The notes beneath the pieces are model-generated. The model was not told the origin of the DNA. It was given only the letters and a program-made list of their open reading frames with translations, and did not search any database. From contig DAIDIH010000122.1 of assembly GCA_027459465.1 (NCBI GenBank), positions 1-64,000 on the forward strand: a stretch of DNA of 64,000 nt, read 5' to 3'. Made by a program: the position numbers and the translations under genes. This DNA is from Bryobacterales bacterium. Lineage in GTDB: Bacteria > Acidobacteriota > Terriglobia > Bryobacterales > Bryobacteraceae. This document shows positions 1-64,000 of the stretch, one piece after another (within the stretch, counting starts at the first letter, position 1; every line of letters begins with the position of its first letter).

Positions 1-1
1 G

Positions 2-106
2 TACGCGCTGGAAGAACTCGATCGCGGAATACCGGCGGCATGTACGGCGATGTTCCGTGGCTGGCTGGAAGCCTCAGGCCGGTTGAATCCGGCGCCAGTG
101 TCCTGA
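2..106 (+). CDS. C-terminal fragment of a CDS entering from outside the window (unknown product)
   Basis: Frame 2 is open from the window edge: YALEELDRGIPAACTAMFRGWLEASGRLNPAPVS*. It ends just before the convergent ABC ATPase stop. Confidence 0.45.
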   Translation, partial: YALEELDRGIPAACTAMFRGWLEASGRLNPAPVS

Positions 107-111
107 GGCGG

Positions 112-834
112 CTAAGACGCCGCTGGTTGGGACGCGCTCCACTCGGCGGCCTGACCTTCCGGCAGCAAATTACCCTTTTCCAGATGCAGGACACGCGTGG
201 CGAAACTGGCCGCGTGGGGATCGTGCGTCACCATTACCACAGTCTTTCCAAACTCTTTGTTGAGACGCGACAGCAAGGTGAGCACTTCCTGGGCTGAGCC
301 GGCGTCGAGATTGCCGGTCGGCTCGTCGGCGAGAATCAGGTCCGGATCGGTCACGAGCGCCCGCGCAATTGCCACGCGCTGTTCCTGGCCGCCGGATAGC
401 TGCCGCGGATAATGGTGTAACCGGTCGCCGAGGCCGACAAGTTTCAGCGCCGTCTCGGCATGTTCCATTCTTTCCTTGGCCTTGAGGTGGGTAAGCTTCA
501 GCGGTAGTTCAACATTTTCGATGGCATTGAGCACCGGAATCAGGTTGAATGACTGAAAGATAAACCCGATGTGCACATTGCGCCAATGAGCGATGGCGCG
601 GTCGTTGAGCGCGCGGAGATCCTCGTCGAGAACGCGAATTTCGCCGGACGACGGCCGGTCCATCGCGGCAATCAGGTGGAGGAGGGTAGATTTGCCGGAG
701 CCGGAGGGTCCCATCAGGGCGACGAAATCGCCGCGCCGCACTTCGAGATCGGCATCCTTGAGTGCGATCACGTGGAATTCGTCCCGCACGAACTCTTTCG
801 TCAGCTTCCTGGTTTCGATGACCACATCGCTCAT
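112..834 (-). CDS. ABC transporter ATP-binding protein (MacB/LolD type)
   Basis: Walker [10 protein letters not shown], signature LSGGQ, Walker B LILADEP. ATG chosen at [10 protein letters not shown] (the ORF extends to 849 with a TTG start). Confidence 0.95.
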
Positions 835-845
835 GCGCATTCCCC

Positions 846-2192
846 TCAACTCTTCTTGATGACTACTTTCTGCCCATCCTTCAAATCCGCCGGCGCGCTG
901 ACGATCACGTCCTCGCCGCCGATCAATCCGCTCGATACCCGCACTCCGTCCGGCCCGCTCCCGTCGACCGTCACCGCGCGTTTCAGGGCCTTCCCGTCCA
1001 CCATCACGAACACGGACCCGTCGCGCACGGCAGCAGCCGGCACCGTGACCATCGGCTGAGCCGGCGCCCCGGTGTCCGTCTTCTTGACATCGTTGTAGAA
1101 GGCGACACTGGCGTTCATCTCCGGCCGGAGGTACGAATCCGGCTGAAGGACCTTAACCTTCACCTGCACGGTCGCCTTCTGGCGATTCGCCTCGGGCGAA
1201 ATCTCCGCGATGACGCCCTCGTATTTGCGGTCCGGATAGGCGTCGGTGGTGATTACGCCTTTCTGTTCCGGCGAGAGCTTGGCGAAGTCGTTCTGATTGA
1301 TATCGAGTTCGACCTGGAGGTCGTTCAGATCCGCCAGGGACACGACGTATCCTTTCGCGCCTTTGTCGCCGACGAAGCCGGTGGTGACGAATTCGCCCTT
1401 CTCGACATTTCTTTCGAGAATTGTTCCGTCGCTCGGCGCGCGGATGATCGTGTTGTCCAACTGCGTCTGGGCGAACTCGAGCGCGCCCTGGGCCTGCATG
1501 ACGGCCGCCTTTTGCGCCTCGATATCTTCCTTGCGCGGCCCGAGTTTCGCCAGGTCGTAGGTGTGCTGCAGCGAGAGCGTACGCGCCACCGCTCCGTCGT
1601 ACTTAGCCTGGGCGTCGTCGAGGGATTGTTTGGCGAGCACTCCCTGTTGCACCAGGTCCTTGGTGCGGCGAAGCGTGATCAGGGCGTTTTCCATGTCTGC
1701 CTTGCTCTGTTCGACGTCCGCCTTCGCCCTGGCGATTTCTTCCGGGCGGCTTCCGTGCTCAAGCTCTACGAGTTTGGCCTTCAAGTTGTCCAGTTGGCCC
1801 TGAGCTTGCAGCACCTGCGCGCGATACTCTTCGTCTTCGAGCCGCACCATCATCTGGCCCTGCTTAACCTTGTCGCCCTTCTCCACCCCGATCCACGCCA
1901 CTTTGCCGACCACTTTCGAGGCGACCTCGATCTTGTGATGAGCCACGATGTAGCCCGTGGCGTTCAGAATCACTTCGCGGCTCGCGCCACCGGGACCGGA
2001 CACCTGAGGCGCCCGCGCGCGGACCGTTTCGACTTCCACGGCGGCGTTGAGCCGCGTATAAGCGAAGCGTCCAAGGCCGAGCACCAGGAATAGCAGCACG
2101 CCGCCGATGATCCACCTCGACGCCCACGGCGAAGGCTCGAGCGACTTCTTCGCCGACCGGTCAATGCGCAGGCTTTTGAGTTCCGCTTCCAT
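846..2192 (-). CDS. HlyD/MacA-family periplasmic adaptor subunit
   Basis: N-terminal TM helix, long coiled coil, lipoyl/barrel motifs ([34 protein letters not shown]); adjacent to ABC genes. Confidence 0.92.
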
Positions 2193-2201
2193 AACTACTT
2201 G

Positions 2202-3365
2202 CTAGATCTCCCTAAGAGCAGTCAAGATTTCTTTTCTCGCCGCCATCCGCGCCGGGAACAGCCCGCCCACCGCGCCCATAAACATGGCGAACAGGATGCC
2301 GGCGAGCATGATTTGCGGCGTTACGCGGAAATTGAATGCGATTTCACTGAAGGTGACGAAGTTGCCGATTCCGGTGCTTACATTGTTCAGCGGCAGCACA
2401 AGAACGCAGCCGAGCAGACCTCCCAAAACCGACAACAGGAGCGATTCAGCGAGGAAGCTCAGCAGGATGCTCCCCCGAGAAAAGCCCAGAACCCGCAGCG
2501 TTCCGATCTCCTTGGAGCGCCGCGCCACCGCCGCGTACATCGTATTCATCGCGGCGAAACTTGAACCTACTGCCATGATCACAGATACGAAGACGCCCAG
2601 AAACTGAAGCGGCGCGCCGGAACTGGTCTGGGCGTCGTAGTAGGAGCGCTCGGTCTGCGCCGTGACGTTCAGCTTCTGGTCGTCGTTCATCGAATTGATG
2701 AGGGCCGGCACAACGCTTGCGTCCGCGGCTCGCACCAGCACCGAACTCAGGCCATCCTGGCGGTTGAAATCCGAACTTACCTGGCCAAGGTCGCCGAATA
2801 TCTCGCTGTTTACCGCCGACTCGCCTCCGTCCATCACGCCCACTACTTTCCACATCCCTTTTCCGAATCGAAGTTGGTGGTGAAGACGGGCGTCGGGATA
2901 GCGCCGCGCGATCGATTTGCCGACGACGACCTCGCGTTGGCCCGTTCGAAACCAGCGTCCATCGACGATTTTCAAGCCGCGCATTTGGACGCCCACCGGG
3001 AGCAGGCCGCGCAGAGTCACGTTCATCCCTTGCGGGCTGTCTACGCTCGGCAAATTGATCACGGTCACCATTTCGAGCGACGCCATGGGTTGACTGGAAG
3101 CGTCGCGGGCGACGCCCGGTTTGAACTTGATGTCTTGAAATACGTCGCGCGTGATGCCGGAGTTCAATTCAGCCGTGGCGCCTTTGCGCATGACCAAGAT
3201 CTGCAGCGGATCGCCGGTAGAGGCAAACGCTGAACGCAGGCCGGAAAGAAGCGCCAGCACGGAGAGCAGGACGGCGACCGTGAGCGCGATGCCCAGCGCG
3301 GTCATCACCGTGGTTGTCTTGCGGACGACCAGATTGCGGAAATTGTAGGTTAAGGGAATGGCCAT
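2202..3365 (-). CDS. ABC transporter permease (FtsX/MacB-like)
   Basis: N-terminal TM, MacB-type periplasmic domain, C-terminal FtsX helices ([30 protein letters not shown]). Confidence 0.92.
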
Positions 3366-3379
3366 CGTCGTCTCCGTGC

Positions 3380-4549
3380 TCAGCCCGAATACCGCAGAGA
3401 ATCGAGAATCGTGGTTCGTGACGCGCCCAGCGCCGGGATCAGCGAACTGATGAGACCGATAAACAACGCGATCCCGAGCGCGGCCAGAGCCAGGCCCGGG
3501 GTCATGGCCAGCGCTCGCAGGTTCTCAATGCCGCTGGCGCCATTGCGGATGCCTCCGCAAAGCAACCCCGCCAACGCGATCCCGAGGGTCCCACCGGCCA
3601 GCGCGATGACGCCGGCTTCGCCGAGGATCAGACAGACAATGGCGCCCTTGGTAAAGCCGAGCGTCTTCAGGATGCCTACTTCCCTTACCCGTTCGCGCAC
3701 CGACATCGACAGCGTGTTCGCCGACACCAGCAGGATGGTAAAGGTCACCGCGCCGCAGATGGCGAGCAGGAACAGCTTCAGATTTCCCAGAAACGCAACA
3801 AAGCTCAACTCGAAATTCCGTTCGGACTCCGTCCGTGTGGGCGCCGGCGAGTTGTCGAACATATGGTCGATGGACGCGGCCACGCGCGGCACGTCGGCGA
3901 TGCTGTCGGCCTTTACCTCAAACATGCTTGCAACGTCGCGCATCGGACTGTCCGCCCCAAGACTTTCCCGGAGATATTCTTTGTTGAAGAACAGGGCTTC
4001 GTGGTTTTCCGGGTCGGCGTAAATTCCCACTAATTTGAACTCCAGCGTGACCGGGAAAATGTCGCCCACAAGAGTAATCCGGTCGCCCAGCTTCCAGCCG
4101 AATTTTCTGGCGAGGCCCGCGTTCACGATACAGCCGGTGCGCTCGCGGAGAAACGCTTCTTTCTGATCCGCCGGCATCGTGGTGTCGGAATAAATCGTGA
4201 AGAACCGGTCCGGCTCGACGGCGAAGCGGGCGAAGTAGTTGCGGTGGTCGCGGGCATTCTTGTAACTACCGCCGAACCACTGCCAAAGCATGACTTCCTT
4301 CACGCCGGGCACGCGCCGTATCTTGTCTTCATAGGACATCGGCATTACATCCGCGAGGCCGACCTTGTGATGTGTAATCATTCGCACGGCCTGCGCCGGC
4401 GTCCCCGGGCCGCCGAAGAACAGTGCCCGGTACATTGCCATCAACACGCCCAGCAGACAGAACGACACGGCGATGCTGGTGATCGTCAGGGCGGTGCGGC
4501 GCCGGTTGCGCATGCTGCTCTTCAAAATGAACGTGAGATTCCGCAGCAT
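3380..4549 (-). CDS. ABC transporter permease (FtsX/MacB-like)
   Basis: Same architecture as the neighbour; [33 protein letters not shown]. Confidence 0.92.
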
Positions 4550-4612
4550 CGTGTTTCCTTAAATTCCTTGGCCATTCTGACGATTCCGATTATGCTGGGG
4601 ATGACCCGCAAG

Positions 4613-5110
4613 ATGGAAAACGAGATCGACGAACACACGCGAGAAACCGGCGAACGGCGCGCGGCAGCCGATGAACACTTCATGCGCCGCGCGCTCGCGT
4701 TGGCCCGGGAAGCCGCCGTTGCGGGGGAAGCGCCGATCGGCGCGGTGGTGGTGGCCGATGGGCGCATCGCCGGCGCAGGGCGCAATTCGCCGATCGCGCT
4801 TTGCGATCCCACGGCTCACGCCGAAATCCTCGCCTTGCGCGAGGCATCGAAGTCGCTGGGAAACTACCGGCTTGCCGGCGCGACCGTTTATGTCACGCTC
4901 GAGCCCTGCGTGATGTGCGCCGGGGCGATGGTGAACGCGCGCATTGCTCGTCTGGTCTTCGGCGTGCGTGACCTCCGGTTCGGCGGCGTGCGAAGCAAGT
5001 TCCGCCTGGCTGACTCGGAACTGCTGAACCATCGCGTCGCGATCGACGAAGGGCTTCTTGCGGCTGAATGCCAACAGATTCTGCAGGCCTTCTTCCAAAC
5101 GCGCCGCTGA
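4613..5110 (+). CDS. tadA: tRNA-specific adenosine deaminase (CMP/dCMP deaminase fold)
   Basis: Zn-deaminase motifs DPTAHAEILALREA and TLEPCVMCAGAMVNARI, plus FGVRD. Start chosen at MENEIDEHTRET; the upstream part of the ORF overlaps the divergent ABC permease. Confidence 0.9.
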   Translation: MENEIDEHTRETGERRAAADEHFMRRALALAREAAVAGEAPIGAVVVADGRIAGAGRNSPIALCDPTAHAEILALREASKSLGNYRLAGATVYVTLEPCVMCAGAMVNARIARLVFGVRDLRFGGVRSKFRLADSELLNHRVAIDEGLLAAECQQILQAFFQTRR

Positions 5111-5121
5111 GTTGCGAGGTC

Positions 5122-5724
5122 TCATCCCTTCTCCTCGATTCCGCGCAGCAGGAGTTCGAGCGACCAGTCGATGGCGGCGTCTTCGGTGGTATGGCCTTCC
5201 CAGAACCGGCGCGCTGCGTTCAGGGATTCAAACACGGAGAAGAAGACGCGGCACAAACGCCTGGCATCCCGCAGATGCGGCCTGACCTCGCTCAGGCCGT
5301 CGGTGAAGATCTGTTCCAGCGGTTCGAAAATGCAGCGCTGAAACGCCGGCTCGATTTTTGCCACCGCTTCCGGGGAGAGTTCCGGATAGTCGGAGTTCAC
5401 GTAGCGGCTGATGTCGAGCGGTGGACGGCTCAGCATCCACCTGGCGAAACGCCGGAGGCGCTGTTCGAGCGAGTCCGTCGCCGGCCCGATCGCCGCCAGT
5501 GCGCCCTCGCGATGGCGCTCGAAATGACGCAGGGTGACTTCGACGTACAAGTCCTGCTTCCCGCCCGGGACGTGGTAGTAAATGGACGGCTGCCGGATGC
5601 CGAGATCGTCTGCGATATCCCTAATCGTGACTGCGGCGTAGCCGCGGGACGCGAAGTGCCGAGCGGCCACTTCAAGAAGCTGATCCCGGCTTGAGAGGGC
5701 ACGTTCGGCGGGTGAAGAGGCCAT
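5122..5724 (-). CDS. TetR/AcrR family transcriptional regulator
   Basis: N-terminal HTH: LLEVAARHFASRGYAAVTIRDIADDLGIRQPSIYYHVPGGKQDLY. Confidence 0.95.
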   Translation of the reverse strand: MASSPAERALSSRDQLLEVAARHFASRGYAAVTIRDIADDLGIRQPSIYYHVPGGKQDLYVEVTLRHFERHREGALAAIGPATDSLEQRLRRFARWMLSRPPLDISRYVNSDYPELSPEAVAKIEPAFQRCIFEPLEQIFTDGLSEVRPHLRDARRLCRVFFSVFESLNAARRFWEGHTTEDAAIDWSLELLLRGIEEKG

Positions 5725-5727
5725 CGA

Positions 5728-5745
5728 ACCTAACTTAAATTAGGT
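5728..5745. promoter_or_regulatory. Candidate TetR operator, ACCTAACTTAAATTAGGT near-perfect palindrome
   Basis: 8 of 9 base pairs symmetric. Lies 3 bp upstream of the tetR ATG and overlaps the predicted -10. Confidence 0.6.
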
Positions 5746-5760
5746 AGGTAGGATTGTCAA
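5732..5760 (-). promoter_or_regulatory. Candidate sigma70 promoter of tetR (TTGACA-N17-TAAGTT)
   Basis: Minus strand TTGACA (5760-5755), 17-nt spacer, weak -10 TAAGTT (5737-5732). Confidence 0.45.
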
Positions 5761-5803
5761 GGGGGAGGATGGGGGAGGACGGCGGTGAGGACATCCAAAA
5801 ACA

Positions 5804-5840
5804 GAAGCCATCCGGTTCTGGGGCCGGATGGCTTCGTTTT
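5804..5840. terminator. Intrinsic terminator, probably bidirectional
   Basis: Perfect 12-bp stem GAAGCCATCCGG-ttctgggg-CCGGATGGCTTC. Followed by GTTTT on + and TGTTTTT on -; sits just downstream of the CDS ending at 5858. Confidence 0.85.
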
Positions 5841-5857
5841 GCGGGAGTGGGGGAGGG

Positions 5858-6445
5858 TCAGGCGGCCTTACGTTCCGGCGCCTGTTTGTCGCGGGGGGCG
5901 AGCGGCGGCCGGATGGGAATGACGCGCGCCACGTGTGCCGGGCGGGCTTCGGAATGTGCTCCGGTTGCGTGGAAGTAATCCTCCAGCGGATACAGAGCGT
6001 AAGGCTGCAGTTCGCGGTATACACGGCCGAGACGTTGCTGGATCCGGTAGACCGAGTGGAAGAAGGTGCCGCGGTCCACCCCCAGACGCCGGCAGCAAAG
6101 CCGCCAGTCCGCCCCGAGAAGGAAATGATATCGAAAGACCTTATGTTCGAATTCGTCCAGCGAACGCTCGCTTACCAAGGTAAAATCCGCCGCGAATTCT
6201 TCGTCTTTGCGGCCCCAAATCGTTTTACGCTCCCGGCCGGGGTTCGCTTCGAGAGACACTCGCGTCATGCTTCCACCGCCTGCCACGATGGAGCGAAACC
6301 GCGCAAAGCAAGCGCGGAAGATCGCCCGCAGAACGCAGTTGCAAGGCTGGGTGCTGTCGGCGTGGCCGCCTTTCAACCCGAGTCCCCTGCATGACGTGCA
6401 CTGCGCTGTCGCGAGTCCGATTGTGTCCGATCTGGTCCAGTCCAT
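5858..6445 (-). CDS. Small protein with Cys-rich N-terminus and predicted HTH region, function unknown
   Basis: CTSCRGLGLKGG...CNC cysteine motif, then FEHKVFRYHFLLGADWRLCCRRLGVDRGTFFHSVYRIQQRLG (HTH-like). Good SD-like GGAACGAGGA before ATG; own promoter and terminator. Confidence 0.7.
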   Translation of the reverse strand: MDWTRSDTIGLATAQCTSCRGLGLKGGHADSTQPCNCVLRAIFRACFARFRSIVAGGGSMTRVSLEANPGRERKTIWGRKDEEFAADFTLVSERSLDEFEHKVFRYHFLLGADWRLCCRRLGVDRGTFFHSVYRIQQRLGRVYRELQPYALYPLEDYFHATGAHSEARPAHVARVIPIRPPLAPRDKQAPERKAA

Positions 6446-6515
6446 TCCTCGTTCCTTCCGTCCTTTTTCTCTCTCCCCGGCATTTTCTTGTTCGTTGCCA
6501 GGTGTCTATGACTCC

Positions 6516-6543
6516 ATCCTAAGGTTATTTTTTGGATTGTCAA
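6516..6543 (-). promoter_or_regulatory. Candidate strong sigma70 promoter (TTGACA-N16-TAGGAT) with AT-rich upstream sequence
   Basis: TTGACA at 6543-6538 and TAGGAT at 6521-6516 on the minus strand; upstream 6544-6605 is strongly AT-rich (UP-element-like). Confidence 0.6.
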
Positions 6544-6632
6544 GAAAAAGAGAGAAACATAATTTCTATTTCTTACTATCTTCTTTATTTTTAAGAAAAA
6601 CGAAAAGAGCGAAAGGCCGCGAAATTCGAATC

Positions 6633-7802
6633 CTAGCGCCCCGTTGCGGCGGCCTCGCGGTAGGCGTCCACCACCGCCGTCGCCGTACGCAGCCAATCAA
6701 ACCGGCGGACCTGCTCGAAGCCGCGTTCCACCAGAGTGCATCGCAAGGTTTCATCCAACAGGGCCTCACGGACGCCGCGCGCGATATCGAACACGTTTTC
6801 CGGATTCACAATCACCGCCGCATCGCCGACCACTTCCGGCAGCGAACTGAGGGCCGAGCTGACGACCGGCGTTCCGCACGCCATTGCTTCGAGCGGGGGC
6901 AATCCGAATCCCTCATACAGGGACGGGAATACAAACACCGAGGCCGCCTGGTAGAAGACGCGAAGTGTGTCGATGGGCACGAAGCCGAGGAAACGCACGG
7001 CATGTTCCACGCGGCTCTGGATGACGGCGCGCCGCACCTCCGGGGCGCGGGAAATCTCGTCGCCGATAATAATTAATTTTAATCCGTGATAGACCGGATT
7101 GTTCTCTAATTCCTGCCGCACAATCGAAAATGCTTCGATCATCCGTGGGATATTTTTCTGCGGCCGGATGGTTCCCGCGTAGAGCAGGAAGGGGAAGTTG
7201 ATCTGGTAGCGGTCGAGTGTGTGCTCCATTTCCGGGGGATAGCGAGCTTCGCTGTCCCCGCCGGCAGAGGCGATGACCGGCCGCTCGGCCCGCTGGAAAG
7301 CCGGGTCGGGCGCGTTGTAGATCACCCGGATCCGGTCGGAAGGGATGCCGAGGACATCTTCAAGATCCCGCCGGGTAGCCTCGGAAACCGCGATCACGCG
7401 GTTGGCCCGGCGCAATCCACGCTCGTAGCGCCACAGGTGCATTCCCCTGGCCCGCCGTTCCGGGTAGATGAGGCTGCTCATGTCATGGACCGTCACGATA
7501 TAAGGCCGGGGCATCGCAAGAGGGACGGTGTTCAAGGGGACATGATAGACGTCGGCCCGCAGGCGCCGCAGGAACCAGGCGAAGGCCGCCCTGCGCGCCA
7601 GGCTGTGCCCCGGCGGATTGAAGTGGACCCGCTCGAAGTTCTCACCGAGGGCCGCCAACGCCGGCGCCGCGGGTTCGTTGGTAACAAGCAGGTAATGGTT
7701 TTCGCGCTCGAGCCGGTCGAGTGAGTGAACCAGATTGCGAATATGGGTCCCGATCCCGAAATCGCCGATCCGGCGGACGTCAATCGCGACCCTTAGTCCC
7801 AT
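6633..7802 (-). CDS. Glycosyltransferase family 1/4
   Basis: MGLRVAIDVRRIGDFGIGTHIRNLVHSL start; LLYAGTIRPQKNIPRMIEAF; FVFPSLYEGFGLPPLEAMACGTPVVSS. The ORF upstream of 7802 is off-frame glyA and was excluded. Confidence 0.93.
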   Translation of the reverse strand: MGLRVAIDVRRIGDFGIGTHIRNLVHSLDRLERENHYLLVTNEPAAPALAALGENFERVHFNPPGHSLARRAAFAWFLRRLRADVYHVPLNTVPLAMPRPYIVTVHDMSSLIYPERRARGMHLWRYERGLRRANRVIAVSEATRRDLEDVLGIPSDRIRVIYNAPDPAFQRAERPVIASAGGDSEARYPPEMEHTLDRYQINFPFLLYAGTIRPQKNIPRMIEAFSIVRQELENNPVYHGLKLIIIGDEISRAPEVRRAVIQSRVEHAVRFLGFVPIDTLRVFYQAASVFVFPSLYEGFGLPPLEAMACGTPVVSSALSSLPEVVGDAAVIVNPENVFDIARGVREALLDETLRCTLVERGFEQVRRFDWLRTATAVVDAYREAAATGR

Positions 7803-7810
7803 AGAGCCGG

Positions 7811-9094
7811 CTATCGGGCAGCGGCGCGCGCCAACTTCCAACCGTAGAGCGGGAACGCCTCGGTCAGCTCGGCGACGCTCGTTCGAACGCGCGCCAGTGT
7901 CTCTTCCGAGGCGGGCGCCCGCAGCACCTCGGCGACCAGTTCGCCGACCCGCTGCATCTCGCCTTCGCCGAAGCCGCGCGTGGTTACCGCGGGACTGCCA
8001 AGCCGGATGCCGCTCGGGTTCAACGGCGGGTTTGTGTCGAAGGGAATCGCATTCTTGTTCGCCGTGATCCACGCCTTGTCGAGCGCGGCTTCCGCTTCCT
8101 TGCCGCGAACGCCCTGGCCGAACACGTCGACAAGCACGAGGTGCGAATCCGTGCCGCCGGAAACGACGCGGAATCCGTGTGAAGCGAGGCTGCTCGAGAG
8201 CGTTTGCGCGTTTGAGATCACGCGCTTCTGATAGGCGACGAACTCCGGCCGCGCGGCTTCCAGGAAACACACCGCTTTCGCCGCCAGAATGTGCACCAGC
8301 GGGCCTCCCTGCACGCCGGGAAAGACGGTTTTATCGATCGCCGCGGAAAATTGGGCGCGGCAGAGAATCATGCCCGAGCGCGGCCCGCGCAAGGTCTTAT
8401 GCGTCGTGGAGGTGACGATGTCGGCGTACTCGCACGGATTCGGATAGAGGCCCGCGGCGACGAGGCCGGAAAAATGCGCCATGTCGACGAGCAGCAGCGC
8501 GCCAACCGAATCGGCGATGGCGCGGAACCGGGCGAAATCGATGATTCGCGAATACGCGCTCGCACCGGCGATGATCATTTTCGGCCGGTGCTCTTCGGCG
8601 AGGCGCGCAACCTCGTCGTAGTCGATGCGTTCGTCGTCCCTTCGCACGCCGTAGGCGACGACGTGATAGGTTTTGCCCGAGAAATTCAGCGGATGGCCGT
8701 GCGTCAGGTGGCCGCCGTGCGCCAGGTTCATGCCCAGAATCGTCGCGCCGGGCTCGAGAACGGCGGTGTAGGCGGCCTGGTTTGCCTGCGAGCCCGAGTG
8801 CGGCTGCACGTTGGCGTGCTCGGCGTGGAACAAGGCCTTGGCGCGGTCCCGGGCGAGATTTTCGACGATGTCGGTGAATTCGCAGCCGCCGTAGTAACGC
8901 TTGCCGGGATACCCCTCGGCGTACTTATTCGTGAATACGCTTCCCGCGGCCTCGAGGATGGCTTCAGACGTGAAATTCTCGCTGGCGATCAGCTCCAGCC
9001 GCGAGTGCTGGCGTTCGATCTCATGCTGGATCGCCTCGTAAATCTGCGGGTCGACGACCGACAGAGGAAGTGACATGCGCTCAACGTCGTTCAT
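7811..9094 (-). CDS. glyA: Serine hydroxymethyltransferase
   Basis: [48 protein letters not shown] (PLP lysine). Confidence 0.98.
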
Positions 9095-9156
9095 GGGTAT
9101 TACCAGTGTAAAACGCGCGGAACGCCCGCGTAGGCCGTTGCTACACTGAAGACTTC

Positions 9157-10860
9157 ATGCGTTGGAGTAAACTTTTCATCCCGACGCTGCGCGAAGTGCC
9201 GGCTGACGCCGAATTCGCCAGCCACCAACTCTTACTGCGCGCCGGATATGTGCGCCAGCTTGCCGCCGGTATCTATAACTACCTGTTTCTGGCCCAGCGC
9301 TCGCTGCTAAAAATCCAGCAGATTGTGCGCGAGGAAATGGACGCGATCGGCGGGCAGGAGTTCTATCTGCCCGGGCTGAACCCGGCCGAGGTCTGGCAGG
9401 AATCCGGGCGCTGGGATCTGATGGGCGATAACCTGTTCCGCCTGAAGGACCGGTTCGGTCGCGACCTGTGCCTGGGGATGACGCACGAAGAGGTGATGAC
9501 CTTTATCGCGCGCGGCGAGTTGCGAAGTTACAAGCAGCTTCCGCAACTCTGGTATCAGATTCAGACCAAGTTCCGCGACGAGCCACGCCCGAAATCCGGC
9601 TTGCTGCGGGTGCGGCAGTTCATCATGAAGGACTCGTACTCGTTCGATCTCGACGAAGCCGGGCTGGATGTCTCTTATGAGAAGCACCGCCAGGCGTACT
9701 GCCGGATCTTCGACCGTTGCGGCCTCCGCTACCTCCCCGTTGAGGCTCACTCGGGAGCGATGGGCGGCAGCCAGTCGATGGAATTCATGGTGGCCTCCCC
9801 GGCCGGCGAGGATCTGGTGGTGCATTGTCCGCAGTGCGGTTACGCGGCCAACATGGAGAAGGCGAAATCGGTTGCCTCGGCCGCCGGCGGCGACGATCCG
9901 CCGGAAAAGCGCACGCCCGAAAAAATACACACGCCGGGGCAGAAGACGATCGCGGAAGTAACGGCTTTTCTGTCCGTACCGCCAACGCGGCTAATCAAGA
10001 GCGTGGTGCTGGTGGCCGGCGAGACGCCGTTCCTGGTGCTGCTGCGGGGCGACCATGCGCTGAGTGAAACAAAGTTTGCCGCAGTTCGCGGCGCGGGTGA
10101 ACCGCGTCCGGCGCATCCGGACGAGATCCGGCAGTGGTTCGGGGCTGAACCGGGTTCCCTTGGGCCGGTTGGAGTAAAAGGGATGCGCATTCTGGCGGAC
10201 CGGGTGCTGGAAGGCCGGCGGAACATGATCACGGGCGCCAACGTGGACGACTATCACCTGTTGAACGTGACGCCCGGGGTCGATTTTGCGGCTGAATTTC
10301 TTGACCTGCGGCAGGTGGCCGAAGGCGATACCTGCGCCGAGTGCGGGGGGCCGCTAGAAATCGTGAAGGCGGTCGAGGTCGGCCACATCTTCAAACTTGG
10401 GTATCGGTATTCCCGTTCGATGGGGTTGAAGGTGCTCGGCGAGGCGGGCGAGGAGATCACGCCCATTATGGGCTCCTATGGCATTGGTATCGAGCGCATT
10501 CTCACCGCGGCGATCGAATTGTTTCACGACAAGGATGGCATGTCGCTTCCGCCCTCGATCGCGCCGTTTGAGTTGGTGCTGACGCCAGTGAATCTTGGAG
10601 ACAAGGCGCAGCGCGAGGCCGCCGAAACGCTGTATGCCGAGTGCAAGGCGCAGGGTGTGGACGTATTATTCGACGACCGGGACGAGCGGCCGGGGGTGAA
10701 GTTCAAGGACGCGGATTTGATCGGGGTGCCGTATCGCATCACGCTCGGAAAGAAACTCGCGCAGGGGGTGGTAGAACTTGTCAATCGCCGGACTCATGTG
10801 GTGGAGGAAATTCCGGTCGCCGAGGCCGCGGTTCGCGTGAAAACCCTGCGGGCGCAATGA
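9157..10860 (+). CDS. proS: Prolyl-tRNA synthetase (bacterial type, with editing domain)
   Basis: [43 protein letters not shown]; class II motifs; [10 protein letters not shown]. Confidence 0.98.
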
Positions 10861-11966
10861 CGGCGGACTGGGCCGAAGTACGCTCGCACTTCCCCGCCCT
10901 GCGCCGGTGGACGTTCCTCAACACCGCGTCTTTCGGCCAGCTTCCGGATACCGCTGTTGCGGCGTGCGCGCGGCACTTCGCCCACCGGGACGAACTCGCC
11001 TGCCACGACTTCGTTTCCTGGTTTGACGATGCCGATCGCTTGCGTGGCCTGCTGGGTCAACTCATCCACGCCCCGGCAGATAGCATCGCCTTCGCCGCCA
11101 ACGCCGCCGCCGCGCTTTCGGTGCTGTTGAACGGCATCGACTGGCGCCCAGGAGATCAGGTAGTGACGCTGGCCGGGGAGTTTCCGCTTCTGCCGTATGC
11201 CTCCCACGCACTGGCACGCGGCGGAGTCGAGGCGGTGGAAACGTCGTGGGAGCGCTTGTCCGATGTGCTGTCGGTGCGGACGCGGCTTGTGTTGGTGAGC
11301 ACAGTGAACTACACCACGGGCTTTGCGCCGCCGCTCGAGGAGTTGGCGGGCGAACTGCGGCGGCGGGAGATTTTGTGGTTCCTCGACGCGACGCAGAGTC
11401 TCGGCGCGCTTCCGCTCGACGTTGCCCGGTTACAGCCTACGATGCTGGCCGCCGACGGCTACAAGTGGCTGCTGTGTCCGAACGGCGCGACTTTCTTCCA
11501 TGTTCCGGCCAAAGTGCGCGCGTGGCTGCGGCCGAACGTCGTCGGCTGGCGGAGCGATCGTGGCTGGCGCGATGTCGACCATCTTCACCACGGGGCGCCG
11601 AGGTTGCCGGAAAGCGCCGAACGATATGAAGGCGGCATGCTCGCCTTTCCGCTGCTCTATGCGATGGAAGCTTCGGTACGGATGATTCTCGAACTCGGTC
11701 CCGAAGTTATCGCGCAGCGCGTGTTGTCACTTGCCGCGGAAGTCCGGGAAACGGTGCGACGGTTGAGAGGGATGGCGGACGAGCAGGCGTCCGGGATCGT
11801 CGCGGCGCGGTTCCCTGCCCACGACGCCTCGGCCTTAGCCCAGGCACTGGCGCGGGAAGGCATTCTGGTTGCCGCGCGCCACGGCTACGTACGTATTTCT
11901 CCGCACTTCTACAACAACGAAGATGACGTCGCGCAACTCGGGGCGGTGCTGCGTCGCATTCTCTGA
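10857..11966 (+). CDS. Aminotransferase class V-fold PLP-dependent enzyme
   Basis: [45 protein letters not shown] overlap with the proS stop. Confidence 0.9.
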
Positions 11967-11988
11967 CGCTTGCTCCCGGCGGAACGGC

Positions 11989-12621
11989 TTACAATCCGTG
12001 CAGGAAAGGATTCCTTCGTTTTTCGCGGCCGATCGTCGTGCTGGGGCCGTGGCCGGGAATCACCTCGGTCTCTTCGGGCAGAACGAGGATCTTGTCGCGA
12101 ATCGAGCGCAGAATTGCGCGGCCGTCGCCGCCCGGCAGGTCGGTCCGTCCGATCGAGTCAAAGAACAACGTATCGCCGGCGGCCAGTTTCGACTCTGCCG
12201 GGATCCACAGGCTGATGCTGCCTGGCGTGTGGCCCGGGGTTTCGATGAAGTGCATTTCGGCCTGCCCAAGCTGAATCTTGTCCCCCTCGCGGGCGTCGAC
12301 ATCGATCGACGTTGTCTCGGGCGTAGCTACGCCAAGCCAGGCCGCCTGCACGTCGATTTCACGGTAGAGCGCCGAATCCCGCTGGTTCATGTAAACCGGA
12401 GCGCCGGTTTGCGCCTTCAGTTTCGCCGCGCCGCCGATGTGGTCGATGTGCGCGTGGGTGATCAAGATCGCCTTCACACGCAGACGGTCGGCGGCCAGCA
12501 ACCGCTCGACCTCGCCGATGTCATCGCCGGGATCCACGACGATCGCCTCGGCGCTTTCCGGGTCGCCGAAGATCGAGCAGTTGCAGCGAAGAAGACCAAC
12601 CGGAAGAATCCGATAGAGCAT
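11989..12621 (-). CDS. MBL-fold metallo-hydrolase (glyoxalase II-like)
   Basis: ILITHAHIDHIGGAAKLK, ETPGHTPGSISLW, VIPGHGPSTTIGREKRRNPFL. Confidence 0.95.
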   Translation of the reverse strand: MLYRILPVGLLRCNCSIFGDPESAEAIVVDPGDDIGEVERLLAADRLRVKAILITHAHIDHIGGAAKLKAQTGAPVYMNQRDSALYREIDVQAAWLGVATPETTSIDVDAREGDKIQLGQAEMHFIETPGHTPGSISLWIPAESKLAAGDTLFFDSIGRTDLPGGDGRAILRSIRDKILVLPEETEVIPGHGPSTTIGREKRRNPFLHGL

Positions 12622-12652
12622 AGCTTATTTTAGCTGGGGTTACACTGAGGCC

Positions 12653-13702
12653 ATGGCGCGAACTTTTCTCACTATATTCAGTTTTTTGGGGGCGCTCGCG
12701 ATGTCGGCGGCTCAGAGCGTGCCGGCGCCGCCGGCGCCCATCACGGTCACCCCCGGCAATCAGGAGGTGTGGGTCGCATGGGGCGCATCTAGCGGGGCGG
12801 CGAGCTACAACGTCTACGCCACCAGTACCGGAACTTACACGAAGATTGCTTCGAATGTTACTACTCTTGCCTACATACAGACCGGGCTTACAAATGGCGT
12901 CGATTATTCTTATTACGTCACAGCGGTGAATTCCACCGGGGAAAGCCAGCCGAGCTTACAGATCGACGCGACGCCGAATCCTCCGAACACTTATCTACCG
13001 ACGTTTAGCCCGGCCGGCGTTACCAACGCGGCCAGTTTCACGCAAGGCGCCACGCCGGGTTCGATTGTCACGATTTTCGGAACGCACTTAAGCACCAACC
13101 TGATCGGTCTGCAGACGGCGACCGAGGTGCCATTGCCGACGACCATCTTTCATGTTTCCGTGATGATCGGCAATGTCCTTGCGCCTCTGTTCGCGGTGGA
13201 CAAGGACAACGACACGGGCAGCGAGCAGATCAACTTACAAATTCCGTGGCAGTTCGCTGGCCAGGCTAGCGTGCCGGTTACGATTAACAATGGAACGACG
13301 ATCAGCGCGACGGTCACGGTTCCCCTTAACGCGGTGCAGCCGGGGATCTTCCTGCTCGATGCCGCCAAGGATGGCTTCCTGCACGGGGATAATTCGGTTG
13401 TCAATGCCGCGCGGCCGGCGCAGCCCGGGGAAGAGGTGGTGGCGTACCTGACGGGCATGGGAGCGGTAACGAGCACGCCGGCGAGCGGATCGCCTGGTCC
13501 TGGCAATACGAGCTCGACGCCGGTGGTGACGGTGGGCGGGAACCTGAGCGCGGAGGTGAAGTTCAGCGGACTTTCAGCGCAGTTCGTCGGCCTGTATCAA
13601 GTGAACTTCGTTGTGCCTCCCACAACGCCCGCTGGAACACAGGCCGTTACTATCTCCATCAATGGTGTCACGAGTAACTCCGCGAACCTGCCGGTCCAAT
13701 AG
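12653..13702 (+). CDS. Secreted FN3-domain protein with Solibacter-type C-terminal (TIGR03437-like) domain
   Basis: Signal peptide; FN3 region ITVTPGNQEVWVAWGASSGAASYNVYAT; C-terminal GVTNAASFTQGATPGSIVTIFGTHL ... VNFVVPPTTPAGTQAVTISINGVTSN. Confidence 0.85.
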   Translation: MARTFLTIFSFLGALAMSAAQSVPAPPAPITVTPGNQEVWVAWGASSGAASYNVYATSTGTYTKIASNVTTLAYIQTGLTNGVDYSYYVTAVNSTGESQPSLQIDATPNPPNTYLPTFSPAGVTNAASFTQGATPGSIVTIFGTHLSTNLIGLQTATEVPLPTTIFHVSVMIGNVLAPLFAVDKDNDTGSEQINLQIPWQFAGQASVPVTINNGTTISATVTVPLNAVQPGIFLLDAAKDGFLHGDNSVVNAARPAQPGEEVVAYLTGMGAVTSTPASGSPGPGNTSSTPVVTVGGNLSAEVKFSGLSAQFVGLYQVNFVVPPTTPAGTQAVTISINGVTSNSANLPVQ

Positions 13703-13717
13703 CCGGACAGGGGCGGG

Positions 13718-14407
13718 TTACTCGTTCTTACGAAACCACACGTAGCAATGATTCCCGATCCGGCCCGCGCGAGGAGACCGGTGCAGTACTAAGTCAAGAT
13801 AACGCAAGGGAAACAACAGCCAACCGAGGAAAAAGTGGGCCGCGGCGCGCCCCAGACGGCCCGGGGCTAGGATTTTTGCGTATTCGAGCGCGAAGACGAG
13901 CATGGTTGCCGTCGGCCCGGTTCGCCAACCCTCCGCCACGGGCGTAAGCCCGCAGCCGCTTCCGAGACATCGAAGTCCGTCGATCGTAAAGCGCCGGTGA
14001 TCCTCCGGGTAGGCGTGGAAGGGATGGCAGAACGGTGTGACAACATGCGCGTAACCGCCCGGCGCCAGAACCCGGGATATCTCGCGCATCGCCTGATCTG
14101 CGTCGCGCACGTGTTCGAGCACGGCGTCGCACTCGATGCGTGTGAACAGGCCGGAGCGGAACGGAAGGGCGTGCGCGTCGGCGGCGACGTCCACGCCGGC
14201 CATCGGGAACAGATCGAGGTTCACATAGCCGGATACGGTGCGGCCCGCCCCGCCGAGATACAAGTTCCATCGGCCCAGGGGGAAATCACGCGGCTCCCTC
14301 GGGTTCATGACCAGCGGCGCGGGTGGCGACAGCCACCGGCGGAGGCGGTCCTTCCATCGCCGCGAGGCGCGCCGTTCGTAGCTTTGCTGCAGCGTCTTTG
14401 TATCCAT
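13718..14407 (-). CDS. Class I SAM-dependent methyltransferase
   Basis: LYLGGAGRTVSGYVNLDLFPMAGVDVAADAHALPFRSGLFTRIECDAVLEHVRDADQAMREISRVLAPGGY. Confidence 0.9.
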   Translation of the reverse strand: MDTKTLQQSYERRASRRWKDRLRRWLSPPAPLVMNPREPRDFPLGRWNLYLGGAGRTVSGYVNLDLFPMAGVDVAADAHALPFRSGLFTRIECDAVLEHVRDADQAMREISRVLAPGGYAHVVTPFCHPFHAYPEDHRRFTIDGLRCLGSGCGLTPVAEGWRTGPTATMLVFALEYAKILAPGRLGRAAAHFFLGWLLFPLRYLDLVLHRSPRAGRIGNHCYVWFRKNE

Positions 14408-14457
14408 TGAGGCCGTCTACCGATTATCGGGAATTCACCCGCCGTTATACTTGAACC

Positions 14458-14919
14458 ATGGATTCTTCGCTGCTCATGGTGCTCGCCATCACCATGCGCT
14501 GGGTGCATGTCGTTTCCGTGGCCACGATTTTGGGAGGTTTTCTCGTGATTCGGTTCGGTTTTTATCCGGCCGTGGCAAGCCTGCCATCGCCGGCGCGCGA
14601 GCAGGCCGGGCCGGCCGTCGCCGCGCGATTCCGGGGGTTGCTTTACACCGTTGTGGGCACTGCGCTGCTGTCCGGCATTTATAACTACCTCACCAAGGCC
14701 AGCTATCCTCCGGGCTATCACATGTGGATCGGGATCAAAATCCTGCTCGCGCTCCATATTTTCGCGTCGGCGATTCTTTATGGTCTTCCGGGCACGCAGG
14801 AAAGCAAGCGGCCGCGCCTGGCCACGAACATCATCGTCTCCGGCCTCGTGATCGTGCTGATTTCCGGCTGGCTCCGCTGGTTGACCCTTCACGCCGTGGC
14901 GGCGGGCGCCGGCCGATGA
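14458..14919 (+). CDS. Small integral membrane protein (CopD-like)
   Basis: Four predicted TM helices; MRWVHVVSVATILGGFLVIRFGFYPAV. Confidence 0.7.
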   Translation: MDSSLLMVLAITMRWVHVVSVATILGGFLVIRFGFYPAVASLPSPAREQAGPAVAARFRGLLYTVVGTALLSGIYNYLTKASYPPGYHMWIGIKILLALHIFASAILYGLPGTQESKRPRLATNIIVSGLVIVLISGWLRWLTLHAVAAGAGR

Positions 14920-15869
14920 GCGCAGGCTACGCGGCTCTGCGCGAGTCAGCCGCATGGCTGGATGCGAGCAGCCGCGGGACGCTGCGCGTGACAGGGGAAG
15001 ACCGGGCCCGCCTTCTGCACGCCCTTTGCACGAACCATGCGCAGGCTCTCACGCCGGGCGGCGGCTGCTACGCCTTCTTCCTGAATGCGCAAGGGCGCAT
15101 CCTCGCCGACGCGACGCTGCTGTGCCGCGAAGAGGATTTCCTGCTCGATACGGAACCGGAACTAGCCACTAAGCTCGCGGCTCACATCGACAAGTTCATC
15201 GTCGCCGACGACGCCGTGGTGGAGGATGCTACGGCAAACTGGTGTTGTTTTGCCGTCGAGGGTCCGCAGGCATCCCGCGTGCTAGCCTCGCTCGGCGCCG
15301 CGGTACCCGAAGAAGAGAACTCCCATCTTGGCTGGGAGGCCGGTCTGGTAGCCAGGATCAGCCTCACGGGCGCCGGTGGCTTTCTCCTGCGCGCGCCGGC
15401 GGAGGAGCGCGAGTCGATTGCGGCCTCGCTCTCACGGCATGGCGCGGTTGCGGCCACGGAGGAAGACTTCCGCATCCGGCGCATTGAGAACGGCCGTCCT
15501 CGCTATAGTGAGGACATTTCGGAGCGATACCTGGCGCAGGAGACCGGCCAACTGCGGGCGCTTCACTTCAGCAAGGGTTGTTACCTGGGCCAGGAGATTG
15601 TGGAGCGAGTCCGCTCCCGCGCGCAGATCCACCGGGTGCTCGCGCCGGTAGAAATCGCCACGGACACGCCGCCCGCTCCGGGAACAAAGCTCCATCGCGA
15701 TGGGCGGGAGGCCGCGGAGATCACCTCGAGCGCTTTCTCTCCGGATCTCGGGAAAGTGGTCGCGCTCGCCTACGTCCGCGTGGAAGCTGCGGCGCCTGGC
15801 TCCGAACTGACGCTGGGCCCGGCCGGCGCGAGAATCCGCAATCTCCGGACGGGCGCGTCCCAGGGTTAA
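14916..15869 (+). CDS. Folate-binding protein, YgfZ/GcvT family
   Basis: [43 protein letters not shown] and the YgfZ signature [27 protein letters not shown] overlap with the upstream gene. Confidence 0.93.
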
Positions 15870-18800
15870 AAGACGTCCCCGATCATCGCCTGGCAGCGCT
15901 GGAATTCGGTCTGTAGCTGTTCCAACAACTCGGCTGCCCGGCCGCGGTCCTGGGTTTCGATCATCGTCTCCAAGTCCTGCACTCTCTCGGCAAGCGTTGC
16001 CAGGCCGATGCTCGAAAAACTCCCGCGGAGAGAATGCGCGACGCGCAGCGCGGATGCCGCACCTCCCCGATCGAGGGCGGCCGAAAGTTCCGTGAGTAGT
16101 TCCGGCGCGGTGCGGAGAAACACTTCCGTCACTTCGCGCAGGCTCTCGGGAGGAATGCCCTCCTTGCGCAATTCCTGAAGGAAACTGCGAAGCTGCTCGC
16201 CGGCGCCGGCAGAGGCCGCCGTGCGGGAAGTCGTGGCCGGGCCGGCCGAGCCTTGCGGCGCCCACTGCGCCAGTTTATCTGCCAACACTGTCCCATTTAC
16301 CGGCTTCGGCAGGTAGTCATCCATGCCCGCCGCCAGACACCGGTCCCGTTCGCCGGCGAGCGCGTTGGCGGTGAGCGCGATAATCGGGGTCCGGGCGGCC
16401 GAGCCGGGGAGCTTGCGAATTTCGGCAGTAGCCGCGAATCCGTCCATGACAGGCATCTGGCAGTCCATGAGGATCACGTCGTAGCGCGTGGCCGAGGTCC
16501 GGTCTACCGCTTCGCGCCCGTTCTCCGCCACGTCGACGACACAGCCCAGTTTCTCGAGCATAAGAATGCCGACACGTTGATTCACGATGTTGTCTTCAAC
16601 CAACAGCACACGCCTTCGAGTTGCGGCCTGCTCCGGGGCCTCGGGGCGCGTTTCCACGGCGTGTTCCACGGAGCGGCCGGCCAGCCGCGCCACGGCGGCC
16701 AGCAAGGCCGCCTTGCGGACTGGTTTGACCAGATATTCGACGACGCCGAGACTGCGAGCCTCTTCCAACTTCTCCCTGTCCCGGTAGGAAGCCACCAGCA
16801 TGATCGGAATAGTGCGTCCGGGCTCCTGGGAACGAATCGCCCTGGCCAGCATCATGCCGTCCATCACGGGCATGTGAAAGTCAAGCATGACGAGCTCAAA
16901 GGGCTGGCCTCCCTGTGCCGCCGAGAGAAGATGAATCAGGGCTTCGGGACCCGCCGCCGCCTCGACTACTTTGACGCCCGCCGCGGAAAGATGACGCCGC
17001 AACACCTGACGGTTTGTGGCGTTGTCGTCAACGACCAGCACCCGGACGCCGGCCAGGGCCCTCTCCGGTGCTTCCGCCTGCGGCCCGGAGCGCGCCAACG
17101 GCAGGTTCACGGTAAACCAGAATCGCGTTCCGCGGCCCGGGTCACTCTCGAAGTCGATGCTTCCGCCCATCTTCTCGACCAGCCGCTTGGAGATCGCCAG
17201 CCCGAGTCCCGTACCGCCGAACCTCCGCGTCGTCGAGGTGTCCGCCTGAGAAAACTCGCGGAATAACTGCGCCCGGGCGGCCGGCGTAATCCCGATGCCC
17301 GTGTCCGACACCTGGAAGCGGACGACGGCTCGCTCCGCCGTCGACTCGTCCAGACTCGCCTGCAACTTCACCCACCCGCGTTCGGTGAACTTCACCGCGT
17401 TGGATAGCAGATTCAAGAGCACCTGGCGGAGCCTTGCAGGGTCTCCGACGAGCGCGGGCGGGACCGCCTCGTCCAGGGCGAGGTCCAACTCCAATCCCTT
17501 ACGCTGCGCCAGTGCCGTCACCATGTCCAGAGCCTCGCCGAGCAGGTCCGCCAGATCGAACTCCACCAGTTCGAGATCGAGCCGCCCGGCCTCGATCTTC
17601 GAGAAGTCGAGAATGTCATTGATGATTGACAGCAGCGCGTCACCCGACGTGCGGATCGTGTCTACGTATTCGGCTTGCGTGGAGTCAAGCCGGGTGTCGG
17701 TGAGCAGAGCCGCCATGCCGAGCAAACCGTTCATCGGCGTCCGGATCTCGTGGCTCATCATCGCCAGAAATTCGGTTTTGGCTTGACTGGCGCGCTCGGC
17801 CGCCACTTTCAGCGCCTCTTCCTGCTCTAGCTTGGCGCGGATTACCCGTGTTTGGTCCCGTACCCGGCGGCGCAGGATAAACACCCACCCGAACCCCAGC
17901 AACGCCACGCCGGCGAGCGCTCCCGCCAACTGCACCGTCCTGCCCGTCGTCCACCAGGGCGCGGGCTTCGTCACTTCGATGTCTTCGGGGCTACGCAACA
18001 ATAACTTGAAGCCGGTAGCGGCCGGAGAGTTGGAATCCCCATCCCCTTGCAACGTCGAGATGCCTGTTACCGCAAGTTCGTCCCCGATGTGCAAGCGTTC
18101 CAAACCGTCCGGCCGTTCGATCGTCGCGTTGAACAGCGTCTGCCCGCCCTGGAGAACCAACATTTGGCCGAACGGCGACCGGCCGACGTCGAGCAGCGTG
18201 CCCGCGACCTGAACCAGGTCGGCGTCCTGGTCGTCCTCGATTACTTCTTCCGCTTCCACGCGCCGGGGCAGGGGCTGCGGTCCTCCACTGACCTTCCGGA
18301 AAACCGCATTCCAGATCTCAGGGTTGAAGCGGCCGGGTCGCGGATAGCCCACGACATCCACGATGTCTCCCGGTTGTAGTTCTGCCGGTTCGTGCACCGT
18401 GACCATCACGCCGCCCGTGGAGTCCCGTAGGTAAGTTGGACCTTTCGGCCGGCTATAGGTAACCGTACCTCGGACCTTGATCCGTGTCGTCCCGGTTTCC
18501 GTCGCTTTGAACTGGAGGATCCCGGCGACCGGGGTGAACGGGATCTGGTCCATCGGAGTCGCCGGCGTCAGGATGCGGATGTCAGCCGGGGAGGGTACAT
18601 AAACGTCTACGCCGAGGAGTTGACGCCGCGTATTGAAGTCACTTCCGCAGGCGCCTCTCAACCGCACCCGGGCGCCCAAAAGCCGATCCGCGAACGGCGC
18701 GTCGCCGACGAGATACGTTTTGAAGCTGTGCGGCCCGTTTGTGGTCCACACAGAATGGTATGCCCGTCGTCGCGCGTCACGCGCTCCACGATTCCGTCTA

Positions 18801-20094
18801 GTTCGACCCAATTGCTATCCTCTGCGCCGGAGAAGATTGTCTCGGCGGACGCTTTGGAAGGCGACGGGAGGGGACCGCGGCCCAAGATCTTCACCCGCGG
18901 CACGTTTACGTCGGCGGCAAAATCCCCCTGGGCGGTTTCGCCCTGCAGGTCAATGATGTCGCCCGAGACGAGTCCCGCATCCGTCAGGCTGCTTCCGTCG
19001 ACATAAACGCCACCGGTCGAATCCTGCACAAAAAGCAGTCCCCAAATGGGATCCATGTAAGTGATCGTCGCCCGCGTATGGACGGGCAGCCTGGACTGCG
19101 CTTCCTCCCGGCTGAGCTCATGGATTTCGCCCAGATGCCGGATCAGCCTGGGCGTGCGGCGCTGATAGCGGGTCAATTCCGCGTCGACGATCCTCCGGGA
19201 GGTCGGTCCCGGTTCGATAAATCCCAGGACGTCCACGCCAGTACCAGTGAGCCGGGGCGTATCCGGCACGGGAATGACCGTCGCGGCGCCCGTTTCATCG
19301 GAAAGAATCAAGCTGTCGGAGGCAGAGGCCAGCGACGCCGTTCCATGGAGCCTTACCCGATGCCGCGGAATGTCCTCCCGCCGCATTCGCTGCATCGCTT
19401 CCATCGTCAGCACGGGCGCCGACCGGAGTGGCGGCGCCGCATGCAGGATTTGAATCTCCGCCGGGCTGGCGACCCAGAGCCGGATACGGCCCACCCGATG
19501 ATCCGGCAGGATATCGGCATCGGCCACGCCGCGAACGCGCAGTTCGGCGTCGGGGAACGCGCTGGTGACAAGATTCTTGCTGTTGACCATCTCGGCCAAC
19601 ACTCGCTGACCGTTGACGTCCAGAACGGTAGACACCGATCCGCTGCCATCGACGTTGCTTGAGCGGCCAACACCGGTGATTTCGATACGCCGGTACTGCC
19701 AGCGCCCCATGTCGCCGGCGACACTGGCGGCCGGGGGAAGTGCGCTCGGGTCACTCCGTGCCAGCAGACGAAACGAAGCTTGCACGAGCGCCGGCGAACG
19801 GCCGGAGACGCCCGCGACACCATCGGCCTCGACGAGGGCGCCGATGTCAGGAAAGACGGGTGGGTTAATGATTCGGATGCCGCCCGTCGGGTCCTGCAAA
19901 ATCAAGAGATTCCAATCCGGCCGCGATGCGGTCACCCGGCCGCGTATCCGTACATGCACCTCATCGCGAAGCTCGCGGGAAGAAAGCGCCCGGACGCCAT
20001 CGACTGTAGTGATCTCCCTACGCGGCTTGATCGAACCGCATCCGGCGAGCAGCAGCGCCGCCGCCACCGGCAGGAAAGGAGGAAGCTTCCGCAA
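15866..20094 (-). pseudogene. Hybrid sensor histidine kinase (lipoprotein-like N-terminus, OB-like sensor repeats, HisKA, HATPase, 2x REC, HPt) interrupted by an apparent frameshift near 18750
   Basis: ORF 18658..20094 (478 aa, LLLAGCGS lipobox, repeats such as VRIRGRVTASRPDWNLLILQDPTGGIRI) loses homology after [13 protein letters not shown] 15866..18811 resumes as [25 protein letters not shown] and carries [20 protein letters not shown] and HPt. May be a sequencing or assembly indel rather than a true pseudogene. Confidence 0.8.
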
Positions 20095-20182
20095 GTTGTC
20101 TTTCGCCGCCGCTAACCGGCGGCTACGAGCGTCTTATCGGATATTAACCTGACATGCTGTAGGGATGGAATGGTGTTCCCTG

Positions 20183-20926
20183 TCAAGCCGCCGTAACGGT
20201 GAGCAGGTCCTCGAGCAACACGTCCACTTTCCGCTGCAGCCGCCCGTCGGCGGAGAAGTGGATGCCGCATTCCTTCGCGATGCCCTGCTCCCACCACCAG
20301 CGTCCCGCCCGCTCGCTCTCGCCGGCCGTCACGGGCCGAGTGCAAGGCGCGCAGCCGATGCTGGTGTACCCCAGCTCGTAAAGCGGATGCCGCGGCACGG
20401 CGTGAATTTCGGTATATCGCGCGACATCCTCCGCGCTCCAGTTTGCCAGCGGGCAGAGTTTCAGACGTCCACCGGTGAAGCTCGCTACTTCCACTGTTTC
20501 GCGCGCCTCCCCCTGTCCCCGGCGCAACCCGGTGGCCCAGGCACGGAACTGGCCCAATTTCCGCTCCAGCGGGCGCACCTTCCGGACCTGGCAGCACAGC
20601 ATTCTAAGCGCCGCCTCCCGGTGGAATAGGTTCGTGCCGTAACCCTGCACCATTGCCGCCACTTCGAGCGGATCCGGCGCTACCACTTCCACCCGCATAC
20701 CGTATCGGTCGCGGACCTGGTCGATCATCTGGTGCGTCTCCTCCGGCAGTCGTCCGGTGTCGACGGTGACAATCCTCGCCTCCGGACAAACTCGGGACGC
20801 CATGTCGATCAGAACCATTCCTTCGGTCTGGAAACTGGTGACAATGGCGAAGGAGCCTTCGCTTTCCCGCCACGCCCATGCGAGAACGTCTTTTGTCGGA
20901 ATCGCCTCAATGTCCATCGAGAACAT
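20183..20926 (-). CDS. cysH: Assimilatory APS/PAPS reductase (4Fe-4S type)
   Basis: IVTSFQTEGMVLIDMA, VDTGRLPEETHQM, LCCQVRKVRPLER plus GCAPCTRPV cysteines, KECGIH C-terminal motif. Confidence 0.93.
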   Translation of the reverse strand: MFSMDIEAIPTKDVLAWAWRESEGSFAIVTSFQTEGMVLIDMASRVCPEARIVTVDTGRLPEETHQMIDQVRDRYGMRVEVVAPDPLEVAAMVQGYGTNLFHREAALRMLCCQVRKVRPLERKLGQFRAWATGLRRGQGEARETVEVASFTGGRLKLCPLANWSAEDVARYTEIHAVPRHPLYELGYTSIGCAPCTRPVTAGESERAGRWWWEQGIAKECGIHFSADGRLQRKVDVLLEDLLTVTAA

Positions 20927-20934
20927 CCAGTACG

Positions 20935-20963
20935 ATTATAGCCGAAACTGCTCCTCAGGTAAA
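20935..20963 (-). promoter_or_regulatory. Candidate cysH promoter (TTTACC-N17-TATAAT)
   Basis: Perfect minus-strand -10 TATAAT 9 bp upstream of the cysH start; 4/6 -35 at 17 bp. Confidence 0.45.
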
Positions 20964-20992
20964 CGAGCCGTTTGGGTTCGTTTTTACAAATC

Positions 20993-21634
20993 TCAGTTAT
21001 CCGGATGCGCGGCAGGGGTGTCGTTCGGAAACTCAAATACCGCACCCGCCGCGTGAACGATGAGTTTTCCCGGTCCGAGGGGCTTCCCGGAGCTGTCGAA
21101 AAACACGGCGCCGTCGGTGGATTCGCCGGGACTGAGTTTCGTTTTCACGAAGGCGATGGCTGAGGCGGCGGCGGCGGCCTTGATCTTGGTGGAGGAGACC
21201 TCGGCGAGTGCGTTCTGGCGCCGAACCTCGTAGCCATTCGTGCTCGACTTATACTGTGGGTTTCCGTACAAAACCCCTTCGTAGGTGGTCACCAGCCGGA
21301 TGACGTCGCCGCGGCCGGCCTTTGCCACGAGCGCATCGACCACGGTTTCCGCGTCTCCGGCGCGAATCTCCTGCCCATCCGAGCGGATATACACAAAATC
21401 CTCCGGCTTTATGGTCCAGGACACGGGCGCGCCGTTCTCTACGGCCGCCTGGATGATGGCGTAGTTGCGCACGTGCGACGGGAGCATGGCGAACATGATG
21501 GTCAATCCGTTCTTGGTCAGCGTCTTATAGTGCAGTCCGTTGGACTCGAAGTCGATGACTTGGGCGGAGAGGCGAAGGGCCAGTGCGAAAAAGAACAAGC
21601 CTGCGCATGCCCAAGAGCGGCGACTCCACCTCAT
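20993..21634 (-). CDS. Secreted hypothetical protein
   Basis: MRWSRRSWACAGLFFFALALRLSAQ signal peptide; start chosen internal to the 251-aa ORF. Confidence 0.65.
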   Translation of the reverse strand: MRWSRRSWACAGLFFFALALRLSAQVIDFESNGLHYKTLTKNGLTIMFAMLPSHVRNYAIIQAAVENGAPVSWTIKPEDFVYIRSDGQEIRAGDAETVVDALVAKAGRGDVIRLVTTYEGVLYGNPQYKSSTNGYEVRRQNALAEVSSTKIKAAAAASAIAFVKTKLSPGESTDGAVFFDSSGKPLGPGKLIVHAAGAVFEFPNDTPAAHPDN

Positions 21635-21725
21635 GTTCCCATCATAGTCTGAGGGCGATTCCATTCCACGTATCGTTGACCGAAAAAACAGAGAACCCGG
21701 CGGACACACGGCGATCGAGCGCGGA

Positions 21726-22562
21726 CTAACTCGCCGCCCGGCTGACAAGGGTCGCCGCTCTTAGCCAGTAGCTTTCGAACAGCCCTTGCATGGCTTCGAT
21801 CATACCGGCGTGGGCGAACATTACGGCTGTCCACGAGGGCTTGGTGACAATCGGGTCGAGCAGGGCGATCATGCCCTCGCGGCTGTCGAAAAGCGCGAGT
21901 TTCATCGGCAGGGAGTCAAGTTCCCTTACTTCGACGCCAGCGGCGACGTAGTCCTCGAGCCGGTGCCGGTGCTCTTCGTCGAGCGTGCCTGCTTGCATCA
22001 GCAGTCGGCACTTTACTCCGCGGGCGCGGGCTTGTTTTACAAGCTGTTCGTCCAGTGGGTCCACGGCATAGGGAGGCCGCGAGAACTCGGCATAGTCCGT
22101 GGTCACTTCGGCGAGCATTTTGCGGTACTGGGTGGCGATCTGTCCCGGTTCGCTGACGATTCGCAGAAAATCGAGGGTGCCACGGCCGCCTTGGCCGCGC
22201 GAATACGCTCCGGCGAGGTCGTCGACCAGACCGTCCGCCATGCGGGCCTGTTCGGTGATTTCCTGCTGGAGGGTCTGTGCCCGCCTCGCGAGGTACCCGG
22301 GGATGGCCAAACCCGGCTCGATCGCCGAAAAGAGCTTGGTCTTTTCCTGGACGACCTGCGCGAACCCTTTCTCGACCAGGCTGTCCAATACCTCGTAAAT
22401 CTTCTGCCGCGGCACGTGCGCCCGCGCCGCCAACTCGAGCGCCTTGAACCGCGGATGCCCGATCAGCACCAGATAGGACCGTGCCTCGTAGGCGTTGAGT
22501 CCCAACTGCTGCAGCCGCCGCCAGAATTGTTGAAAGTCCATCTCCGCCAGATCGTTGGTCAT
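21726..22562 (-). CDS. TrmB-family transcriptional regulator
   Basis: LGLNAYEARSYLVLIGHPRFKALELAARAHVPRQKIYEVLDSLVEKGFAQVVQEKTKLFSAIEP. Start chosen at MTNDLAEMDF; the ORF is open to 22799. Confidence 0.88.
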   Translation of the reverse strand: MTNDLAEMDFQQFWRRLQQLGLNAYEARSYLVLIGHPRFKALELAARAHVPRQKIYEVLDSLVEKGFAQVVQEKTKLFSAIEPGLAIPGYLARRAQTLQQEITEQARMADGLVDDLAGAYSRGQGGRGTLDFLRIVSEPGQIATQYRKMLAEVTTDYAEFSRPPYAVDPLDEQLVKQARARGVKCRLLMQAGTLDEEHRHRLEDYVAAGVEVRELDSLPMKLALFDSREGMIALLDPIVTKPSWTAVMFAHAGMIEAMQGLFESYWLRAATLVSRAAS

Positions 22563-22624
22563 GTTGCCACCTGATGACCGGGGCGCGAGCGTTCCCGCCC
22601 CGGCATCCATTGCCATCCCTTTTG

Positions 22625-22641
22625 ACACCTTTGAGAGGTGT
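22625..22641. promoter_or_regulatory. Inverted repeat ACACCT-N5-AGGTGT upstream of the TrmB-like gene
   Basis: Perfect 6-5-6 palindrome 63 bp upstream of the chosen TrmB start. Confidence 0.4.
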
Positions 22642-22841
22642 GTTCCCGCTTGCTCGCCTCGAAAGAGCATATCAGAAGCGTTTTCTCCTGGCCTCGGGCT
22701 CCGGCGCGGGTGTGCGCACTGTGACTCAAGCCCTTGCCTGATTACAGGTTGGAGTTGCGTCAAATCCCGCATACGATAGCGCGGCGGCTTGGACAGCACG
22801 GCAGTTTTGTTTGGAAGCCCAAGTGCTTAACGAAGCCTTGT

Positions 22842-22857
22842 GGTGTGCGGTTACACC
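22842..22857. promoter_or_regulatory. Inverted repeat GGTGT-N6-ACACC upstream of citrate synthase
   Basis: Same half-site as 22625-22641; 22 bp upstream of the gltA ATG. Confidence 0.4.
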
Positions 22858-22878
22858 TGTACTCTGTGAGTCTTCACC

Positions 22879-24186
22879 ATGGAAAAGAACACCCTCACGA
22901 TCACTGACAACAGGACTGGGAAGTCCTACGAAATTCCCATTACGGATGGCAACATCCGTACCATGGACCTGAGGCAGATCAAGCTCAACGCCGACGACTT
23001 CGGCGTCATGGGTTACGATCCGGCCTTTCTCAACACGGCTTCGTGCCGAAGCAAAATCACCTATATTGATGGCGACAAAGGTATCCTGCAGTATCGTGGC
23101 TACCCGATCGAAGAGCTGGCCGAGCGGTGCAGTTTCCTCGAGGTTGCTTATCTGATACTCAACGGCGAATTACCCACGCCTAAGGAGCTGGACGCGTGGG
23201 TCGATCTGGTCACGCATCACCGGATGCTGCACGAGACGACGAAGTCCTTCCTCGAAGGCTTCCGTTACGACGCTCACCCGATGACGATGCTGATCAGCAC
23301 GGTGGCGGCGCTCTCGACGGTGTATCACGATGCGCGCCACATCCACGACACCGAGACCCGGCGGCTGAACATGGTGCGTCTGATCGCGAAGATGCCTAGC
23401 ATGGCGGCCTACGCCTATCGTCACAGCCTGGGCTTTCCGTACATTTACCCCGACGATCTTCTCACTTACACCGAAAACTTCATGACCATGCTGTTTAAGA
23501 TGGTCGAACCGAAGTATGTGGCGCATCCGGTTCTGGCTCGCGCTCTGGACATTCTGTTCATCCTGCATGCCGACCACGAGCAGAACTGCAGCACGAATGT
23601 GATGCGCAGCGTAGGCAGTTCGCTGGCTGACCCGTTTGTCTGCACTGCGGCCGCGGCTTCGGCTCTGTCCGGTCCGCTGCACGGCGGAGCGAACGAAGAA
23701 GTCCTGAAGATGCTCGACGAGATCGGGACAAAGGCGAGCGTCCCGGCGTTTATCGAAGGCATCAAAGCGGGCAAGGGTAAATTGATGGGCTTCGGCCACC
23801 GGGTGTACAAGAATTACGACCCGCGGGCGCGCATCATCAAGCGCACCGCCGAGGAGGTATTCTCCGTCACCGGACGGAACCCGAAGCTCGACATCGCGCT
23901 CGAACTCGAGCGGATCGCGCTCGAAGACGAGTACTTCGTGAAGCGCAAACTCTATCCCAACGTGGACTTCTACTCCGGGCTGATTTATCAGGCCATGGGC
24001 TTCAAGCCAGAGATGTTCACGGTACTGTTCGCGATCCCGCGCACCGTCGGATGGCTCGCGCAGTGGGAAGAACTGCTGCTGGACTCCGAGCAGAAGATCG
24101 CCCGTCCGCGGCAGGTTTTTGTGGGCCACGCCTTGCGGCATCTGCCGGAAGTGAAGGAACGCGAACACGCGCCGGTTGGCCGGTAG
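22879..24186 (+). CDS. gltA: Citrate synthase
   Basis: GILQYRGYPIEELAERCSFLEVAYLILNGELPT, HADHEQNCSTNVMR, GPLHGGANEEVLKML, MGFGHRVYKNYDPRA. Confidence 0.98.
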   Translation: MEKNTLTITDNRTGKSYEIPITDGNIRTMDLRQIKLNADDFGVMGYDPAFLNTASCRSKITYIDGDKGILQYRGYPIEELAERCSFLEVAYLILNGELPTPKELDAWVDLVTHHRMLHETTKSFLEGFRYDAHPMTMLISTVAALSTVYHDARHIHDTETRRLNMVRLIAKMPSMAAYAYRHSLGFPYIYPDDLLTYTENFMTMLFKMVEPKYVAHPVLARALDILFILHADHEQNCSTNVMRSVGSSLADPFVCTAAAASALSGPLHGGANEEVLKMLDEIGTKASVPAFIEGIKAGKGKLMGFGHRVYKNYDPRARIIKRTAEEVFSVTGRNPKLDIALELERIALEDEYFVKRKLYPNVDFYSGLIYQAMGFKPEMFTVLFAIPRTVGWLAQWEELLLDSEQKIARPRQVFVGHALRHLPEVKEREHAPVGR

Positions 24187-24207
24187 CGAAACGATCTCGT
24201 GCCATAC

Positions 24208-24245
24208 GGCGCCGGGCACCTTACGTCGCCCGGCGCCTATTTTTG
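24208..24245 (+). terminator. Intrinsic terminator of citrate synthase
   Basis: Perfect 10-bp stem GGCGCCGGGC-accttacgtc-GCCCGGCGCC followed by TATTTTTG. Confidence 0.85.
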
Positions 24246-24261
24246 TGTGCGGCGGCCCGCG

Positions 24262-24918
24262 TTAAGAAACGGGCGTTTGGCGGGCGATCCAGCGCATCCA
24301 CTCATCGAGCCCGGCGCCGGTCGAGCAGGACGTTTCCAGGATTTCGATATCCGGGTTGATCTTGCGCGCGTTCTCGCGGGCAAGGTCGAGTTTGAACGGG
24401 ACGTAGGGCAGCAGGTCGACCTTGTTCAAGACCATGAGGCGGGCTTTGCGGAAGATACCCGGGTATTTGAGCGGCTTATCTTCGCCCTCGGTGACGCTGA
24501 GGACAACGATCTTGGCCTGCTCGCCTAAGTCGTAACTGGTCGGACAAACCAGATTGCCGACATTCTCGATGAGAAGTACGTCCAGGCCGTCGAGATTCCA
24601 TCCATCCAGGCCGCGCTCGATCATCCGCGCATCGAGATGACAGGCGCCGGCGGTGGTGATCTGCCGTACCGGGAAGCCGAAAGGAGCGAGGCGCGCGGCG
24701 TCGTTGTCGGTTTGGATGTCCCCGGTGAGAACGGCGACTCGCGTCGACGGGTCGAAGCGGGCGAGGGTGCGTTCGAGCAACGAGGTCTTGCCGGAACCCG
24801 GAGAGCTGATCAGGTTCAGACAGACGATGCGCTTGCTCCGGAAGCTATCGCGGAGGTCAGCGGCGATGCGGTCGTTTTCACTGAGGACTTTCTTTTCGAG
24901 CGGGACTCGTTCCGTCAT
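24262..24918 (-). CDS. hypB: Hydrogenase nickel incorporation GTPase HypB (no N-terminal CxxCGC or His-rich extension)
   Basis: NLISSPGSGKTSLLERT P-loop, TGDIQTDNDA, CHLDARMI, LIENVGNLVCP, VLNKVDLLPY. Confidence 0.97.
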   Translation of the reverse strand: MTERVPLEKKVLSENDRIAADLRDSFRSKRIVCLNLISSPGSGKTSLLERTLARFDPSTRVAVLTGDIQTDNDAARLAPFGFPVRQITTAGACHLDARMIERGLDGWNLDGLDVLLIENVGNLVCPTSYDLGEQAKIVVLSVTEGEDKPLKYPGIFRKARLMVLNKVDLLPYVPFKLDLARENARKINPDIEILETSCSTGAGLDEWMRWIARQTPVS

Positions 24919-25160
24919 TCGTCGAACTCCAGGAAGGCCATTTGTAGCTCGTCTTGCGCGGTGCGTTCAATTTCCAGAGTAACGGAGGCGAACTCGGTGT
25001 CTTTGGCGAGCGCTTCGAAGCAGAAAGTGAGCGAGTTGACGTCGACGCCCGCGAAGTCGCCGAGGCGGAGGCCGATTTTGGAAAGGCGCTCGCCGGGCCG
25101 CAGATCCCACTGCTGGCGCGCCTGATCGAGGATCGCGGTGGCGATGGACAACTCGTGCAT
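24915..25160 (-). CDS. hypA: HypA-like nickel chaperone, 81 aa, lacking the CxxC...CxxC zinc domain
   Basis: MHELSIATAILDQARQQWD...IGLRLGDFAGVDVNSLTFCFEALAKDTEFASVTLEIERTAQDELQMAFLEFDE; position between hypE and hypB. Confidence 0.9.
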   Translation of the reverse strand: MHELSIATAILDQARQQWDLRPGERLSKIGLRLGDFAGVDVNSLTFCFEALAKDTEFASVTLEIERTAQDELQMAFLEFDE

Positions 25161-25164
25161 GAAG

Positions 25165-26175
25165 TCAGCAGATGCGGGGAAGTTGGTCGCCGGCGAGCAT
25201 ATCCACGATGCGTGTCGAGCCGAAGACGGTTCGCAGAGTGACTAGGCCGGGGTTGGCTTCGTTGACGCGGCCGATGACGCGAGCGTCCCGCCCGAGCGGA
25301 TGCGCCTGCATGGCCGCGACGATCGTGTCCGCGGCGGAGGGGGCGGCGATGGCGACGAGTTTGCCTTCGTTGGCCACGTAGAGTGGGTCGAGGCCAAGCA
25401 GTTCGCAGGCGCCACGAACCTCTTCGCGAATCGGAACGGCCTTCTCGTCGATCTGGATGCTGACGCGGGACTGCGCGGCGATTTCGTTGAGCGTGCTGGA
25501 GACGCCGCCGCGGGTGGGGTCGCGGAGGCAGCGGATCTCGCTGCTTGCGGCGAGCATCGCTTCCACCAGCGTGTACAGCGGGGCCGAATCGCTCGCGATG
25601 GGGCAGTCGAATTCCAGCCCTTCACGTTCCGAGAGAATCGCGATGCCGTGGTCCCCGATCGGGCCGCTGAGGATGACCGCGTCACCAGGGCGGGCATGGC
25701 CGGCAGAGAGATTCAGCCCTTCCGGCGCGAGGCCGATGCCGGTGGTGTTGATGAAAAGCTGGTCGCCGCTTCCCTTCTCCACCACTTTCGTGTCGCCGGT
25801 GACGATGGTGACTCCGGCATTGGAAGCCGCGGCGGCGAGCGACTGCGTTACACGCCTGAGCGTGTCGATTTCCAGGCCTTCCTCCAGCACGAACGCTGTG
25901 CTCAGGAACAAGGGACGGGCGCCGCCCATGGCGAGATCGTTGATGGTGCCGTGCACGGCGAGCGAGCCGATGTCGCCGCCCCGGAAAAACAGGGGTTTGA
26001 CCACGAAGGTGTCGGTGGTGAAGGCGAGGCGCGTGCCGTTAACTTCGACAATCGCCTGGTCTTCCAACCGGCCCAGGATGGGGTTGGAAAACGCGGGCAG
26101 GAAGACGTCCCGCATCAGTTCCGCACTCAGCTTGCCGCCGCTGCCATGCCCGAGCAGGACGGTCAGCCGATGCAT
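25165..26175 (-). CDS. hypE: Carbamoyl dehydratase HypE
   Basis: [22 protein letters not shown]-terminal PRIC motif. Confidence 0.97.
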
Positions 26176-27263
26176 ACGAGGTTCCTGCGATAGCTATAGT
26201 AGGCGGCACAAGCACCTTCGGAGGAGACCATCGGCGCGCCGAGCGGGTTCTCGGGCGTGCAGAGTGTGCCGAAGGCGGCGCAATCGACCGGCTTCTTCAT
26301 GCCTGTCAGAACTTCGCCGGCAATGCACTGCGCCGGTTCATCGACGCGAAGCGACTCGACATCGTAGACCCGTTCGGCGTCCCAGGCCGCGTATTCGTCG
26401 CGTATGCGGAGGCCGCTCTGGGGAATTTCGCCGATCCCGCGCCATTTGCGGTCCGCGACTTCAAAGACCCGATGCAAGGCCTCTTGCGCTCCCTGGTTGC
26501 CGTCGCGAGTGACAGACCGCACGTACTGGTTTTCCACTCCCGCGCGCCCTTCTTCGAGTTGCGTCACCAGCATGCGGATCGCTTCGAGCAGATCCACGGG
26601 CTCGAATCCGCCGACGACAAACGGGACGCGGTAGTACTCCGCCAGTGGAACGTACTCGCGATAGCCGATGACGGTGCAGACGTGGCCGGGGGCAATGAAG
26701 CCCTGGACGCGATTGCCAGGCGAGTCGAGCAGCGCGCGGATCGCGGGTGGGACGAGGACGTGCGAGGCAAGCATCGAGAAATTCCGCAGTCCTTCGCGGG
26801 CGGCTTGCAGAACCGCCATGGCGTTAGCCGGCGCGGTGGTTTCAAAGCCTACGGCGAAGAAAACGACCTGGCGCTCCGGGTGCTGGCGCGCGATGCGCAC
26901 GGCTTCCATGGGCGAATAGGCGATGCGCACATCGCCGCCGCCGGCCTTCACGCGCAACAAGTCGAGGCGCGAGCCGGGGACGCGCAGCATGTCGCCGTAG
27001 GAGACGAAGGTGACATTCGGGCGGGCGGCGATCGAGATGGCCTTATCGACGACTTCCAGCGGCGTGACGCAGACGGGGCAGCCGGGTCCGTGGACCAACT
27101 CGACTTCGGGCGGCAGCATCTGGTCGATGCCGTATTTCATGAGGGTGTGCGTCTGGCCGCCGCAGATTTCCATCAGCACCCAGGGACCCGTGACGCGCCG
27201 GGCGATCGAGCCGGCGAGAGCACGGGCAATCGAGGCGTCGCGATACTCGTCCAGATACTTCAC
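26163..27263 (-). CDS. hypD: Hydrogenase formation protein HypD
   Basis: [57 protein letters not shown]. Confidence 0.98.
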
Positions 27264-27502
27264 TCGCCGGGATCCTCCAGCAGGCCCATCTGCTCGAGGA
27301 TCTCATAGGTGCGTTTGGCTTCGGCCTCATCGACGCGGCTGATGGCGAAGCCGACGTGCACCATGACAAAATCGCCGGGCTGCGCTTCCGGGACCCAGTC
27401 CAGATAGGCCTGGCGGGTGATGCCGCCGAACTGAATGCGGCCGACGCGGTTATCGCCGATCTGTTCGGCGTCGAGAATCTTACCGGGGATCGCCAGGCAC
27501 AT
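27260..27502 (-). CDS. hypC: HypC/HybG/HupF family hydrogenase maturation chaperone
   Basis: [58 protein letters not shown]. Confidence 0.97.
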
Positions 27503-27989
27503 CGCAATACTCCTGTTTGAGGTTGGAAATGAGGCCGCGCGCGGCGGTTACCGCACGCGGGATGGCGGCCATCACGGCGCCGGAAAGGCCGATGCCGGTG
27601 CGTACAGATCCCGCTTCGATGCCGATGATCCAAGTCTGTTCCGGCAACTCACCCAGGAGGGCGGCGAAGCGAAGCAGTTCGGCGCCGCTGCCTTCGTGCG
27701 CGGTGGTGGCCCGGGGCATCGGATGGAGGAAAGGGAACCGCAGGACGTGAAGCGTGCCGGGTGCGCTGCCGAGCGAGACCGCATCGAGCAGGACCACGGC
27801 TTTACGTCCGCTGAGCCGCCCCATCAGAGCGAGGCCCTGCGTCCCGCCGTCGAGATACTCGACGGCGTCATCGTTGCCGGCGTCACGAGCGAGTTCTTCG
27901 AGCATTACCAATCCGGCCGCATCGTCGGTCAGCAGCGCGTTGCCGACGCCAAGTACCAGCAGCGGCGCCTCAACCGAAGAGGTCCGCAC
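27480..27989 (-). CDS. Hydrogenase maturation protease (HyaD/HybD family)
   Basis: LLVLGVGNALLTDDAAGLVMLEELA, DGGTQGLALMGRLSGRKAVVLLDAV. GTG start proposed at VRTSSVEAP; the ORF is open to 28106 but upstream residues overlap the cytochrome b gene. Confidence 0.88.
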   Translation of the reverse strand: MRTSSVEAPLLVLGVGNALLTDDAAGLVMLEELARDAGNDDAVEYLDGGTQGLALMGRLSGRKAVVLLDAVSLGSAPGTLHVLRFPFLHPMPRATTAHEGSGAELLRFAALLGELPEQTWIIGIEAGSVRTGIGLSGAVMAAIPRAVTAARGLISNLKQEYCDVPGDPR

Positions 27990-28009
27990 CTTCCGGGCAC
28001 GGGGCTTTT

Positions 28010-28038
28010 CTTTAACTGACCCAACTTTAGCTGACCCA
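28010..28038. repeat. Short tandem duplication at the cytochrome b stop codon (CTTTAACTGACCCA / CTTTAGCTGACCCA)
   Basis: 13/14 identity at 15-bp offset; both copies carry an in-frame minus-strand TAA. Confidence 0.75.
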
Positions 28039-28746
28039 GCCACCGGGATCAAGGTCGCCCTCCTCGTAGAACTTGAAGCCCGACACGATCGAAGACAGCA
28101 ACCCATTCCGGTACTGGGCGGAGTCGTAGAGAACGATGTAGATGTGCAGAACGAAGAACACCACGAAGCCCCAGGCGAACAGATGATGCCACATGTGGAG
28201 GCGGTATGAACCGCCCATGAGCGGAATCACCCAGCCCACCAGATGGTCCCAGAAGCCGCCGGGGCGGCTCTCGGAAAACATCGCAAAGCCGGTGATGATC
28301 TGCGCCCAGCCAAGGCCGATCACGAACACGGTGTAGGCGAGGCCGGCGAGTGCGTTGTGGCCCAGATGAACGTGGCCGCGTTCGAGTTTCAGGTAGGCGA
28401 CGATCTGACGGGTGAGGTCACGCCACCAGGTTGCGCGCCAGATGAAGGGGAAACCGGAGCGGGCATAGTTGCTTCCCATGTAGAACCAGTAGATCCGTAG
28501 AAGGAAGCTAACCAGAAACACCATGCCCGCGCCGAAGTGGACTTCCCGGACGCGGCCCATGACGAAGTGCTTGTACGCCTCGCCGGCGGGAGAAAGCTGG
28601 GGGGATGCGATGTAGAGTCCGGTGGCGAACAGCGTGGCGAGCGCCAGCACATTCACCCAATGGCAGATGCGGACGGGTAGCTCCCACACGTACTTGCGCC
28701 CATACCGGGCGCCGGAGATGCCGAGATGCAAGGGTCTCGTCGCCAT
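28027..28746 (-). CDS. [NiFe]-hydrogenase b-type cytochrome subunit
   Basis: WELPVRICHWVNVLALATLFATGLYIA, MGRVREVHFGAGMVFLVSFLLRIYWF, LHMWHHLFAWGFVVFFVLHIYIVLYD. Confidence 0.95.
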   Translation of the reverse strand: MATRPLHLGISGARYGRKYVWELPVRICHWVNVLALATLFATGLYIASPQLSPAGEAYKHFVMGRVREVHFGAGMVFLVSFLLRIYWFYMGSNYARSGFPFIWRATWWRDLTRQIVAYLKLERGHVHLGHNALAGLAYTVFVIGLGWAQIITGFAMFSESRPGGFWDHLVGWVIPLMGGSYRLHMWHHLFAWGFVVFFVLHIYIVLYDSAQYRNGLLSSIVSGFKFYEEGDLDPGGWVS

Positions 28747-28758
28747 AAGCGGCCTCCT

Positions 28759-30477
28759 CTAACGAACGACGATTTCGGCCAGTTTACGGCCATCCGGACC
28801 GATGACATGCGAGGCGCAAGCCAGGCAGGGATCGAAAGAATGGATCGTCCGCAGGATCTCAACGGGACGCTGCGGATCGGCCATCGGCGTGCCCATCAGG
28901 GCCGCTTCGTAGGCGCCGTGCTGGCCTTGGGCGTCCTTGGGCGAAGCGTTCCAGGTCGAGGGTACGACCATCTGGTAGCGGGCGATCTTGCCCTCATGGA
29001 TTTTGACCCAGTGGCCGAGGCTCCCGCGCGGAGCCTCGGTGAAGCCGAAACCTTTGGCGTCTGTGGGCCAGGTTGCGGGGGAGAACTTCGTGGTGTCGGC
29101 GGTGGTGGTGTCGCCGCTTTTGAGGTTGGCCATCAGTCGGTCGTACTCCGCCTGCAGCCACCCGACGGCGAGTTTGGTTTCCAAACCTCGCGCCGCCGTC
29201 CGGCCAAGCGTGGAAAACAGCGCCGAGGCGTCCACCTTCAGCCGTCCGAGCCCGTCGTTGACGACTTCTTTGATCTCCGTATTTCCCGAAGCGTAGCCCA
29301 CGATCATCCGGGCAAGCGGGCCGACCTCGACCGCATGGCCCTTCCAACGCGGGCACTTCAGCCAGGAGTATTTGGCGTTCTCGTCCAACTGCTCATAGGG
29401 AGGTTTCGGACCGGTGTAATTGGGTTCGGTCACACCGTCCCAGGGATGCAGCGCCTGCTGGCCGTTGGGGTAGGTGTACCAGGAGTGGGTGACTTCCTCG
29501 CGAACTTGATCGGGGTCGGCGAGGTCGACCGGGAGAACTTCCGCGAGGTTCTTGTTGAGGACCACCCCGCGCGGGAAGCGGAAGTGCGAGGGGTCGTTCA
29601 GGCCGTTCTGCGGGATGTCGCCGTAGGACATGAAACTGCCCAAGCCGCCGCCGTACTTCGTCCATTCCGGATAAAACGAAGCCACGGCAAGCAGGTCCGG
29701 GATGTAGACGCCGTTGACGAAGTCGTCGGCCTGCTTAATCAACTTGCCAACGAGGTTCAACCGCTCAATGTTGATCGCGTTGTCTCCATTTAACGAGATC
29801 GCCGAAGCAACGCCGCCGACCTGGTAGTGGGGATGGGGATTCTTGCCGCCGAAGACGGTGTGAATCTTGATGATGTCCTTCTGCCAGCGGAGTGCTTCGA
29901 GGTAGTGCGCCACCGCCATCAGGTTGGCTTCGGGGGGAAGTTTGTAAGCCGGATGGCCCCAATATGCGTTCTGGAAAATGCCGAGCTGGCCGCTTTCGAC
30001 GAATTTTTTCAGCGTGTTCTGGGTGTCGGTGAAGTAGCCTGGGGTGGACGTGGGCCAGTGTGGGGAAACGGTCTGAGCAAGATCGGCGGTGGCCTTGGGA
30101 TTAGCCTTGAGCGCCGAGACCACGTCCACCCAGTCGAGCGCGTGCAGGTGATAAAAGTGGATGACGTGATCCTGCACGTGCTGTGTCAGCTCCATGATGT
30201 TGCGGATGATCTGCGCATTGCGCGGGACATCGATGGCGAGCGCATTTTCGACCGCCCGGACCGAGGCCAGCGCGTGAACGGTGGTGCAGACGCCGCAGAT
30301 GCGCTCGCAGAACGCCCAAGCGTCGCGGGGATCGCGGCCTTCGAGAATTACTTCGATGCCGCGCCACATGGTGCCGGTGGAGGCGGCGTTTTCAATGACG
30401 TTATGGTCATTCAGCATCGCCTCGATACGGAGGTGGCCTTCAATGCGTGTGATGGGATCAACGACAACTCGTTTCAT
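28759..30477 (-). CDS. [NiFe]-hydrogenase large subunit (group 1 uptake type)
   Basis: N-terminal FCERICGVCTTVHALAS and C-terminal DPCLACASH ligand motifs; processing site followed by VIGPDGRKLAEIVVR. Confidence 0.98.
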   Translation of the reverse strand: MKRVVVDPITRIEGHLRIEAMLNDHNVIENAASTGTMWRGIEVILEGRDPRDAWAFCERICGVCTTVHALASVRAVENALAIDVPRNAQIIRNIMELTQHVQDHVIHFYHLHALDWVDVVSALKANPKATADLAQTVSPHWPTSTPGYFTDTQNTLKKFVESGQLGIFQNAYWGHPAYKLPPEANLMAVAHYLEALRWQKDIIKIHTVFGGKNPHPHYQVGGVASAISLNGDNAINIERLNLVGKLIKQADDFVNGVYIPDLLAVASFYPEWTKYGGGLGSFMSYGDIPQNGLNDPSHFRFPRGVVLNKNLAEVLPVDLADPDQVREEVTHSWYTYPNGQQALHPWDGVTEPNYTGPKPPYEQLDENAKYSWLKCPRWKGHAVEVGPLARMIVGYASGNTEIKEVVNDGLGRLKVDASALFSTLGRTAARGLETKLAVGWLQAEYDRLMANLKSGDTTTADTTKFSPATWPTDAKGFGFTEAPRGSLGHWVKIHEGKIARYQMVVPSTWNASPKDAQGQHGAYEAALMGTPMADPQRPVEILRTIHSFDPCLACASHVIGPDGRKLAEIVVR

Positions 30478-30485
30478 GGCTCACC

Positions 30486-31589
30486 TCACTCGCTTTCCCG
30501 GGCGCCGGCTTCCGGCGTCTTCTTCGTGGCCTTTCGCGCGACGTGAGAAATCAGATGAGCTCCCACGCCGATGCCCGTAAGTACAGTCAAAGTCTTGCCG
30601 ATCTGGTCCGGCGTCGATTCGATACCGGGCACTAGGACATTGGACAAGCGCTGGGTGAAGGGGCCGTTGTCCCAGAAGCCATCGGCCGCGCAGCCGATGC
30701 AGGGGTTGCCGGACGAAATCGGGAACCCGCAACCGTCGTTCCAGCGCATGCTCGAGCAGGCGTTGTAGGTCGTCGGCCCGCGGCAGCCCATCTTGTAGAG
30801 GCACCAGCCCTTTTTCGCTCCCTCATCGTCCCAGGACTCGACAAACATGCCGGCGTCGAAGAAGGCGCGGCGGTAGCACTTGTCGTGAATGCGCTGGCCG
30901 TAAAACATCTTCGGGCGGCCCTCGCGGTCGAGTTCGGGAAGGGCGTCGAAGGTCAGGATGTAGGTCAGCACGCCGGTCATCACTTCGCTGATCGGCGGGC
31001 AGCCTGGGACATTGATGATCGTGCGATCGGTGATTAGTTCATGGACGGGCTTGGCCCCCGTCGGGTTCGGTTTCGCCGCCTGCACGCAGCCGTTGGAGGC
31101 GCAGGATCCCCAGGCGATGATCGCCTTTGCCCCTGCCGCGGTTTCCTTGAGGACGTTTAGAAATGTATCACCGCCTACGGTGCAATAAACACCGCCGTCC
31201 TTCGTCGGTGCGTTCCCTTCGACGGCCAGAAGATACTGGCCCGGATGCTCCTTCATAACCTTCTTCCGGATCTCTTCGACCTGGAAACCCGCGGCGGCCT
31301 GCAGGGTGTCGTCGTAGTCGAGCGAGATCATGTTCAGGACAATGTCCTGGGCCACGGGATGAGCTGAGCGGATGAAGGACTCGCTGCAGCAGGTACATTC
31401 CAGGCCGTGCAGCCAGATCACCGGGATGCGCGGCTTCGTTTCCATCGCCGCAACGACCTTGGGGACCATGGTGGCTTCCAGACCGAGGGTGGCGGAGATC
31501 GTAGTGCAGAACTTCAGGAAGGTTCGCCGGTCGACGCCGTGCTGTTTCAACACGTCGTAGGTTGAGAGAGTGCGCGTGGAAAGGGGCAT
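30486..31589 (-). CDS. [NiFe]-hydrogenase small subunit, Tat signal, six-Cys proximal cluster type
   Basis: Tat motif DRRTFLKFC; WLHGLECTCCSESFIRSAHP and AWGSCASNGCVQAAKPNP; C-terminal TM anchor. Confidence 0.97.
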   Translation of the reverse strand: MPLSTRTLSTYDVLKQHGVDRRTFLKFCTTISATLGLEATMVPKVVAAMETKPRIPVIWLHGLECTCCSESFIRSAHPVAQDIVLNMISLDYDDTLQAAAGFQVEEIRKKVMKEHPGQYLLAVEGNAPTKDGGVYCTVGGDTFLNVLKETAAGAKAIIAWGSCASNGCVQAAKPNPTGAKPVHELITDRTIINVPGCPPISEVMTGVLTYILTFDALPELDREGRPKMFYGQRIHDKCYRRAFFDAGMFVESWDDEGAKKGWCLYKMGCRGPTTYNACSSMRWNDGCGFPISSGNPCIGCAADGFWDNGPFTQRLSNVLVPGIESTPDQIGKTLTVLTGIGVGAHLISHVARKATKKTPEAGARESE

Positions 31590-31649
31590 CTGGTCTCTCC
31601 AACTACAGGATTTGCGGCATCACGGCTGCACGATGGGGACCAATTCAGG

Positions 31650-31659
31650 CAGGTTGCCA
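31650..31659 (-). promoter_or_regulatory. TGGCAACCTG motif upstream of hydrogenase small subunit
   Basis: Identical to 31857-31866, same orientation relative to its downstream gene. Confidence 0.35.
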
Positions 31660-31856
31660 GGGAGCGCGCGAAAACGAACCCATCGATCGGAGTCGCTGGT
31701 TTTAGATCGCGGGGTAAAGTGGATGCAGAATGGAGCGGATTTGTGACAGTTATGGCCGCAGTCGTGGGCATCGCGCAGTTGGGAATAATCGGGCGTCGGT
31801 TGCTGCATCCGGGCCCGGTTAACGTCACGGGCCGGAGAAAGTAACAAGTAAGTTAT

Positions 31857-31866
31857 GGCAACCTGG
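31857..31866 (+). promoter_or_regulatory. TGGCAACCTG motif upstream of hypF
   Basis: Identical 10-mer 67 bp upstream of the hypF ATG. Confidence 0.35.
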
Positions 31867-31933
31867 CGCCGGAAGGGAAAACGCGGTGCGCGTCGAATGA
31901 CTCAGGGCTGCGTGCCGGTGCGGGAAATGACGC

Positions 31934-34180
31934 ATGGGTTCTGAGCCGAATCGCGCGGCCGTCTTGCGGAAGCGAATCCACATACAAGGCATCGTCCAAG
32001 GCGTCGGATTCCGGCCGTTCGTGTACGAACTCGCCGTGGCGAACCAGCTAGCGGGATGGGTTAGAAACTCGTCCGAAGGAGTATTTATCGAGGTCGAAGG
32101 ACCGGTGGGCGGCCTCGAGGCATTTGAGGCGGACTTGATTAACCGGCGGCCCGTGCTGGCCCAGGTTGACCGGGTACAGATAACGGACATTCCTCAGCAA
32201 GGAACTCGGGATTTTGTCATTCTGGAGAGCGCGCAAGTTACAGGGGAGTTTGTCCTGGTTCCTCCAGACATAGCCACCTGTGCGGAGTGTTACAACGACT
32301 TTACAGATCCCGCGAACCGCCGTTACCGGTACCCGTTTACCAATTGCACCAACTGTGGGCCGCGTTACACGATTATCCGGGACATCCCTTACGACCGCCC
32401 GGCAACGACGATGGTGGAGTTTCCGATGTGTGCGGACTGCCAGGCCGAGTATGAGAATCCGGCAGATCGCCGGTTCCATGCCCAGCCGAACGCCTGTGCC
32501 AAGTGTGGTCCGGCCCTGACGGCACCCATCGAGAGGGCACACGGTTGGTTAAGGGAAGGCAAGGTTGTGGCGATCAAGGGGCTGGGTGGGTTCCATCTGG
32601 CTTGCGACGCCACCAACGGCGATGCGGTGCGCAGGCTGCGGGAGCGAAAGCGCCGCAGCGACAAGCCCTTCGCGATCATGGCGCCGGACTTAGCCGCGGT
32701 GGAGCGGTGCTGCGAAGTCAGCCCGGCGGACCGGGAGGCTTTGGTGAGCCCCCGGCGGCCGATTGTGATCCTGCCGCGCCGGACGGGAACAGCGATCTCG
32801 GACGCTGTCGCGCCGGGAAATAAGACGGTCGGCGTCATGCTGCCTTACACGCCCTTACATCACCTTTTGTTCGAGCGGGACGGCGGGCGGTTCGAGGCGC
32901 TCGTCATGACCAGCGGCAATGTCAGCGAAGAACCAATCGTGAGCCGGGAAGAAGAACTTCCGCGGCTGGCATCGCTCTACGACGAAGTCCTGGCGCATAA
33001 CCGGAAGATCCAGACGCGGGTGGACGATTCGGTTGTGCGGACGTTTGAAGGGCAGGTGCGTGTCGTGCGGCGGTCGCGCGGGTTTGCGCCCCAACCGGTG
33101 CGGCTGGCTTTTGACATGGCGCCCGCGCTGGGAGCAGGCGGCGAACTGAAGAATACCTTCTGTTTGACCAAGCAGAGTTATGCGATCTTAAGCCAACATA
33201 TCGGCGACCTGGAAAATCTGGAAACGCTCGAATTCTTTCACGAGACTCTAACGCATATGAAGCGGTTCTACCGGATCGAGCCGGAAGTCGTGGGCTATGA
33301 TCTTCATCCGGGGTATTTGAGCACGCGCGCCGCGCTCGAGATGCAGGGCGTGAAGAAGGTCGGCGTCCAGCATCATCATGCCCACATCGCAAGCTGCATG
33401 GCGGAGAACGGGTTACAGGAGAAAGTCATCGGCGTTTCGTTCGACGGGACGGGTTACGGGACGGACGGGCAGATCTGGGGCGGCGAATTCCTGGTCTGCG
33501 ATTTCTTGGGTTTCGAGCGTTGCGGGCACTTACGGTATGTACCGCTCGCCGGCGGTGACGCCGCGGTGCGCGAGCCCTGGCGGATGGCGCTCAGCTACGC
33601 ACGGGACGCGTTTGGGCCGGACGTTCCGGACCAACTCTTTGCGAGAATCGATCCACGGCGGCGGGCGGTGGTCGGTGCCATGCTTTCGCGGAGCGTGAAC
33701 ACGGTTCTGACTTCCTCGTGCGGGCGGTTATTCGACGCAGTGGCTTCGCTGATCGGCCTACGCGATGAAACCAACTATGAAGGGCAGGCGGCGATCGAGT
33801 TAGAGGCGCTGGCAGAAGACGGCGTTGAGGCGCGATACGGCTTCGAAATGAATGGCGATGAAGTGGACCTGCGCCAGGCGATCGCGGAGATCGTGGCCGA
33901 CGTGCGGAAGGGGATGGGAGCGGGAAAAATCGCGGCGGCGTTTCACAATACCGTGATTGCCGTGATCGTCGAGGGGTGCCGTCGAACGAGAGAATCGCAC
34001 GGCCTCGAGAAAGTTTGTCTGAGCGGCGGCACGTTCCAGAATTTTTACCTTTTGCGCCGCGCCGTACATGGCCTGCGGCAGGCCGGTTTCGAGGTGTACT
34101 TGCACTCTCAGGTTCCGGCCAACGATGGAGGCATCGCGCTGGGGCAGGCGGTGATCGCGGCGGAGGCGGCGAGGCGCTGA
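31934..34180 (+). CDS. hypF: Carbamoyltransferase HypF
   Basis: Acylphosphatase domain (HIQGIVQGVGFRPFVYELA), CAECYNDFTDPANRRYRYPFTNCTNCGPRYTI zinc fingers, HHHAHIASCMAENG. Confidence 0.98.
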   Translation: MGSEPNRAAVLRKRIHIQGIVQGVGFRPFVYELAVANQLAGWVRNSSEGVFIEVEGPVGGLEAFEADLINRRPVLAQVDRVQITDIPQQGTRDFVILESAQVTGEFVLVPPDIATCAECYNDFTDPANRRYRYPFTNCTNCGPRYTIIRDIPYDRPATTMVEFPMCADCQAEYENPADRRFHAQPNACAKCGPALTAPIERAHGWLREGKVVAIKGLGGFHLACDATNGDAVRRLRERKRRSDKPFAIMAPDLAAVERCCEVSPADREALVSPRRPIVILPRRTGTAISDAVAPGNKTVGVMLPYTPLHHLLFERDGGRFEALVMTSGNVSEEPIVSREEELPRLASLYDEVLAHNRKIQTRVDDSVVRTFEGQVRVVRRSRGFAPQPVRLAFDMAPALGAGGELKNTFCLTKQSYAILSQHIGDLENLETLEFFHETLTHMKRFYRIEPEVVGYDLHPGYLSTRAALEMQGVKKVGVQHHHAHIASCMAENGLQEKVIGVSFDGTGYGTDGQIWGGEFLVCDFLGFERCGHLRYVPLAGGDAAVREPWRMALSYARDAFGPDVPDQLFARIDPRRRAVVGAMLSRSVNTVLTSSCGRLFDAVASLIGLRDETNYEGQAAIELEALAEDGVEARYGFEMNGDEVDLRQAIAEIVADVRKGMGAGKIAAAFHNTVIAVIVEGCRRTRESHGLEKVCLSGGTFQNFYLLRRAVHGLRQAGFEVYLHSQVPANDGGIALGQAVIAAEAARR

Positions 34181-34201
34181 ATCACGCTAGCCTGACTCTA
34201 T

Positions 34202-34618
34202 ATGTATCGCCGTCTTGACCGCGCGCACCGTGCGGCCGCTGTGGTTTTGGGTTGCCTCACGCTGGGAGGCGCGGCAGCGTTGTTGGTTTGGGACTTGCAG
34301 CCGGACTGGTTTCCCCGGCGCGCGCACGACTGGCTCGGCGCATTTCCGCTGGCGTTGATCGCCGTCACCTATCTTCTCTACCAGTGGGCGCATCGTCCGC
34401 CGGTTCGGGAATGGATCAAGGCGGTACTTCTGGCGATCGCCTTTCTGTTCTGGGCGGCGAACCAGTTCTGGCCGGATGCCTCACAAGCTACACTGTTCAA
34501 CGACATCGCCATCGGACTTTTTGTTCTCGACGTGTTCCTGGTGATGATCGGCTGGCCGGCCACATCTCCGGACGAATCTTTCGGCGAAATCGTGGACAGC
34601 GATGCAGGATCGGCGTGA
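34202..34618 (+). CDS. Small integral membrane protein, possibly co-transcribed with hypF, function unknown
   Basis: Several predicted TM helices; 21 bp downstream of the hypF stop on the same strand. Confidence 0.7.
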   Translation: MYRRLDRAHRAAAVVLGCLTLGGAAALLVWDLQPDWFPRRAHDWLGAFPLALIAVTYLLYQWAHRPPVREWIKAVLLAIAFLFWAANQFWPDASQATLFNDIAIGLFVLDVFLVMIGWPATSPDESFGEIVDSDAGSA

Positions 34619-34629
34619 CTGCCGCAACT

Positions 34630-35955
34630 CTACTGCTTGTGGGGGAACCGCACGCTTTCCCAATCGAACTGAAAACCTTTGGGCAGAATTCGGCGGCCGT
34701 TGCCGGCGAAGAGCACGGCCACTCCCGGCAAGACGGGCGGTAAAACCGTCTCGGTTTGGCCCATATCAATCCAACCGGTTTCTCCGATGTTCCAGTTGTG
34801 TTCGGTGGTTTTTCCCAACTGCCGCGTGATGCCGGGCAGGCTGGTACAGTCGCGGAAGAACGCATAAAACGGCGCGTGGTGGCGGAAGCCGGACGAATCG
34901 GTGAATTCGAGGTCGGTGAACTCAAAGCCGGCGATGAGGTAAGACGCGATGGACCCTGAGCCCTGCTGGAGCAGGCGCACACGGCCGAGTAACCGAGCGC
35001 CCTTCGGGGCGACGAGGTCGTGCTTGTCCTTGACGTCGGCATCGAGCGATCCCTGAATCGGGTCTCCCACGCGAGCTTGCGTCAGGTCGACCGCAGCGGC
35101 GAGAGAAACGGGGAACGTCAACCCGGGCGGGACTTGGAATTCGACCGTCCGTGGCGGCGGGGCCTCGGCTCGCACGGTATCCTCGGAAACCAGGTGCGAC
35201 TCGGACTTGAACTCTCGGCAGTGAGTGAATTGAATCTGGTTCTGGCTTTCCCGGCCGTCGGCGCGGACCATGGTGACCGCGGCGGACAAAGGGAACAGGT
35301 AAGACTGGCCAGACAACAGGAGGCGGTTGTAGTCAATCACACTGACAAGCGATGAGAGTCCGAGTTCCGGAGGAATGTGCGACGGCCAGGATTCGAGCCG
35401 CAGAAGATCCGCCGAGGCCGCGTCGGCCCAGAACGTTCCGCTCGTATCGACCAAAGCCTCCCGTCCGTCGATGTTCAGCGTCCATCGGAGGACATTCGAT
35501 GAAATCGTGAAGTCGTAGCGGGCCGCCTGGATTCCGCCGATGGTCTCCCGGCCGCGATAGTGAATTATCGCTTGCGACCGGCGCGCGAATACCGCGCGCG
35601 TGGTCGAAATAAATTCCCCGCTCGAGTTAAACCCCGGCAAGGCGATGTCGTCGCGAAATGTGCTCTGGTCGTCGGGCCAGGCGAACAGTTCCTTCTCCCC
35701 AATCGCCACCACTTCCAGGCGGACAGCATCCAACGCGCGGATGGGTTTCTTGGGGGACTCGCGGATCAAACGGTCGACACTTTCCAAGCAGGCGTAAGCG
35801 GGAAGCCGGTCGAGCGTCTGCTGCAGGTTGTGCTTGATGCGCGAAAGCAGAAGCACGCCGGGCGGAAGACCCAATTGGGCGCTCGTCTGCGCGAAGGCCG
35901 AGGCGCAGCAAGTCAGGGCCGGCAGGCACAACCGCCAAAAACCCGCAATGGTCAT
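34630..35955 (-). CDS. Secreted hypothetical protein
   Basis: N-terminal signal peptide (FWRLCLPALTCCASAFA); long coherent ORF; no family recognised. Confidence 0.7.
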   Translation of the reverse strand: MTIAGFWRLCLPALTCCASAFAQTSAQLGLPPGVLLLSRIKHNLQQTLDRLPAYACLESVDRLIRESPKKPIRALDAVRLEVVAIGEKELFAWPDDQSTFRDDIALPGFNSSGEFISTTRAVFARRSQAIIHYRGRETIGGIQAARYDFTISSNVLRWTLNIDGREALVDTSGTFWADAASADLLRLESWPSHIPPELGLSSLVSVIDYNRLLLSGQSYLFPLSAAVTMVRADGRESQNQIQFTHCREFKSESHLVSEDTVRAEAPPPRTVEFQVPPGLTFPVSLAAAVDLTQARVGDPIQGSLDADVKDKHDLVAPKGARLLGRVRLLQQGSGSIASYLIAGFEFTDLEFTDSSGFRHHAPFYAFFRDCTSLPGITRQLGKTTEHNWNIGETGWIDMGQTETVLPPVLPGVAVLFAGNGRRILPKGFQFDWESVRFPHKQ

Positions 35956-36005
35956 GGCTGCCTTTGAGACTACGCTTGTTCGCTAGGCTTGTATGTTCAG
36001 GATCC

Positions 36006-36866
36006 ATGTCAAATCACACAAACAGCACGGCGGTTCTGCTGATCAATTGCCCGGACCGCAAGGGATTGGTCGCCTCGGTATCCAGCCTCCTCTACCGGCA
36101 CGGTGCTAACATCACGCACGCCGACCAGCACCAGGACCACGAAGCGGGCTTGTTCTTTATGCGCGTGGAGTGGGCGCTGGAGGACTTCGACCTTCCCGCG
36201 TTCCGCGCCGAGTTCGAGGCGCTCGCAGCGGAACTGCGGATGACATGGCAGCTTCACCGGATGCAGGATGTGCCGCGCGTGGCAATTTTCGTGTCGCAGC
36301 ATCTGCATTGTCTGGCGGATCTGCTGCATCGCCAGCAGGCGGGCGAGCTGCATTGTTCGATTCCCCTGATCATCAGCAATCACGCAAGCGCCGAGGCTTT
36401 GGCGCGGTTTTACGGCGTGGCGTTTCACCAGGCGCCGGTTACGGCCGCGACGAAGGCGGAGGCGGAGGCGAAGCAGTTGCAACTGCTCGAGGAGAATGGC
36501 ATTGATCTGATCGTGCTGGCGCGTTACATGCAGATTTTGTCGCCGGAGTTCGTCGCACGATATCCCGGGCGCATCATCAATGTTCACCATTCCTTCCTGC
36601 CGGCGTTCGTCGGCGCGAGGCCTTATCATGCAGCCTTCCAGCGGGGCGTCAAACTGATTGGCGCAACCGGCCACTATGTGACACCGACGCTCGACGATGG
36701 CCCTATTATCGAGCAGGACGTAGTCCGCATCTCGCATCGCGACCAGGTTGAGGATTTAATCCGCAAAGGGCGGGACATGGAGAAAGCTGTGCTGTCCCGG
36801 GCGGTGATGTGGCATCTGGAACACCGCATCCTTTGCTACGGGAATAAAACCGTCGTATTCGATTAG
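36006..36866 (+). CDS. purU: Formyltetrahydrofolate deformylase
   Basis: N-terminal ACT domain (LLINCPDRKGLVASVSSLLYRHGANI); formyltransferase core RIINVHHSFLPAFVGARPYHAAFQRGVKLIGATGHYVT. Confidence 0.97.
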   Translation: MSNHTNSTAVLLINCPDRKGLVASVSSLLYRHGANITHADQHQDHEAGLFFMRVEWALEDFDLPAFRAEFEALAAELRMTWQLHRMQDVPRVAIFVSQHLHCLADLLHRQQAGELHCSIPLIISNHASAEALARFYGVAFHQAPVTAATKAEAEAKQLQLLEENGIDLIVLARYMQILSPEFVARYPGRIINVHHSFLPAFVGARPYHAAFQRGVKLIGATGHYVTPTLDDGPIIEQDVVRISHRDQVEDLIRKGRDMEKAVLSRAVMWHLEHRILCYGNKTVVFD

Positions 36867-36921
36867 GCTCGCGCAGGCCCGGTTGTTACGTGCTCAGCAA
36901 GCGGAAAACATATGAGGACTT

Positions 36922-38732
36922 ATGCGCCGAAAAACCTGGCTGTCCGCGGGAGCTTTTCTCGTCTTCCTGCCCGCTACGGGTCTTGCCGCCGAACGGATTC
37001 TGGTAACTCATCTGGCTCCGGCCCGCGAGACGCTGTTTGTCTCGAGCGCGGATGGTTCCGGCGAGCACCCGATCGCCGAGTCGGACTCGCTCGACTACAA
37101 TCCATCGTGGTCCGGGATGGGTGACTGGATCGTATTTACCTCCGAGCGGGCCGGCTCGGCGGATCTCTTTCGAGTTCACCCGGACGGCACGGGGCTGGAG
37201 CAACTCACGGACGATCCCGCTTTTGACGACCAGGCGGGGTTCTCACCCGACGAGCGGCAGATTGTGTTCGTGAGTACGCGCGGAGGAGGGAAAGCCAATC
37301 TTTGGATTCTCGACACCGCTTCCCGCCGGGCGCGGCCCCTCACGTCAGAGGATGGCGGTGACTTCCGGCCGGCCTGGTCCCCGGATGGCGAGTGGATCGC
37401 GTTCTCCTCCGATCGCGGCAGCGACCTCCCGCCGGCCCGGCAACGCTGGGAACGGCTGCAATTGGCTGATATCTATGTCATCCATCCGGACGGGACCGGC
37501 TTGCGCCGCATCAGCCGGCATGGCGGCTTCTGCGGCAGCCCAAAATGGACCGCCGGCAGTAAGAAAGTAATCGCATATTGCATGACCGCGCAGAATAGCT
37601 GGGACTATCGATTTCCAACTCACGACGTGGATCTGGAGGGCAATACGACGTTGACCGAGATCCGCATTGCTGACGGTGAGGAAACGCCGTTGCCCGGTGC
37701 TCCGGGAATTAAGCTCGTTCCCACCGCGTTGGCATCCGGTGAGATCGGGTATCTTCGCCTCGATAAGTCCGCTGCGGGCGTGTTGTATACCAGTGGCAAG
37801 GCGGGTCCAACAGGCAAGGATATCCGCACGCCATCCTGGTCGCCGGATGGGACTCAACTGGTCTACGGCCGCATCAAGCGGATCAAGTTCACGGGGCTGG
37901 TTCCACTTTTCAGCCACGCAGATGGCTATTCGTTATTCGCCGCCAAAATCGAAGGAACGATGCCTTCTTACACCGCCGACGGCGCGCGCTACGCCGGTCT
38001 GATCGAGGGAGCCAACGAAACCGCCGTTCTGAGCGTCGGAGAATTCGGCAAGCTTCCGAAGCCGATCCTTCAGCGAAAGGATCTCATGCTGGCGCCGCAA
38101 TGGTCGCCCGACGGACGGCAGATCGCTTTCGGAATCGGTTCGTTCACAGCTTTCCTGGATTTCGACGCCGGCGTCAAGACCCCGGTGACGCGGCTGAACG
38201 GGGGCGCGCAAGTGGGCGTCATCAACGCCGACGGCTCTGGTTTTCATCTGATCACTTCGGGACCGAATAACAACGCGTTCCCGTCTTACGCGCCCGATGG
38301 AACACGTATTGTCTACCGGACGGCCGGCCCGCGGGAAAACGGCCTGCGCATTATGAAACTTGCGACCAAGTCCATCACGCCACTTACGGAAGAGTACGAT
38401 AACTTCCCGTCTGGTCGCCGCGCGGCGATCTGATTGCCTTCGTGCGCAAGATCGGGAATAACTTCCTGGTATCTACGATTCATCCCGACGGAAGCGGGAT
38501 CAAGCAACTTACAAATTGCAATTGCAACGACGCGCACCTCAACTGGTCGCCCGACGGCGAACATATCGTGTTCACCAGCAGCCGGATGGGCTTCAAGGAC
38601 GAGGCGCCGCTCGTTGGCAATCCGCAGCCCTACGGCGAGATCTTCGTTATGGACAAGGGCGGCTCGCACGTGACGCAGTTGACGGACGACCAGTGGGAAG
38701 ACGGCGCGCCCTCGTGGATGCCGCGCCGCTAG
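36922..38732 (+). pseudogene. TolB-like beta-propeller protein with an apparent single-base frameshift near 38410
   Basis: Repeated WSPDG(xx)IAF propeller motifs; frame lost at NFPS|GRRAAI*. Inserting one base gives NFPSWSPRGDLIAFVRKIGNNFLVSTIHPDGSGIKQLT, joining ORF 38442..38732. Confidence 0.88.
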
Positions 38733-40999
38733 CCTGCGCTCCGCGCTTCCAGGTCCTGGGCCTCTACCACCGCGATCGCGGCCACGTTGACGATCTCGCT
38801 GACCTCTGCGCCGCGCTGCAGCACATGCACGGGCTTGGAGAGGCCCATCAGGATCGGCCCGATGGCCTCGGCCCCGCCCAGACGCGCCAGTAGTTTGTAG
38901 GCGATATTGCCGGATTCCAGATTCGGGAATATCAGCACATTGGCCCCGCCCTGCAGCGGACTGAACGGATAGGTGTTTGCAAGGATTTCCGGTGTGACCG
39001 CGGTGTCGGCCTGCATTTCGCCGTCTGCGATAAGGCCCGGCGCGCGCGCGTGCACAATCGCAACAGCACGGCGGACTTTGTCCGACAGCGCGTGTCTGGC
39101 ACTGCCGAAATTCGAAAAGGACAGCAAAGCCACACGCGGCTCAACGTTGAACCGGCGTGCGGCATCGGCGGCTGAGAGCGCGATCTCGGCCAGGTCCTCC
39201 GCGGACGGATCGATATTGACCGTGGCGTCGGCGAAGAAGTAAGCTTCGCCGTTGGAAGTGAGCAGAAGGTAGAGCCCGGAGACCCGGCGGAAGCCTTCGC
39301 GAACCGGGATCACTTCGAGCGCGGGTCGGACGGTTTCCGGGTAGTGCTGCGTCAACCCGCCGATCAGTACGTCGGCATCCCCAAGACGCACCATCAGAGC
39401 CCCGAACGTGTTGTTCTGCCGTACCCGCTCGTCGGCTTCGTTCAGCGTGACACCCTTCCGCTGCCGCAGACGGTAGAACTCGTCGGTGTAGCGGGCCAGG
39501 CGCGGCGAGTTCAAGGGATCGTGAATTTCAATCGAGTTCAGGCTGAGCCGGAGTTGTTCGATCCGTTCGCGGATCAACTTCTCGTTGCCGAGCAGTACTG
39601 GCGTCGCGATGCGGTCGTCGAGCAGAATCTGGGCGGCGCGCAGGATCTTCGGCTCCGCGCCTTCGGGGAAAACGATGCGTTTGGGCTTGCGCTGCGCCTT
39701 GTGGATCATGCTGCGCATCACACCCTGGCTGCGGCCAAGCCGGCGTTCCAGTTGTTCGCGGTACTCGTTCAGGTCGATCTGTTCACGGGCCACGCCGCTG
39801 TCCATGGCCGCCTTGGCCACCGCCCAGGCTTCCCGGACGAGCACGCGCGGGTCGAACGGCTTCGGGATGATGTAGTCGGGCCCGAACTGGAGCCGTTCAA
39901 GACCGTACGTGCGCATGACGGAGTCGGGCACGTCTTCGCGGGCGAGCGAAGCGAGGGCGTGAGTGGCGGCGAGTTTCATCTCGTCGTTGATGGTGGTGGC
40001 GCGAACGTCGAGAGCGCCGCGGAAGATGAACGGGAAACCGAGGACGTTGTTCACCTGATTGGGATAATCGCTGCGGCCCGTGGCGACGATAGCGTCGGAG
40101 CGGGCGGCGACCGCCTCCTCGTAAGGGATCTCGGGATCGGGATTCGCGAGCGCGAAGACGATTGGTTTGGCGGCCATGCGCCGCAGCATGTCCCCGGTGA
40201 CGGAGTTGGCGACCGAGAGCCCCATGAACACATCGGCGCCGTCCAAGGCTTCGGCTAGCGTAGTCGCTTTCGTATCGCAGGCGAAGCGGGCTTTGTATGG
40301 GTTCATGCCTTCCGTGCGGCCATGGCGGATGGTTCCGTGCGAATCGCACATGACGATGTTTTCGCGGCGCGCCCCGAGACGGATACAGTGCTCGGCGCAG
40401 GCGATGGCGCTGGCTCCGGCCCCGTTGAAGACGATGCGCACCTGGGAGGCGGTTTTGCCCGCCAGCAGCAGCGCATTCAAAAACGCGGCGCCCGCGATGA
40501 TCGCCGTGCCGTGCTGGTCGTCGTGGAAGACCGGGATGTGGAGCGTCTTGCGAAGCTCCTCCTCGACCAGGAAACAATCCGGGGCCTTGATGTCTTCGAG
40601 GTTGATGCCGCCCACGGTGGGCTCCAGCATTTGGCAGAAGCGGACAACGTCGTGCGGATCCCGGGCGTTCAATTCGAGATCGAAAACATCGATGCCGGCG
40701 AAGCGCTGAAACAGAACGCCTTTGCCCTCCATCACGGGCTTGGCGGCCGCCGGGCCGATGTCGCCGAGGCCGAGAACGGCGGTGCCATTGGTGACAACCG
40801 CCACCAGGTTTCCCTTTCCTGTATAACGGTAAGCAAGGCCGGGGTCGCGCTCAATCGCCAGACAAGGCACGGCGACGCCGGGAGTGTAGGCCAGACTCAG
40901 ATCGCGCTGCGTCGAGCAGGGTTTGGTGGGCTTGACGGTGATCTTGCCGGCCGGGGCGGAGGAATGGTACGCAAGGACGTCCTCGTCACGGATAACCAT
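38729..40999 (-). CDS. maeB: NADP-dependent malic enzyme with C-terminal phosphotransacetylase-like domain
   Basis: [54 protein letters not shown]-terminal PTA-like [19 protein letters not shown] ... [27 protein letters not shown]. Confidence 0.97.
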
Positions 41000-41059
41000 G
41001 GTTCCGATTGTGCCACGCTTGCACTCAAGATATCGGAGAATTGCGCGTCACAAGCGATA

Positions 41060-41476
41060 ATGAAGGTTATGGCTTTGTTCGGTTTGGTCGAGTATGAGGA
41101 TGCATCGGCCGAGGTTCGCGCCGTGTACGACGACATCATGGCGACGCGAAAGACGACCTGGATTAACAATTTTTGGAAAGCGATCGCCAATCATCCGGAA
41201 ACTTTGAAGCGCACTTGGGCATCTTTGAAACAGGTGATGGCGCCGGGCGCGCTCGATCCGCTGACAAAAGAGATGATCTACGTGGCGGTGAGCGTAACGA
41301 ACCAGTGTGGATACTGCATTGCTTCCCACACCGCCGGGGCACGAAAGGCGGGAATGACGCGGGAGATGTTTGAAGAACTTATGGCCGTTGTGGCGATGGC
41401 GAACGCAACCAACCGGATGGTGAACGGATATCAGGTTGAGATTGACGAAGCGTTTCGCGGTGAGTGGCCTCGCTAG
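41060..41476 (+). CDS. Carboxymuconolactone decarboxylase / AhpD-like family protein
   Basis: AVSVTNQCGYCIASHTAGARKAGMTREMFEEL (CxxC...H motif). Confidence 0.92.
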   Translation: MKVMALFGLVEYEDASAEVRAVYDDIMATRKTTWINNFWKAIANHPETLKRTWASLKQVMAPGALDPLTKEMIYVAVSVTNQCGYCIASHTAGARKAGMTREMFEELMAVVAMANATNRMVNGYQVEIDEAFRGEWPR

Positions 41477-41477
41477 T

Positions 41478-42314
41478 ATGAAAGCCGTCGCTGTACGCGG
41501 TACACTCGGTGCCGCATTGCTCTGTTTGGCGGCTGGCCATGCCGCGGCCGCGGTCATGTCGGCGGAAGCCAGCCAGGCTTTTGACCATTACGCCACATTG
41601 GTCGAGCACGACCTCAAGAGTCCGGGTCCCTTTCTCAAGCTCGACCTCGATCCGGCAGTCAAGCGCCGCGTGCTTGCGGGGGAAGTTGTGGTTGTCCCGC
41701 GCCAGGAGTTAGACCACGGCAATCCGGTCGATGCTCCTCACGCCCTGATCCACGACTGGCAAGGTTACATCTTCGTCCCCGGGGCGACTCTCGATCAACT
41801 GTCCAGCGCACTGCTCGACTATAGCCGCTACACCCAATACTACAAGCCCGACGTCATCGCCGCGAGGCTGGTCAGCGACGACGGCAACAGCCGCCGTGTC
41901 TTCCTGCGTCTCTACCGCCGGCTCGTTTTTCCTGTTGTCCTCAACACGGAATACGAGGTCCACTACAGCCGGGTTTCGGCAAGCCGGCAGGTCATGATGT
42001 CGAAGTCGATTCACATCGGCGAAGTCCGCCATCCCAACGGGAACCTCAACGACGAAGAGCCGCCGGGGCACGGCTTCGGTTACCTTTGGCGCCTCAATTC
42101 CTACTGGAAATTCGAACAGGTTGATGGCGGTGTGATCGCCGAGTGCCGTGCGATCTCGCTCACGCGCGACATTCCTTACGGTTTTTCCTGGGCGCTCCGC
42201 GACGTCGTCGAGCACTTCCCTCAGGACTCGATGACGCGCACTCTCGAAGGGACCCGCCGCGCCGGGCTGGAAGGGCCGGCAGCCACGACCTCCGAGAACC
42301 GCCGCTCGAGATAG
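41478..42314 (+). CDS. Secreted hypothetical protein
   Basis: Signal peptide [14 protein letters not shown]; coherent ORF ending in convergent overlap with the sigma factor gene. Confidence 0.7.
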
Positions 42315-43534
42315 TCCCGCTCGACCGGATTCGGGACGAGTTTGAGCGCTTCGCGATAAGCGGCCGCGGCCTCTTCGTTCCGCCCGAGCCGGCGGCAGAG
42401 GTCCGCGCGCGCCGCCGGAAGCAGGTAGTAGCCGTCGAGAACGCCGGAGGCGGCGAGTTCGTCCACCATCCGAAGACCCTGCTCAATGCCCCTGGCCATG
42501 GCGACGGCGACCGCCTGATTCAAAGTGACGACCGGCGACGGCGACAGTGCCGCCAGCCGCTCATATAGTGCTTCGATTTGCGGCCAGTCGGTTTCCTCCG
42601 CCTTCGCGGCCTGGGCGTGGAGGGCGGCGATGGCGGCCTGTAACTGGTAACAGCCCAGAGGGCCCAATCGCAAAGCTTGCTCGACCAGTACCAGACCTTC
42701 GGCGATCTTCGCCCGGTCCCACAAATTCCGGTCCTGCTCATCGAGCGTCACCAACCGTCCTTCGCGCATCCGCGCCGCGCGCCGCGAGTCGTGCAATAAC
42801 ATCAGAGCCAGAAGAGCCAAGTTCTCAGCTTCGCGCGGCATCAGTTCACAAAGGGTGCGCCCGAGCCGGATCGCCTCCGTGCACAGATCGCCCCGGACAA
42901 GTTCCTCACCCGCGCTGGCCGCGTAGCCTTCATTGAAGATCAGGTAAATTACGCCCTGCACCGCGGACAGCCGTTCAGCCAACCGGTGGCGTGGCGGCAC
43001 TTCGTAAGGAATTCGCGCATCGCGAATTTTGCGTTTGGCCCGCACCAGCCGCTGGGCCAGTGTCGCCTCCGGGAGAAGGAACGCCTTTGCGATCTCCGGC
43101 GTGGTCAGCCCGCCGAGCGTTCGCAGCGTGAGCGCCATCTGCGCTTCTCGCTGCAGCGCCGGATGGCAGCAGGTGAACATCAGCCGCAACCTGTCATCGG
43201 AGAAGCTCACCCGATCCCCTTCCGGGAAGTCGAGCGCTTCGGCGCAAGAGGCGGAATTTCGAGACTCGATTTCATAACGTAGCGAGTCCTGCTTGTCCCG
43301 GCGGATGCGCTCGCGGCGGCTGGAGTCCACCAATTTGTTTTGCGCGGCGGCGGTGATCCAGGCGGCCGGGTTTCGTGGGACTCCCTGCTCGTCCCAGTTG
43401 CGTAGGGCGGAGGCAAACGCCTCCTGCATCGCTTCCTCGGCGCGATCAAAGGAACCACTCAGGCGGATCAGCGTGGCGATGATCCGCCCGTACTGCTCGC
43501 GAAAAACCGTCTCCGCCGCCGCGCGTGCGTCCAC
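42221..43534 (-). CDS. ECF-type RNA polymerase sigma factor with long TPR-like C-terminal extension (ECF42-like)
   Basis: [37 protein letters not shown] (sigma region 2), [32 protein letters not shown] (region 4), [13 protein letters not shown]-terminal repeats; linked to DGPF proteins. Confidence 0.93.
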
Positions 43535-43537
43535 GAG

Positions 43538-43906
43538 TCAGACCATCGGCGGGGGGAAGTCCGAGACCGGCCGGACTTCGACGCAACCGTCGCCGCCCTT
43601 GCAGGAACTGGGAACGCGCTTGGCCCATTCGAGCGCCTCATCGAGGTTCTCGCAGTCGAGAAGGTAGTAGCCCGCCAACTGCTCCTTGGTCTCGGCGAAC
43701 GGGCCATCGAGGGTGATCGATTTGCCGCCGCGTATCCGCACGGTGGTGGCCGAAGCCGTGGACTTCAGTGCCGCGAGACCGCGTAGAACGCCCTTATCCC
43801 GCGCGTCATCCATCAGAGCCTGGTGCGCCTGGATCGCGCGGTCAGCCACGTCGTGCGGCGGTCCGTTCTCCATTTCCTGGGAGTAGATCAGAAGCATGTA
43901 GAGCAT
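43538..43906 (-). CDS. YCII-related DGPF-domain protein
   Basis: MLYMLLIYSQEMENGPP...KSITLDGPFAETKEQLAGYYLLDCENLDEALEWAKRVP. Confidence 0.93.
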   Translation of the reverse strand: MLYMLLIYSQEMENGPPHDVADRAIQAHQALMDDARDKGVLRGLAALKSTASATTVRIRGGKSITLDGPFAETKEQLAGYYLLDCENLDEALEWAKRVPSSCKGGDGCVEVRPVSDFPPPMV

Positions 43907-43917
43907 GGCGAATCTCC

Positions 43918-44511
43918 TTAGTTTAGTTCCACCGGGGAGGCCGGAAACTCCGGACGCGCCTTCAGTTCCTGAATCTGCGCGACGTGCCGATCCGTGTGGG
44001 CGGCCACCGCGAGAAGCCACTCGTAGCCATCGAGCAGTCCGATGGGCCCGAGGGGGATGACGTTTCCGCGGAGGCCCGGCGTGTGGAGCAGTTCTTCGCT
44101 ATGTTCGCGCGCCACGAGGAAGCGGCCCAGCGCACCGGCCGGCGTCCACCGCCCCGTTGGCTGGGAGTCCGGCGGCGCGGGGTACTTTTGCGACCGGTCG
44201 CGGACGAATGCCAGCACCTCGGTCTCTATTTCCTCGTCACTCCGCTGCACGATCGCGACCGCGGCCCCGGGAAGCCGCGAGAGAATGTCTTCGACCATCT
44301 GCTCGACGAGGACAAGATGCTCGACGTTTTCGGCGACCGACCACGCCTCGGGCGCCACCTTAAAGCTCCACTGATCGTCGCTCAGGCCCTGAACCACATT
44401 CTGCAGGGCCTGACGCGATTGCCGGAGGTATCGGCAGGCATGGCGCCGCTCGTCCGGCGTAAGCCCGCGAGCGGCCACGTTGGAGGCAAGCGGTGTTGCT
44501 GTCTGAGTCAT
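43918..44511 (-). CDS. DinB family protein
   Basis: LRQSRQALQNVVQGLSDDQWSFKVAPEAWSVAENVEHLVLVEQM ... HTDRHVAQIQELKA. Confidence 0.92.
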   Translation of the reverse strand: MTQTATPLASNVAARGLTPDERRHACRYLRQSRQALQNVVQGLSDDQWSFKVAPEAWSVAENVEHLVLVEQMVEDILSRLPGAAVAIVQRSDEEIETEVLAFVRDRSQKYPAPPDSQPTGRWTPAGALGRFLVAREHSEELLHTPGLRGNVIPLGPIGLLDGYEWLLAVAAHTDRHVAQIQELKARPEFPASPVELN

Positions 44512-44567
44512 TTGAAGTTCTCCTTTTCGGTACGTTTGAGACCCGGTACGGGTTTGCTTTCACTTAA

Positions 44568-44595
44568 ACGACGATGAAGAATTCGCGGATCGACA
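44568..44595 (-). promoter_or_regulatory. Candidate ECF42-type promoter TGTCGA-N16-CGTCGT for DinB-DGPF-sigma unit
   Basis: TGTCGA at 44595-44590, CGTCGT at 44573-44568 on the minus strand; about 57 bp upstream of the DinB start. Confidence 0.7.
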
Positions 44596-44611
44596 GCGAG
44601 GGACGGATTTT

Positions 44612-45001
44612 TTAGCTGCCCGCGCGCGCGGACTCGGGGTTCCGCTGCGGCACTTCTCTCACCGCCCGCACCTCCAAGGCTCCGGGGATGCCGGGCAAAC
44701 CCGTCGGAATTTTCTTACCCCACTCGATCGCCTCTTCGAGCGTTTCGCATTCCAGGATGTAGAAACCCGCCAACTGCTCTTTCGTTTCGGCATAAGGGCC
44801 GTCGGTGACGGTTGTCTGGTCTTCCGTCCGGCGAATCGTCGCCGCGCCCGCGGGTGGGGCAAGCGGCGCGCCCTGGCGTAGAATTCCCTTCGCCCGGGCT
44901 TCATCGCAAAACTTCCAATGCGCCTCCATCAAGGCCTGTGCTTTCTCCGGGTCCATGCCTTCGGCTCGTGCCCGGCTATAGATCAGCATCATGAATTGCA
45001 T
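44612..45001 (-). CDS. YCII-related DGPF-domain protein
   Basis: MQFMMLIYSRARAEGMDPEK...TTVTDGPYAETKEQLAGFYILECETLEEAIEWGKKIP. Confidence 0.93.
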   Translation of the reverse strand: MQFMMLIYSRARAEGMDPEKAQALMEAHWKFCDEARAKGILRQGAPLAPPAGAATIRRTEDQTTVTDGPYAETKEQLAGFYILECETLEEAIEWGKKIPTGLPGIPGALEVRAVREVPQRNPESARAGS

Positions 45002-45051
45002 GACGAATTTCCTTTCTGACATTTCTCCCGCGTCCGCAGACGCTCATCCTG

Positions 45052-45079
45052 ACGACGCGCGAGGCGGCGAAAATCGACA
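45052..45079 (-). promoter_or_regulatory. Candidate ECF42-type promoter TGTCGA-N16-CGTCGT for first DGPF gene
   Basis: TGTCGA at 45079-45074, CGTCGT at 45057-45052 on the minus strand; same spacing and sequence as 44568-44595. Confidence 0.7.
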
Positions 45080-45162
45080 CCTGGGCCGGCGAAATTCGTA
45101 ATATAGCCCGGCAGGGCCACCCGGGCGGTGACCGCGGCCGGACAGTTACACTGGAAGTCTCT

Positions 45163-47256
45163 ATGCCCGTCAAGGCCGCTAAGTCCGCCTCACCGGTCGA
45201 CCGCGCCGAAAAATCACTGTATCTCAACCGGGAACTGAGCTTGCTCGAGTTTCAGCGGCGCGTGCTCGAAGAGGCGCAGGACGCGCGCAATCCGCTGCTC
45301 GAACGAGTGAAGTTCCTGAGCATCCTTGCTTCTAACCTGGACGAGTTTTTCATGGTCCGAGTGGCGGGGATCATGCAGCAGATCGAAAACGACATTCACG
45401 AGCGCGGGCGCGACGGCCGTACTCCGGCCGATGTGCTCGAGGCTATCCGAACCGAGGTGAGCGCGATCTCTGCCGATGCCTACGAGTTTTTCCATCGAAC
45501 GCTAATTCCGGCGCTCGAAAACGCGGGGGTCCACATCGCCGATTACTCGGCTCTGACGGAAGGTCAGCGCCAGCAACTTGATGCCTTTTTTCTCGACAAG
45601 GTCTATCCGGTGTTGACGCCGTTGGCCTTCGATCCCGGCAGGCCATTCCCTCATATTTCCAATCTCAGCCTGAACCTCGCTGTAGTGGTCCGCGATGCCG
45701 ACGGCGCGGAGCATTTTGCCCGGGTAAAAGTGCCCGATACCCTGCCCCAACTTCTGCCCGTGCCCCCCGGCGCGGCGGACGGGCGCGCCGCTCGCCGCCA
45801 AGAGTTCGTTTGGCTTGAGCAACTCATCGTCGCCAATTTGCCGCACCTGTTTCCCGGCATTGAGATCGTCCGCGCCCACGCCTTTCATGTGACCCGCGAT
45901 GCCGAGGTGGCTATCAAGGAATTGGAAACCGACGATTTGCTGGAAACGATCGAGGAGGCGGTGTGGCAGCGCCGCTTCCGCGACGCGGTTCGCCTTCAGG
46001 TGGACGCGGACATGCCCGAGGCCATGGTCGAGACTCTGGCGAGCAACCTCGAACTCGATCCGGCGAGCATCTATCGTCTCAACGGACCGCTCGACCTCAG
46101 CCGTCTTCGCCATGTTTTGAACCTGGACAGGCCCGAGTTGAAGGACAAGCCATTCCTGCCCTGGAGCCCGCCGGGCATGAGCGCGAAGGAAGACGACATT
46201 TTCAGCGCCATTCGCCAGGAAGACCTGTTACTCCATCATCCGTTCGACTCATTCCAGCCCGTAATCGACTTTCTCCGCAAGGCCGCGCGCGATCCCGACG
46301 TACTCGCCATCAAGATGACTCTGTACCGGCTCGGCCGGAACTCCCCGGTGGTCGACGCGCTGCTCGAAGCCGTGGAAAACGGCAAGCAGGTTGCGGTGCT
46401 GGTGGAACTGAAAGCCCGGTTCGACGAAGAGAGTAACATCGAATGGGCGCGGGCTCTGGAAAGTCAGGGCGTGCATGTCGTTTACGGCCTGCTGGGCCTG
46501 AAGGTTCATTCCAAAGTTGCACTCGTGGTCCGGCGCGAAGGCGACGTGATCCGCCGCTACTGCCATCTCGCCACCGGCAACTACAATGCGTTTACCGCCC
46601 GGCTTTACACGGATCTCGGCCTATTCACTTGCGATGAGAGCATCTGCGCCGACGCGACGGATCTGTTCAACCATCTCACGGGTTACTCCCGCCAGCAGGA
46701 CTTCCGCAAGTTACTCGTAGCGCCGATCAACTTACGCCAGCGTTTCGCCGCCTTGATCCGCCGGGAAATCGATCTCCATCGCGAATATGGGGGCGGGTAT
46801 CTCATCTTCAAGATGAATGCGCTCGAAGATACGCAGATGATCGAGTTACTCTACGAGGCGTCACAGGCCGGCGTGAAAGTGGATCTGATCGTCCGAGGTA
46901 TCTGCTGCCTTCGTCCTGGCGTTCCGGGATTGAGTGAGAACGTCCGGGTGCTCAGCATCGTGGGCCGTTTTCTGGAGCATAGCCGCATTTACTACTTCCG
47001 CCACAACGGCGCCGACACCATTTACATTGGCAGCGCGGACCTGATGCCGCGGAATTTGGACCGGCGCGTGGAAGTATTAACGCCTGTCGAGCGACCGCAA
47101 CTGGTCCATAGACTGAGGCACGAAATCCTGTCCGCCTATCTCCGGGATGAAACCAACGCCCGCCTTATGCGTTCGGATGGCACATACACGGCAAAGAATG
47201 ATCACTCCGGTTTTGATGCGCAGGCCTGGTTCATCGCCCAGCGAGGGGGGCGATGA
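45163..47256 (+). CDS. ppk1: Polyphosphate kinase 1
   Basis: YLNRELSLLEFQRRVLEEAQD, KFLSILASNLDEFFMVRVAG, IKMTLYRLGRNSPVVDALLEAVENGKQVAVLVELKARFDEESNIEWAR, IYIGSADLMPRNLDRRVEVL. Confidence 0.98.
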   Translation: MPVKAAKSASPVDRAEKSLYLNRELSLLEFQRRVLEEAQDARNPLLERVKFLSILASNLDEFFMVRVAGIMQQIENDIHERGRDGRTPADVLEAIRTEVSAISADAYEFFHRTLIPALENAGVHIADYSALTEGQRQQLDAFFLDKVYPVLTPLAFDPGRPFPHISNLSLNLAVVVRDADGAEHFARVKVPDTLPQLLPVPPGAADGRAARRQEFVWLEQLIVANLPHLFPGIEIVRAHAFHVTRDAEVAIKELETDDLLETIEEAVWQRRFRDAVRLQVDADMPEAMVETLASNLELDPASIYRLNGPLDLSRLRHVLNLDRPELKDKPFLPWSPPGMSAKEDDIFSAIRQEDLLLHHPFDSFQPVIDFLRKAARDPDVLAIKMTLYRLGRNSPVVDALLEAVENGKQVAVLVELKARFDEESNIEWARALESQGVHVVYGLLGLKVHSKVALVVRREGDVIRRYCHLATGNYNAFTARLYTDLGLFTCDESICADATDLFNHLTGYSRQQDFRKLLVAPINLRQRFAALIRREIDLHREYGGGYLIFKMNALEDTQMIELLYEASQAGVKVDLIVRGICCLRPGVPGLSENVRVLSIVGRFLEHSRIYYFRHNGADTIYIGSADLMPRNLDRRVEVLTPVERPQLVHRLRHEILSAYLRDETNARLMRSDGTYTAKNDHSGFDAQAWFIAQRGGR

Positions 47257-47585
47257 GCGCGCATAACCCGATCGAGATTACTCCAGCCGGGCTGCAGGCG
47301 TTCGCGGAGCCCATTGTGTTGCTCGATGTCCGCGAGCCGTTCGAACATGCGATCGCGCGTCTGGACGGGGCGCGCCTCATCCCGATGGGCTACGTGCCCG
47401 CTTCCCTGCCCGAGATCGAGCGCCTCTCCGACAAAGCGCTGGTTGTGGTGTACTGCCACCACGGCATTCGCAGCCTGAACGTCGTTCACTGGCTGCGCGG
47501 GCAGGGCGTGGACAACTGTGTCAGCCTGGCCGGCGGCATCGACCGCTGGAGCCGCGAAATGGACGCTTCGGTTCCTCGCTATTAG
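47253..47585 (+). CDS. Rhodanese-like domain protein
   Basis: IVLLDVREPFEHAIARLDGARLIPMG; active-site loop VVYCHHGIRSLNVVHWLRGQGVDNCVSLAGGIDRW. Confidence 0.95.
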   Translation: MSAHNPIEITPAGLQAFAEPIVLLDVREPFEHAIARLDGARLIPMGYVPASLPEIERLSDKALVVVYCHHGIRSLNVVHWLRGQGVDNCVSLAGGIDRWSREMDASVPRY

Positions 47586-48667
47586 CCCGCTGCCCGGGCG
47601 AAGAATTCGAGGCTCTCGGCGGCGCATCGCTCCCAGCGGTAATGTTCCGCGCGGCGGCGGCCCTCAGCGGCAAGCTCAGCACGAAGCGTGGGAGAAGTGA
47701 GCAACCGCTCGAGCGAAGAGGCAATCTCACCAACACTCAGCGGATCGGCCAGCACAGCGCCGCCCGCCGCGATTTCGGGCAAACAGGAAGTCGTCGACGT
47801 CAGCACCGGGACACGTGCGGCCATGGCCTGGGCGACCGGGAAGCCGAAGCCTTCATAGAGCGACGGGTAGACGAATGCCGTGGCGCCGGCGGTAAGAGCA
47901 GGAAGGTCCGACTCAGGCACGTAGCCCAGGTAGCGCACACTCTCGACTCCGGCCTTAAGCAGCGCGAAAACGTCATCGCTCCCCCAACCGCGCGGGCCGG
48001 CGAGCACGAGTTCGTACCCGGCGCGAATGTCGGGTTTCAGCGACGTCCAGGCGTCAAGAAGCCGCGAGATATTCTTCCGAGGCTCGATGGTTCCGACGTA
48101 AAGCACGTACGGACGTTTCGCGGGTTGGGGCGTTGCATCAAAATAAGCCGCTGGAATGCCCGAATGTATTGTCTCGATGCGGGAAGGGTCCAGGTGCAGG
48201 ACCCGAATCGCATCCTGTCGGGTATTCTCCGACACGGCGATGAGCCGATGGGCCCGCGCGAGGACGGAGGCGGCAAACCTGCGGTCCGCTTCGATATTTC
48301 CGCGGATGTGAACTTCGGGCATCAACCACGCGGTGAAATCGTGGAGCGTGGCCGTAACGCGGGTATGCGCCGGAAATCGCCGGACCTGGTTCGAGAGGTG
48401 GAACACGTCGTAGCGCGAGGAAAGTAGGCTTACGGCGGGATTGCCGGGAAGGTTGAGAAAAAAGAGCAGCGCCAGGCGCGAACGGCTGGGAAGCCAGGGG
48501 AGTGTGGAGCCCTCGTGGAAGAGGTCCCCGATGTCATCGAGCCAGGGGAACGTCTCGATCGTGTGCGGACCGCGGGCGCGGCGCAACGCTTCGATCCAGT
48601 GATATAGATAACTCTTGACACCGGCGCTGCGCAACAGAAGCGGATAGGCGTCGATGACGATTCGCAT
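47582..48667 (-). CDS. Glycosyltransferase family 1/4
   Basis: MRIVIDAYPLLLRSAGVKSYLYHWIEAL; VLYVGTIEPRKNISRLLDAW; FVYPSLYEGFGFPVAQAMAARVPVLTS. Confidence 0.93.
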   Translation of the reverse strand: MRIVIDAYPLLLRSAGVKSYLYHWIEALRRARGPHTIETFPWLDDIGDLFHEGSTLPWLPSRSRLALLFFLNLPGNPAVSLLSSRYDVFHLSNQVRRFPAHTRVTATLHDFTAWLMPEVHIRGNIEADRRFAASVLARAHRLIAVSENTRQDAIRVLHLDPSRIETIHSGIPAAYFDATPQPAKRPYVLYVGTIEPRKNISRLLDAWTSLKPDIRAGYELVLAGPRGWGSDDVFALLKAGVESVRYLGYVPESDLPALTAGATAFVYPSLYEGFGFPVAQAMAARVPVLTSTTSCLPEIAAGGAVLADPLSVGEIASSLERLLTSPTLRAELAAEGRRRAEHYRWERCAAESLEFFARAAG

Positions 48668-48671
48668 CGAG

Positions 48672-49891
48672 CTACTCGTAGCGAAGGGCCTCGGCGGGAA
48701 GGATTCGCGTGGCCTGGCTGGCGGGGTACAACGTGGCGGCGAAACTAACAAACACGGCTACGGCGGCGATCCAAACCCCGTCGATCCAGCGCGGGTCGAA
48801 TGGCACGTAGCTGAGCGCATAGACATCCTGATCGAGCCGCAGCCAGCGGTAGTGGCTGGCGAGAATGGAGACCGAGTAGCCGAGGATCAGCCCGATCGCC
48901 GTGCCGGTGACGCCGATGAGCAAGCCTTCGGCGAGGAAGATGCGGCGGATCTGCTCGCGGCGGGCGCCGAGCGACATCAGAATGGCGATGTCACGGCTTT
49001 TCTCCATCACCATCATGGTCAGTGTGATCAGGATGTTCAGCGCGGCGACGAGTTCAATCAGGCCGATCGTCACGGCTGTGACCGTGCGCTCCATGCGCAG
49101 CGCCGTAAGGATCTGGTGGAACTGCTCCATCCAGGTGCCGGCGGCGAGTTTGTCCCCAACGACGGACTGAGCGGCTGCGGCGGCCTCCGGAGCGTCGTAG
49201 ATATCGTCGAGTTTGATTTCAATGGCGTTGACGACGTCGGGCAGCGAGAACACACGCTGGACGTCGCCCAAGCCAGCGAAGGCCCACTGGTCGTCGATGT
49301 CGTAGAAGCCGGATTCGAAGATACCGACCACGCGAAAGCGGAAGGTCGTGACGCGTGGCCCGAAGGGGGTGAGTTCGCCTTGCGGACTGATCACCTTGAC
49401 GACGCTATTGAGCATCATGCCGGTGTCATCGGCCAGATGCGAGCCAAGGATGATGCCGGGAAGCCCGCCGGGGTCGCGCAGGCGGCTGAAAGAGCCTGCC
49501 TTGAGATGGCGGAGCATGTCCGGCGGCGAATCGACGGGAATGCCTTTCATTTCGCCTCCCTTGGACTGCACGGGCCCGGCGAACAGAACATATCCGTAAA
49601 GGCTAGGCTCCACGCGCAGGACATGCGAAATCTTAACCAGACGCGGTACGAGTTTGTCCCAGTGGTCGATGCCATAAGCGGGATGACGCTCGGTGATGGT
49701 TACGTGGGCGGTGGCGCCGAGAAGACTGCGCTCGAGCGTGGTGCGGAAGCCATTGTTAATGGCGAGTGCGATGACCAGCGCCATGACGCCCGCCGCAACG
49801 CCCGCTACAGAAATAACGGTGATCACGGAGATGACCGCCTGTTTGCGCTTGGCGCGCAGGTAACGCCGGGCGATGAAGAGTTCGAAGAAGC

Positions 49892-49895
<4 letters not shown>
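48672..49895 (-). CDS. FtsX/LolE-type ABC transporter permease
   Basis: [88 protein letters not shown]. Confidence 0.93.
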
Positions 49896-51319
<1,424 letters not shown>

Positions 51320-51352
51320 TTGGGGAACTCCTCAAGTGAGACGGCGGCGGTG

Positions 51353-52120
51353 ATGCGGCCTAAGCTGAATTATAATCGACAATTGCGTTCGCTTTCGATC
51401 GTAATTCCCGCCTACAACGAAATCCGCCGCCTGCCTCTGACCCTGGATCGGATCCTCGAATGGCTTCAGGGCCAGCAACTGGAGTTCTGCGAGGTGTTGG
51501 TCGTAGACGACGGCTCCCGGGACGGAACCGCCGCGATGGTGGAGAAGCGGGCGAAAGAACAATCCCTGCTCAGATTGTTGCGCAATCCGGGTAATCGCGG
51601 GAAAGGCTATGCGGTCCGTTCCGGCATGCTTGCGGCGAAGGGCGAGTGGGTTCTGTTTACCGACGCCGATCTTTCCACGCCAATTGAAGAAGTGGCCACG
51701 CTGCATTTACGGGCCGTAGAGGGCGGCGCCGGAATCGCAATCGGCTCCCGCGCACTCGATCCCGGCACCGTGGAAGTGCATCAGAGCGGCTTCCGCGAGT
51801 GGTCCGGGCGATTTTTTAATCTGGTGATGCGGTTGGTCACAGGGCTTCCCTTTCGCGACACGCAATGCGGGTTCAAGCTGTACGCGGCGCGGGCGGCGCG
51901 GGAGGTATTCACGCGGCAGAGGCTGGACGGCTTTAGCTTCGACGTGGAGGACCTGTTCATTGCGCGAAAGCTGGGCATTGCTGCCGTTGAGGTGCCGGTT
52001 CGCTGGCGCAACGTGGAAGGAACCAAGGTCAGCGCATGGAACGGTCTGCGGTCGTTCTGGGACCTGGTCCGGATTCGATCGATGGGCGCTCGAGGGCTCT
52101 ACGGCAAACCCGTGGCATGA
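51353..52120 (+). CDS. Glycosyltransferase family 2 (dolichyl-phosphate sugar synthase-like)
   Basis: LSIVIPAYNEIRRLPLTLDRILEWL, VVDDGSRDGT, LFTDADLSTPIEEV, LPFRDTQCGFKLYAA. Confidence 0.95.
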   Translation: MRPKLNYNRQLRSLSIVIPAYNEIRRLPLTLDRILEWLQGQQLEFCEVLVVDDGSRDGTAAMVEKRAKEQSLLRLLRNPGNRGKGYAVRSGMLAAKGEWVLFTDADLSTPIEEVATLHLRAVEGGAGIAIGSRALDPGTVEVHQSGFREWSGRFFNLVMRLVTGLPFRDTQCGFKLYAARAAREVFTRQRLDGFSFDVEDLFIARKLGIAAVEVPVRWRNVEGTKVSAWNGLRSFWDLVRIRSMGARGLYGKPVA

Positions 52121-52148
52121 TTGAACAGTCGGCGCCGCGCCGCGCCGG

Positions 52149-55118
52149 GTGAGGAGACAGCGAATGAGGCAAGCGTTCCTGATTGCGTTAGCGGGTGCGG
52201 TTTGCGCGGCCGGGGCCGCGGCGGCCGGGATGCCGGCGCAGTTATTCGACGGCTTGTCCTGGCGGATGATCGGACCGTTCCGCGGCGGCCGGGCGATCGC
52301 GGTCACCGGCGTGGCGGGGGATGGCAGAACATTCTATTTCGGCGCCGTGGGAGGCGGGGTCTGGAAGACTATCGACGCAGGCTCGGTCTGGACGCCGGTT
52401 TTCGACGGTCAGGACATTGCGTCCATCGGGGCGATTGAGGTTGCGCCTTCGAGCCCGAACGTGATTTACGCGGGCACGGGCGAGGCGGACATGCGGTCGG
52501 ACATCGCCTTCGGGGACGGCATCTACAAGTCTATCGACGAAGGGCGGACGTGGACCAACGTGGGTCTGAAAGATTCGCGGCAGATCGGACGCATCGTCAT
52601 CCATCCCGAGAATCCGGACATCGTCTATGTGGCGGCACTGGGCCACGCTTATGGACCGAATGCGGAGCGGGGTGTCTACCGGACCGTCGACGGCGGCGCG
52701 ACATGGCAGAAGGTGTTGGACAAAGGCCCGGATGTAGGAGCGATTGACCTGGCGATGTCGCCTACTGACCCGAAGACAATTTACGCCGCGATGTGGCAAG
52801 CACGGCGGACCCCGTGGAGCGCATATCCTCCCGAAGGCGGGCCGGGGAGCGGCTTGTATAGGACTACCAATGGTGGGGAAACCTGGACACAACTTGCAGG
52901 CCATGGACTCCCGGACGGCCCGTGGGGACGCGCCGCTGTAGCGGCGGCGTCAGCCACCCGCGTGTACGCCTTGATCGACGCGAAGGCGGCCGGACTCTAT
53001 CGCTCGGACGACGGCGGCGCCACGTGGACGCTGGCCGGAAGCGACCCTCGCATTACGAGCCGCGCCTGGTACTTCGGCCAGATCACCGTAAACCCAAGCG
53101 ACCCGGACGACGTGTTTATCCCGAACGTCGCCCTGATGCGGTCCAAGGACGCGGGCAAGACGTTCGACGTCGTTCGCGGGGCGCCGGGCGGGGACGATTA
53201 TCACCAGCTCTGGATTGATCCGAAAGACCCGGCGCGGATGATCCTTGGCAGCGATCAGGGCGTGGTAATCAGCGTAAACTCGGCGCGGACCTGGACCACC
53301 TGGTACAACCAACCGACCGGACAGTTCTATCACGTGATCACGGACAACGGTTTCCCCTACTACGTCTATGGCGCCCAGCAGGACAGCGGGTCGATGGCGG
53401 TGGCCAGCCGAAGCGACCACGGCGTGATCGACGGGCGGGACTGGTTCGCTCCGGGCGGCGGCGAAAGCGGCTACATCGCGCCGGACCCGAGAGACAGTAA
53501 CATCATCTTCTCCGGGGACACATACGGCGGGCTCACGCGGATGGACCGCCGAACGTCGCAAGCGCAGAATATTTCGCCGTGGCCGGCCTTCCGGTTCGGG
53601 ACCGAGATCTCCGCAAGGAAGTACAGGGCAACCTGGACATCGCCGCTGGTCTTCTCGCCGGCGGATCCTTCCACGTTGTATTTCGGCGCCCAATATGTGT
53701 TGCGCAGCACCGACGGCGGGTCAAGTTGGAAAGAAATCAGTCCGGACTTGACCGGCGACGAACGGAAGGGGTCGAGGGAGGCGGCGCCGTCCGGCCTATT
53801 GTCGGTGGACAACGCCCGCCAACGCGGATATGGCGTTGTTTACACGATCGCGCCATCGCCACTGGAGGCGCAGGTCGTCTGGGCGGGGAGCGACTCGGGC
53901 TTGATTCACGTAACGCGCGACGGCGGCCGGAGTTGGCAGAACGTCACGCCGCCGGGACTGACGCCATGGAGCAAGATAACGTTGATCGAGGCGTCCCATT
54001 TCGACGCCGCCACGGCGTATGCGGCGGTCGACCGTCACCGCCTCGACGATTACCGGCCCTATGTCTACCGGACGCGGGATTTCGGGCGGACGTGGACTCT
54101 GATTGTGGATGGGTTGGCCGAACCGGCTTTTGTCAACGCTGTGCGCGAGGATCCGGTACGGCGCGGCCTGCTATTCGCGGGCACCGAAAAAGGCGTGATG
54201 GTGTCGTTTGACGAGGGAGACCATTGGCAGTCAATGCAGTTGAACCTGCCGGCGGTGTCGGTGCGCGACCTGGCAATTCACGAAGGGGATCTGGCGATCG
54301 CGACCCACGGCCGGGCGTTCTGGATCCTCGATAACATCAGCCCATTACGGCAGGCCCAGGCCGACATCGCCTCCGCCAGCGCGTATCTGTACGCTCCGTC
54401 CGCCGCATGGCGGTTGAATCCGATGCGATTTTCCGGAACACCCCTGCCGCCGGAGGTGCCGCAGGCCAGGAATCCCCCCAACGGGGCCATGATCGACTAT
54501 TACCTCCACGGCGGCGCTGCGGGGCCTGTGAGGGTCGAAATTTACGATGCCGGGGGCAAGTTGGTCAGGAAGTTCTCAAGCGAGGCCAAGCCGGCGCCGG
54601 CTCTCCGGGCCGCACCGCTCGCAGCAATCTGGAGGCCCGCGCCGGTGGGTATCGCAACGAAACCGGGAATGCACCGTTTTGTTTGGGATCTCCGCTATCC
54701 TTCGCCGGGGCACGCTGACGACGAGGAAGCAGAGTTCTCCGGCTTCGGCGGCGGTCCACAGGTGCTGCCGGGAATCTATGAAGTCCGCTTGATCGCCAAC
54801 GGCCAGACATATACCCAGCCGCTTACGGTGCGGCTGGATCCAAGATCGAAAGCTTCGGCGGCGGACCTGGCGGACCAACTCGCACTCGGTTTGAAAGCGT
54901 CGGCGAAGATCCAGGAGTGCCGTGCGGTTAAGAAAGGATCCGCCCCGGACGACGTTGTGGCCGCGTGCGCGACGGCGACGAGCGATTTGACGGCGGTGCT
55001 GGGGGTGGTAGAGAGCGCGGACCGGCGCCCCACAGCAGCGGCGTACGCGCTCTACGACGACGCGGCGCGCCGCATCGACGCGGCCATGGCCAGGATGCAG
55101 CCCCATCGGAACAATTAA
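52149..55118 (+). CDS. Secreted sortilin/BNR-type beta-propeller protein
   Basis: Signal peptide; repeated BNR/Asp-box motifs (GGGVWKTIDAGSVWTPV, GIYKSIDEGRTWTNV, GVYRTVDGGATWQKV, GLYRTTNGGETWTQL). Confidence 0.93.
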   Translation: MRRQRMRQAFLIALAGAVCAAGAAAAGMPAQLFDGLSWRMIGPFRGGRAIAVTGVAGDGRTFYFGAVGGGVWKTIDAGSVWTPVFDGQDIASIGAIEVAPSSPNVIYAGTGEADMRSDIAFGDGIYKSIDEGRTWTNVGLKDSRQIGRIVIHPENPDIVYVAALGHAYGPNAERGVYRTVDGGATWQKVLDKGPDVGAIDLAMSPTDPKTIYAAMWQARRTPWSAYPPEGGPGSGLYRTTNGGETWTQLAGHGLPDGPWGRAAVAAASATRVYALIDAKAAGLYRSDDGGATWTLAGSDPRITSRAWYFGQITVNPSDPDDVFIPNVALMRSKDAGKTFDVVRGAPGGDDYHQLWIDPKDPARMILGSDQGVVISVNSARTWTTWYNQPTGQFYHVITDNGFPYYVYGAQQDSGSMAVASRSDHGVIDGRDWFAPGGGESGYIAPDPRDSNIIFSGDTYGGLTRMDRRTSQAQNISPWPAFRFGTEISARKYRATWTSPLVFSPADPSTLYFGAQYVLRSTDGGSSWKEISPDLTGDERKGSREAAPSGLLSVDNARQRGYGVVYTIAPSPLEAQVVWAGSDSGLIHVTRDGGRSWQNVTPPGLTPWSKITLIEASHFDAATAYAAVDRHRLDDYRPYVYRTRDFGRTWTLIVDGLAEPAFVNAVREDPVRRGLLFAGTEKGVMVSFDEGDHWQSMQLNLPAVSVRDLAIHEGDLAIATHGRAFWILDNISPLRQAQADIASASAYLYAPSAAWRLNPMRFSGTPLPPEVPQARNPPNGAMIDYYLHGGAAGPVRVEIYDAGGKLVRKFSSEAKPAPALRAAPLAAIWRPAPVGIATKPGMHRFVWDLRYPSPGHADDEEAEFSGFGGGPQVLPGIYEVRLIANGQTYTQPLTVRLDPRSKASAADLADQLALGLKASAKIQECRAVKKGSAPDDVVAACATATSDLTAVLGVVESADRRPTAAAYALYDDAARRIDAAMARMQPHRNN

Positions 55119-55167
55119 GCCCGGGCATGGCCCCGCAACCTCCGCCGGCTGATACATTGAAGTCAGG

Positions 55168-58137
55168 TTGCCGTTTCGCAGCCCCCATTTCGCCGCACTC
55201 CTCCGGACCCTGACCACGCTAGCGGGACTTTTTTGCGCCGCCGGTCCGCTGGGCGCACTGAATCCCCGCAAGGCTGTGTCGCAGTACACGCGGACCGTGT
55301 GGACCCAGCAACAGGGGCTTCCGCAGGATTCGATCCGCGCAATCGCGCAGACCAGGGATGGTTTCCTTTGGCTCGGCACCGACGAGGGCCTGTCGCGCTT
55401 CGACGGATACGAGTTCGTCAACTTCGCGCATCAGCCGAACGGGTTGCCGAGCAACTCGATCTCGGCACTGCTGGCGGACCGCGACGGTTCGCTGTGGATC
55501 GGAACGTCGAACGGCTTGACCCGCTATTGGAACGGGAAATTCACCACGTACACGACCCGCGAGGGATTACCCGACAACGTCATCACAGCGCTGTGCCAGA
55601 CCGCGAACGGATCGCTTTGGATCGCCGCGGGAGTGGGTTTGAGCCGCTGGCGCAATGGCAAGTTCACGAATTTCACTGCCGCCGAGTTGCAACCGCTGGA
55701 GGCCGTGCGAGCCCTCAGCGAAGACCGGAACCACGTCTTGTGGGTGTCGGGCTACGGAGGACTGTTGAAGCGCGTCGGTGGAAAGTTCGTACCGGTGTTT
55801 TCTTCCGATGTGCTGCGCTCCAACATCATCCTGGCCATGCTGGCGGCTGACAACGGCGATATCTGGATCGGCGGGAGCGAGGGGTTGCTGCGGAGGTCGA
55901 GCAGCGGGGCGCTGCGGCTCTATACGACGCGGGACGGGTTGCCGGATAATCTGGTGCGTGCGCTTTGCCGCGACCGCGACGGAAACCTGTGGGTGGGGAC
56001 CAATGGCGGCCTGAGCCGGTTTGAAAACGGGCGGTTTGCCGCGGCGCTGCTCGAAGGCGGCCACGAACGCGACTGGGTGCGATGCCTTCTGGAAGACCGC
56101 GAAGGAAACCTGTGGGCCGGCATGAACGGCGGGCTGAACCGGTTCCGCGACGGCCGCTTTACGATGTACGGCCGGAGCGAAGGACTGCCCAGCGATCAGC
56201 CCCTGGCGGTACACCAGGACCGGCAGGGCAGAGTTTGGGTGGGCTTTCACGACAGCGGCCTTGTGGAGTTCTCCCAGCACGGCTACAAAGTGTACACGAC
56301 CGCGGACGGGCTGTCCGCCAACGAAGTGTTCGCGATCCGCGAGGCGCGCAACGGGGATCTTTTGCTCGCCACGCGCAACGGCTTGTGCCGCATGCACGAC
56401 GGACGATTCACGCGAATCGCCAAGCCGGACGACCTGGACCGGCGCATCGCCTTCGATGCGTTCGAAGACGCATCCGGCGCCTTATGGGTGGCCTCGCCGG
56501 CCGGAGTGCAACGATACGCCGGAGGCGCCTGGAAGACCGTGGCGCCCGGCGGAGCGCTGCTGAACAGCGCGTCGGTGGTGCTCAGCGGGGAGGCCGAGGG
56601 CGGACTGTGGGCGGGCACGTATGGAGAGGGACTGTGGCGGATCAAAGACGGGGCCGCACGGCTGTTGACCACAGCCGACGGTTTAGGCAGCGACCAGATT
56701 CGCTCTCTGTTGCCGGATCGAGACGGCGGACTGTGGATCGGAACTTATGGGGGCGGATTGAATCTTCTCCGGGGTGGTAAGTTCACCCGGTTCACCACGC
56801 GCGACGGCTTGCTCAGCGACAACGTGTCTCACGTCGAGGACGATGGACGGGGATGGCTTTGGCTGAGTACGACACGTGGGATTTGCCGGGTCCGGAAGGC
56901 GCAGTTGCTTGAATTCGCCGCCGGGAAGATCAAGGCGCTCACGGCCGTGAATTACGGGCTCGACGATGGGTTGCGGAGCGCGCAGTGTTCGCCCGGATAT
57001 CCGGCCGGCGCCGGGGGAACCACAACGTCGGATGGCCGGCTTTGGTTTCCGACCACGCGTGGACTGGCGGTGATTCGTCCGGGAGAGAAAGCACCGTCTC
57101 TTGCGGAACCGCTCGTCCACATCGTCGAAGCCTCGGTCGCCGGCGGCGATATTGACCTGACCCATCCGGCAAGCCTTCCGCCGCAGTCCGCCCGGATTCA
57201 GTTTCGTTACACCGGCATTTACCTGAGCGCGCCGGAGCGGGTGCGCTATGCATACATGCTTGAAGGGTTGGACCACGAATGGGTCGAGGCGGGGAACCGC
57301 AGGACGATCAACTACAACAGCCTTCCACACGGGAAGTACCGGTTCCTGGTGCGGGCCGGGTTTGCGGGGGGCCCGTGGTCGACAGCAGCTTATGCATTTG
57401 AGTTGTTGCCGTACTTCTACGAGCGCGCCTGGTTCCTGAGCCTGTGTGGAGCACTTGTCCTGGCGGCTATCTACGGGGTCTATCAACTTCGACTCCGCGG
57501 TGTCCGGAAGCAATTTTCGCTCGTGCTGGAGGAGAGAGCGCGGCTGGCGCGGGAAATTCACGATACGCTTGCGCAGGGGTTTGTCGGGATCTCGTCGCAG
57601 CTTGACGCCGTGGCGACGGAATTGCGCACCGACCTCGGGGCCGCCGCCAAACATCTGGACCTCGCCCGGAAGATGGCGCGGCACAGCGTGACGGAAGCCC
57701 GCCGTTCGGTGATGGACCTTCGGGCGCCGGCGCTGGACGAGCATGATCTGCCTTCGGCGCTGCCCGCAGCGGCCCGCCGGTGGGCCGCGGGCTCTCCGGC
57801 GTCTCTGGACGTGCAGGTGAGTGGCACGGGATCCAGGCTACCGCAAGAGGCGGAACAAAACCTGATGCGGATCGCGCAAGAGGCGGTGACGAACGCGATC
57901 AAGCATTCCGGCGCGCAGCACATCTCCGTCTCGCTGACCGTAGAGGACCGGACGTTGAAGCTGAGTGTCTGCGACGACGGCTGTGGGTTTGAGCCCGATG
58001 GCGTGTTCTCGACTCTCGACGGACATTTCGGCCTGCTGGGCATGCGGGAGCGGGCGCAAAGGCTCGGTGGAGAACTGCGTTTGGAAAGCTCCCCGGGCCG
58101 CGGCACGCGAGTGGAAGTGAGCGCACCGGCGCCCTAA
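55168..58137 (+). CDS. Sensor histidine kinase with two-component-regulator propeller, Y_Y_Y and HisKA_3/HATPase domains
   Basis: Repeated GLPxxxIxAL..DRDGxLWIGTxxGL motifs; ERARLAREIHDTLAQGFVGISSQL; C-terminal HATPase. TTG start. Confidence 0.95.
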   Translation: MPFRSPHFAALLRTLTTLAGLFCAAGPLGALNPRKAVSQYTRTVWTQQQGLPQDSIRAIAQTRDGFLWLGTDEGLSRFDGYEFVNFAHQPNGLPSNSISALLADRDGSLWIGTSNGLTRYWNGKFTTYTTREGLPDNVITALCQTANGSLWIAAGVGLSRWRNGKFTNFTAAELQPLEAVRALSEDRNHVLWVSGYGGLLKRVGGKFVPVFSSDVLRSNIILAMLAADNGDIWIGGSEGLLRRSSSGALRLYTTRDGLPDNLVRALCRDRDGNLWVGTNGGLSRFENGRFAAALLEGGHERDWVRCLLEDREGNLWAGMNGGLNRFRDGRFTMYGRSEGLPSDQPLAVHQDRQGRVWVGFHDSGLVEFSQHGYKVYTTADGLSANEVFAIREARNGDLLLATRNGLCRMHDGRFTRIAKPDDLDRRIAFDAFEDASGALWVASPAGVQRYAGGAWKTVAPGGALLNSASVVLSGEAEGGLWAGTYGEGLWRIKDGAARLLTTADGLGSDQIRSLLPDRDGGLWIGTYGGGLNLLRGGKFTRFTTRDGLLSDNVSHVEDDGRGWLWLSTTRGICRVRKAQLLEFAAGKIKALTAVNYGLDDGLRSAQCSPGYPAGAGGTTTSDGRLWFPTTRGLAVIRPGEKAPSLAEPLVHIVEASVAGGDIDLTHPASLPPQSARIQFRYTGIYLSAPERVRYAYMLEGLDHEWVEAGNRRTINYNSLPHGKYRFLVRAGFAGGPWSTAAYAFELLPYFYERAWFLSLCGALVLAAIYGVYQLRLRGVRKQFSLVLEERARLAREIHDTLAQGFVGISSQLDAVATELRTDLGAAAKHLDLARKMARHSVTEARRSVMDLRAPALDEHDLPSALPAAARRWAAGSPASLDVQVSGTGSRLPQEAEQNLMRIAQEAVTNAIKHSGAQHISVSLTVEDRTLKLSVCDDGCGFEPDGVFSTLDGHFGLLGMRERAQRLGGELRLESSPGRGTRVEVSAPAP

Positions 58138-58143
58138 AACGCG

Positions 58144-58770
58144 ATGGAACGGATTCGAATTCTGATCGCGGAAGACCATCTCATTGCGCGTGCCGGCATC
58201 GCCGCGATTGTCAATGCGCAGCCGGACATGATGGTGGCGGGCGAGGCGATTGACGGGATGCAGGCCGTGGAGCGGTACCGTGAGCTTCACCCGGACGTGA
58301 CGCTGATGGACGTCCGGATGCCCGGCATGAACGGCATCGATGCCGCCGCCGCGATCCGTGCGGAGTTCCCCTCCGCGCGGATTATCGCCCTCAGCACCTT
58401 CTCCGGGGAGGAAGACATCCGGCGGGCGCTGGCGGCGGGCGCGCAGTCGTACCTCACGAAGGACGTGCTGCACGACGAACTGCTACGGGCGATCCGCGCC
58501 GTGCACGCCGGCGAGCGTTACCTCCCGCCGCTGGTGGCGGCGCTCGTCGATACGCCGCTTCCCCGCCCCGACCTAAGCGGGCGGGAGATGGAAGTTCTGC
58601 GGCTGATCGTCGACGGCCTCAGCAATAAGCAGATCGGCTACGTCCTCGACATCGCCGAATACACCGTAAAGAACCACGTCAAGAAGATTCTGAGCAAGCT
58701 CGGCGTCGAAGATCGGACCCAAGCCGTTACCGCGGCGATCCAGCGGGGCATTGTCCATCTGGAACCATAG
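58144..58770 (+). CDS. NarL/LuxR-family response regulator
   Basis: REC domain IRILIAEDHLIARAGI...VTLMDVRMPGMNGIDAA; C-terminal LSGREMEVLRLIVDGLSNKQIGYVLDIAEYTVKNHVKKILSKLGVEDRTQAVTAAIQRG. Confidence 0.97.
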   Translation: MERIRILIAEDHLIARAGIAAIVNAQPDMMVAGEAIDGMQAVERYRELHPDVTLMDVRMPGMNGIDAAAAIRAEFPSARIIALSTFSGEEDIRRALAAGAQSYLTKDVLHDELLRAIRAVHAGERYLPPLVAALVDTPLPRPDLSGREMEVLRLIVDGLSNKQIGYVLDIAEYTVKNHVKKILSKLGVEDRTQAVTAAIQRGIVHLEP

Positions 58771-58899
58771 CCCTAACGAGCTATTTCAGCATCGGGTGGA
58801 AGCATGGCAACTTGGAAGTGAAAGGATTCATGCCCGGTTGGCGCGAAAACTCGCTACGCGCCGGGCTGTGATTGAATCTAAAGCGTATCGCTCGTAACC

Positions 58900-58924
58900 C
58901 GCGCAACGGAAATTCCGGTTCGCG
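58900..58924. promoter_or_regulatory. Imperfect palindrome CGCGCAACGGAAATTCCGGTTCGCG upstream of RND pump
   Basis: CGCG, AAC/GTT and GGAA/TTCC arms pair with single-base bulges; 18 bp before the RND start codon. Confidence 0.4.
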
Positions 58925-58942
58925 TGGAATCAGGAAATTATC

Positions 58943-61900
58943 ATGTGGATAGTCCGCCTAGCCCTGCGCCGGCCATATACCTTCGTGGTAATGGCGTTGC
59001 TCATCGCCATTCTCGGGACGATGTCGATCTTTACGATGCCGGTCGATATTTTCCCTTACATCGACATCCCGGTGGTGAGCGTTGTGTGGATTTATCCGGG
59101 CCTGCCGCCGGAGGAGATGGAAAAACGGATGGTCACCATCTTCGAGCGCGCCATGACGACCACGGTGAACGACATCGAGCACATCGAATCGCAGTCCTAC
59201 GCCGGCGTTTCGGTGGTCCGCGTTTTCTTTCATCCGAACGTGAGCATCGACATGGCGGTGGCGCAGGTGACGGCCATTTCGCAGACCATCCTCCGCGTAG
59301 TGCCTCCCGGTTCGTTTCCGCCGAACGTCTTGAAATATGACGCGACCAGTGTGCCCATCATCCAGCTTGGGTTGTCGAGCAAGACGCTAAGCGAGCAGCA
59401 GCTTTATGACCTGGGAATGAACTTCATCCGGACGCAGCTTGCAACCGTGCAAGGCGCCTCCATCCCAGGCCCATACGGGGGGAAATCACGCCAGATCATG
59501 GTCGACATCAACCCCGACCTTCTGTACTCCAAGGGGCTCAGTCCGGTTGACATCTCAAACGCGTTCAATAACCAGAACCTGATTCTGCCCGCCGGTACGG
59601 CAAAGATGGGCCCCATCGAGTACGAGATCAAAATGAATGGCAGTCCGACGATCGTGGACCAGTTGAACGATCTCCCGGTGAAGACGGTGAACGGCGCAAC
59701 CGTTTATATGCGGGACGTGGCCCAGATCCGGGACGGATTCGCCGTGCAAACGAATATCGTCCGGACGAATGGTTCCAAAGGGGCGCTGTTAACCGTGCTA
59801 AAGAGCGGCAAAGCATCGACGCTGGACATCGTGAACCGGGTGAAGAGCGCGCTTCCGCGGATTCTGGCCGGGTTGCCGCCCGCATTAAAAGTGACGCCAC
59901 TGTTTGATCAGTCGATCTTCGTTCGCGCTTCGATTCAGGGCGTGCTGCGCGAGGCGTTGATCGCGGCTGGTTTGACCGGCCTGATGATCTTACTGTTTCT
60001 CGGCAGTTGGCGCAGCACCCTCATCGTCTGCATCTCGATTCCGCTGTCCATCCTGACGTCGATGATCATTCTCGGCCTGCTCGGCGAGACAATCAACGTC
60101 ATGACGCTGGGCGGCATGGCATTGGCGGTGGGTATTCTCGTTGACGACGCCACCGTAGAGATCGAGAACACCCACCGCAACATGGGCATGAAGAAACCGC
60201 TGGCGCGCGCGGTGCTGGACGGAGCGCACCAGATCGCGGTGCCGGCGTTCGTGTCGACATTGTCCATCTGCATCGTGTTTGTCCCCGTCATCCTCCTCAC
60301 CGGCGTCGCGAAGTTCCTGTTCACGCCTCTGGCTCTGGCAGTGGTGTTTGCGATGCTCGCGTCTTACCTTCTTTCGCGAACCCTGATTCCGACCATGGTG
60401 CACTATCTGCTCAAGCCGGAACTGGACCTTTACCGGCAGGGCGAGCACGGCGAGGCGGCCGGAGGGACCGGACCGATCTGGAGCTCGCACTTCGTATTCA
60501 ACCGGCGGTTCGAATGGCTTCGGTATCACTACACCGGGCTGCTTGACTGGGCGCTCGACCATCGGCTTGGGGTGATCGTTGTGTTTCTGGTCTTCACGAC
60601 AGGCTCCCTGCTTCTGGCGCCGCTGGTTGGACGCGATTTCTTCCCGACGGTTGACTCCGGCCAGATGCGCCTCCACGCCAGGCCTCCAGTCGGAACCCGC
60701 CTGGAACAAGCCGAGGTGGACTTTGCCGCGATCGAGAAGGAGATCCGCAACGTAATTCCGGCGGACGAGATCGACACCATCATCGACAATATCGGGCTTC
60801 CGAACGGCAGCTTCAACCTGGCCTTCGGGGATACCGCCACGATCACCAATGGCGACGGCGACATCCTGATTTCTCTCAAGCCCGAGCGGCACGGGCGGAT
60901 TTCAGACTACACCGTCGCGCTTCGCAAGCGGCTGAACGAGAAGTTCCCCGACACGACGTTCTTCTTTGAGGCGGCTAACATCACGAACCAGATTCTGAAT
61001 TTCGGTCTGCCGGCCCCGATCGACGTACAAGTGGTCGGGCGCGATGCGGACGTCAATTACAAGATCGCGCGCCAGTTGGAGCAGAAAATCGCACGGGTTC
61101 CCGGCACGGCCGACGTGCATATCCAACAGGCCGTCGACTACCCGGAGTTCCGGCTGAATGTGGATCGCAGCCGCGCGGAGGAACTCGGCCTGACGCAAAA
61201 AGACGTCGCGACGAGCATGCTGGTGTCGCTGAGCTCAAGCGGCCAGATTGCTCCGAACGAGTGGCTGAACTGGAACAACGGCGTGAACTACCAGGTCGGC
61301 GTTCAGACGCCGCAGTACAAGATGGATTCTCTCGACATCCTGCTGCGCACGCCGATTTCCCCGTCCGGCCAGCCGGTCATGTCGACAACGCCGTCGTCGA
61401 TAGCGGGAGTCGGTGACGCGACAAACTCCTCGGTGGGAACGGCGCCGGTAGGCAATACGACGGCCTATGGCAACCCGAACTCCGGCGCTTCGCGGACGCA
61501 GCTTCTGTCAAACCTCGTCACGGTAAGCCGCGGGTATGCGCCGGCCATCGTGACCCACTACAACGTACAGCCCGTATTCGATATCTACTCGAATACCGAC
61601 CGGCGGGACCTCGGCGGCGTGGGCACAGATATCGAGAAGATCGTACGCGATGCTTCGCAGCACCTTCCCCGGGGAGTCACCGTCACCGTGCGCGGCCAAT
61701 TGCGCACAATGCAAGATTCGTTTGTCCGTCTGGGGCTGGGAATGATTCTGGCGATCATTCTGGTGCACCTGATCATGGCGGTTAACTTCCAGTCCTGGGT
61801 GGATCCGTTTATCATCCTCACCGCGCTGCCGGGCGCCTTGGCCGGCATTGTGTGGATGCTATTCGTAACGCAAACCACGTTCAGCGTCCCCTCGCTGATG

Positions 61901-62284
61901 GGTGCGATCATGTGTATCGGCGTCGCCACGGCGAACAGCATTCTGATGGTGGTGTTTGCCAACGACGAACGGGCCGAGGGAAAGGATGCGCGCGAAGCGG
62001 CGCTGTCAGCCGGCTATACCCGCATCCGGCCGGTTTTGATGACGGCCTCCGCAATGATCCTGGGCATGCTCCCGATGTCGCTCGGACTTGGCGAGGGCGG
62101 TGAACAGAACGCTCCGCTGGGGCGGGCGGTGATCGGCGGGCTGATGCTGGCGACGATTACAACCCTTTTCATCGTGCCGATCACGTACAGCTATTTCCGC
62201 AAGACACCGCCGGTGGACCACGAGCGGCAGCTTGAAGCGGAAGAGCGGGAAGGCATGGCCGAATCCGAAGTGAACTTTGCTTGA
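58943..62284 (+). CDS. RND efflux permease (AcrB/MdtB-like)
   Basis: RPYTFVVMALLIAILGTMSIFTMPVDIFPYIDIPVVSVVWIYPGLPPEEMEKR; GGMALAVGILVDDATVEIENTHRN; 12-TM pattern. Confidence 0.97.
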   Translation: MWIVRLALRRPYTFVVMALLIAILGTMSIFTMPVDIFPYIDIPVVSVVWIYPGLPPEEMEKRMVTIFERAMTTTVNDIEHIESQSYAGVSVVRVFFHPNVSIDMAVAQVTAISQTILRVVPPGSFPPNVLKYDATSVPIIQLGLSSKTLSEQQLYDLGMNFIRTQLATVQGASIPGPYGGKSRQIMVDINPDLLYSKGLSPVDISNAFNNQNLILPAGTAKMGPIEYEIKMNGSPTIVDQLNDLPVKTVNGATVYMRDVAQIRDGFAVQTNIVRTNGSKGALLTVLKSGKASTLDIVNRVKSALPRILAGLPPALKVTPLFDQSIFVRASIQGVLREALIAAGLTGLMILLFLGSWRSTLIVCISIPLSILTSMIILGLLGETINVMTLGGMALAVGILVDDATVEIENTHRNMGMKKPLARAVLDGAHQIAVPAFVSTLSICIVFVPVILLTGVAKFLFTPLALAVVFAMLASYLLSRTLIPTMVHYLLKPELDLYRQGEHGEAAGGTGPIWSSHFVFNRRFEWLRYHYTGLLDWALDHRLGVIVVFLVFTTGSLLLAPLVGRDFFPTVDSGQMRLHARPPVGTRLEQAEVDFAAIEKEIRNVIPADEIDTIIDNIGLPNGSFNLAFGDTATITNGDGDILISLKPERHGRISDYTVALRKRLNEKFPDTTFFFEAANITNQILNFGLPAPIDVQVVGRDADVNYKIARQLEQKIARVPGTADVHIQQAVDYPEFRLNVDRSRAEELGLTQKDVATSMLVSLSSSGQIAPNEWLNWNNGVNYQVGVQTPQYKMDSLDILLRTPISPSGQPVMSTTPSSIAGVGDATNSSVGTAPVGNTTAYGNPNSGASRTQLLSNLVTVSRGYAPAIVTHYNVQPVFDIYSNTDRRDLGGVGTDIEKIVRDASQHLPRGVTVTVRGQLRTMQDSFVRLGLGMILAIILVHLIMAVNFQSWVDPFIILTALPGALAGIVWMLFVTQTTFSVPSLMGAIMCIGVATANSILMVVFANDERAEGKDAREAALSAGYTRIRPVLMTASAMILGMLPMSLGLGEGGEQNAPLGRAVIGGLMLATITTLFIVPITYSYFRKTPPVDHERQLEAEEREGMAESEVNFA

Positions 62285-62294
62285 ACGAAAACTG

Positions 62295-63716
62295 ATGCAT
62301 CATACCGAATCAAACGAACCGGAATCCGAAGAGATCGTGACCGTCGAGAGTAACGAGGAGCGGTTGCTGCGTGAGATCGAGGATCTGAAGCGGCAACTGG
62401 AGCAGCGCCAGGTTGCCCACCCCGCGGTGCACACGGCGACGGAGCAACCCCCTCGCCCCTCCCGCGGAGTGCTGACGTTTCTGTTCTTTGCCGCCGGCGT
62501 CGCCGTGCTTGCAGCGTTTTTCGCGGGCTATCTTCCGCGGAAGTCCCGGCAGGAAACCGTGGTGCGGGAAACGGCCGTGGAAGAGAGCCAGGCCCCGGGC
62601 GTGAACGTTGTGCAGGCGGTTCCTTCGCAGGCGACAAGTTCACTCGTGCTGCCCGGCAATGTCGCCGCACTGACGGAAGCACCGATCCTGGCTCGCGCCG
62701 ACGGATATCTGAAAAGCCGGTACGTGGATATCGGCGACAAGGTGAAGGCCGGACAACTCCTGGCCGAGATTGACGCCCCGGACTTGGACCAACAGGTTCG
62801 GCAGGCGCAGGCCACACTCTCCCAGACCCAGGCTTCCCTCGAACAGGCCAAATCGAATTATCAACAGGGGCAGGCGAATCAGGCGCTGGCGGCGATCACG
62901 GCCAAGCGCTGGGCCCATCTGGTGGTAAAGGGTGCGGTTTCGCTGCAGGAGAATGACCAGTACCAGGCGCAACTGAAGGCTCAGACCGCAAACCTCGACG
63001 CCTTGAGCAAAGCGATCGAAGCGGCCAAGAGCAACGTGGCGGCAGCCCAGGCGAACCTCGGCCGGTTGAAGGAACTGCAAGGGTACGAGCAGGTGCGGGC
63101 GCCGTTTACCGGAGTCATCACCGTACGCAACGTGGACGTCGGCGCGCTGATCACCACCGGCCAAACGCTCATCTACCGCATCGCGCAGACAAATATCCTG
63201 CGGACTTACGTGGACGTGCCGCAGGGAAATGCCACCGACATGCGTGTCGGACAACCCGCGGTCCTCAAAATCCCCGATCTGGCGGGACGTCAATTCATCG
63301 GACATGTAACACGGGTGGCGAACGCACTCGATCCGGCCAGCCGCACGATGCTCACCGAGGTCCAGGTTCCCAACCCGGACGGAACGCTGCGGCCCGGCAT
63401 GTACGCGCTTGTGGACCTGAATGTCATCCGCAAGGAGCCCCCGATCCTGATTCCGGGCGATGCGCTGGTGGTGCGCGCCAACGGCACCCTGGCCGCCGTG
63501 GTGGGCCCCGATCACGTGGTGCATTTTCATAAGATCGACGTGGGCCGGGACTTCGGCGACAAAGTCGAAGTGCTGAGCGGATTGAGCACGGGGGATCTGG
63601 TTGTGGTGAATCCGAGCGACGTTGTTCAGGAGGGCGCCAAGGTCAGACCCGTTCCGCTCGCTAAGCCCCCGGCAAGTCCAATGGCCCGGCCTGCGACGCC
63701 GGCGCGAAAAGGGTGA
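62295..63716 (+). CDS. RND efflux periplasmic adaptor
   Basis: TM anchor, lipoyl/coiled-coil/barrel motifs (ARADGYLKSRYVDIGDKVKAGQLLAEIDAPDLDQQ; GYEQVRAPFTGVITVRNVDVGALITTG). ATG at MHHTESNEP. Confidence 0.95.
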   Translation: MHHTESNEPESEEIVTVESNEERLLREIEDLKRQLEQRQVAHPAVHTATEQPPRPSRGVLTFLFFAAGVAVLAAFFAGYLPRKSRQETVVRETAVEESQAPGVNVVQAVPSQATSSLVLPGNVAALTEAPILARADGYLKSRYVDIGDKVKAGQLLAEIDAPDLDQQVRQAQATLSQTQASLEQAKSNYQQGQANQALAAITAKRWAHLVVKGAVSLQENDQYQAQLKAQTANLDALSKAIEAAKSNVAAAQANLGRLKELQGYEQVRAPFTGVITVRNVDVGALITTGQTLIYRIAQTNILRTYVDVPQGNATDMRVGQPAVLKIPDLAGRQFIGHVTRVANALDPASRTMLTEVQVPNPDGTLRPGMYALVDLNVIRKEPPILIPGDALVVRANGTLAAVVGPDHVVHFHKIDVGRDFGDKVEVLSGLSTGDLVVVNPSDVVQEGAKVRPVPLAKPPASPMARPATPARKG

Positions 63717-63730
63717 TCGGGCAGCCATCG

Positions 63731-64000
63731 ATGAGAATCAGGCAGCTTGTTGCAGTGTGTCTTTCGGTGACGCTGGCCGCCGCCCAACAAAGCCAGACTC
63801 CCGTGGTGAGCTATCAGCCGGGCGCGGTTGGCTGGTTGACCGGGCCATACCGTCAGCCGTCGGTGTCGCTACCCGACTTTACTAACGCCCCGCGGCTTCG
63901 CGGATTGATTCGCGCGGGCAACATTTACCTCTCCCTTTCCGACGCCATCGCCCTGGCGATCGAGAACAACCTCGACATCGAACTGGGCCGCTTTGCCTTC
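63731..64000 (+). CDS. TolC-family outer membrane efflux protein, N-terminal fragment (runs off the window)
   Basis: Frame reads MRIRQLVAVCLSVTLAAAQQSQTPVVSYQ...NIYLSLSDAIALAIENNLDIELGRFA, the typical TolC N-terminus; follows the RND and adaptor genes. Confidence 0.85.
   Translation, partial: MRIRQLVAVCLSVTLAAAQQSQTPVVSYQPGAVGWLTGPYRQPSVSLPDFTNAPRLRGLIRAGNIYLSLSDAIALAIENNLDIELGRFAF

Follow-up and report, generated by a model that had tools for sequence, protein, structure and literature searches.

In the usual account HypA has two domains and a conserved zinc site, which in H. pylori is needed for both hydrogenase and urease activity. Glu3 and Asp40 of H. pylori HypA have been named as likely nickel ligands beside Met1 and His2, and alanine at three of the four zinc cysteines leaves hydrogenase at 9–12% of wild type, about the level found on disruption of hypA (PMC5557546). 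The T. kodakarensis protein contributes His98, which completes a nanomolar, high-affinity HypAB nickel site (PMC7055735). The HypB of A. fulgidus and that of E. coli depend on two N-terminal hydrophobic residues to bind HypA (PMC3287977). A HypA without a zinc domain has, as far as we could find in the open-access literature, no published description. Here we describe such a protein, encoded in a 64,000-nucleotide stretch of DNA from a Bryobacterales bacterium (the window).

A complete hydrogenase operon with a short hypA

The minus strand of the window carries an operon in the order small subunit, large subunit, probable cytochrome b, protease, hypC, hypD, hypE, hypA and hypB, with hypF divergent. 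The features are as follows.

24262–24918, minus: hypB, the nickel/GTPase partner, overlapping hypA by 4 bp (TIGR00073, 271.7 bits, above cut-off)
24915–25160, minus: hypA, zinc-domain-less, 81 aa (PF01155 match; the only HypA above the Pfam cut-off in the genome)
24918–24953, minus: retained C-terminal strand DELQMAFLEFDE, counterpart of the end of zinc-bearing HypA, GGDELELAYLELEE (sequence and hhalign)
24948–24959, minus: predicted tight turn, residues 68–71, at the site of zinc-ribbon excision, joining two strands as a hairpin (AlphaFold strands and position of the hhalign gap)
25152–25160, minus: codons of Met1-His2-Glu3, the nickel-binding motif (sequence; conserved across zinc-less HypAs)
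25165–26175, minus: hypE (TIGR02124)
26163–27263, minus: hypD (TIGR00075)
27260–27502, minus: hypC (TIGR00074)
27480–28106, minus: hydrogenase maturation protease (TIGR00072, match from residue 50; the true start is probably downstream of the listed ATG)
28027–28746, minus: probable cytochrome b subunit of the hydrogenase (named by position and sequence character; conserved in syntenic loci)
28759–30477, minus: [NiFe] hydrogenase large subunit (PF00374, 774.9 bits; motifs RICGVCTTVH and DPCLACASH)
30486–31589, minus: [NiFe] hydrogenase small subunit (TIGR00391; Tat-like N-terminus; CTCC six-Cys proximal-cluster motif)
31934–34180, plus: hypF, divergent (TIGR00143, 785.1 bits)

The complete hyp operon and the 4-bp overlap of hypA with hypB are thus as the initial annotation had them, and they couple the short gene both to hypB and to a [NiFe] hydrogenase. 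HypB of the window retains the GACH and VGNLVCP metal-site motifs and lacks the CxxCGC extension. Its N-terminus has a hydrophobic-x-hydrophobic pattern (VPL), in which V5 and L7 are equated with the two known HypA-binding residues by position only.

The best PDB matches of the small subunit are C. necator HoxK and E. coli hydrogenase-1, and the nearest solved structures to the large subunit are membrane-bound O2-tolerant hydrogenases. Both features of group 1d, a six-Cys small subunit and similarity to the O2-tolerant membrane-bound enzymes, are therefore present, and we take the hydrogenase to be group 1d-like on the basis of the CTCC motif and its likeness to HoxK and hydrogenase-1.

Excision of the zinc ribbon

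The hypA gene begins with ATG and encodes 81 residues, MHELSIATAILDQ...VTLEIERTAQDELQMAFLEFDE (complete translation, MHELSIATAILDQARQQWDLRPGERLSKIGLRLGDFAGVDVNSLTFCFEALAKDTEFASVTLEIERTAQDELQMAFLEFDE). It scores 53.1 bits against PF01155, where the gathering cut-off is 28.9, with the match restricted to profile positions 1–67 of 112. The score against the NCBI hypA equivalog TIGR00100 is 37.2 bits, far below the cut-off of 88.1, and equivalog-level annotation therefore likely misses HypAs of this type, which form a sizeable group. There is no CxxC in the protein, and thus none of the canonical two-CxxC zinc site. Between positions 24700 and 25400 no remnant of a zinc domain was found in any frame, the single CxxC there lying in another minus-strand frame. 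Nor is there space for one at hypA, where 4 bp separate the gene from the end of hypE and its stop codon is overlapped by hypB.

In its MHE site, N-terminal fold and final strand, as in its hypB neighbour and hyp operon context, the protein resembles canonical HypA/HybF (PF01155; TIGR00100; PDB 3A43, 2KDX, 6G81, 5AUN, 5YXY), from which it differs in the absence of the CxxC-n-CxxC zinc ribbon of ~33 residues. It can accommodate neither the pH/nickel-sensing zinc site of H. pylori HypA nor His98 of T. kodakarensis HypA, for which it has no counterpart. The N-terminal Met-His-Glu nickel motif is retained: Met1, His2, Glu3 and Asp40 are invariant in an alignment of 17 zinc-less HypAs from Acidobacteriota, and His2 and Glu3 in one of 26 from several phyla.

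Alignment by hhalign of 26 zinc-less with 13 zinc-bearing HypAs (probability 100, E = 5e-42, 82 aligned columns) contains a single gap, of ~33 residues, which is exactly the zinc module. Zinc-bearing HypAs of the same family typically terminate in GGDELELAYLELEE, and in the zinc-less proteins the strand LEIE.. passes directly to DELxxxxLELEE. AlphaFold predicts a compact domain (pLDDT 94.2, pTM 0.81) with helices at residues 2–19 and 41–52 and strands at 25–34, 61–67 and 72–80; a zinc-bearing HypA modelled as a control has the same elements plus the ribbon. In the model, strands 61–67 and 72–80 are closed into a hairpin where the ribbon has been removed. The top 14 PDB matches of the model in Foldseek are all HypA (TM (query) 0.70–0.81), in agreement with a nickel-domain fold. 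A phmmer search of PDB with the single 81-residue sequence recovered no HypA; a profile built from the alignment did recover it. The reading made initially from the letters alone, of an MHE start, an N-terminal fold and a final strand, with the whole CxxC...CxxC segment missing by clean internal deletion rather than truncation and no Cys-rich remnant nearby, is thus borne out by frames, PF01155, relatives and a confident prediction of the HypA nickel-domain fold.

Three zinc-bearing loci of the same family (L097, L101 and L106) share the order SSU-LSU-cytb-protease-hypC-D-E-A-B and have large subunits 75–78% identical to that of the window, and they differ in HypAs of 114–123 residues with both CxxC motifs. 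Close relatives with a full zinc domain at the same locus, which the initial annotation had named as evidence against its reading, do not occur among the matching genomes of the genus. Full-zinc loci with this gene order are found in more distant members of the family, and they show that the domain was lost in evolution and that its absence is no artefact. These orthologues also offer matched controls, from operons with the same gene order, for the study of the short form. One genome classed as zinc-less by match range (G518) was rejected, as its sequence contains both CxxC motifs.

Distribution of zinc-less HypA

HypA without the zinc domain recurs in several phyla, beyond what could be seen from the window itself. 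In an order-level sample of 200 genomes, 78 of which gave a match, the zinc-less form was read in 22 Bryobacterales genomes (the window and 21 others); a few weak, low-identity matches were left unread. Two further Acidobacteriota (G506 and G484) carry it outside the order. Further cases came from a scan of named genomes, in three Gemmatimonadota, a deltaproteobacterium and a member of the Gemmataceae; in all five the zinc-less form is the only HypA above cut-off.

A Pfam survey of Gemmatimonadota was bimodal, with N-half-only matches in 44 of the 69 HypA-bearing genomes, full matches in 27 and both in 2. All 19 loci fetched proved zinc-less by sequence, which with the three from the named-genome scan makes 22 loci read in this phylum; many have hypA-hypB adjoining a 1d-like hydrogenase. 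At three of the loci (L318, L324 and L325) hypC/D/E are ~34–43% identical to those of the window, compared with ~43–66% in sister loci, a difference hinting that these hypCDE sets may have been replaced.

Among Planctomycetota, 21 of 68 HypA-bearing genomes match only the N-half of PF01155, and none of the 20 loci fetched has a CxxC after residue 55. These short HypAs (L331–L348) are mostly 82–91 residues long and resemble that of the window in their MHE or VHE start (in most), in having no zinc motif and in adjoining hydrogenase genes. They differ in belonging to another sequence subfamily, with a hydrogenase of another type as neighbour, and in that HypB was not found in nearly all of the genomes. 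HypB above the TIGR00073 cut-off is missing in 19 of the 21 (20 of them read by sequence), compared with its presence in all six planctomycetes with zinc HypA (one-sided hypergeometric p ~1e-4, calculated by hand and ignoring relatedness). One of the 20 fetched loci (L337), from a planctomycete outside the 21 (G860), encodes a HypA with a His-rich, Cys-containing insert (SKIPEHKHERVETCHDHSEEISR...) and without a CxxC zinc ribbon.

The 80 Pseudomonadota yielded no zinc-less HypA, the one candidate (L328 in G1287) being rejected as a contig-end truncation. A few weaker matches in the sample of the deltaproteobacterial phylum were left unread, and a search of plasmids gave one distant match only. 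A link between zinc loss and one particular group of hydrogenase was considered and dropped, as group-1d-like loci occur with both forms of HypA; the different hydrogenase of Planctomycetota also contradicts it.

Number of losses

On a tree of the concatenated HypA N-domain and HypB from 47 Acidobacteriota the zinc trait requires five changes, with 4–6 in bootstraps and never one in 200. Forcing all the zinc-less rows together was rejected (AU p 0.0033); for the 16-row main zinc-less group alone, a set picked after seeing the tree, the AU p was 0.015. The zinc-bearing L101 and L106, both in 1d-like operons, nest within an otherwise zinc-less clade, a placement that could reflect repeated loss or recovery of the domain through gene exchange. 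The cross-phylum tree, of 66 columns, is poorly resolved and needs 19 changes, three of them forced by starred branches. The zinc ribbon has apparently been lost several separate times, and HypA without a zinc domain would then have arisen more than once.

Probable function of the short protein

We consider the 81-residue protein to be a working minimal HypA, a nickel chaperone acting with an ordinary HypB, and give this reading a probability of roughly 0.8. It is based on the retention of the nickel motif with Asp40, of the α-β-α-β fold and of the C-terminal strand. HypB, through its nucleotide cycle, would load nickel onto the Met1-His2 (Glu3/Asp40) site, and the zinc-less HypA would bring the metal to the still immature large subunit of the hydrogenase, with no need for the zinc domain. 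Two considerations count against such a function: the low TIGR00100 score, and the H. pylori cysteine mutants together with the T. kodakarensis His98 site, which make activity without zinc surprising. Point mutants that misplace zinc may, however, be worse than a clean removal of the ribbon. If the protein works as proposed, HypA would be able to do without the ribbon, an accessory module that has disappeared on more than one occasion, and the minimal nickel-delivery unit would be open to direct study in 81 residues. It is a further guess that loss of the ribbon is favoured in genomes whose HypA has hydrogenases as its sole clients.

The source is a MAG of 410 contigs, 94.6% complete with 7.27% contamination, and a short hypA in such an assembly might have arisen through faulty assembly or sequencing, or be a pseudogene in decay. 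Two other genomes of the genus (G173 and G077) nevertheless encode in-frame zinc-less HypAs of the identical 81 residues at 96% and 95% identity, and a third (G096) has a more divergent one of 83 residues, so that all three other matching genomes in the genus are zinc-less and none has the full zinc domain at the locus. Pairwise dN/dS among the 81-residue genes is 0.144, 0.115 and 0.117, from small counts (3–5.5 nonsynonymous and 6–12.5 synonymous changes), and the gene is under purifying selection. Because the same form is encoded in two further genomes of the genus with low dN/dS, it is neither an assembly error nor a decaying gene; with the confident predicted fold, and dozens of independent genomes having zinc-less forms of their own, we regard an artefact as wholly improbable. 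It is also very unlikely, if a little less so, that a separate protein provides the zinc domain in trans. The C-half of PF01155 does give weak matches in the genome (16.9–17.1 bits), but the two best are zinc-ribbon proteins on other contigs which we take to be FmdB-like (MPMYEYRCQKCGERF...). The locus holds no CxxC remnant, and hypE, hypA and hypB follow one another too tightly to leave space for a further ORF; the gene neighbours compared systematically were the searched hydrogenase and hyp genes only.

More deserving of attention, though still unlikely, is the suggestion that the 81-residue protein no longer carries nickel itself and only activates or docks HypB, the latter delivering the nickel alone. 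HypB in the window keeps its own metal site, and the short HypA has nothing equivalent to the His98 of the high-affinity HypAB site described previously (PMC7055735). On the other hand, His2-Glu3 is retained in every aligned zinc-less form, and the planctomycete proteins persist in genomes where HypB was not found. The planctomycete case allows a wider reading, which we put forward tentatively and with the balance slightly against it: the zinc ribbon may be a module that HypA can shed and has shed independently on many occasions, its loss in Planctomycetota accompanying that of HypB and leaving a one-protein nickel chaperone of ~87 residues that would load another type of [NiFe] hydrogenase without the HypB GTPase.

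Regarding the clients of the working HypA that we favour for the window, a second [NiFe] hydrogenase is encoded in the MAG on contig C233 (L350), with a HoxH-like large subunit beside HoxY-like and HoxU-like ORFs; urease alpha gave no match in the MAG. Unless C233 is a contaminant, the single HypA would therefore have two hydrogenases to supply, the group-1d-like membrane enzyme and the HoxH-like one. Two near-duplicate stretches in this MAG (L002 and L003, on G000:C5 and C136), each with an FmdB-like and a flavin-reductase-like gene, are consistent with its 7% contamination or with a mixture of strains.
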